Shown piece by piece: positions 1 to 33,852 of a stretch of 33,852 bases of DNA (position 1 is its first letter; every line of letters starts with the position of its first letter). Position numbers and translations under genes: made by a program. The notes beneath the pieces are model-generated. The model made no database searches and was not told where the DNA came from. It saw only the letters and a list, made by a program, of their open reading frames with translations. The stretch lies in assembly GCA_040386775.1 (NCBI GenBank), contig JAZKEU010000003.1, positions 30,446 to 64,297 on the forward strand, read 5' to 3'. The DNA comes from Bdellovibrionota bacterium (GTDB taxonomy: Bacteria > Bdellovibrionota > Bdellovibrionia > Bdellovibrionales > JAEYZS01).

Positions 1-245
1 CCTTGGCGAAGGGGGTTCATGTACGGAAAATATCCAAAGAACCAAACTGGAATGATCATAATAAAGGCAAGACGAATATCAAATTTTGCGCCTAAGTAGA
101 AGGCTCTGAGTAAATCCTCTTCCGTGAAAGCCGTCGCAGTGCCTTTAAAAGAAAGATAGAAAATCACGCGCAGGATTGCGAAAAAAATAAAGTGGAACAA
201 AAATAACTTAGCTAAGAAATACATTCTTTGGTGTAGATTAAACAT
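1..245 (-). CDS. LtaS-like membrane sulfatase/phosphotransferase, N-terminal fragment
   Basis: Only the first 81 codons are in the window; the gene runs off the left edge. It starts at the ATG whose first base is 245, with an AGG about nine bases upstream. The visible protein has a hydrophobic stretch at about residues 11-32 (LAKLFLFHFIFFAILRVIFY region), a polar loop with FTEEDLLRAFYLGAKFDIR, then a second hydrophobic segment. The alternation of membrane helix, 'F.GAKFDIRLA' and membrane helix resembles the N-terminus of lipoteichoic-acid-synthase/MdoB-type members of the alkaline phosphatase superfamily. The catalytic periplasmic domain would lie outside the window, so the assignment is from the membrane part only and is tentative. 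Nothing ties it to the polysaccharide genes except position. Confidence 0.5.
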   Translation of the reverse strand, partial: MFNLHQRMYFLAKLFLFHFIFFAILRVIFYLSFKGTATAFTEEDLLRAFYLGAKFDIRLAFIMIIPVWFFGYFPYMNPLRQ

Positions 246-447
246 AAGAACAACCTAATACAAAATAAGCTCTGATACAAAACTGCTTATTAAAAAGCGC
301 TTCGCATCATTTGCTTATTGTATAATAACTTTGGAAATTTGCGATTGAGGGCTTGTTATGTAGCTTTGCGGAGCTTATTGTTTTTTTCTTCTTACGTGTA
401 TCTGACATATAGTTTTTGTTCCATTTTTATGGATTTCTAAAATGTTA
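246..447. other. Non-coding gap left of the XRE remnant
   Basis: About 200 bases without a convincing gene. It contains a directly repeated octamer ATACAAAA at 258-265 and 275-282 just upstream of the left-edge gene, a TATAAT at 321-326 without a good -35 partner, and a T-run at about 381-387 after a weak 4-bp stem. None of these is strong enough to call as a functional site. Confidence 0.4.
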
Positions 448-675
448 TTAAGTGTCGGTACGGACCCTAGAGATCCTCTCTTTAACGGCTTTTGAATATC
501 CAAGGCACTTAGCGATATCTTCTGCTTTTTCGGGGCTTACACCTTTTCTTCCTTTTTCGATGTCACATAAATTGGCCGCTGATATTTTTAATTTTTGAGC
601 AAATTCTTTTTGAGACAATTCTTCAGAAAGTCTCCAGGATCTTAAAAAATTTCCAAGTGAGTTTCTATCGTTAAA
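448..675 (-). pseudogene. XRE-family HTH regulator, probably 5'-disrupted
   Basis: The open frame encodes 75 residues with a clear Cro/C1-type helix-turn-helix: QKEFAQKLKISAANLCDIEKG followed by RKGVSPEKAEDIAKCLGYS, the usual pattern of a short XRE regulator. There is no usable start: the frame is closed upstream by TAA at 676-678, and the only in-frame ATG (first base 699) is followed by TAG at 688-690 and then that TAA. The first TTG in frame (Leu20) would remove helix 1. The adjacent frame reads TIETHLE before meeting a stop at a run of six T's (644-649 on this strand), so a one-base deletion in that homopolymer is a possible cause. Either the gene is decayed, or it uses a non-standard start. 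Confidence 0.6.
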
Positions 676-724
676 TTAAATTAGAAGCTAATTTTTCATA
701 CTAAAATATAATGATTTCAATATG

Positions 725-743
725 TTGACCGATTATCGGACAA
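725..743. promoter_or_regulatory. 19-bp near-perfect palindrome, candidate operator
   Basis: TTGACCGATTATCGGACAA is symmetric around position 734, with a perfect 11-bp core (CCGATTATCGG, 729-739) and one mismatched pair (728/740). It sits between the stop of the ROK kinase gene and the upstream end of the XRE remnant, both on the minus strand. The position fits an autoregulatory operator for the XRE protein. A terminator role for the kinase gene is less likely, because no T-run follows on the minus strand; on the plus strand a T6 run does follow after a short gap. Confidence 0.4.
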
Positions 744-751
744 TTGATTTT

Positions 752-1657
752 TTAAGTAGAAAATTCTGATAATAGAGCTGCGCCTATACTTCCTGCGGAA
801 TCGGAGAGCCTATGTTTTAAGATTCGAGGAGGGTCTTCTTTATGAAAAAGATGAGGTTTCATCAGATTTTCTAAATCAGAATAGAGCTCATCCGCTTTGC
901 TGACTCCGCCGCCCAACACAAAATAATCGGGATCTAGAATATTTGTGAGTCTCGCTAAAAATAGCGCGAGATCTTGCTTATAAATTTCTAAAAAATCTTT
1001 CTTTTTAAAGATAATTGATGTTGAGGCTTCTTCTCCGGTTTTTTCAAAATAAAAATTTTGGTATCCTGGCCCTGATAAGTAAAGTTCTGCGCAATCAAAT
1101 TGACCACAGTAACAAAGCTTTTCGCCTTTTTTTAAAAAGGTATGTCCAGCCTCTCCTGCAGCTCCGCGTTTTCCCGAGTAGATTTTTCCATTCAGAATAA
1201 TCCCGCTGCCAACTCCAGTCCCTAAAATGATTCCCACCATATTTTGAGATTTGATACTTCTACCAACACCGTAATGACATTCGGCTAACGCAAAACAATT
1301 AGCATCATTTTCCGCCCGAATCGGAATATCAATATTTAGGATTTTAAGGAAATCACTTTTAATATCTTTTCCCTCTAAAACGCGGGTATTTCCAACAAGC
1401 ATTTTTTGACTAACAGGACAAACGGTTCCAGGTAGAGCAAGCCCAATGGAAGTGATATCTTTCGGAGTGATTTTTTGATCATCAATGCAGGCATCGAAAA
1501 GTTTTTTAAGCACCGAGAGAATATGATCATATCCACGATCTCTTTCTGTCGGCTCGCGTAGTTGGAATAGAATTTTTTCATCTTGAGAAAGTAAAACAAT
1601 CTCAGTTTTTGTTCCGCCTATGTCATAGCCGGTGTGTAAAGTAGATTTCGTCGTCAT
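752..1657 (-). CDS. ROK-family sugar kinase (NagK/glucokinase-like)
   Basis: A 301-residue cytosolic kinase that phosphorylates a hexose or N-acetylhexosamine with ATP. The N-terminus carries the ATP-binding motif GYDIGGTKTEIVL (residues 10-22). The middle has ENDANCFALAE, with the catalytic Asp, followed by GTGVGSGIILNGKIYSG. The ROK signature and zinc site follow as GEAGH and CYCGQFDCAE (the family CxCGxxGCxE pattern with Phe-Asp in place of the usual Gly). Length equals that of NagK and Mak. The sugar cannot be read from the sequence: N-acetylglucosamine, glucose, mannose and fructose are all possible. It is transcribed away from manC and separated from it by 261 bases, so it may be a flanking housekeeping gene and not part of the sugar island. 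Confidence 0.85.
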   Translation of the reverse strand: MTTKSTLHTGYDIGGTKTEIVLLSQDEKILFQLREPTERDRGYDHILSVLKKLFDACIDDQKITPKDITSIGLALPGTVCPVSQKMLVGNTRVLEGKDIKSDFLKILNIDIPIRAENDANCFALAECHYGVGRSIKSQNMVGIILGTGVGSGIILNGKIYSGKRGAAGEAGHTFLKKGEKLCYCGQFDCAELYLSGPGYQNFYFEKTGEEASTSIIFKKKDFLEIYKQDLALFLARLTNILDPDYFVLGGGVSKADELYSDLENLMKPHLFHKEDPPRILKHRLSDSAGSIGAALLSEFST

Positions 1658-1811
1658 TAATTTAAATATGTATATGTTAAATTTTTGTCTGGCTATATAG
1701 TTTCAATAAGTTAATACCAAGTGGCTTTGCTATGATGCACAGTCATTCAGATTTAAAAGAGTTAACTCAGTAAGTACAATCGACATATTCAAAGCTGCTC
1801 TGAACGTAGAT

Positions 1812-1829
1812 AGAGCAGAGCCCTGCTCT
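1812..1829. other. Hairpin in the manC leader region
   Basis: AGAGCAG-AGCC-CTGCTCT is a perfect 7-bp stem with a 4-base loop, in the 261-base gap between the divergent ROK kinase and manC. It is followed on the plus strand by TTCGTTT, a poor T-run, so it is at best a weak terminator or attenuator. The same gap holds a 10-bp palindrome GAGTTAACTC (1759-1768). I could not find a convincing -35/-10 pair for manC. Confidence 0.35.
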
Positions 1830-1918
1830 TCGTTTCCTCAGCTAACGCAACGCACGCATTTTAAGCATAGATAAAACCTCAATTTTATGGCTAATTAGAT
1901 AAAGTTTCAGAGGTAATA

Positions 1919-3298
1919 ATGGCATTAATTCCAATCATTTTATCGGGCGGTAGTGGCACAAGGCTTTGGCCAATGTCGCGTGCGAATATGCCAAAGCAAT
2001 TTTGCAAGTTTTGGGATGAGAGCCTTCTTACAAAATCTATTTTGAGATTAAATAAATTAGGTGAGCCTTGGTGTGTCACTACAAAGTCATTGCAGCCGTT
2101 GACGGAAAAATCTTTCAAAGAAACAGGCATCAAAACTTCGAATATTATTTATGAACCGTTTGGAAAAAACACGGCACCTGCAATTGCCCTTTTATGTAAA
2201 TCTTTTGAGCTCAGTGGAAAATCTCAAGAAACAGTTGGCGTATTTCCATCCGATCATTTTATTGAAAAGACAGATTTATTTTTAAAATGCATTAATGAAG
2301 CAGCAAATGCTGCGCAAAGTGGAAGTGTTGTTACTTTAGGAATTGTTCCTACAAATCCATCTACGGGATACGGATACATCGAAGTAAATAGTAAAATAGA
2401 TCAAATCGAAACAAATAAAGCAGTTGTTGACGTTGTGAGATTCAGAGAAAAGCCAGATCAAAATACTGCGGAAGAATTTATTCAATCTAGAAAGTTCCTA
2501 TGGAATGCAGGTATTTTCGTATTCAAAGTTTCTGATATGGTATCGGCATTTCAAACATACATGCCAAAACTTTGGAGTTCGCTTTCAACTTTAAAAAAAG
2601 ATTTTTCTAATTTAGAAGAAGTTTATTCGACTCTTGAATCACAAAGTATCGATTTTGGAATCATGGAGAAGCTTAAGAATCAAAAATGCGTTCCATGTGA
2701 TATTGGTTGGAGTGATGTAGGCTCTTGGGACGAAATCACGAAGTACATTCCTGAACACAACGATAAAATCGAAATCGAATCTAAAAATTGCACAGTGATT
2801 ACGAATCAAACTAAAAACTATTCATTCTTAAACTGCGAAGATTTAATTTTGGTGGACACAAGAGATGCTATGCTGGTTTTCCCTAAGGGCAAATCAGATA
2901 AAATTTCGGATCTTTTGAAAGTACTAAAGTCAGATAAACCTCAAATGATGACAGACTTTTTCTCAGAAACAAGAAACTGGGGTGAGTTTGAAGTTTTAAG
3001 AGATGGAAATAATTTTAAATCTAAAATTATCAAAGTTGATCCTGGACAAAGACTCTCCTATCAGTCGCACGTAAAAAGAGCGGAGCACTGGATTTTAATT
3101 AAAGGTGTCGCGGAAGTTACACTAGATGATCAAATCTATAATCTGAAATCTGGAGAACACATTTTCATACCCAAAGGTGCAAAACATAGAATTTCAAATA
3201 AAACTGATGAGCTAGTTGAATTTATAGAAATCCAAGTTGGCGAGTACTTCGGCGAAGATGACATTCATAGATATAGCGATGATTATGGCAGAGCCTAA
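1919..3298 (+). CDS. manC: Mannose-1-phosphate guanylyltransferase / mannose-6-phosphate isomerase
   Basis: A 459-residue bifunctional type II enzyme making GDP-mannose from mannose 1-phosphate and GTP, with a C-terminal phosphomannose-isomerase cupin. The nucleotidyltransferase domain opens with ILSGGSGTRLWPMSR followed by PKQF, and continues with FPSDHF, REKPD, WNAGIF and DIGWSDVGSWDE. The cupin domain (about residues 345-459) has PGQRLSYQSH, EHWILIKG, GEHIFIPKGAKHR and the usual end IHRYSDDYGR. Length is normal for the family. A GAGG five bases before the ATG supports the start. The product feeds the Gmd/ColD/ColC genes about 23 kb away on the other strand. A phosphomannomutase is not in the window. 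The downstream GT9 gene overlaps its 3' end. Confidence 0.95.
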   Translation: MALIPIILSGGSGTRLWPMSRANMPKQFCKFWDESLLTKSILRLNKLGEPWCVTTKSLQPLTEKSFKETGIKTSNIIYEPFGKNTAPAIALLCKSFELSGKSQETVGVFPSDHFIEKTDLFLKCINEAANAAQSGSVVTLGIVPTNPSTGYGYIEVNSKIDQIETNKAVVDVVRFREKPDQNTAEEFIQSRKFLWNAGIFVFKVSDMVSAFQTYMPKLWSSLSTLKKDFSNLEEVYSTLESQSIDFGIMEKLKNQKCVPCDIGWSDVGSWDEITKYIPEHNDKIEIESKNCTVITNQTKNYSFLNCEDLILVDTRDAMLVFPKGKSDKISDLLKVLKSDKPQMMTDFFSETRNWGEFEVLRDGNNFKSKIIKVDPGQRLSYQSHVKRAEHWILIKGVAEVTLDDQIYNLKSGEHIFIPKGAKHRISNKTDELVEFIEIQVGEYFGEDDIHRYSDDYGRA

Positions 3299-4385
3299 GA
3301 AATCTGAACGGGGATCGGTATTGCTTAAGTTTTTTGATCGTTACGTTGGGATACCTTTGGTTTTCATTTTGGGTTTATTTACTTTATTCAGAAACAAATC
3401 AGCCCCAGCTCAAGTAAAAAAAATTGCCATTTTAAAAACAGCAGCAATAGGTGATACAGTTTTGGTCACGGCGATTATTAATGATTTAAAATTATTTTAC
3501 CCTGATGTAGAAATAGATTTTTATTCTGGTGCTTCGAACTTTGCTTTTGCAAAACTCATTGGGCAATGTCGTAAAGTTATTCAGCTTCCAATTAAAAACT
3601 TTCCGAAGCTCTTCGAAATATTAAAATCAGAAAAGTATGACTTACTTCTAGATTTCGGAGCTTGGCCGAGAATTAATTCTGTGTGTTCTTTCTTTATTGA
3701 TGCTGACTACAAAGTTGGCTTTAAAACACAAGATCAGTATAGACATTTTGTGTACGATAAATCAGTTGATCACTCTAATGAAATTCATGAATTAGAGAAT
3801 TATAGAAATATAATTAGAAGCATTGGGATAAAAACAACTAGTGCCCCAGTAATTCCTGAGGGCGAAGTTCCAAAAAACCTCATGCACAATTTGCAACAGC
3901 CATACATAGTTTGTCATTTATGGCCGGGCGGTGAAAGAAGTGATCTTAAAGAATGGACATTTGAAAATTGGAAAAAAATAATATCATTTGTGCAGAGTAA
4001 GAATTATTTTGTTTTACTCACTGGTGGGAAAGAAGATTTAGATAAGAATTCTAATTTTCTAAATGCCACAGGAGTAAAGGCTTACAATATGGCGGGCACC
4101 ACTGTATCAGAAACAATTGGTGCTTTAAAAAATGCAAAAGTCGTAATCTCTGTAAATACTGGAATCATGCATATCGCAGCTGGATTGAATGTACCAACGG
4201 TTGGATTGCACGGACCAACGTCAGTAAAAAGATGGGGGCCTGTCGGTAGAAATGTATGCTCTGTAATTTCACAACTCGAAGGCTGCCAATATTTAAATTT
4301 AGGATTTGAATACAAACCTGAATTACAATGCATGGAATCTATTAGTGCAGATGATGTAATAGATGCTGTAAAAGCAATCGTTTAA
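3285..4385 (+). CDS. GT9 (heptosyltransferase-family) glycosyltransferase
   Basis: A GT-B fold transferase of the ADP-heptose:LPS heptosyltransferase family, with cytosolic donor use at the inner membrane. The family N-terminal motif is clear: KIAILKTAAIGDTVLVTAI. The C-terminal donor site reads NTGIMHIAAGLNVPTVGLHG followed by PTS, matching the usual 'S.TG.MH.A..L..P...LFGPT'. Before the first motif a hydrophobic stretch (VGIPLVFILGLFTLF) may associate with the membrane. The frame is open back to 3237, but that would overlap manC by about 60 bases. ATGs at 3279 and 3285 give the usual short overlap; neither has a strong ribosome site, so the exact start is uncertain. In this locus it may transfer a hexose or deoxysugar rather than heptose. 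Confidence 0.85.
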   Translation: MAEPKKSERGSVLLKFFDRYVGIPLVFILGLFTLFRNKSAPAQVKKIAILKTAAIGDTVLVTAIINDLKLFYPDVEIDFYSGASNFAFAKLIGQCRKVIQLPIKNFPKLFEILKSEKYDLLLDFGAWPRINSVCSFFIDADYKVGFKTQDQYRHFVYDKSVDHSNEIHELENYRNIIRSIGIKTTSAPVIPEGEVPKNLMHNLQQPYIVCHLWPGGERSDLKEWTFENWKKIISFVQSKNYFVLLTGGKEDLDKNSNFLNATGVKAYNMAGTTVSETIGALKNAKVVISVNTGIMHIAAGLNVPTVGLHGPTSVKRWGPVGRNVCSVISQLEGCQYLNLGFEYKPELQCMESISADDVIDAVKAIV

Positions 4386-4504
4386 CGCATATCTCAAAAA
4401 TCAAAATTCTTATTAACAAAAAATAATTTCAAATTAAATTGAATTTATTTAATAAAATCCTTTATCCTTTTCTTCAACAAAAATTTTATCCAAGGGAGGA
4501 TTTA

Positions 4505-5071
4505 ATGAATTTATTAAGATTTTTCGCGGTTGCGTTCGTCTGTAGCTTTGCTTTATTTGCAAATGCCGAATACCAAATGGATGCAAGTCAATTTAAGTTA
4601 GGTTCGTTTGATTTCATAGCACCAGTTGTAAGTGATGAATCTGATGTATCAGATAAAGAAGCAGGCTTAATTATTTTTGATGCTAGCACGGAGCAATTTA
4701 AAGGATATAGTACCACAGGTGCTTTTGTTAGTTTATCAGCGGCTGGCGGCAACAGTGTAGTAGGTAGTCCGGGCTCGTCTGAAAAAGTAACAAGAGCTCT
4801 TTTAAATAATACACAAACTACAGGTGGGGTTACTAGTCAGTCAGGTAGTTGGATTACGTATAGTAGTTGCTCTGGAGCTGGAAACTGCACATATACTATT
4901 AGTGGATACTCGGCGGCGCCCGCTTGTGTGTGTTCACCGGACAACGTTACTGCAAATGTTTGCACAGTAAAATCAATTACAAGCACTACATTAAATGTAA
5001 TCACGGTCGGCTCAGCTTTTTCAGGTGTAAATGAAAACAATACAAAAATCATCTGTATGGGGCCAAACTGA
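4505..5071 (+). CDS. Small secreted Ser/Thr-rich protein with six cysteines, unknown function
   Basis: I do not recognise this family. The start is ATG 4505, preceded by a strong ribosome site GGGAGGA (4494-4500); an upstream in-frame TTG at 4439 has none. The 188-residue product begins with a classical signal peptide (MNLLRFFAVAFVCSFALFANA) and a likely cleavage after ANA. The mature part is acidic, then rich in Ser, Thr and Gly (SAAGGNSVVGSPGSS), and ends with a C-terminal domain holding all six cysteines (SSC, GNC, PAC, VC, NVC, IIC), which could form three disulfides in the periplasm or outside the cell. It sits 119 bases after the GT9 gene and tail-to-tail with a methyltransferase. It is odd among cytosolic sugar enzymes and could be a surface or periplasmic accessory protein. 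Confidence 0.75.
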   Translation: MNLLRFFAVAFVCSFALFANAEYQMDASQFKLGSFDFIAPVVSDESDVSDKEAGLIIFDASTEQFKGYSTTGAFVSLSAAGGNSVVGSPGSSEKVTRALLNNTQTTGGVTSQSGSWITYSSCSGAGNCTYTISGYSAAPACVCSPDNVTANVCTVKSITSTTLNVITVGSAFSGVNENNTKIICMGPN

Positions 5072-5104
5072 TATAATTATTTAGCGTGATTCAGATTCGT
5101 GTAG

Positions 5105-5857
5105 TTAAGCATCTTTACCAATGAAGTAAGATGTTTCAAAGAATCGAGTCTGAAGCACGTCCTTATATAGACCGTGCTTATCTGTTCTTTGAGTTAACAA
5201 GAAAATGGCTACAGATGCTTTCGGGAAAAATCTAGATAGATATTTTGAAATGAAAGCTGGGAATGGGTAAAAATTTGATCCTTTTACAGAGATATTTTTA
5301 AAATATCCGTCCGCTTCTAAGAAATTAATAAAGCTTTTGGCTGTAAATCCTCTCACGTGAGGCCCCATCACTTCGATGCTTGTGGGCTGCATTCCGAATG
5401 CTAAGCCAACTCTATTGTGGAAGGATGCTAAATTAGGAACGCCTGTAATGATTATTCCGTCAGGCTTTAAAACTCTAGAAATTTCAGAGTAAATCCAAAA
5501 AATTTCTTTCGTATGCTCGACAACCTGATTGGCAACAACGATATCAAGGGATTGGTCGGCATAAGGAAACTTGTCTCTCTCGATATCGCAAGACTTAGCT
5601 TCTATGCCGTGCTTGGTGGCAATAGCAACATTGGGAGCATAATTATCTAATCCGGTAAGATGAACTTCAATATCAGCGGACTGCTTTATTTTACTTCTGA
5701 TGCGCGTGAGATCTGTCCCTGAGCCCATTCCAATGTCCAAAACCTTAAGCGAAGTCTTCCCGCGAGAATAATCTCTAGCCCAAGTGGCAATAATGTCCCT
5801 GCCATAATTGAGTTCTACGGTATTTTCTTTTAGTTTTGTGAAGAATTGCCTTAGCAT
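5105..5857 (-). CDS. SAM-dependent methyltransferase (class I, Methyltransf_11 type)
   Basis: Class I methyltransferase of about 250 residues. Motif I is LDIGMGSGTDL, the acidic ribose-binding end of strand 2 is the Asp in LTGLDNYAPN, and the later motifs appear as SCDIERDKFPYADQSLDIV (motif II), VVEHTKEIFW and ISRVLKPDGIIITGVPN. The frame is open back to 5941, but that would run through the start of the divergent GT4 gene. ATG 5857 (MLRQFFTKLKEN) gives a normal N-terminus and leaves 39 bases between the two starts. The substrate is unknown; in this setting an O- or N-methylation of a sugar or lipid-linked glycan is likely. No transmembrane segment is evident. Confidence 0.8.
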   Translation of the reverse strand: MLRQFFTKLKENTVELNYGRDIIATWARDYSRGKTSLKVLDIGMGSGTDLTRIRSKIKQSADIEVHLTGLDNYAPNVAIATKHGIEAKSCDIERDKFPYADQSLDIVVANQVVEHTKEIFWIYSEISRVLKPDGIIITGVPNLASFHNRVGLAFGMQPTSIEVMGPHVRGFTAKSFINFLEADGYFKNISVKGSNFYPFPAFISKYLSRFFPKASVAIFLLTQRTDKHGLYKDVLQTRFFETSYFIGKDA

Positions 5858-5896
5858 GTAGATCAAGCTAATATAATTTTTTAGGACTTTCAAATA

Positions 5897-6949
5897 ATGG
5901 ATAAGCTCAACATAACATTTGACGCACGAATGAGTGAACACTCAGGCATTGGTACGTACATAAAAAATCTTCTAAAAGAACTGGATAGAGATAAGGATGT
6001 TGAGCTTACGGTTATTTGTAAGTCAAAAAACAATTTAGATTTGAGTAACGTTAAAAAATTTCATTATTTAGAAACTGATATTTACTCCATCAAAGAACAA
6101 TATGAGTTGATTAAGTTTTTTCCCAAGAAAGCAAAGAATAACTATTTCTGGAGTCCGCATATAAATATACCTTTGATGTATGGTTGCAAAAACTTAATTG
6201 TAACTGTACATGATCTACTCTTCTTTGAAGAAGACATATTTCCTCAAAATTTTTTCAAAAGAGCATATAGAAATTTATTTTTTAAATATTTATCTAAAAA
6301 ATCTAAAATTATATTTACACCTTCTCAATTCACAAAGGATCTATTGAATAGGCGTTATCCAATAACGTCAGAAAAAACCGTGGTCACACATTTAGGTGTC
6401 AATTCTGAATGGAGAAAATCTCTAAGTCCAAAAAAGAAAAAAGAAATAATTTTTATAGGAAACATTAAAAAAAATAAAAACCTAGGTCTCCTGTTAAAAG
6501 CATTTAATCAAATCAAAAATCAAATTCCTCACAACCTTGTTATAATCGGGGCAAGCGAGAATATGCGATCTAAAGAAGATCTCACTCAGTTTGACATTAA
6601 TGAAAAGAGAGTGGTGATTGAAGGAAGACTTTCGGACGTAGCTCTGGTGAATAAGATATCTGAGGCTGAACTCGTAGTCTGTCCGTCACTCTATGAGGGG
6701 TTTGGTCTTGTTCCTGTGGAATCTTATGCAATTGGTACGAAGGTTCTCTGTTCAGACATTCCTGTCCATAGAGAAGTTATGGGGGGCTTTGCTAATTTTT
6801 TCAAATCTGGTGATATAGATTCTTGTGCTCAAGAAATACTAAACTCTTTATCAATGCCAAATCATTTTAATAAAGAAAAATTATTTCAAAAATATGATTG
6901 GTATTTGACTGCTGAGAAATCAAAAAAATCTATTCTGAAAATTAATTAA
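5897..6949 (+). CDS. GT4-family glycosyltransferase
   Basis: A 350-residue GT-B retaining transferase. The N-terminal acceptor domain has the typical SGIGTYIKNLLKEL motif. The linker is VVTHLGVN, the donor domain starts at IIFIGNIKKNKNLGLLLKAF, and the nucleotide-sugar site shows the E-x7-E motif as EGFGLVPVE, preceded by VVCPSLY. This architecture matches mannosyl-/rhamnosyltransferase-like GT4 enzymes of LPS clusters, with GDP-mannose a plausible donor because manC is close. It is a single gene with its own strand direction; its stop overlaps the stop of the convergent GT2 gene by eight bases at a TTAATTAA palindrome. Donor and acceptor cannot be read from sequence. Confidence 0.88.
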   Translation: MDKLNITFDARMSEHSGIGTYIKNLLKELDRDKDVELTVICKSKNNLDLSNVKKFHYLETDIYSIKEQYELIKFFPKKAKNNYFWSPHINIPLMYGCKNLIVTVHDLLFFEEDIFPQNFFKRAYRNLFFKYLSKKSKIIFTPSQFTKDLLNRRYPITSEKTVVTHLGVNSEWRKSLSPKKKKEIIFIGNIKKNKNLGLLLKAFNQIKNQIPHNLVIIGASENMRSKEDLTQFDINEKRVVIEGRLSDVALVNKISEAELVVCPSLYEGFGLVPVESYAIGTKVLCSDIPVHREVMGGFANFFKSGDIDSCAQEILNSLSMPNHFNKEKLFQKYDWYLTAEKSKKSILKIN

Positions 6950-7871
6950 TTTTTAACTTTCTTTTAATTCTGTTCGAATATGAAATTGCAATGTATTTTG
7001 CTATATCAGTAGATTTTTTGTTCAGTAAGGGCTGTAAGCTTTTTTCAGAGACAGAATATTCTTTTAAAATATTCCAGCGCTTTAATGTCAGTTGACCATT
7101 CAGCATGGTTTCGATTTCTCGCATAGCCAATGAACGATACTGTGGATCGCTCAGTTGTTTTGCCAACACGACAAAGCTATATAAAAACATTCTATCATGA
7201 TTTCGCTGCATGCTTTGTGGGTGAACTCTAATTTTTACCAATCTCTGATTTACATACGCCACAGGATATTTTTTTGTGATACGAAGCCACATATCTTGAT
7301 CTTCGCATGACTTTAAATTTTCATCGAAAAGGCCCACGGCATCGAATACTTTTTTGGGAATTAAAACAGCGCTTCCACTACCGCATATTTGATTTTTAAC
7401 GATAAGCTTTTCGTAAACATTGCCTTTGATTGCGGTATCAAGGTGGTAGTATTCGCTTTCATTTGGAAGTAACTGATCTTTCGTATCTACATAATTGCAA
7501 TCCGTGTAGATAATCCCAAAATCGTTATCTAGCTCTTTAATTTTTTTAACCTGAGCTTCTAGCTTCGTGCTCTCCCAAAGATCATCAGCATCTAGGAGTG
7601 AAATGAACTCCCCACGAGCTGACTGTATGCCTAAATTTCTAGCCGAGCTAAGGCCTCCGTTTGTCTTTGTAAAAATTTGCACTTGAGGGTTGGTTTTATA
7701 CTTTTCTAAAATAGCTTGTGTAGAATCAGTTGAGCCGTCATTGACGATAAGAAGTTCAAAATCTTTGTGAGATTGTTCGAGCACGGACTGAATTGTTTGC
7801 TCAACGTATTTCGCCCCATTATAAACTGGAATCACAACGGATATTAGTGGGGTGGTGTTCGTGTTTAACAT
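6942..7871 (-). CDS. GT2-family glycosyltransferase
   Basis: A 309-residue GT-A inverting transferase. It opens with ISVVIPVYNGAKYVEQTIQS and FELLIVNDGSTDST (nucleotide-binding Asp); the metal-binding motif is LLDADDLW (DADD), and the acceptor-side loop is SCEDQDMWLRI (ED-x-D-x-W). No transmembrane helix is seen, so it acts at the cytosolic face of the inner membrane. AAGGAA six bases before the ATG supports the start. It is monocistronic and faces away from the next GT2 gene, sharing a 137-base intergenic region with it. Sugar specificity is unknown. Confidence 0.88.
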   Translation of the reverse strand: MLNTNTTPLISVVIPVYNGAKYVEQTIQSVLEQSHKDFELLIVNDGSTDSTQAILEKYKTNPQVQIFTKTNGGLSSARNLGIQSARGEFISLLDADDLWESTKLEAQVKKIKELDNDFGIIYTDCNYVDTKDQLLPNESEYYHLDTAIKGNVYEKLIVKNQICGSGSAVLIPKKVFDAVGLFDENLKSCEDQDMWLRITKKYPVAYVNQRLVKIRVHPQSMQRNHDRMFLYSFVVLAKQLSDPQYRSLAMREIETMLNGQLTLKRWNILKEYSVSEKSLQPLLNKKSTDIAKYIAISYSNRIKRKLKIN

Positions 7872-8008
7872 TTTTATTCCTTAAGCTTTTATAAACCATT
7901 TTATCATCCAATTAAGAATGATATTTGATGCATTTGCGCATAAAGTCATGTGCCATTGATCAGTTACAGCTTTCATTTTAATGGTGCCGATAATAATATC
8001 AACTCCTT

Positions 8009-8935
8009 ATGATAGGATCTGCTTTGCCAATCTCAATTATATTACCTGTATACAATGGAGCTTTGTACTTAAAAGAATCCATTGATTCGATCCTTAATCA
8101 GGAATATGAAAATTTTGAACTCATTATAATTGATGATGGGTCCAAAGATAACTCTTGGGAGATCATTGAATCTTGCGCAAAAAACCCAAAGATTAAGGCG
8201 CATAAGCAAGCGAATCACGGCCTGGCTGCAACTCTGAATACTGGTATATCTCTGGCAAAATATGATTACATTGCAAGACAGGATCAAGATGATATTTCTT
8301 TGCCTGGCAGGCTTAAAGCTCAAATGTTGTTTTTATTAAATAATCCAACTGTAGATCTAGTAGGGACTTGGGCTCAAGTGATTGAGGAAGATAAGTTGGT
8401 AGATCGATATTTAAAGCACGAGATAGAAGACAAAAAAATAAAAACATTTTTGCTGTTCGATACACCTTTTGTTCACACGTCTGTTTTATTTAAAAAAAAG
8501 GTGGCGATGGATGTTGGGCTTTATGCGACAGATCTGAATGTTCAGCCTCCAGAAGATTATGAATTCTGGACAAGATTTGCTCTTAAGCATGAGTTGGCTA
8601 ATATTCCAGAAATATTGATCCATTACAGAGAAGTAAAAACAAGTATGTCTAGGCAAATCGGAAATACTTTCGCAAAGAATATGATTGCAGCGGGATCGAT
8701 ATATGCAGGCTTAATTACACAAGAAAAAGAGAGTCCTTCTGTTCTTACACAAATTTATCAAAAAGTACCGCTAACAAGCCGCATTTATCCTTTGGGTATT
8801 TTTTTGAAATACAAAAAGTTTTGGGAGAAGACCAATAAAGAAAATTTTGATTTTAGTTGTTCGGTTGCCAGGTACCACTTAAAGACTCTATTCAAAAATT
8901 ATATAAAACTTAAATTATTATCAAAGCAATCATAA
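8009..8935 (+). CDS. GT2-family glycosyltransferase
   Basis: A 308-residue GT-A transferase with ISIILPVYNGALYLKESIDS, FELIIIDDGSKDNSW, the metal site RQDQDDISLPGR (DQDD), and the acceptor motif PPEDYEFWTRF. The ATG at 8009 places the conserved first strand at residue 7, as expected. It belongs to the subgroup with 'ARQDQDDIS', common in LPS clusters for galactosyl or glucosyl addition. Its stop and the start of the acyltransferase gene share one base (TAATG at 8933-8937), so the two are translationally coupled. The acyltransferase may modify the residue this enzyme adds. A weak possible promoter (TTGATC 7956, TTTAAT 7977) lies upstream, with poor spacing. Confidence 0.88.
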   Translation: MIGSALPISIILPVYNGALYLKESIDSILNQEYENFELIIIDDGSKDNSWEIIESCAKNPKIKAHKQANHGLAATLNTGISLAKYDYIARQDQDDISLPGRLKAQMLFLLNNPTVDLVGTWAQVIEEDKLVDRYLKHEIEDKKIKTFLLFDTPFVHTSVLFKKKVAMDVGLYATDLNVQPPEDYEFWTRFALKHELANIPEILIHYREVKTSMSRQIGNTFAKNMIAAGSIYAGLITQEKESPSVLTQIYQKVPLTSRIYPLGIFLKYKKFWEKTNKENFDFSCSVARYHLKTLFKNYIKLKLLSKQS

Positions 8936-10005
8936 TGAACTCTATTAAAATTCCAAATTATGGCGATACTAATTTTATAACTGGCATGAGGGCGTGGGCA
9001 GCGTTAATTACAGTGTTGATTCACACTGGGGGCGCTGGCTTAAGAGGATTGGGACCAATTGGTAACTATGTCGCGGACTTGGGAAGAACGGGCGTCTATA
9101 CATTTTTTGTGATTTCAGGGTTTTGTGTCGCTCAATCATTTTTTCATTCCAAATCTTATAAAAATTATTTTTCAAAGAGATATCACAGAATTGCACCTTT
9201 ATACTTTTTTTGGTTAACGATTTGTGGAATTAGAATTTATGCATCCACAGGGCTAGAAAGTTTTGATTTTTTAGACATTTTTCTACGTTATAGTTTTTTA
9301 GGATTCTTTAATTATAAAATTCAAAGCAACGGGTGGATCGGCGTGGAATGGTCCTTGCCTATAGAAATGTTCTGGTATGTATTTGTTCCTCCGCTGATGT
9401 TACTTTGCAATACTGTCAAAAAAGCAGTGGTTTTAGTGTTATTCAGTCTACCAGTAATATTGGCTTTGAAGTCTACTTTGAATCACATATTAAAAGACAC
9501 GGGAGTGGATGTAGGCAACTTCTACCACTGGAGCCCGATACCATATTTTTTCTCATTTTCTCTGGGAATATTGGCTTTCAACATTCGACAGAGCTTATCT
9601 AAATTTTTTATTGATAAGAAATATATTATTAATTTAAATTTCTTTGCACTTGCTGTCTATATTCTACTGGCTAGCTATTCTATCAAAGTTCAAAGATACG
9701 AATTTTTTATTATTTCGATTTTTACATTTCTAGTATTATCTTTTGGGTCCCATACGAATATAATATTGAAAACTTTATTCATTCCAAAGCCCATTCAAGT
9801 CATAGGTGTTTTGAGTTACGGAATTTATTTATGTCATATTCAAGTTATGGGAATGTGGAATAATTTTTCTAGCTTGATCCCTAATCCTACAGTTAAATTT
9901 TTAATTGTAGCGGCGGGATCAATTTTTGTCTCATTTCTAACTTATAAGGTTATTGAGCAAGAAAAATATAAATCAATTTTCAAGATCAAGACCTTGAATA
10001 ACTAA
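8935..10005 (+). CDS. Acyltransferase 3 family membrane O-acyltransferase
   Basis: A 356-residue integral membrane protein of the OafA/WecH/Oac family (Acyl_transf_3), which O-acetylates sugars of LPS or capsule. The N-terminus reads FITGMRAWAALITVLIH, with the conserved Arg and the family His. It continues with TFFVISGFCVAQSF, FSKRYHRIAPLYFFWL (RxxRIxPxY-like) and GVEWSLPIEMFWYVFVP, all characteristic. About ten hydrophobic segments follow to the end. It starts by one-base overlap with the preceding GT2 gene. Its last 33 bases overlap the 3' end of the convergent GT10 gene, so the coding ends share sequence on opposite strands. The acyl group is probably acetyl, by family. Confidence 0.88.
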   Translation: MNSIKIPNYGDTNFITGMRAWAALITVLIHTGGAGLRGLGPIGNYVADLGRTGVYTFFVISGFCVAQSFFHSKSYKNYFSKRYHRIAPLYFFWLTICGIRIYASTGLESFDFLDIFLRYSFLGFFNYKIQSNGWIGVEWSLPIEMFWYVFVPPLMLLCNTVKKAVVLVLFSLPVILALKSTLNHILKDTGVDVGNFYHWSPIPYFFSFSLGILAFNIRQSLSKFFIDKKYIINLNFFALAVYILLASYSIKVQRYEFFIISIFTFLVLSFGSHTNIILKTLFIPKPIQVIGVLSYGIYLCHIQVMGMWNNFSSLIPNPTVKFLIVAAGSIFVSFLTYKVIEQEKYKSIFKIKTLNN

Positions 10006-11016
10006 CCGAGCAAACTCTTCAGGCAGAAATTTTTTAAAGGCATCACTTTTTAAATACTCTTTACCTGCTTCAATATATTTATTCCATTCGGATTCATTCA
10101 TGTTGATTAGCGCTTGAATGAGTTCTGGAGTAGAAGAATATTTTCTGCGATCCACGTATGTTTGCGGAGGAATTACCTTTTCTATATTTGGATCACCCCA
10201 ATATATAGGAACACAGCCAGCTCTTAGGCAATCAAATATTTTTTCTGTGATATAGCCGGGCTCGCCCAATAGATTTTCATAACAAAGTCCAAAACGGTAA
10301 TCAGGATATATATCAAACTTGGAGTCGACGACCCCTTTCCATTGTGGATAGCCTTCCCAGCCTGGGCCATAGTGGTCAAAGCTTTCAGGGAGGTTGTCTC
10401 TCATATACTCGATTACAGTCTTTCTTTCAGAGTAAAGTTCTCGAGGTTGATTTGAAGTTTTATTTCCTGAAAAATTAACTAGTAATTTTCTATCGTTAAA
10501 AGATTTACCAGGAGATAAAGGAGAAATTTTGTAAGGTTGCGGCCAACGCACTTGTTTGTAGATAGAATTTTTTTTCAAAAATCGATCATTCCAAGTGAAA
10601 ACTCTTGGGAATAGTTTATGCAAGTCTTCTCGGTCATTTTCAGGTACCACTACAGAAGGTTCCCATATCATCAGGGCTAGTTTTTCCTGAAACCCATCAC
10701 GTAGTATTTTTTTATACAACTTTGGAATTATAGTAGAATTTTTCACCATGGCCTTAATGCGCTGAAGATTTAATCTGAAGCGGTGAGATGGTGAGCGCAA
10801 TTCATCAGGCATGTTCATAAAAACAATTCTATGTGCGCTTTTTAAATCAAAATTAGCTTTGTAAGTTGTTGTGGCTACATACCCTTTCTCATGGAGGCGG
10901 GCACGCAAATAGTACCAAGGAGCATACAGCTCATTCTCTTTATCTTTAATTTCCTCATCGCTTCCAAACATACCACTATGCAAAGGCGATGGAGGGTGAA
11001 AAAGAATAGTTTTCAT
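9973..11016 (-). CDS. GT10-family fucosyltransferase-like enzyme
   Basis: A 347-residue GT-B transferase. The GT10 signature is plain at residues 243-277: FGLCYENLLGEPGYITEK followed by IFDCLRAGCVPIYWGDPNIE, matching the family pattern of alpha-1,3/1,4-fucosyltransferases that use GDP-fucose. Upstream, LVNFSGNKTSNQPRELY and YPDYRFGLCYEN also match the donor half. It is the last gene of the minus-strand operon beginning at 15764, 15 bases after the SDR gene. In this locus the GDP-deoxysugar pathway appears to end in colitose (3-deoxyfucose), so the natural donor could be GDP-colitose instead of GDP-fucose; that is inference. Its 3' end overlaps the convergent acyltransferase gene by 33 bases. 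Confidence 0.88.
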   Translation of the reverse strand: MKTILFHPPSPLHSGMFGSDEEIKDKENELYAPWYYLRARLHEKGYVATTTYKANFDLKSAHRIVFMNMPDELRSPSHRFRLNLQRIKAMVKNSTIIPKLYKKILRDGFQEKLALMIWEPSVVVPENDREDLHKLFPRVFTWNDRFLKKNSIYKQVRWPQPYKISPLSPGKSFNDRKLLVNFSGNKTSNQPRELYSERKTVIEYMRDNLPESFDHYGPGWEGYPQWKGVVDSKFDIYPDYRFGLCYENLLGEPGYITEKIFDCLRAGCVPIYWGDPNIEKVIPPQTYVDRRKYSSTPELIQALINMNESEWNKYIEAGKEYLKSDAFKKFLPEEFARLVIQGLDLEN

Positions 11017-11031
11017 GAAGTGTAATCTACC

Positions 11032-11982
11032 TTAGCTCAGAGGATTTCCGGTAAGTCCTCTAAAGATGTTGATTGTATCCTTTATGCTGTAATTTAGAGG
11101 ATATTTATATTCGAAGTTTGTTTTTTTAAATTTATCACCGTTCACTTCGTAAGATAGCTCATTCATAATCTTCGATTTTGTAAATTCAATTTTAAGATCT
11201 GGTATCTCTAGCTGGATCATTTGTACAATGTCATCGACAGTGTGATTTCCATTAACAATGTTATAAGTTTGGTTTTCAAATAATTTCTTCTCTACAATAT
11301 GGGTGAAAGCTCGAACACAATCGTTCAATGATAAGTAGGGTCTTTTTTGATGAAGAGCTGTTTCCCAAACATTAATAGGCTTTTTAACAACGGCGTTCCA
11401 GCAGAAGCTGTTTACTGCTGTATGGAATCTCATTCCAGCAGATGTGCCCGAAATAGTTCCAAGACGACAAATCGAATATTTTAAATTTTGTTCTCTACCT
11501 AATTGCTTAATAAAATCTTCTTCTTTAAGTTTAATTCTCGAATAAGGGCTTTGAGCATTGAGATCTTCGCCACCAGCAGTTTCATCGATTTGACTCTTTT
11601 TAGTGGAGTACACACTGCACGTTGAAGGAAAAATCATTGGTACAGAAGCCTTAGCGCAAAATTTCGCTACGTTAGATGACATTGAAAAGTTAAGGTCTTC
11701 GTACAAACTAGGATTCTCAGCGCTTTTAGAGGGTTCAGTGAGTGCTGCTAGATGTATTAGAGCATCTGCTTTATCAATGTACGAAGAAATATCATCTTTA
11801 GCCACATCTAACTCTACAAATTTGTAAGTGGCCTTTTTTGATTCCAGATTAAAAAGCGATGAGTAGCGTTGTGTAGCTAGGTTATCAATCATGATAATTT
11901 CAGGATTTGAAATACTATTTGGAATCTCTCTTACAAGTTGCGAGCCAATATGTCCTAAAGCGCCTGTAACTATAATTTTCAT
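11032..11982 (-). CDS. NAD(P)-dependent extended SDR sugar epimerase/reductase
   Basis: A 316-residue extended short-chain dehydrogenase. The Rossmann motif is IVTGALGHIGSQL at the N-terminus, with Asp in MIDNLATQRYSS; the catalytic set is Ser/Thr in FPSTCSVYST and YSRIK (YxxxK). The C-terminal substrate domain has YLSLNDCVRAF. This is the fold of nucleotide-sugar 4-epimerases, 4,6-dehydratases and 4-ketoreductases. In the operon it follows the aminotransferase by an ATGA overlap, so a 4-ketoreductase or C4 epimerase step on the sugar made by the neighbouring RmlC-like and C-methyltransferase genes is a reasonable guess. It is not GalE, Gmd or RmlB by motif. Nucleotide preference is unknown. 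Confidence 0.8.
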   Translation of the reverse strand: MKIIVTGALGHIGSQLVREIPNSISNPEIIMIDNLATQRYSSLFNLESKKATYKFVELDVAKDDISSYIDKADALIHLAALTEPSKSAENPSLYEDLNFSMSSNVAKFCAKASVPMIFPSTCSVYSTKKSQIDETAGGEDLNAQSPYSRIKLKEEDFIKQLGREQNLKYSICRLGTISGTSAGMRFHTAVNSFCWNAVVKKPINVWETALHQKRPYLSLNDCVRAFTHIVEKKLFENQTYNIVNGNHTVDDIVQMIQLEIPDLKIEFTKSKIMNELSYEVNGDKFKKTNFEYKYPLNYSIKDTINIFRGLTGNPLS

Positions 11983-13100
11983 AATTTTTTATCTACCAAT
12001 TTTTTTATACCGTCACACACGTAATCAATTTGATCATCAGTCAAATTAAATGCACCTGGCAGGTTTATTCCGCGAGATGATATGTCGTATGCAATCTTGT
12101 TTTTAGTTTCATATGCACTTTGTTGATCGTAAGCAGGAAGAGACGAAAGAGGATAAAAAAATGGTCGCGCTGGTATTTTAATAGCATTGAGTTTCTCTAG
12201 TGCAATCTCTTTACTGATGTCATGACTCTTTCCAAATACTAGGCCAGTAATCCATGCGCCGTTTATGCCACCTTCGGGTTCCGGGTTAAATGTGATGTCT
12301 GGAATGTCTTTGAGTTTATTCTTATAAGATTCTAAGTGGTGACGCTTCATTTTTAGCAATTCATCAATTCGTTTAAATTGAGCATAACCGAGTGCTGCTT
12401 GAATGTTGAAAGGCATGTACTTATATGTGATTTCATAATTGTAGTAAGGTTTTCCGCTTGGTTTTCTTCCGTGATCACGCAAGAACATGCATCTTTCATA
12501 TAATTTATCATCATCCAGCAGGAGCATGCCGCCTTCGCCAGTACAAATAGTTTTAGTGCGATGAAAGCTAAACACAGACGCTTTACCAAATTTTCCAGCT
12601 TTAACACCTTTATAAGTTGAGCCTAAAGCCTCAGCTGCGTCTTCAATCAGAACGAGTCCTTTTTCATCAGCAAGCCTTTGTAATTCATCAAAATTAGGCA
12701 TATTTCCAAATAGATCAACTGCGATGATCGCCTTTGTTTTAGGTGTGATGCGCTCACGAATTGAGTTAACATCAATACACCAAGTTACCGGGTCAATATC
12801 TGAAAAAATAGTTTTAGCGCGAAGATAAGATATACCAGCAGTGCTTCCAACCCACGTGCAGTCAGGTACGATTACTTCATCATTATCACTAACACCAAGT
12901 GCCGTGAGCAAGAGGTGTAGCGCCGTTGTGCAGTTTGGAGTCATGATGCCGTATTTACGGTTGTGATAAGCTGCAAACTCTTTTTGAAAAATTTCGCAAT
13001 AGTGATATGCATTTTCATACCAGCCATTTTTCAATGCATCCATAACATAAGAAACTTCAACTTCAGTAACGGAAGGGCCGGCAGCAAATATCTGTTTCAT
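11979..13100 (-). CDS. DegT/DnrJ/EryC1-family sugar aminotransferase
   Basis: A PLP enzyme that transfers an amino group to a keto-sugar nucleotide. The PLP lysine is in FSFHRTKTICTGEGGM (Lys183 counted from the chosen start); supporting motifs are TPNCTTALHL, VIVPDCTWVGS and LIEDAAEALGS. The frame is open to 13145, and an ATG at 13121 overlaps the upstream stop, but the ATG at 13100 has a good GAGGA seven bases upstream and gives the normal N-terminus MKQIFAAGPSVTE (373 residues). The pattern is closest to perosamine-synthase-like and other C4 aminotransferases, yet the operon context (RmlC-like epimerase, C-methyltransferase) also fits a dTDP sugar. I therefore leave the substrate open. Confidence 0.85.
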   Translation of the reverse strand: MKQIFAAGPSVTEVEVSYVMDALKNGWYENAYHYCEIFQKEFAAYHNRKYGIMTPNCTTALHLLLTALGVSDNDEVIVPDCTWVGSTAGISYLRAKTIFSDIDPVTWCIDVNSIRERITPKTKAIIAVDLFGNMPNFDELQRLADEKGLVLIEDAAEALGSTYKGVKAGKFGKASVFSFHRTKTICTGEGGMLLLDDDKLYERCMFLRDHGRKPSGKPYYNYEITYKYMPFNIQAALGYAQFKRIDELLKMKRHHLESYKNKLKDIPDITFNPEPEGGINGAWITGLVFGKSHDISKEIALEKLNAIKIPARPFFYPLSSLPAYDQQSAYETKNKIAYDISSRGINLPGAFNLTDDQIDYVCDGIKKLVDKKL

Positions 13101-13117
13101 AACTATATCCTCGTTTT

Positions 13118-13579
13118 TCATGAGATTGGCGGACCACGTAGCCAATCAAACTTAATATCAGGCGAATCGTAAGGAATTCGAATTTCATCAGCGGGGTCAT
13201 ATGTATGAGACATCATATAAAATAGATTTACGGGTCCTTGAACCACTTTGCACCCGTGTGCAATTCCCGGAGGTACTTTCAAGATCTGCGGCCTTTGATT
13301 TTCGCCCACAACTAAGTCCATAGTTTGCTTGTAAGTTTTTGAATCTTTTCTCAAATCGCAAAGACCAATTCTCAAAACTCCAGTAGCAACATACCAGTAG
13401 TCTGTCTGCACATTATGATAGTGCCAAGCCTTGATCACTCCATTGTACATGTAAGAATGGCTCCATTGTCCAAAGCCGACATCTTTGAAAAAAGAATCTG
13501 TTGTTCTGATAAGCTCTCTAAAAAAGCCGCGCTCATCACCGTGAGTTACTAATTCTTTAAACTCTATTCCATCTATCAT
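13118..13579 (-). CDS. RmlC-like 4-keto-6-deoxysugar 3,5-epimerase family cupin
   Basis: A 153-residue cupin of the dTDP-4-dehydrorhamnose 3,5-epimerase family. Visible motifs are DERGFFREL at the N-terminus, VIKAWHYHNVQTDYW (position of the catalytic His in RmlC's RGLHFQ segment), GVLRIGLCDLRKDS and PPGIAHGCKVVQGP. It is about 30 residues shorter than standard RmlC and has WHYH in place of LHFQ. It may therefore epimerise one centre only or act on an unusual substrate, such as a C-methylated or GDP-linked keto sugar. It is coupled by ATGA to the upstream methyltransferase gene and lies just before the aminotransferase. Confidence 0.82.
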   Translation of the reverse strand: MIDGIEFKELVTHGDERGFFRELIRTTDSFFKDVGFGQWSHSYMYNGVIKAWHYHNVQTDYWYVATGVLRIGLCDLRKDSKTYKQTMDLVVGENQRPQILKVPPGIAHGCKVVQGPVNLFYMMSHTYDPADEIRIPYDSPDIKFDWLRGPPIS

Positions 13580-14361
13580 TTGTTCTCCGGTTTTTTACAA
13601 AAAAGAATATTTACAGAATTTTTTAAACGCTGATCTTCTGGAAAGTTATCCATTGGCATATCTTGTTCTTTACCAAAAATTGTAGGGTGATAAGTGGATT
13701 GAAAAGAGAAGTTGTACCCAATATCTTTGAAGAAAGACTTGAAGTTATTAAGATTAAAAAACCAAACAGGAATTTTTGATTCGTAATAGTTCTGAGTAGT
13801 TACGAAATCCTCAAAGCTTCCGCCTAAAAAATCTGTAAACAAGAAAAATTTTGGAGAAAATCCATTGAGCTTTGAAATGAGCTCTTTCCATTTTTCTACG
13901 TAATGAATACTCGATCCAAAGTGTATGACGTCGTAATTTGTATTTACATTAATTTCTGAAATTGATTTTACAAATTTTAAATTCTTATTATTTTTGAACA
14001 CATCAGCGCCAGCCTTACAAACTTCTTCTGTATCTAAAATAGTATAATCAATGTTTGCCGAATCAGTTAGGCATTGTGAGAGAACAGCATATGTAAACCC
14101 TATGCCTCCTCCAAAATCTAAGATTCTGATGGGCCTAGATAGCTGAGCCTGTAGCGTTGCTACTAAAACAGGGAGATGGTTGTCGCGATGTCTTTTAAGA
14201 ATAATGTCTTTTTCTAAAGATGAATTATCTAATAAAAATTTTTTTAATTGATCAACGTATCTTTGAGAAGCAGAAGTTGCTTCATAACCTTTTCCGGCTC
14301 CAGGACACTCTGAGAAACTTTTATAAGTGCCCTCCCAAATATACTTGTTATTTAAGTCCAC
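13576..14361 (-). CDS. TIGR04325-type putative methyltransferase
   Basis: A 261-residue protein of the 'LIC12133' methyltransferase family often seen in LPS loci. The N-terminus has IWEGTYKSFSEC and GKGYEA, the family W-x-G-x-Y...GY region. The SAM-binding core is ILDFGGGIGFTYAVLS, and the second acidic residue is in YTILDTEEVCKAG. Later, VIHFGSSIHYV and PKFFLFTDFLGG match the family. The frame extends to a GTG at 14397, but the GTG at 14361 shares one base with the upstream stop (TAGTG) and has AAAGG seven bases before it, so I take that as the start. The modified group is unknown. Confidence 0.8.
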   Translation of the reverse strand: MDLNNKYIWEGTYKSFSECPGAGKGYEATSASQRYVDQLKKFLLDNSSLEKDIILKRHRDNHLPVLVATLQAQLSRPIRILDFGGGIGFTYAVLSQCLTDSANIDYTILDTEEVCKAGADVFKNNKNLKFVKSISEINVNTNYDVIHFGSSIHYVEKWKELISKLNGFSPKFFLFTDFLGGSFEDFVTTQNYYESKIPVWFFNLNNFKSFFKDIGYNFSFQSTYHPTIFGKEQDMPMDNFPEDQRLKNSVNILFCKKPENK

Positions 14362-15764
14362 TATATAACCTTTACCTCTGGAACATAAACAATCCACTTG
14401 CCGCCTTTGCTAACAAAGTCTTGTTCTTTTTCCATTATTTCTTTGGCATGATTCCAACCGAACAGCAAAGCGTAATCTGGATATTGAGATTTAAATTGAT
14501 CAGGAGATTTCACAGGGATATGGACTCCCGGACTAAACTTGTTCTGCTTTAGTGGTGTTGTGTCGCTAATAAACTCAACTAAGTCCGGAGTGATATTGCA
14601 ATAGTTAGTTACAGTAGTGCTTTTTGAAGTAGCTGCGTAACCTACAACACGTTTTCCATCCAGTTTAAGTTTTTTAAGAAGAGAGAAAAGTTTCTCTTTT
14701 GAGTTTTCAACATTCTTAGAAAACTTAATATATGTCTCTAGATTTTCAAGACCAATATTTTTTTCAAACTCAATTTGTTTTTTCACAGCTTGAGAAACTT
14801 TTTGGGCTCCCGCATGAGCGATAAAATATCTCATCGAGCCACCATGAGTCTCGATGTGCTCCACATCAACAAGTTCTAGCCCATTACGCTGAGCTAGGTT
14901 TGAAACTGAAAGTGCAGAAAAGAAGAATACGTGTTCATCATAAATTTGATCGTACGAAGTTTTTTGAATAATATCTCCTAAGTACGGATCTTCATAGACA
15001 AAGTAGCCTTTAGGCGATAATAATTTTTTAACACCTTGGTAGATGGAATTAATATTAGGAATGTGACAAATCACATTAGCAGAAAATATTAAATCAGCGG
15101 TACCGTTCTTAGATACAATTTGAGCTGCCAATTCTTTATCGAAAAACTCCGTTGTTGTATTGATGCCTTTTTCCATTGCGCATTTTGCAACATTGGCAGA
15201 AGGTTCTACTCCAAGATGGCGAATATTTTTATTTTTAAAATTTTGAAGAAAAATTCCGTCATTACTACCAATTTCTAAAACAAACGGATCTTCTTTTGGT
15301 AAAACTTTGTCTGATAATTTGTCTGCTACAGTTGCAAAGTGTTGTTCCATGTATTTTGAAGTTGAAGAGAAGAAAGCGTAATTTTCGTGAAACATCATTT
15401 TTGCATCAGGCTGACTGATCAATTGTGCCATTTTACATTCATTGCAAAAGCCAACACTCAATTCAAAAAAATATTCTTTTGAGAACTGATCTGGTGATAA
15501 AAATCCATTTGCGATGGGTTGATTGCCAAAAGATATAAATGATTCTAATTTTTTTTCGCATACTCTGCATGAAGTCGTATGTGGTTTGTTCTTTTTAAAA
15601 AAATCTATGATTTTATAACGATAAGATCTAAGAGCTATAAATGCTCCAGCGACTATAGCTACAACAGATTGGATAATTAGATTTCCGCTGCCAGGATCTA
15701 AGTAAGCCATTGCAGAATCGTGAACTAAAAAGAATAACGCACATAAGATAAAAAATGATTTCAT
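14361..15764 (-). CDS. Sugar C-methyltransferase with N-terminal signal/YLDPGSG membrane module
   Basis: A 467-residue fusion. Residues 1-20 form a signal-peptide-like segment ending AMA, directly followed by YLDPGSG (21-27) and a hydrophobic helix to about residue 47 with Arg/Lys-rich cytoplasmic edge (RSYRYK). Then comes a standard sugar C-methyltransferase: zinc-binding CRVC (66, 69) and CNEC (107, 110), SAM motif EIGSNDG (from 164), the catalytic YDEHVFFF, the HGGSMR motif, and the C-terminal domain with GYAATSKSTT and FGWNH. Known relatives (TylC3, NovU, TcaB9 type) methylate C3 of dTDP-4-keto sugars and are soluble. ATG 15764 is chosen for AAAGGGG just upstream; an ATG at 15785 lacks it. 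First gene of the six-gene operon. Confidence 0.88.
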   Translation of the reverse strand: MKSFFILCALFFLVHDSAMAYLDPGSGNLIIQSVVAIVAGAFIALRSYRYKIIDFFKKNKPHTTSCRVCEKKLESFISFGNQPIANGFLSPDQFSKEYFFELSVGFCNECKMAQLISQPDAKMMFHENYAFFSSTSKYMEQHFATVADKLSDKVLPKEDPFVLEIGSNDGIFLQNFKNKNIRHLGVEPSANVAKCAMEKGINTTTEFFDKELAAQIVSKNGTADLIFSANVICHIPNINSIYQGVKKLLSPKGYFVYEDPYLGDIIQKTSYDQIYDEHVFFFSALSVSNLAQRNGLELVDVEHIETHGGSMRYFIAHAGAQKVSQAVKKQIEFEKNIGLENLETYIKFSKNVENSKEKLFSLLKKLKLDGKRVVGYAATSKSTTVTNYCNITPDLVEFISDTTPLKQNKFSPGVHIPVKSPDQFKSQYPDYALLFGWNHAKEIMEKEQDFVSKGGKWIVYVPEVKVI

Positions 15765-15801
15765 GATGCCCCTTTGCCAATGCAAATTATCAACTTACTA
15801 C

Positions 15802-15830
15802 ACTACAAATCAAGAGGTAATTTCTCTCAA
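15802..15830 (-). promoter_or_regulatory. Candidate sigma-70-type promoter for the C-methyltransferase operon
   Basis: On the minus strand TTGAGA (15830-15825) is followed after 17 bases by TGTAGT (15807-15802): five and four matches to consensus, with ideal spacing and a leader of about 30 bases to ATG 15764. A second option farther up is TTTAGT (15948-15943), 17 bases, TATAAT (15925-15920), which would overlap the divergent promoter. Confidence 0.35.
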
Positions 15831-15902
15831 TAAGAGGGTAAATACTCAATGTAATACCTCAAATCTTCTTTCGATGACAGAATGCGACAGAGGGCAATCC
15901 AA

Positions 15903-15931
15903 TTGACAGGCTTTAGAGCATTATATTTATT
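15903..15931 (+). promoter_or_regulatory. Candidate sigma-70-type promoter for the lone methyltransferase gene
   Basis: A perfect TTGACA (15903-15908), a 17-base spacer and TTTATT (15926-15931). The predicted start near 15938 leaves a short leader that still contains the AAGGGAG ribosome site before ATG 15959. Confidence 0.45.
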
Positions 15932-15958
15932 GGGTGGTCACAACTAAAGGGAGTTCTC

Positions 15959-16630
15959 ATGAAAACTAAGACCGCACCAAGTGGAAACGGGGGATCTGTT
16001 AATAAAGGCCTATGGAATGAGTTTTATGAGAAAAACAACGCCCCACTTGTGCCCTCATCATTTGCTCAAGAATGTCTTAAAATCATTGATAAAACGGGAA
16101 TATTATTTGAATTAGGCTGTGGAAATGGCAGAGATTCGATCTTTTTTATCAGTAATGATATTCAAGTTATAGGCTGTGACAGCTCAGAATCTGCTATTAA
16201 ACTCATAAATGACAATTATAAGAAACATATCGGAAATGAAAGTATGTTCATATGCGATGATTTTACTGCGCTAGACAACACAAAATACAAAGCAACTCTA
16301 TCAACTGTATATTCACGCTTCACAATGCACTCTGTAACAGATAAAGCAGCAAGCAGCGCACTTAGCTGGGCCTTTTCAGCCTTGAAAAATGAGGGACTCC
16401 TGCTTATCGAGGCTCGCTCTGTAAAAGATAAGATGTATGGTGTAGGACAAGAAGTGGGTAGAGATGCCTTTATAAATCACCACTACAGAAGATTTTTGCG
16501 TAAAGAAGAGCTTTTGTCTGAATTAGAATCTCTGGGCTTCGTTATTGAAAATGTAGTTGAGAGTGATAATTTGGCGGTATATCAAAATGACAACCCGGTG
16601 GTTGTTCGTGTTGTAGCTAGAAAAAAATAA
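15959..16630 (+). CDS. SAM-dependent methyltransferase (class I)
   Basis: A 223-residue class I methyltransferase. Motif I is LFELGCGNGRDSIFF, with Asp of GCDSSESAIKL as the ribose contact; CDDFTAL marks the adenine site, and STVYSRFTMHSV and LKNEGLLLIEAR complete the fold. The 'GCGNGRDS.FF' form resembles TehB/thiopurine-type methyltransferases. A strong AAGGGAG lies eight bases before the ATG, and a good promoter precedes it. It stands alone on the plus strand between two minus-strand operons, and its stop directly abuts the stop of the next gene (no intergenic base). Substrate unknown; a sugar or aminoacyl decoration is possible. Confidence 0.82.
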   Translation: MKTKTAPSGNGGSVNKGLWNEFYEKNNAPLVPSSFAQECLKIIDKTGILFELGCGNGRDSIFFISNDIQVIGCDSSESAIKLINDNYKKHIGNESMFICDDFTALDNTKYKATLSTVYSRFTMHSVTDKAASSALSWAFSALKNEGLLLIEARSVKDKMYGVGQEVGRDAFINHHYRRFLRKEELLSELESLGFVIENVVESDNLAVYQNDNPVVVRVVARKK

Positions 16631-17782
16631 TTATAAACTTTTTATTTTGATAATTTCCTCTGCACCTATTTCAGAGCTGTTTCCTATATTGAATACATTA
16701 GACTCTAATACGTCTTTAATATTTTTTTGATAAGTTAAATAATTAGATCTCAAATTCTCAAGAAGTCCATTTAACTTCTCAAACTCTCCTATTTGTAAGA
16801 CCTTGCCAATTTTCTCTCTGACGCTAACTTCAAAAGGCTGAATCGATAATTCATTGTAATCAGGATTATTAACCTTAGGAGGCGTGTTTACAAAAATAAC
16901 GGGCCTATTTAGAGTAAAGGCATAATCATAAGCGGCTCCAGACCAGTCTCCAATCATAACGTCAGAATCGTATAAATCATTTTTGCTATTCATATCTGTG
17001 ATGATCGATAAACTTTTAAATTCTGAAAATACTTTTGCAAGCCTTTTTTCAAGATCAGGGAATCTTCGTGTTGTCATCGGATGAAGTCTAACGCTGAGAT
17101 CATGTCCTAGATTTAAAACTTCTTTTACAAGCGAAAAATCTGGATCATTTTCGATGATAGAGCCGCGTCCCCAAGTAGATGCAAAAACAATCTTCAGTTT
17201 TTGAGCACCACTAAATGTAGAAAGGTTCTCTGGTTTATTCTTTAAAAGAGAGTCTAACCTGCCATACCCATGATGAAATATATTTTTTCGTTTAAGTTTA
17301 TACACGTCTTCATTTTTTCTGATTTCTGTAATGTGATACTTGCTCGAGACGAATACTGTATCGTAATTATCAAATGCTTTCTTTTTATAAACCATGTGAG
17401 TAGAAACAAGACTATGAAAAATATAGATGTAATGAACTGGAAAATGAGATCTCTTCCACGCGAAACAATGCAAGTCTGGAAGAGTAGTTACACAGACCTT
17501 TGCATTAAGGTTTAAAAAAAGCAAAGTTCTGGCCGATCCTTCGCCAATGTAAAAGGATTTAAAATTTTTATTCTCTAAATCTAATCGTGGATCTTTTTTA
17601 TCGGATGTTAAGTAGCTTACGTTTTGTCCTTTTTTTAAAAGAGATTCAATTAAGGGGCCAATGTGCGGCCAATCATTGACATTTTCAGCATAGAAAACTA
17701 TTTCTCTGAAAGAGGAGGGCAGTGATTCAAACGCAGTTTTGTTTTTGGAACATGTTAGAAAATTTTTTATTAAAGAAATCAT
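16631..17782 (-). CDS. CDP-glycerol glycerophosphotransferase (TagB/TagF)-like protein
   Basis: About 383 residues, GT-B-like fold. The C-terminal half carries family-type motifs: FHHGYGRLDSLL, IVFASTWGRGS, VRLHPMTTRRFPD and DSDVMIGDWSGAAYDYAF, the last matching the 'D..I.D.S....D' donor-site segment of poly(glycerol phosphate) transferases; RPVIFVNTP follows. ATG 17782 overlaps the upstream stop (ATGA) and has AAGGTG before it; a GTG at 17791 is the only longer choice. By family it would transfer a polyol phosphate or, as in some Gram-negative relatives, a sugar to a lipid-linked glycan. No CDP-glycerol synthase gene is visible nearby. It is the last gene of the operon starting at 21002. Confidence 0.75.
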   Translation of the reverse strand: MISLIKNFLTCSKNKTAFESLPSSFREIVFYAENVNDWPHIGPLIESLLKKGQNVSYLTSDKKDPRLDLENKNFKSFYIGEGSARTLLFLNLNAKVCVTTLPDLHCFAWKRSHFPVHYIYIFHSLVSTHMVYKKKAFDNYDTVFVSSKYHITEIRKNEDVYKLKRKNIFHHGYGRLDSLLKNKPENLSTFSGAQKLKIVFASTWGRGSIIENDPDFSLVKEVLNLGHDLSVRLHPMTTRRFPDLEKRLAKVFSEFKSLSIITDMNSKNDLYDSDVMIGDWSGAAYDYAFTLNRPVIFVNTPPKVNNPDYNELSIQPFEVSVREKIGKVLQIGEFEKLNGLLENLRSNYLTYQKNIKDVLESNVFNIGNSSEIGAEEIIKIKSL

Positions 17783-18516
17783 TTTATACACCTTAAATAA
17801 CCATGAGGATTACACGAAAGTAAGAGTTTTTGATCAAAATAATTATCGATTAAGAATCTATCGTTTTTGTTCAAAAATTCTCTAAGGGCAGAAAGAGGAT
17901 TATTATTTTTCCCCCATGGTCTTGATCTATTTACATTTTTTTCTTCTTTGTATTCAATAACAGTGCTGCAACAGATGATATAAGAATCTTTTGTGACCAA
18001 GTCAGAATAAAGATCAAGCTCCTTTAGAACACTGTTTTTGGTATGATTGGCATCTAAAATTAAAATAGTTCTGCTGTCTATAGGAATTTTATTATGAATA
18101 AAAATTCGAGTGTCTTGCTCGCAGGAATCCATCTCATACAATTCAATTCTTTTTGAAAGAGAGCCCTTTGATGACAGACGTTCCTTTAAGTCTTCCGGAA
18201 TGTATTTATCTATCCCTATTACTTTTCCTTGCCCGAGAGCTTCGAGTACAGAAGCATAAAATAATAAACTCCCGCCCCAAGCAACGCCAGCTTCCACAAT
18301 GTAGTCGGGTTTAACTTTGAAAATGATTTCTTGAATTGCAAATAAATCTTGCGGCAACTGTAGGCATGGTTCACCTAGGAATTTTGTTTGATGAATCCAA
18401 TGATACTTGTCTGCATTGAAAATCAATGTTTTGGCATCATTCGCCAATGCTTTGTCTTCTGACATTTTTTGACGTTCTTGCTTTAAAAATTCTTCAAATT
18501 CACTTCGAGAATACAT
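17779..18516 (-). CDS. CmcI-family (cephalosporin hydroxylase / rhamnosyl O-methyltransferase) protein
   Basis: A 245-residue class I methyltransferase fold protein of PF04989. The family block is strong: TKFLGEPCLQLPQDLFAIQE (45-64), PDYIVEAGVAWGGSLLFYAS (SAM site), GKVIGIDKYIPE, ILILDANHTKNSVLKELDLY, and RPWGKNNNPLSALREFL near the end. Members O-methylate rhamnose in glycolipids or modify antibiotics. Here methylation of a deoxysugar hydroxyl is most likely. The ATG has AGGA four bases upstream. It lies 12 bases after the formyltransferase gene and overlaps the next gene by ATGA, so it is co-transcribed with both. Confidence 0.85.
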   Translation of the reverse strand: MYSRSEFEEFLKQERQKMSEDKALANDAKTLIFNADKYHWIHQTKFLGEPCLQLPQDLFAIQEIIFKVKPDYIVEAGVAWGGSLLFYASVLEALGQGKVIGIDKYIPEDLKERLSSKGSLSKRIELYEMDSCEQDTRIFIHNKIPIDSRTILILDANHTKNSVLKELDLYSDLVTKDSYIICCSTVIEYKEEKNVNRSRPWGKNNNPLSALREFLNKNDRFLIDNYFDQKLLLSCNPHGYLRCIK

Positions 18517-18528
18517 TTGTTTCCTAAA

Positions 18529-19269
18529 TTATATTTCTTCAATATCCAGGGTTATGCGATATGTTTTTCCATTCAATCTCAACTGCGCAGTGTAATCTGG
18601 CGAGAAATCATGGGCCAAAATAGTTTTAATCAACTCAGTTGCAGGCAAACTCTTATCTAAATCAATAATTCTATCTTGAAGTAAGTCCGAACGCTTTTTA
18701 GTAAGTAAGTTCTGTTGAGCTTGAGGTTTCAATGTAATCTTTCCGCTTCTTATACCATCCCAATTTTCCTTAAACAATGCTTCGCAAGTTTCTACAACTT
18801 CATTATAAACTTTTTTACCCTTGTCTTGAAAATCATACGATACATTTTGCTGAACATATATATCACCCTCGTCTATTCCGCCGGATATAGAGTGCAGGGT
18901 TACGCCAGCAGGATGGCCATATTTTAAGGCCCAAACAACGGGATCACGGCCTCGGCCATAGGGTAGGAAGCTAGGGTGAACATTTAAGGTATTTTTTGCT
19001 AGTTCCAAGTCTTCTTTCTTAAATATCATACCTCCCCAGAGATTAAGGATCCAGTCATATTCTTTTCCGGATTTAATCAAAGTTTCTCTGTAAGACTTTG
19101 GAGAATAAAATTTTATATCTCTGCTGCGTAAATAATTTTGAATTTTTTCGGCATCGGGATCCATGACCACAAAATCATAATAGTCATCGGAGTAAGATTT
19201 TAAGAGAAACTGGATAAGATTCAATCCGATTTCTTTAGATGCAAATATTAATATGTTACAACTTTTCAT
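18529..19269 (-). CDS. Sugar N-formyltransferase-like protein
   Basis: A 246-residue formyltransferase-fold enzyme using N10-formyltetrahydrofolate. The catalytic triad of the family is visible: Asn96 and His98 in NVHPSFLPYGRGRDPVVWAL, and Asp133 in GGIDEGDIYVQ, with VTLHSI in between. The size and the 'YGRGRDPVVWAL' segment fit the sugar N-formyltransferases (VioF, WbkC, FdtF type) that formylate 3- or 4-amino sugars, and not methionyl-tRNA formyltransferase, which is longer. Candidate substrates are the amino sugars made by the two aminotransferases in this island. Start and upstream stop overlap by ATGA, giving coupling to the sulfatase gene. Confidence 0.85.
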   Translation of the reverse strand: MKSCNILIFASKEIGLNLIQFLLKSYSDDYYDFVVMDPDAEKIQNYLRSRDIKFYSPKSYRETLIKSGKEYDWILNLWGGMIFKKEDLELAKNTLNVHPSFLPYGRGRDPVVWALKYGHPAGVTLHSISGGIDEGDIYVQQNVSYDFQDKGKKVYNEVVETCEALFKENWDGIRSGKITLKPQAQQNLLTKKRSDLLQDRIIDLDKSLPATELIKTILAHDFSPDYTAQLRLNGKTYRITLDIEEI

Positions 19270-21002
19270 TTGCTCCTTCCTAAAGTTCGACCTTTTTTCC
19301 AGGATGATCTATCTAGTACAGGACCTTCAATAACATATTCATCAAGCTGGGTGAAAAATGGTTCTCTATAGGTATTAGAGTCCCAATTAAAATATTTAAA
19401 CAATCTTTTTCTATTTTTATCTTCGGTTAATTTATTAATGGGAGTGCCAGGGAAATTATTTTTTCCAGCTATGCCAATGAGGTCTTGAATAGTAGAAGGG
19501 ATGTCGGTGAGCTCCGCGGGAGCTTTTGAAAACTTCAAATCTCCTTTGCTATTAGGAGGTTTAACGAAAAGGATGGCATTGGCGCTGCCTGCAAGTACGT
19601 CTCCGATGATATCTTCATTCACGGGTTCCATTATTGTTCTGTCTTTGAATCGTTCAATATTTTTTGAGTCCCACCCGGTCAAATTTACCTTTATTCCAGC
19701 ACCATGATCAGAGTGAAGTATTATTGCGGAGCTATCGTAAATTCCATTTTCTTTTAGGGAATCAAACAGAGCAAATACACCTTCCAAGCTGCATCTAAAT
19801 AAATCTGTAGCATTTTCTCTTTTCGGGAGTAGTACTTTTGAGAGTTTGCAGTTTGAGTCGACTTCGATAGGAAAGTGAGAGGTCAAAACGTGTATAAATT
19901 TGTAAGTTGGCTGATCGTGATCTACGGTCATATTGTTAGTTATATCTGCCAGAAAGCTTCCATGAGCAAAAAATGTAGTGTAATCACTAGGATTTTTTAA
20001 AATATTCGAGAATCTCCAATTTTGATTATTGTAAATTAATTTTTTAATAAAATGTGGAGAGTGTCTAAAAAGAGAATAATTAAACAGTCTTAAGGATTCG
20101 AAGTTTCCGCCCAGTCCAGCCTTGTAAGGAACAGTTAATTTCTGATTGCTTGTGCTTTTTCCTGGTGGATAAAGGTAGTATCCATGAAAAACATCTGTTG
20201 AATATCCATGATCGGCTAGAAAGTTGATGATCGTGTTTCCGTTAAAAGTAGACTCTAAGTATGAGGCCATATTCTGGTGATTTTCATAAGCACTGCCTGA
20301 TAAAAAACTTGGCACGCTCATATGTGTTCCGCAGAATGAAGAAGTGGTATTTGTATAAAAAGTAAATCCGTCTAGTTTTTTTGAATAGTATTCTGGATCT
20401 TTAGCGATAACATCTTGGAGAATATCAGATTGAATTGTATCTAGAACAATTTGAATAACGTTATTTTTTTTAGAAAAACTATAAGTTGGACTTTCTTTTT
20501 TGTTTTTAAAAGGCGTTTTATAGTTTTGCCAAATCTGCGGTACCGAAATTAGAATCACGATAAATTGAATTGCCAAAAGAAGAGTGCAAGTTGTTCTGAG
20601 CGCACTAGAAATTTTATCTTTAAATTTGAAACAAGAAAAAATAAAAGCTAGCCAAATGAAGATTTCAAAAAAACCAAAGTGTGCATTGGCGCTCCAGTCG
20701 ATTGGCTTCCCATTGAAAGTCCCATAGCTCCAGACAAAAAGGTTTGCTTGAGTCCAAAGGAGGATAGCAATACTAGATAAAAACGTTTGATAAAAAGTAA
20801 ATATTTTTTTATTTAGCACTTGGCTTATAGTTATCAGAATTAAAAGAATCAATAATGCGGGCAAAAGATAAAATTGAAATAAAGAAATTAGTGAGTTTGT
20901 GAACTCGTTGGAGTTGCCATTATAAATTACTGAAGGTCCTGAGAAGAATATCGTAAAAACAATAAGAAGAGCCGCCGGCAAAACTAAAAATAATTTACTC
21001 AT
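19266..21002 (-). CDS. Membrane sulfatase/phosphotransferase of the alkaline phosphatase superfamily
   Basis: A 578-residue inner-membrane protein with about five N-terminal helices (roughly 3-21, 38-60, 69-92, 108-125, 137-158) and a periplasmic catalytic domain. The domain starts with NVIQIVLDTIQSDI (metal Asp), has the likely Thr nucleophile in SSFCGTHMSVPSFLSG, FIHVLTSHFP, and the metal site ILHSDHGAG. The absence of the sulfatase CxPxR motif argues against a true sulfatase. By analogy with LtaS, MdoB and EptA it would move a phosphoglycerol, phosphoethanolamine or similar group onto a glycan after export. It is the first gene of the minus-strand decoration operon; AGGAA lies ten bases before its ATG. 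Confidence 0.82.
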   Translation of the reverse strand: MSKLFLVLPAALLIVFTIFFSGPSVIYNGNSNEFTNSLISLFQFYLLPALLILLILITISQVLNKKIFTFYQTFLSSIAILLWTQANLFVWSYGTFNGKPIDWSANAHFGFFEIFIWLAFIFSCFKFKDKISSALRTTCTLLLAIQFIVILISVPQIWQNYKTPFKNKKESPTYSFSKKNNVIQIVLDTIQSDILQDVIAKDPEYYSKKLDGFTFYTNTTSSFCGTHMSVPSFLSGSAYENHQNMASYLESTFNGNTIINFLADHGYSTDVFHGYYLYPPGKSTSNQKLTVPYKAGLGGNFESLRLFNYSLFRHSPHFIKKLIYNNQNWRFSNILKNPSDYTTFFAHGSFLADITNNMTVDHDQPTYKFIHVLTSHFPIEVDSNCKLSKVLLPKRENATDLFRCSLEGVFALFDSLKENGIYDSSAIILHSDHGAGIKVNLTGWDSKNIERFKDRTIMEPVNEDIIGDVLAGSANAILFVKPPNSKGDLKFSKAPAELTDIPSTIQDLIGIAGKNNFPGTPINKLTEDKNRKRLFKYFNWDSNTYREPFFTQLDEYVIEGPVLDRSSWKKGRTLGRSK

Positions 21003-21082
21003 AATTGAAAGTTCCTGATGAGAAAAAAATTAGCGCGACACATTATTATCCCCAACGATATGGCCACAATGTATCGAATAAT

Positions 21083-21099
21083 GTATTGTTAAACAATAC
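21083..21099. promoter_or_regulatory. Perfect 17-bp palindrome before a GT2 gene
   Basis: GTATTGTT-A-AACAATAC is fully symmetric. It ends five bases before ATG 21104 and lies between two divergent operons. Its position fits an operator controlling the plus-strand gene, or an mRNA hairpin masking its start. It has no T-run, so it is not a terminator. Confidence 0.4.
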
Positions 21100-21103
21100 T
21101 TTT

Positions 21104-22054
21104 ATGAGAGCGAACTTGAGTGAAATGAGTGTCATTAAAATGGGTAATAATAAACCAAAAGATAGTCCAAATTTTCCGAAAGTCTCCATTGGCCTTCCTA
21201 CCTATAATCGCCCAGATTTTCTAAAACGCAGCATTGAAAACCTCGGTAAGCAAACCTACGCCAATTGGGAATTGATTGTATCTGATGACAGTCGCAGCGG
21301 TGCTGAGAATAGGCAAATTGTTGAGCATTTTCAAAAGCTAGGTTTCAGCATAAAATATCATAAGCCAGATAAGAATTTAGGTGCTGCGCTCAATCACAAA
21401 AGGGTTCTGGACTTATCAGATGGGGAATACTTTTTCTGGGCCTCAGATGATGACTTGTTTGATTCGAGATACATAGAGAAAGGCATAACGGCGTTAATTG
21501 AAAACCCTGATGTCTCTTGTTGGGCGTGTTCTTTTGTTAATGCGAATTCCTTTGGGCATGTCACAAGAACTTATCCCAGTATGAAAAGATGGACTTCAAC
21601 TAAAAGTAAATTTTTAGATCTACTCAAATACCTCTCAGAGCCTGAGGGCCTGGGTAAGGCTTTAATTTTTCATGGGATTTTTCGTACTGAATCTTTGAAG
21701 AGCGTAGCTAATAAATATTTTATTTCCGATAGAGATCACGCCTCGGATTACCCTTTTGTATTTAGCTTTTTAATAAAAAATAAAGTTCTGGCTACTGATG
21801 AGATTTTGCTATTTAAGACCATAATCGATGAGAAAGATTCCGCGGACGTGATACCCGTGGTGCAGCAAACTTTGCGGCCTTCTTGGGGTACTTTTTATTT
21901 CCAAAATTGCCATCATCATATTTATGAATATATCAAGGCATCTAAAGGCAGCCCCTATATGTTTTTGGCGGCTATTGTAATGATATGTCGAGTGCCAATC
22001 GCGTTTAGAAATAGGTATTATCCCTCTTGTAAGAAGCTCTTTCTGAGAGCGTAA
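21104..22054 (+). CDS. GT2-family glycosyltransferase
   Basis: A GT-A transferase with VSIGLPTYNRPDFLKRSIEN, NWELIVSDDSRSG, the metal motif WASDDDLF (DDD), and the acceptor-side SDRDHASDYPF. The frame is open back to a TTG at 21005, but that would touch the start of the divergent gene and include the 17-bp palindrome. ATGs at 21104, 21125 and 21140 are all possible and none has a strong ribosome site; I give 21104 (316 residues). The C-terminus is hydrophobic (YMFLAAIVMICRVPIAF) and may attach to the membrane. It is followed at 55 bases by fdtA/fdtB, so it may transfer the aminosugar made by them. Confidence 0.82.
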   Translation: MRANLSEMSVIKMGNNKPKDSPNFPKVSIGLPTYNRPDFLKRSIENLGKQTYANWELIVSDDSRSGAENRQIVEHFQKLGFSIKYHKPDKNLGAALNHKRVLDLSDGEYFFWASDDDLFDSRYIEKGITALIENPDVSCWACSFVNANSFGHVTRTYPSMKRWTSTKSKFLDLLKYLSEPEGLGKALIFHGIFRTESLKSVANKYFISDRDHASDYPFVFSFLIKNKVLATDEILLFKTIIDEKDSADVIPVVQQTLRPSWGTFYFQNCHHHIYEYIKASKGSPYMFLAAIVMICRVPIAFRNRYYPSCKKLFLRA

Positions 22055-22109
22055 ACCCTATTGCGTCGCACTATTTACTTTGCTTTGCAAATGAATCAAT
22101 AATGCGGAC

Positions 22110-22469
22110 GTGGCCAAAATAGTTAATCTCAAATCCATAGAAGATAAGCGCGGAACCCTCGTTATTGCTCAAGACGAAATACCATTCTCAATTGCGAGAG
22201 TATTTTTTATTTACGGCACATCTGAAATGCGTGGTGGCCATCGTCACATAAGAAATCGAATGGGCCTTATCGCGCAGCAAGGAAGTGTGGAGGTTTTTTG
22301 TCAGAACAGTACGACTGAATCTTTGCATACACTGAGTAATCCGAGTCAGTGTCTTCTCGTAGATCCGGAAGATTGGCACACCATGAAATTTTCTAAGAAT
22401 GCAGTCCTTTTGGTTTTAAGCTCTGAGAAGTACGATGAAGAAGATTACATAACGGATAGATACAGATGA
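22110..22469 (+). CDS. fdtA: dTDP-6-deoxy-hex-4-ulose 3,4-ketoisomerase (FdtA/WxcM-like)
   Basis: A 119-residue cupin of the FdtA family (PF05523). It moves the keto group of dTDP-4-keto-6-deoxyglucose from C4 to C3. The pattern is complete: [30 protein letters not shown] (the His-x-His pair conserved in FdtA), and the ending [20 protein letters not shown] with DYITDRYR. It starts at a GTG (22110); the ATG at 22102 is in another frame, and the ATG at 22091 meets a stop after three codons. The stop overlaps fdtB by ATGA. The 3,4-ketoisomerase set also includes QdtA and Tyl1a; stereochemistry cannot be decided from sequence. Confidence 0.85.
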
Positions 22470-23548
22470 TTGATTATGAAAATCTAGCACGCTTGAACGC
22501 GCCTTTTGTTTCTGAATTAGAAAAAGCTTTTTCGGATGTGTTAAAGAGTGGTCAATTCATACTAGGGCAGCAGGTAACCGAGTTTGAGAAAGAATTCTCA
22601 CAATATTTCGGTAGCAAATATGCAATCGGATTGAATTCAGGTTTAGATGCTTTAATTATCCCTCTGGTGGCTTTAGATCTACCAAAAGATTCAGAGGTTC
22701 TTGTTCCCAGTAATACTTACATTGCAACGATATTGGCAATTATGCAGGCAGGTTTAAAACCGATTCTTGTGGAGCCAGACATCGAATCTTATAATATCTC
22801 TCCGAAAAATTTAGCTAAGGCCATTACGCCACGCTCTAAAGCAGTAATGATTGTTCATCTCTATGGGAACCCATGTGAGATGGAAGAAATTGTAAAAATT
22901 TGTAAAGAAAATGATCTGACTCTTATTGAAGACTGCGCCCAATCTCATGGAGCAAGATTTAAAAATAAAAAAGTTGGTACTTACGGCATAGGTTGTTTCA
23001 GTTTTTATCCTACTAAAAATTTGGGAGCACTTGGAGACGCGGGTGCTGTCCTTACTGATGATCAAGTTCTTTATGAGAAGATTAAAAGCTTAAGGAATTA
23101 TGGATCAAAAGTTAAATACCATAATGACTATATTGGTTACAACTCTAGGCTCGATGAAGTTCAAGCTGCATTTCTCAGGGTAAAATTAAGAAACCTTGAT
23201 AAAATCAATGCACACAAGAAGAAGCTTGCTGCAATTTATCACTCTGAGTTGGATAACAAATTCATAAAGCCAAAAGTGGAATCTCACCTAGAGCACGTGT
23301 ACCACATATACTGTATTCGCCATCCAGAAAGAGATAAGTTGAAGAGCTACCTTTTGGATAATGGGGTTAAAACAGAAATTCATTATCCGATTCCTCCTCA
23401 TAAACAGGTTGGATATAAATTTTTATTTGAAAATCAGTCGTACCCACTAAGCGAAGAAATTCACAAAACTGTTTTGAGTCTTCCTATTTCTTACTTCCAT
23501 ATGGAAGAAGATATTCTCAAAGTATGTAATGCTTTGAACAAATTTTAA
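22466..23548 (+). CDS. fdtB: dTDP-3-amino-3,6-dideoxyhexose transaminase (FdtB-like)
   Basis: A 360-residue DegT/DnrJ/EryC1 aminotransferase. The PLP lysine is Lys184 in [18 protein letters not shown]; other family segments are [35 protein letters not shown] and [11 protein letters not shown]. This combination is typical of the 3-amino-3,6-dideoxy sugar group (FdtB, QdtB), and coupling to fdtA supports it. Together the pair would give a dTDP-3-amino-3,6-dideoxyhexose such as Fuc3N or Qui3N. The acetyltransferase FdtC is missing; the N-formyltransferase at 18529-19269 could take that role. It ends two bases from the convergent ABC gene. Confidence 0.85.
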
Positions 23549-23550
23549 AT

Positions 23551-25191
23551 TTATTTCATATGTACAACTTGATCGGCCAATTCGTGAAAAGAATCGCGAT
23601 GAGTTACAATGCACAAGATACTAGTTTTCTTAAGCTCCCTAAAAAGATTGATAATTTCCTTTTCAGTATCTTTGTCTAAATTTGATGTTGCTTCATCTAG
23701 AATAAACACATCTGGGCGACGTAAAATTGCTCTGCAAATCGCGAGACGCTGCTTTTGTCCAGCTGAGAGTGGAGCGTGTTCGTTTAGAAATTGATTTAAG
23801 CCATCGTTCTCCGAATTAAATATTTTGCCCACACCAACTTTCTCTAGAATGCTGAACATTTCTGTGTCAGTTAATTTTCCATCATAACCATAAGATAAAT
23901 TTTCACGAACTGTGCCAGGAACAAGGAATGGTTCGGGGCCGACATATCCTATTTTCTTAGAAAACAAAGTATAGGATTCAAAAATATCTTCATCGTTGTA
24001 TTTGATGAGCCCCTCTTGGGGGCGAATGATTCCTAATAAAATGCTAAGCAGAGTACTCTTTCCTACTCCTGACTCGCCAACAATCACACAGCATTTTCCC
24101 TTCGTAAGATTTATGCTGATATTCTTAAAAAGATATTCACCTTTGCGGTATCCAAAACTAACCTTTTGAATATCGATATTGTTAATGGTAGCAGGCGCCT
24201 CAGTTTTTTCTAGAAGATTATTCTTTGTACGAATATCCTTTAAATAAAAATTAAAAATTGAAACGATATAGGGAGTTCTGTACTTAAAAGACGAATAAGC
24301 AGTGTGGAGTTCGCTCGAACACTGTGTGAAGCGAATAAATATATAGAAAAATGACAACAGTTTCATTGGCTCTGTTTTTAAAACACCCGTGCTAAAATAA
24401 CTGATGGAAGATAGCGTGAGAAGTCCTAGAAAAACGGGAGCAGCTCCAAGTAGAGCGTCAGTTTTAAAATACGAATTAGAATGAACTCTATAGTTTTCTA
24501 AAGATTTGTTTGCTTCTCTAATTCTTTCGTCAATTTTATTATAAATTTTTAAGAGCAAATTATTTTTTAAAGAATTAATTATTTCGGAATTAAGAAACTC
24601 AAATTCTTGGGTTACGGCAATTCCATATTTTTCCGATAACCTAACTAATCTTAAAAAAGGATAGAGGAGAACAAACAATATAAATACACCGAGAATCATT
24701 TCAATCGGGGCTAAGTACATACCGAGAAGAAAAAACAATGTCCCCGAAAAGCTTGTAACGATCATATTGATCAGCAGCTGTATGAAGATACTTGATTGAG
24801 TAATGGCCTCTGAAAACAAAGAAACCACTTCTTTGGAGTTGATATTTTGACCTTCGCGAATTCCTAATGAAAATATTCGAGCCCTTTGCTCACAAGAGAA
24901 TGTATTTTGGGCCACCATTCCTAAAAATGTTTTGAGAAAAAGCATGCCAGAGCGGATCAAGCCAAAGCTTAAAAGAATGATTGATGCATTCAAGACAGAG
25001 GGACTTACATGAAAAGGCAAAAAAGTTAAATCTGCTTTAACAAGTCCTATTGAGACTAAAAAGAATTGCAGAACGAAGACAAAACTAAAATCCGCTAGAA
25101 ACCACAACATTCCAATTACAGTAGATGCTCCTAGATACGAAAGTACTTTGGGCCCTAGGAAAGCTTTGTAAATTTTTAATTGGTCAAACAT
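23551..25191 (-). CDS. ABC transporter, fused permease-ATPase, PglK/MsbA-like flippase
   Basis: A 546-residue half-transporter: six membrane helices in residues 1-290, then a nucleotide-binding domain with Walker A GESGVGKST (372-380), signature LSAGQ (475-479), Walker B VFILDEATSNLD (495-506) and H-loop His531. This is the type IV exporter layout of MsbA and of PglK, which flips lipid-linked oligosaccharide. In a polysaccharide operon directly behind galE the flippase role is the natural reading, but lipid A export by an MsbA paralogue is not excluded. Its ATG overlaps the galE stop by eight bases. It is the last gene of the operon that starts at 30398. Confidence 0.85.
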   Translation of the reverse strand: MFDQLKIYKAFLGPKVLSYLGASTVIGMLWFLADFSFVFVLQFFLVSIGLVKADLTFLPFHVSPSVLNASIILLSFGLIRSGMLFLKTFLGMVAQNTFSCEQRARIFSLGIREGQNINSKEVVSLFSEAITQSSIFIQLLINMIVTSFSGTLFFLLGMYLAPIEMILGVFILFVLLYPFLRLVRLSEKYGIAVTQEFEFLNSEIINSLKNNLLLKIYNKIDERIREANKSLENYRVHSNSYFKTDALLGAAPVFLGLLTLSSISYFSTGVLKTEPMKLLSFFYIFIRFTQCSSELHTAYSSFKYRTPYIVSIFNFYLKDIRTKNNLLEKTEAPATINNIDIQKVSFGYRKGEYLFKNISINLTKGKCCVIVGESGVGKSTLLSILLGIIRPQEGLIKYNDEDIFESYTLFSKKIGYVGPEPFLVPGTVRENLSYGYDGKLTDTEMFSILEKVGVGKIFNSENDGLNQFLNEHAPLSAGQKQRLAICRAILRRPDVFILDEATSNLDKDTEKEIINLFRELKKTSILCIVTHRDSFHELADQVVHMK

Positions 25192-26185
25192 TTTTAGCCT
25201 TTGTATTCTTAGTTTTTACTTCCCAATCGTAGGCTGTACGGCAAATAATTTCTAAGTTGTCATATTGAGGTGTCCACTGCAAAACCTGCCTCGCAGCACT
25301 AGCCTCCGCAACTACAGAAGGGCAGTCACCAGCCCTGCGAGGTGCCTCCTTAGTAGGAATAGAATGTCCAGAGACTTTCTTCATTGTGTTGATGACTTCT
25401 CTGACAGAGTGACCGCTACCATAACCGAGATTTAGGATTCTAGGTTTTCCATTCTTCAATAAGTATTCGAGGCCTGCGATATGAGCGCTTACGATATCCT
25501 CGACGTGAATATAATCTCGAACGCATGTTCCATCGGGTGTAAGATAATCACTACCAAAGACATACATACTCGCCCTTTTGCCTGAGGCAACCTCTGCTGC
25601 AATTTTAATTAAGTGGGTTGCATTTTCTGTAGCTTGTCCAAGTGTTCCATCTGTTTTTGCTCCAGCTACATTAAAGTAGCGGAAGATTATAGTTTTCAGA
25701 TTTGATTCGAGAAGAGCTTTTTCAGTTAATACCTTAGATTCGCCATAGGGGCTAATGGGAGCTAATTTAGTATCTTCAGAAATAGGCTCGCTATTGGTAT
25801 TTCCGTATACGGCTGCAGTGGATGAAAACACAAAATTTTTAATTTTATATTTTTCACAAAAATGAATTAAGTTGAGTGATCCGTGATAATTATTTTCTAA
25901 GTAGATGTCTGGTAGTCGAACGGATTCTTCTACTGAAGTTTTTGCAGCAAAATGAATTACGCTTTCGAAAGTATTATCTTTAAAGACTTTCTCTAAAGAA
26001 GTTTTGTCCAGTAAGTCCAATTGATAAAATTTAGCTTCTGAAGGGACAGCCCATTTGTAACCAGTGGATAGATTATCTATAACGATGACTTGGTAGTTCT
26101 TATCTATTAAAAATTTCGCGGTGTGTGATCCAATGTATCCAGCTCCGCCGGTTAATAAAACTGTACTTTTACTTGAGTTGGACAT
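25184..26185 (-). CDS. galE: UDP-glucose 4-epimerase
   Basis: A 333-residue extended SDR that interconverts UDP-glucose and UDP-galactose (or the N-acetyl forms). The GalE hallmarks are VLLTGGAGYIGSH, VIDNLSTG, the catalytic Ser in SSTAAVYG, SPYGESK (YxxxK), FRYFNVAGA and TCVRDYIHVEDI. The frame is open to 26209, but ATG 26185 follows the colD stop by one base (TAAAATG) and has GGAA seven bases upstream. It supplies UDP-galactose or UDP-GalNAc to the glycosyltransferases, or a substrate for the initiating phosphotransferase. Confidence 0.92.
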   Translation of the reverse strand: MSNSSKSTVLLTGGAGYIGSHTAKFLIDKNYQVIVIDNLSTGYKWAVPSEAKFYQLDLLDKTSLEKVFKDNTFESVIHFAAKTSVEESVRLPDIYLENNYHGSLNLIHFCEKYKIKNFVFSSTAAVYGNTNSEPISEDTKLAPISPYGESKVLTEKALLESNLKTIIFRYFNVAGAKTDGTLGQATENATHLIKIAAEVASGKRASMYVFGSDYLTPDGTCVRDYIHVEDIVSAHIAGLEYLLKNGKPRILNLGYGSGHSVREVINTMKKVSGHSIPTKEAPRRAGDCPSVVAEASAARQVLQWTPQYDNLEIICRTAYDWEVKTKNTKAKNV

Positions 26186-26186
26186 T

Positions 26187-27368
26187 TTATGTTCCAAAAA
26201 TTTTTTCAAACACTGCTGGAAGTTTTTTAATTTCTTCTTTCATGTCGATATGATGGTTGCCAATAAATAATCCGTTTTGATCAATCCATTCTGCATTTGG
26301 TAATGCACCCGAGATTTCATAATCAAACCATTTGAGCACTTCGTTTTTGGCAAAGTTTCCAGCAACGATTGGGCGGCACTCTACTCCCAGTTCCGTAAGC
26401 TGATTTGCCAATTCAATTCGATTTATTGGAGAATTTTTCTTTAGAACAAGACTGAATCCAAACCAGCTGCTCTTGCCAATTTCTTTTTGGATGGTGAAGT
26501 AGGGATGGTTGTTAAAGAGTTCTTGGAAGATACTGGCGTTCTGCCTGCGCATGTTAATAAATCCAGGCAACTTTTTAAGTTGTTCTATTCCAAGAGCGCC
26601 TTCCAGCTCTAGAGGGCGCACATTGTATCCGGGAAGAACGAACTTAAATGATTCTTCGAAAGCGTTGTCACTTTTAGTTCCGGAGACGTGATTGTGCTTA
26701 GGCAGGTTTCTCGTCCAGCCATGAGCTCTCAAGCACAATAGAATATGATAAAGCTCCTCATCATCGGTGCAGACAATACCGCCCTCCATTGTAGAAATAT
26801 GATGAGAAAAAAAGCTACTGAAAGTTCCCATAACCCCAAAGGTTCCGGTTTGCTTTTCGTTAAAAGTAGCGCCTAAAGATTCACAGTTATCTTCAATGAG
26901 AGTAATATCTTTTCCAGAAATCATATCGTTGATTTTTTTGAAATCATTTGAATTACCCAAAAGATTAACAGTCATAATAAGTTTAGTTTTCGGAGTAATT
27001 GCTTTTTCTAATGCTTTTAAATCAAAGTTTAAGGTATCGACATCTATATCAACGAATTTTAGTTTTAGACCATATTGATACAGCGGATAATAAGTCGTGC
27101 TCCAAGAAACTGCGGGAACAATAACTTCATCTCCCCGTTTAAGTGGATTATTTTTTTTATAGAATAAAGCAGCGACCATAAGAAGATTTGCAGTTGAGCC
27201 AGAACTGCACATTATGCTGTATTTGCTACCGAGGTATTTAGAAAAATCTCTTTCATAATTGGCTACTTGCTGCCCCATTGTGAATTGACCAGAATCAATC
27301 ACGCGATGCATAGCCTGAATTTCTTTTTCATCCCAACTTGGAGAGGCTAATGGAAAATTGATTTTCAT
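26187..27368 (-). CDS. colD: GDP-4-keto-6-deoxy-D-mannose 3-dehydratase (ColD)
   Basis: A 393-residue PLP enzyme of the DegT fold that removes the 3-hydroxyl group of GDP-4-keto-6-deoxymannose. It is a dehydratase and not an aminotransferase: the PLP lysine is replaced by histidine in FSSFFSHHISTMEGG (His189/His190), the ColD hallmark. Other ColD-typical segments are PAVSWSTTYYPLYQYG, IEDNCESLGATF, LRAHGWTRNLPKHN, FKFVLPGYNVRPLE and NGLFIGNHHI. Length is that of ColD (about 390). It lies between colC and galE with ATGA coupling to colC. This fits the GDP-L-colitose route well; I consider the assignment firm. Confidence 0.92.
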   Translation of the reverse strand: MKINFPLASPSWDEKEIQAMHRVIDSGQFTMGQQVANYERDFSKYLGSKYSIMCSSGSTANLLMVAALFYKKNNPLKRGDEVIVPAVSWSTTYYPLYQYGLKLKFVDIDVDTLNFDLKALEKAITPKTKLIMTVNLLGNSNDFKKINDMISGKDITLIEDNCESLGATFNEKQTGTFGVMGTFSSFFSHHISTMEGGIVCTDDEELYHILLCLRAHGWTRNLPKHNHVSGTKSDNAFEESFKFVLPGYNVRPLELEGALGIEQLKKLPGFINMRRQNASIFQELFNNHPYFTIQKEIGKSSWFGFSLVLKKNSPINRIELANQLTELGVECRPIVAGNFAKNEVLKWFDYEISGALPNAEWIDQNGLFIGNHHIDMKEEIKKLPAVFEKIFGT

Positions 27369-28288
27369 TTTGAAACCCCATTTTGCAAATAATAATCGTA
27401 AGTTTTCTTAATTCCTTGCTCGAGACTTGTTTTTGATTTCCAACCCAAACTTGCGATCTTTTCGATAGAGATTAGTTTTTGTTTCATGCCGGTGGGCTTA
27501 GTTAGGTCATGTTGGAAGTCGCCGGTATAGCCAATGACTTTCCCGGCGGCCTGATAGTAGTCATTCACTGAGTGATCATGTCCAAGTCCAATATTCATTA
27601 CGTCCGGAATTTTTTTTATCATTGGAGCGAGATAAAAAATTGCATCAGCCAAATCTGCAGCATCCATAAACTCTCTTCTTGCTAAGCCGTCGCCCCATAT
27701 TTCAATGGATGTTTTATTTGTTTTTGCTAAGTGTGTTTTGTGAATGATAGCTGGTACTAGGTGAGAGTGTTCTGGGTTGAATTTGTCGTGTCTTCCGTAA
27801 AGGTTGCAAGGAATCAAAGTTTTGTACTGAAAGTCTGGATGCTGATTGCGAATGTATTGGCAAAGTTTTAACCCAAGAATTTTAGCTAAGGCATAACCTT
27901 CATTAGTCGGCTCAAGTTCTCCCGTTAATATTTGTTCTTCTCTCAATGGATTCGACGCATTTTTCGGATACATACATGAGCTTGCAAGATTCAATAGAGA
28001 AGGAATCTTTGCTTCGTATGCTGCCATTATCAGATTTCTATTAATATCTGTATTTTCAACTAGGAATGATACTGGATTTTTAATATTTGCCTGAATACCG
28101 CCCACGCGTCCAGCAGCATGAACAATCAAATCAGGTTTAGTTTCGATAAGATAATTTTTAACATGATCATAATCAAAAAGATTCATCTGTTGTCTGGTTG
28201 GAGCTATAACTTTGAGCTCTTTTGTCTTGGGATGCTCGAGAAGGTTTTTTCCAACCATTCCAGTGCCGCCAGTAATCAATATCTTCAT
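27365..28288 (-). CDS. colC: GDP-colitose synthase (ColC); Fcl-family epimerase/reductase
   Basis: A 307-residue SDR related to GDP-fucose synthase. It would do the C5 epimerisation and NADPH-dependent 4-keto reduction giving GDP-L-colitose. The N-terminus [17 protein letters not shown] binds [22 protein letters not shown] (catalytic Cys105), [12 protein letters not shown] (Tyr132, Lys136) and HSHLVPA (His176) are the Fcl/ColC active-site set; [14 protein letters not shown] follows. Fcl and ColC share these residues, so sequence alone cannot exclude GDP-fucose synthase. The directly coupled colD gene makes ColC the better choice. ATGA overlaps join it to both gmd and colD. Confidence 0.8.
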
Positions 28289-29367
28289 TGATCAAGCCTC
28301 AAAACTTTTTTAACTGAGCGTCCTTCTTTTTCAAGAATTGCCAACTTGTAATCTGTTTCTGTCATTTCTTTTACAAGCTCTGCAAAAGTTATTTTAGGTT
28401 CCCAGCCAAGTTGTTTTCTAGCTTTAGTAGCATCTCCAAGAAGTGTCTCAACTTCCGCAGGACGGTAATATTCTGGATCGATAGCAACGATTGTCTCACC
28501 CTTTTCATTTACTCCAACTTCGTTAGGTCCAGAACCTTTCCATTCAATTTTCATATCTAAATTTTTTGCAGTTGCATTGATGAAATCACGAACGCTATAT
28601 TGCACTCCTGTAGCAATCACAAAATCTTCAGCCTTCGGTTGCTGCATCATGAGCCATTGCATTTCAACGTAATCTTTAGCGTGACCCCAATCTCTTCTGG
28701 CATCTAAGTTTCCAAGAAATAATTTCTTTTGCAAACCAAGTTTAATTCTCGCCATTGCTCTTGTGATTTTACGAGTTACGAATGTTTCTCCGCGCAGTGG
28801 GCTCTCATGGTTGAATAGAATTCCGTTACAAGCAAAAAGTCCATAGGCTTCACGGTAATTCACTGTAATCCAATATGCATAAAGTTTTGCTACACCATAG
28901 GGGCTGCGTGGGTGGAAAGGTGTTGTTTCAGTTTGTGGTGTTTCTTTAACCAAGCCATATAACTCTGAAGTAGAAGCTTGATAGAACTTTGTTTTTTCAT
29001 TGAGCTTTAAAATACGAATTGCTTCAAGCAATCTTAGAGTTCCGATTGCATCCGAATTTGCTGTGTATTCAGGTGCTTCAAAAGAGACTCCAACGTGACT
29101 TTGTGCCGCTAAGTTATAAATCTCGTCAGGTTGAACATTTTGAACAATTCTAATAAGGCTTGAGGAATCGGTGAGATCTCCGTGATGCAAGTAAAAATTA
29201 TTATTTGTTTCATGAGGATCTTGAAAAAGATGATCAATACGATCCGTGTTGAAAAGAGAAGTTCTGCGTTTCATGCCGTGAACTTCATAACCTTTTTGTA
29301 AAAGCAGCTCAGCTAAGTAGGCCCCATCTTGGCCTGTAACACCTGTCAATAAAGCGCGTTTTTTCAC
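28285..29367 (-). CDS. gmd: GDP-mannose 4,6-dehydratase
   Basis: A 360-residue extended SDR. It converts GDP-mannose to GDP-4-keto-6-deoxymannose, the shared precursor of fucose, colitose, rhamnose and perosamine. Signature segments: [63 protein letters not shown] (YxxxK), [34 protein letters not shown] and [13 protein letters not shown]. It starts at a GTG preceded by GGGAG. Thirty-eight bases separate it from the upstream GT2 gene in the same operon. It must draw its substrate from manC at 1919-3298. Confidence 0.96.
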
Positions 29368-29405
29368 GAGATCTCCCAGTTAGATTTATGAGTCAATTTA
29401 TGGTG

Positions 29406-30398
29406 TTATGAGCGTCTTCTGTCAATAAAAGAACGTAGTGTTTGAGAGGCTGCGCTCCACGAAAACCATTGGAGAAGGCGTGGAACCATTTTGGTGGCTT
29501 GAATAAAGTTTTTCTTAGTAAGTGCCGTGTAGAACATACGAATGAGAATCGAGAAAAACTCGCGTTTTATCAATCCTGAGCAACTAGGATATTGTTGTTC
29601 CATTGCAGTTTTTAGCTGTGTCATATATGCAGTGGCCTCAACAAACCAATGATTTTTTGGGTCAAAATAGAATTTTACAAAATCTAGAGGCAACTTCAAA
29701 TCGAAGCGATTCTGTATGTAGGAATGAGAGACTTTGTAGCTTGTTTCCATTTGATTTCCTCTCTGAGCATGAGAAATACTTTCGTCATGGATGCGGTAAC
29801 GAAGTAGTTTCTCTGGTAAATTTGAAATTTTGTAACGAAAAGAGACTCTTGTCCAAAGGTCATAATCTTCTGCGCTCTTGTATGCGGGTTGATATTGGAA
29901 TGAATTGTAGACTTCTTTGCGTAGCATTACAGTCGGGTGAAGGACGCATACGCTTCTTGTAAGGAGGCAAAAAATGAAGTTTGGATCTGCAGGGACCTCT
30001 AAAGATCTATCAATTTCTTTACCTTTTTTATCAATAAACATAATATTGGTGCCTACAACGTCAATTTCAGGATGTTTATTCAGAAATTGAATTTGTTTTT
30101 CAAACCTATCTTTTTCGCAAATATCATCGGCATCCATTCTACAGATGTATTTATTCGAAGCAGCAGCGTTAATTCCTATATTAAGAGTGTCAATTAGCCC
30201 CTGATTTTTAGGATTATTAATAATTCGTATCCTTGAATCTTTAAAGGATTCCGCTATTTTCAGGCTAGAGTCGGAAGAACCATCATTCAATAAAAGCAGC
30301 TCAAAATCAGAAAAGGATTGATCCAAAACGCTTTCTATAGCGCGAGCTAAATACTTTTCACTATTATAAATTGGCAGTAGGACACTCAATTGACTCAA
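29406..30398 (-). CDS. GT2-family glycosyltransferase
   Basis: A GT-A transferase with LSVLLPIYNSEKYLARAIES, FELLLLNDGSSDSS, the metal motif RMDADDIC (DADD), and SAEDYDLWTRV (ED-x-D-x-W). The frame is open to an ATG at 30446, but I choose the TTG at 30398: it has GAGGA seven bases upstream, gives the normal N-terminus (initiator then SQLSVLLPIYN), and clears the divergent gene's promoter. The product is then 330 residues. It is the first gene of the operon gmd-colC-colD-galE-ABC and may add the sugar made there. The C-terminus is basic and ends RRRS. Confidence 0.87.
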   Translation of the reverse strand: MSQLSVLLPIYNSEKYLARAIESVLDQSFSDFELLLLNDGSSDSSLKIAESFKDSRIRIINNPKNQGLIDTLNIGINAAASNKYICRMDADDICEKDRFEKQIQFLNKHPEIDVVGTNIMFIDKKGKEIDRSLEVPADPNFIFCLLTRSVCVLHPTVMLRKEVYNSFQYQPAYKSAEDYDLWTRVSFRYKISNLPEKLLRYRIHDESISHAQRGNQMETSYKVSHSYIQNRFDLKLPLDFVKFYFDPKNHWFVEATAYMTQLKTAMEQQYPSCSGLIKREFFSILIRMFYTALTKKNFIQATKMVPRLLQWFSWSAASQTLRSFIDRRRS

Positions 30399-30417
30399 AG
30401 CTGTTTCCTCGTATAAT
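30390..30417 (+). promoter_or_regulatory. Strong sigma-70-type promoter for the 30459 gene
   Basis: TTGACT (30390-30395), a 16-base spacer and TATAAT (30412-30417): eleven of twelve consensus bases. The transcript would start near 30424 and carry a leader of about 35 bases with TGAGG before ATG 30459. The -35 box lies at the very start of the divergent GT2 gene, so the two operons share a compact divergent control region. Confidence 0.6.
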
Positions 30418-30458
30418 CTTCTATTCCTTATAAATCCTGAGATCATAGTGAGGCGTCA

Positions 30459-31520
30459 ATGAATAAATTTATTTACATGGATATTTACAGATGCGGAAAA
30501 GTTGCGCGTGTTGCTGTTAATTCTTTTGTAAAACACTATCCCGATTTAGAACTTCATCTTTTTGGGGTCGCCGATGACTTCTTGTGGTTAGAGGATATGA
30601 GTTCAAAGGGACGTCTTGTCTTTCAGGATATTTCTAGCGACTCTGCGCTTCTTAGACGTTGGGATGTACATGGGCATTGGGGAACTGCTCATCTTTGGGC
30701 GAAGTTGATCCAAACTAGAAGTGAGAAATTTCTTCTTCATCTTGATAGTGATATTATCTTCCGAGGTCCAGCATTGGACCCTATTTTTAAAGCGATAGAT
30801 GAAGGTTTTGACCTTGTGGGTTCTCCTCGCAATTACAAAAATAATTTAAATAAACGTGATGATATCAGATATCTTCCAGATTTGGTTCAAACGGCGATTT
30901 TTGCGTTCAATCGGGAATTGGTGTCGCAACATGAGTTTGAAGAATTAGTAGAAATGGCTCGTGGGCATTACAATCCGCTAGGTCATCCTGTAATTGATTT
31001 TTTTGATCCAGTGATGTTCGAAATCCTTAAAAATGGTGGAAATATCTGCTACCTTGATGTTGATGATTTTGGCGGAACCCATAGAGAAGGACATCGCAAC
31101 AATCGCCACACGGAATTGAATAACACTCTTGGCGATCTAGGAACTTTGTTCTGTCACTATTCTTCTGTGGGATCTGGTTTAAAATACTTTCATGATCCTC
31201 TAACTCGAGTTTTCACTCCTAAATTTTATGTTCAACATGGGCTTATGAGGTATTGGTCATTCTGCAAATTCTTTTATAATCAAGACCTTCCTGTAAATAC
31301 GGATAAACAAAAATTTGAAAAAGTTTATGAAAAATATAAAAGTGAAATGTCTATTGGCGTGGATTTAAAAGCCATTCAAAATGATGTAGACTGGATGAAA
31401 TTAGAAAAAAAATACAATCCAAACTTACTGGGCAATTTAAAAACTTCCTTAGGAATTTTAGCGGAAGTAAACAAAAAAATTTCCAAGAAATTAAAGAATA
31501 AAATGAGGGCAAGCTCTTGA
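30459..31520 (+). CDS. Putative GT-A-type glycosyltransferase, family unassigned
   Basis: A 353-residue protein I cannot place in a named family. It has a nucleotide-sugar GT-A pattern: an N-terminal strand (MNKFIYMDIYRCGKVARVAV), the DxD metal site FLLHLDSDIIFRGPA (Asp96, Asp98), the segment DLVGSPRNYKNN, and later FDPVMFEIL and FGGTHREGHRNNRHT, rich in His/Arg. The DSD in a 'K.LLHLDSDI' context suggests a retaining GT8/GT27-like fold. The C-terminal 90 residues are Lys-rich and helical (KKISKKLKNKMR), perhaps for membrane contact. TTGA overlap couples it to the GT11 gene, so the two probably act on the same glycan. Confidence 0.65.
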   Translation: MNKFIYMDIYRCGKVARVAVNSFVKHYPDLELHLFGVADDFLWLEDMSSKGRLVFQDISSDSALLRRWDVHGHWGTAHLWAKLIQTRSEKFLLHLDSDIIFRGPALDPIFKAIDEGFDLVGSPRNYKNNLNKRDDIRYLPDLVQTAIFAFNRELVSQHEFEELVEMARGHYNPLGHPVIDFFDPVMFEILKNGGNICYLDVDDFGGTHREGHRNNRHTELNNTLGDLGTLFCHYSSVGSGLKYFHDPLTRVFTPKFYVQHGLMRYWSFCKFFYNQDLPVNTDKQKFEKVYEKYKSEMSIGVDLKAIQNDVDWMKLEKKYNPNLLGNLKTSLGILAEVNKKISKKLKNKMRASS

Positions 31521-32362
31521 ACAAGCTCGTTGTAGTTAACTTAATTGGCGGTTTGGGAAACCAAATGTTTCAGTATGCCGTGGGTAAAGCTTTGGCAAAA
31601 AAGCTGGGAGGTACTCTCAAAGTTGACATCAAAGGATTTGAAACCTACTTTCGCTCTTACGATCTTAATAATTTTAAAATTTCTGCCGTAATAGCAACCC
31701 AAGAAGAAGTGTCTTTTCTCAAATCAAAAAATTTATTTTTTAAAACTAAACATGTTTATAAAGAAAAAACTTTTTGTTACGACTCAACTGTGTTCAACAA
31801 TAAACTTCCAGTTTATTTAGAAGGATACTGGCAGTCGGAAAAATACTTTAAAGATATTAGGCAAGATTTATTGTCGGAGTTTCAGCCAAAAAATTCTTTA
31901 AGTGAATATTCCCAAGGAATTTTAACGAAAATAAGATCTTCTAAGAACTCTGTTTCTATCCATATTCGTAGAGGAGATTATTTAAAACCTCAGAATCAAC
32001 AAGTGCACGGAGTATGTTCTTTGGAATATTACCAATCTGCAATTCAGACTTTATCGGACGAATTTGGACAGTCTTCATATTTTATATTTTCCGATGATAT
32101 AGATTGGGCAAAATCCAATTTAAATTTAAATGGAGATGCTACTTTTATAGACGAAAATACTGGAAATCGTAGCTTCGAAGATATTCTTTTAATGTCTGCT
32201 TGCGAACATAACATCATTGCGAACAGCTCATTCAGTTGGTGGGGTGCTTGGTTAAATCAAAATGCCAATAAAAAAGTCATTGCTCCGTTAAAATGGTTTG
32301 CAACTCAAAAAATTGAGTCTCGTGATATTTATGCACAAGATTGGACGATAAATAGTCTGTGA
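31517..32362 (+). CDS. GT11-family alpha-1,2-fucosyl/colitosyltransferase-like enzyme
   Basis: A 281-residue GT-B transferase with the GT11 signatures: NLIGGLGNQMFQYAVGKAL at the N-terminus, VSIHIRRGDYLKP (GDP-binding HxRRGDY, 149-155), FIFSDDIDWAKSNL and NSSFSWWGAWLN near the end. These define alpha-1,2-fucosyltransferases (FutC, WbsJ, WbgL type). Some GT11 enzymes in colitose-containing E. coli loci act as colitosyltransferases. Since ColD/ColC are encoded 4 kb away, GDP-colitose is a plausible donor (inference). It starts at a TTG sharing bases with the upstream stop, with GAGGG seven bases before. Two bases separate its stop from the convergent GT2 gene. Confidence 0.9.
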   Translation: MNKLVVVNLIGGLGNQMFQYAVGKALAKKLGGTLKVDIKGFETYFRSYDLNNFKISAVIATQEEVSFLKSKNLFFKTKHVYKEKTFCYDSTVFNNKLPVYLEGYWQSEKYFKDIRQDLLSEFQPKNSLSEYSQGILTKIRSSKNSVSIHIRRGDYLKPQNQQVHGVCSLEYYQSAIQTLSDEFGQSSYFIFSDDIDWAKSNLNLNGDATFIDENTGNRSFEDILLMSACEHNIIANSSFSWWGAWLNQNANKKVIAPLKWFATQKIESRDIYAQDWTINSL

Positions 32363-32364
32363 TC

Positions 32365-33195
32365 TTACTTGGAACAAAGACCTCGAACTCTTCCTTTAAA
32401 AGAAAAATAATGAAATTTTGATTTTTTTATATTGAGTTGTACAAAATAAAGTATGGCTCCCAATAATGGTCGTAACAGTGCAATTAGTCTTTGAATCACT
32501 GGGGTTTGATTTATTTTATGCACACGACCTATGCCAGTACTGTAACTGTAGGCACGCTTAAATTCTTTTTCAGTATACTCGGAAGTGACTTGTGGATGGT
32601 ACATGGTCAGCTCGGGATAATAATAAGCATCAATACCCATTTTTAAAGCTCTAATGAGAAGGTCGGTTCCTTCTCCGGCCCCGTAAGGAGTTGGAGCTCC
32701 AACCCCTAAAGATTCATTGAAACCTTTCAGTTTTATGAATAAATTTTTATTTATGAATATCGTTGCTTCAACGGCGGTACTCCAAACATTCCAAATACTT
32801 ATTTTCGTATAGAGTGCATTAAAACCAACTACGCTCGTAATTCCATTGGAAGAAATACATTTCCCTGTTATCAAAGACCTTTCTTTGATGAGGTTAATCG
32901 CTTGATTCAGTGTATCTTTAAAGTACATACAATCATCGTCTGGGAAGGTTAATATATCCCCAGTAGCTAATTGGGCTCCGACGTTCCTTGCGTTAGACGC
33001 TCCAAGAGGCGCTGTCTTAATATGGTGGATTTTTAGTTGAGGATACTTATCAAGTATATTTTTTAGATCTAATTTACTGTTCTGATCGACGACAATAGTT
33101 TCAAAATTACTGTAAGTTTGCGTACAGAGGCTTTGAAGCATTTTATCCAGCTCAATTTGCCTGTTAATGGTGGGGATAATAACTGAAATCTTCAT
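32365..33195 (-). CDS. GT2-family glycosyltransferase
   Basis: A 276-residue GT-A transferase of the group with ISVIIPTINRQIELDKMLQS, FETIVVDQNS, LGASNARNVGAQLATGDIL and the metal motif FPDDDCMYF (DDD). The acceptor part has YGAGEGTDLLIRALKMG in place of the usual ED-x-D-x-W, a form seen in rhamnosyl-like transferases. The end is hydrophobic then basic (LLGAILYFVQL, KGRVRGL). It is alone on its strand, divergent from the phosphotransferase gene with 141 bases between, where I see no clear promoter. Confidence 0.85.
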   Translation of the reverse strand: MKISVIIPTINRQIELDKMLQSLCTQTYSNFETIVVDQNSKLDLKNILDKYPQLKIHHIKTAPLGASNARNVGAQLATGDILTFPDDDCMYFKDTLNQAINLIKERSLITGKCISSNGITSVVGFNALYTKISIWNVWSTAVEATIFINKNLFIKLKGFNESLGVGAPTPYGAGEGTDLLIRALKMGIDAYYYPELTMYHPQVTSEYTEKEFKRAYSYSTGIGRVHKINQTPVIQRLIALLRPLLGAILYFVQLNIKKSKFHYFSFKGRVRGLCSK

Positions 33196-33336
33196 AAAAC
33201 CTCATACTAGATACTATTAAATAACCTGTTGAGTTCGCAACGTATATTCGTGCAAAATTAAAGCCTTATATTATAAAATTGATTTCGGATTGAGTGAGAT
33301 GATAGTTTTAATCCATCACAAATTATAGGGTAGTTC

Positions 33337-33852
33337 ATGTTAAAAACATATGGTAAGCAGTTTGCGCTTTTGTTAAAAATATTTGAAGTAGCATTAGTAT
33401 TTGCAATTTGGTTTGTAAGTTATCATCTAAGATTTCACGTATTCGACTCTCTAGGTCACAGCCAAGAAGATTTATTTTTAAGAGCAGGTGTTTTACTTAG
33501 CTTAATTACAACTTATTTTTATCATAAAGGCGGGCTATATAATTCCTATCGTCTTGAGGGTAGAAGAAGTGAGGCTTTTGCAATTTTAAAAGCAAATATT
33601 TTCTCTCTTTTAGCATTTACAGTTTTTCTATACTTCTTTGCGGAAATCAGACTCTCTAGAGTTTCTATTTTTACTTATTTCTTTTTATCCAATTTCTTAA
33701 TTATTTCATACAGAATGATACTTAGAACGTTTTTCAGAAAGCTACGTCGTCACGGTAAGAACTTGAGATATGCGGTTATCGTTGGTCACGGCCAAACTGT
33801 TGAGGAGTACGTTCAGAGAATCTCTGGATTTAAAGATTCAGGTATTCGTTTT
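33337..33852 (+). CDS. Polyprenyl-phosphate sugar-phosphotransferase, N-terminal part
   Basis: Runs off the right edge; 172 codons are visible. Start ATG 33337 has AGGG six bases upstream. The protein shows membrane helices at about residues 11-28 (LLLKIFEVALVFAIWFVS), 47-62, 85-103 and 109-125. It continues to basic RMILRTFFRKLRRHGKN and then the Rossmann-like opening YAVIVGHGQTVEEYVQRI. This is the WcaJ/WbaP-type layout (four helices and a CoA-binding-like domain before the catalytic C-terminal phosphotransferase domain). The full enzyme would place the first sugar phosphate on undecaprenyl phosphate and so start the glycan. The catalytic domain is not in view, so the sugar is unknown. Confidence 0.85.
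   Translation, partial: MLKTYGKQFALLLKIFEVALVFAIWFVSYHLRFHVFDSLGHSQEDLFLRAGVLLSLITTYFYHKGGLYNSYRLEGRRSEAFAILKANIFSLLAFTVFLYFFAEIRLSRVSIFTYFFLSNFLIISYRMILRTFFRKLRRHGKNLRYAVIVGHGQTVEEYVQRISGFKDSGIRF

Follow-up and report, generated by a model that had tools for sequence, protein, structure and literature searches.

When present on the surface of microbes, phosphoramidate and phosphonate groups are relevant to phage and immune recognition, as well as to the marine phosphorus and methane cycle. To our knowledge, the enzymes that activate these groups are known, but those that carry out the final transfer have been described in only a few organisms. In the O-methyl phosphoramidate pathway of Campylobacter jejuni (Cj1415–Cj1418), the transferases are Cj1421 and Cj1422, according to the available portions of two papers (PMC11800397, PMC3907429). 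In the phosphonyl tailoring of cell surfaces, which proceeds by PntC activation, the accessible text names LicD-like or glycosyl transferases for the transfer, and the word glycerophosphotransferase is absent from the main text (PMC6697681). The literature that we found on phosphoramidate gene clusters and glutamine kinase does not mention a CDP-glycerol glycerophosphotransferase, and a glycerophosphotransferase is likewise absent among the matches listed for phosphonate biosynthesis and pepM. Our literature search found no paper joining Nitrosopumilus methylphosphonate with a sulfatase or nucleotidyltransferase.

Here, we analyzed a 33,852-nucleotide stretch of DNA (hereafter, the window) from a Bdellovibrio-like bacterium of the Bdellovibrionia lineage, in which four ORFs are tightly packed on the minus strand at 16631–21002. 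They encode a sulfatase/alkaline-phosphatase-superfamily membrane protein (19266..21002, 578 aa), a sugar N-formyltransferase (18529..19269, 246 aa) whose gene overlaps that of the sulfatase-fold protein by 4 bases, a CmcI-type SAM O-methyltransferase (17779..18516, 245 aa) after a 12-base gap, and a TagF-fold (PF04464) protein (16631..17791, 386 aa) with a 13-base overlap with the CmcI-type gene. Domain matches bear out the first-pass annotation of a tailoring operon in a sugar island, with two phosphoryl-transfer-type enzymes, an N-formyltransferase and a CmcI-type O-methyltransferase, and the four genes probably decorate surface sugars of the bacterium. The junctions (−4, +12 and −13 bases) are tight, and their spacing suggests co-transcription; scans for promoters (20 sites vs. 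20.4 in shuffles) and terminators (3 sites vs. 3.8) gave no excess over the shuffled level.

The TagF-fold protein was confirmed as TagB/TagF-like by its match to Glyphos_transf PF04464 (1.8e-13, 50.6 bits vs. the gathering cut-off of 22.1), and it shares both this family and the fold with TagF and TarL. Six positions (H126, R235, H237, D282, W283 and S284) are invariant in 9/9 TagF-like proteins; the R-x-H and D-W/Y-S positions align with the KxH and DYS of TarL, with H237 on the TarL HP histidine, and H126 is tentatively paired with TarL H300/TagF H444 by order and spacing. Two essential histidines are described for PF04464 enzymes in the available text of PMC11924219. Unlike TagF and TarL, the window protein has 386 aa and only 16–17% identity in the TagF structural alignments. 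Could it be an ordinary GT-B glycosyltransferase acting on a nucleotide sugar, with the sulfatase-fold protein as the sole phosphoryl enzyme? The window genome yielded no cytidine-linked donor pathway, and with the AF2 model (pLDDT 86.8) the VIA-align Z scores tie GT-B UDP-GlcNAc epimerases (22.2) with TagF (21.3). On the other hand, Foldseek placed TagF H444N+CDPG (3l7k) first, at 2.5e-13, with the first protein lacking a TagF-type domain about four orders behind, at 3.0e-9. Together with the PF04464 score above the cut-off and the unchanged invariant positions, this ranking makes the glycosyltransferase unlikely. We treat the protein as a candidate enzyme for transferring a phosphorus headgroup activated by cytidine.

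The TagF-like relatives form a small clade (27–39% identity) from ammonia-oxidizing archaea, Clostridia and two other Bdellovibrionia; the TagF tree gives no firm position to the branch of the window protein. In 5 of the 9 named loci, donor genes lie within ~8 kb of the TagF-like gene, counted either as phosphonate genes (PEP mutase/decarboxylase/cytidylyltransferase) or as the phosphoramidate trio (glutamine-kinase-like, cytidylyltransferase and CDP-amidate-hydrolase-like, as in Campylobacter), with two of the five (L034 and L035) being source sequences of the search profile. Donor genes were absent from the fetched stretch of the other four (L028, L031, L032 and L033). In Nitrosopumilus (L027), the TagF-like gene adjoins a cytidylyltransferase gene, and a PEP mutase, a split TPP decarboxylase, an Fe-ADH and a sulfatase gene lie within 7 kb; homologues of these neighbors occur within ~8 kb in Nitrosopelagicus (L030). 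Both archaeal relatives sit in clusters of the PepM–Ppd–PntC phosphonyl tailoring type. In Syntrophomonadaceae (L029), an overlapping operon contains YidC-like, TagF-like, PPDK/PEP-utilizer, GATase and cytidylyltransferase genes, and the same trio lies beside the TagF-like gene in the Bdellovibrionia L018 and L020 (the same loci as L035 and L034; L020 by homology), as in the C. jejuni phosphoramidate pathway. The best NCBIfam model of the GATases was gamma-glutamyl-CDP-amidate hydrolase (5.6e-31 and 6.9e-27, under the cut-off), and the cytidylyltransferases (profile A4) best matched CTP:phosphocholine cytidylyltransferase in the PDB (3.1e-20) and also PntC (6pd1, 9.5e-14). The placement of several TagF-like relatives beside phosphonate and phosphoramidate machinery hints at an unrecognized kind of transferase.

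These neighborhoods also bear on whether the four window genes share a product at all or are chance neighbors that the shuffling of a variable sugar island brought together as an operon. The genes of the surrounding island lie on both strands with frequent switches of direction; none of the nine TagF-relative loci showed a relative of the formyltransferase or of the CmcI-type enzyme, nor was the whole four-gene set seen elsewhere. The very tight junctions argue against such shuffling, as does a sulfatase-superfamily gene, which 6 of the 9 loci contain within the stretch fetched. The 4 copies in the window genome predict ~0.03 such genes per 20 kb, although sugar islands probably hold more of them than average. 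Furthermore, relatives of three genes near the window operon (DegT, FdtA and a methyltransferase) lie no more than 8 kb from TagF in the Defluviitaleaceae locus L032. We therefore give little credence to chance assembly.

Which donor could the window organism use? The first-pass annotation had seen no CDP-glycerol or CDP-ribitol synthase, and this now extends to the genome (98.39% complete), where neither TagD nor an IspD/TarI-type enzyme was found: PF01467 matched four proteins (E ≤ 1e-3), namely CoaD, RfaE2, NadD and RibF, and PF01128 matched GlmU alone. Unlike in the C. jejuni phosphoramidate pathway, glutamine kinase was not found in this genome (0 candidates with profile A3, which matched in 3/11 genomes), and unlike in PepM–Ppd–PntC tailoring, there was no PEP mutase (no PF13714 match at 1e-5). 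At the same threshold, PF13714 matched in 8/11 genomes, G026 and G273 among them, and the G018 hit looks, by eye from its neighbors, like methylisocitrate lyase. A strong A4 cytidylyltransferase was also absent from the window genome (best match, 7.2e-7). Its NTP_transf_3 proteins are GlmU, KdsB, RmlA, GalU and one without an assignment; consequently, no activated donor was identified there. Without matches to glutamine kinase or PEP mutase, we claim neither a phosphoramidate nor a phosphonate pathway for this organism.

Could the two phosphoryl-transfer-type enzymes instead add teichoic-type glycerol- or ribitol-phosphate, the TagF-like enzyme using a CDP-polyol and the LtaS-like enzyme phosphatidylglycerol? 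The folds of both enzymes agree with this, and LtaS-type enzymes are not known to require a CDP-polyol. Gram-negative TagF-like capsule enzymes also exist, such as HS1.09 of C. jejuni; by contrast with the window genome, however, its cluster includes a CDP-glycerol synthase, as stated in the available text of PMC11924219. The absence of a TagD/TarI-type enzyme from our genome search, a difference from the usual setting of TagF and TarL, and the phosphonate or phosphoramidate donor genes near five of the nine TagF relatives count against the phospho-polyol addition first proposed, which we regard as quite improbable.

The sulfatase-fold protein matched Sulfatase PF00884 (1.7e-12) and is laid out as an N-terminal TM bundle (4 TM segments by hydropathy) followed by a presumed extracytoplasmic catalytic domain; a low-confidence model (pLDDT 50.6) shows 5 long N-terminal helices. 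It shares with the LtaS/EptA/YejM/BcsG group the N-terminal TM segments, the C-terminal alkaline-phosphatase-superfamily domain, a Thr at the nucleophile place and an Asp-His pair, and members of this group appear among its matches. The best PDB match of its profile (A1) was LtaS (4uoo, 1.2e-12). VIA Z scores of the poor model are close together for a sulfatase (7sno, 12.6), YejM (6vc7, 11.8) and LtaS (2w5q, 11.7), followed by BcsG (6pcz, 11.3) and MCR-1 (6li4, 11.1), and at this pLDDT the ranks are supportive only. The description as LtaS-like thus fits the fold, whereas the NCBIfam LtaS equivalog scored only 20.7 bits vs. a cut-off of 970. D188, T226, H376, D432 and H433 are invariant among the 5 proteins of the profile, so that the putative nucleophile site looks intact rather than inactive. 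Judged from its sequence, the protein is a candidate phosphotransferase.

The two remaining enzymes were assigned as the first-pass annotation had them. The formyltransferase combines a Formyl_trans_N domain (PF00551, 9.6e-12) with N96, H98 and D133, which we take to be the Asn-His-Asp triad of sugar N-formyltransferases, and it shares both features with PseJ, VioF and WlaRD. Its best PDB match was PseJ (6ci2, 6.8e-20), with VioF (4yfv) at 6e-12. Unlike those enzymes, it falls under all NCBIfam equivalog cut-offs listed, and its match to the dTDP-4-amino-4,6-dideoxyglucose formyltransferase model PRK07579 (7.5e-19) is also under the cut-off. The CmcI-type enzyme matched RMNT_CmcI PF04989 at 1.6e-52 (178.7 bits vs. 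a gathering cut-off of 23.2), while the rhamnosyl O-methyltransferase model NF045824 gave 5.8e-18 (65.1 bits, below its cut-off of 400). Formylation and O-methylation are ordinary tailoring. On the plus strand, an FdtA/WxcM-type 3,4-ketoisomerase gene (22110..22469; PF05523, 1.7e-29) probably supplies dTDP-3-amino-3,6-dideoxyhexose for formylation, and the adjacent DegT/DnrJ/EryC1 aminotransferase (22466..23548, plus strand; PF01041, 9e-106) is a probable source of amino sugar. L032 holds a 37% FdtA relative ~5 kb from its TagF gene and a 44% DegT relative (L032:2477-3574). Similarly, a plus-strand SAM methyltransferase gene (15959..16630), convergent with the TagF-like gene at a 0-base gap, has a relative (36% over 209 aa, E 6.2e-32) at L032:11126-11752, directly downstream of a YidC–TagF fusion, and is a possible partner of the TagF-like gene.

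Starting from the observed protein families, intact active-site residues, gene packing and clade neighborhoods, we tentatively favor, at somewhat short of an even chance, a cassette for the late tailoring of a glycan, either an oligosaccharide or an O-antigen, built by the surrounding island; its substrates, step order and co-transcription are what we infer. In the cytoplasm, the formyltransferase would N-formylate a dTDP-amino-dideoxyhexose, a substrate suggested by the nearby FdtA and DegT genes, and the CmcI-type enzyme would O-methylate a sugar. The TagF-fold enzyme would take a small headgroup containing phosphorus from a cytidine nucleotide and attach it to a hydroxyl of a sugar, as several clade members adjoin machinery for CMP-phosphonate or CDP-phosphoramidate. 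On the outer side of the membrane, the LtaS/EptA-fold protein would move or remove a phosphoryl headgroup on the glycan, with Thr226 as the nucleophile. Since neither donor pathway was found in this genome, the headgroup of the window operon stays putative.

The interesting part is the wider TagF-fold clade, beyond the window operon. Could this clade, spanning archaea, Clostridia and Bdellovibrionia, be a general transferase of cytidine-activated phosphonate and phosphoramidate headgroups, working with a membrane alkaline-phosphatase-superfamily enzyme? We consider this rather doubtful. Such a transferase would act on glycans or lipids and fill the unassigned last step of these pathways in these lineages; the two enzymes, on opposite sides of the membrane, would relay headgroups from cytoplasm to periplasm, the YidC-like module in Clostridia may serve as a membrane platform, and the window operon would be a member whose headgroup is not yet recognized or found. 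If true, part of the teichoic-acid glycerophosphotransferase family in some Gram-negatives and archaea would be re-annotated, and the final transfer step would be directly testable with purified enzymes.

Relatives were also sought on other replicons. A first contig scan of genomes with the sulfatase-fold protein gave zero relatives, and viral contigs held none for profile A2; profile A7 found one prophage-like fragment among them, whose other ORFs matched no collected protein. Plasmids carried no TagF-like relative, one sulfatase relative adjoining ManC/Gmd on CP026659.1, two haloarchaeal formyltransferase relatives, and relatives of the CmcI-type enzyme in 56 records, all below 60% identity.

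The first-pass annotation had described four coupled genes, and open-reading-frame and family searches found them as stated, all on the minus strand and almost abutting: a sulfatase-fold protein (19266–21002), a formyltransferase (18529–19269), a CmcI-type methyltransferase (17779–18516) and a TagF-like protein (16631–17791). Because the junctions are −4, +12 and −13 bases, a single transcript is likely. The neighbours are glycosyltransferases, three DegT aminotransferases, FdtA, a Gmd-type dehydratase, methyltransferases and an ABC transporter, and an initiating sugar transferase and a Wzy_C ligase-type protein are encoded beyond the window's right end; judged from its gene content, the island is of the O-glycan/O-antigen type.

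The TagF-like protein matches PF04464 above the cut-off. Its structure model is good (pLDDT 86.8), and the best Foldseek match is TagF with bound CDP-glycerol (2.5e-13), followed at 3.0e-9 by the first match without a TagF-type domain; a nine-member profile of TagF-like proteins reaches TarL by sequence (8.2e-6). The tree leaves the window's branch without a firm place. Since the gene is present in 3 of 143 genomes of the class, including the window's, its distribution there is patchy.

Our main result is the neighbours of the TagF-like clade. A scan of genome contigs with a TagF-like query gave nine loci, corresponding to about four independent lineages. Two are the Bdellovibrionia MAGs that built the query, G018 (JAUICP010000008.1) and G026 (JAUHWN010000104.1), members of the window genome's order, a kinship that puts the window in a Bdellovibrionia lineage; the seven new ones are from four ammonia-oxidising archaea, one Syntrophomonadaceae and two Defluviitaleaceae. 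Donor genes, of phosphonate or phosphoramidate type, lie within about 8 kb in five loci, on the same contig in one and elsewhere in the genome in two, and gene neighbourhood and genome profile searches found none for one locus.

The phosphoramidate type is represented by the Syntrophomonadaceae locus from a Clostridia MAG (L029:2195–7764; JAISDD010000114.1), where an overlapping operon encodes YidC-like and TagF-like proteins and a trio of a glutamine-kinase-like PPDK/PEP-utiliser, a CDP-amidate-hydrolase-like class I GATase and an NTP_transf_3 cytidylyltransferase. The same trio stands beside the TagF-like gene of G018, and homologues lie beside that of G026; the top NCBIfam model for the GATases is gamma-glutamyl-CDP-amidate hydrolase, below its cut-off. 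Excerpts of two papers (PMC11800397, PMC3907429) describe Campylobacter Cj1415–Cj1418 as converting glutamine, ATP and CTP to CDP-phosphoramidate 3'-phosphate, with Cj1421/Cj1422 as the transferases. The L029 operon is a candidate phosphoramidate pathway outside Campylobacter.

The phosphonate type occurs in the Nitrosopumilus locus L027, where a cytidylyltransferase follows the TagF-like gene and a 7-kb range also takes in a sulfatase gene, PEP mutase, Fe-ADH and a TPP decarboxylase split in two; homologues of this set lie within about 8 kb in the Nitrosopelagicus locus L030. PEP mutase and cytidylyltransferase are more than 15 kb away in L028, on what appears from its length to be the same contig, and only on another contig in L031. 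The Defluviitaleaceae genome G373 encodes a PEP mutase and a cytidylyltransferase-PsrA-type fusion on a different contig from its TagF-like protein, which is fused to a YidC-like domain; searches of the L033 genome found neither PEP mutase nor kinase. Both Defluviitaleaceae proteins (L032:9221–11113 and L033:1520–3334) carry a YidC/Oxa1-type (60KD_IMP) membrane domain with the TagF-like domain behind it, and in L029 the two are separate adjoining genes. In the Nitrosopelagicus genome G369, a second sulfatase-superfamily gene (L048:2265–3380; PF00884, 1.4e-21) directly follows the phosphonate-cluster cytidylyltransferase.

A sulfatase-superfamily gene lies within the fetched stretch of six of the nine loci (L027, L028, L030, L031, L032 and the G018 locus L035), four of them archaeal. 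The L028 and L032 genes have no Pfam match and are assigned by 68% identity to the L030 protein and by a profile match (98.1% probability), respectively; the L031 gene is below the Pfam cut-off, yet its product is 78% identical to that of L030. No sulfatase gene was seen in the stretches fetched for L029, L033 and L034, the contigs of L029 and L033 being short. At the density of the window genome, about 0.03 sulfatase genes are expected per 20 kb. Sugar islands, however, are probably richer in them than the genome at large, which makes it uncertain how great the enrichment is.

For the window's sulfatase-fold protein, LtaS is the best PDB profile match (1.2e-12), above choline sulfatase and phosphonate monoester hydrolase. 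The earlier label "LtaS-like" holds in this respect, but NCBIfam rules out an LtaS orthologue. Fold scores for LtaS, EptA, YejM, BcsG and sulfatase are close together and the structure model is poor; the protein may belong to any of these five subfamilies. D188, T226, H376, D432 and H433 are invariant in an alignment of five proteins (A1); in one of seven (A6), as read off the alignment, D188, H376, D432 and H433 do not vary and the nucleophile position is occupied by Thr or Ser. As the catalytic site is thus kept, the protein looks active. Aligned relatives share 22–26% identity, and 4 of 368 phylum genomes, including the window's, have matches at 1e-8. A1, the profile from the Bdellovibrionota side headed by the window's protein, is related to the archaeal profile (98.1% probability, 273 columns). 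A cockroach-gut Deltaproteobacterium plasmid encodes an 878-aa relative (L036:11713–14349; CP026659.1 128135–130771) in a stretch also holding ManC, Gmd and a methyltransferase. The window genome has four PF00884 matches, and a 702-aa sulfatase-superfamily protein is encoded immediately to the left of the window, into which the beginning of its gene extends (G000:C3:28582–30690; L023:8582–10690).

The window genome (2.86 Mb, 26 contigs, 98.39% complete) lacks detectable TagD/TarI, in agreement with the first-pass remark that no CDP-glycerol or CDP-ribitol synthase is visible. Profile searches of it found no glutamine kinase, no PEP mutase and no strong relative of the cytidylyltransferase. Its NTP_transf_3 matches are GlmU, KdsB, RmlA, GalU and one unassigned nucleotidyltransferase (L081), which is still a candidate. 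The PF01128 search gave only GlmU; as IspD is unmatched, isoprenoids may come from another pathway. Because no donor pathway was found, relatives of the formyltransferase and CmcI genes were seen in none of the nine loci, and the TagF branch is unplaced, we go no further than a tentative reading, plausible but short of probable, of the TagF-like protein as a transferase of some cytidine-activated phosphorus headgroup. Each enzyme family is already known; the gene combination and clade context are new to us, and the parts of the literature searched hold no statement of a TagF-fold protein transferring phosphonate or phosphoramidate.

The other two enzymes are ordinary sugar tailoring. The 246-aa protein has a formyltransferase domain with N96/H98/D133, and PseJ and VioF are among its nearest solved relatives; FdtA and DegT adjoin the operon, which suggests dTDP-3-amino-dideoxyhexose as acceptor. 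The 245-aa protein is, by sequence, a clear member of the CmcI/rhamnosyl O-methyltransferase family. Elsewhere in the island, a C-methyltransferase (14361–15785, minus strand) has an N-terminal hydrophobic leader with the motif AY-[LI]-[DN]-PG, similar to that of the G018 glutamine-kinase-like protein (L018:11510–13837, minus strand), possibly a membrane-anchor module common to both.
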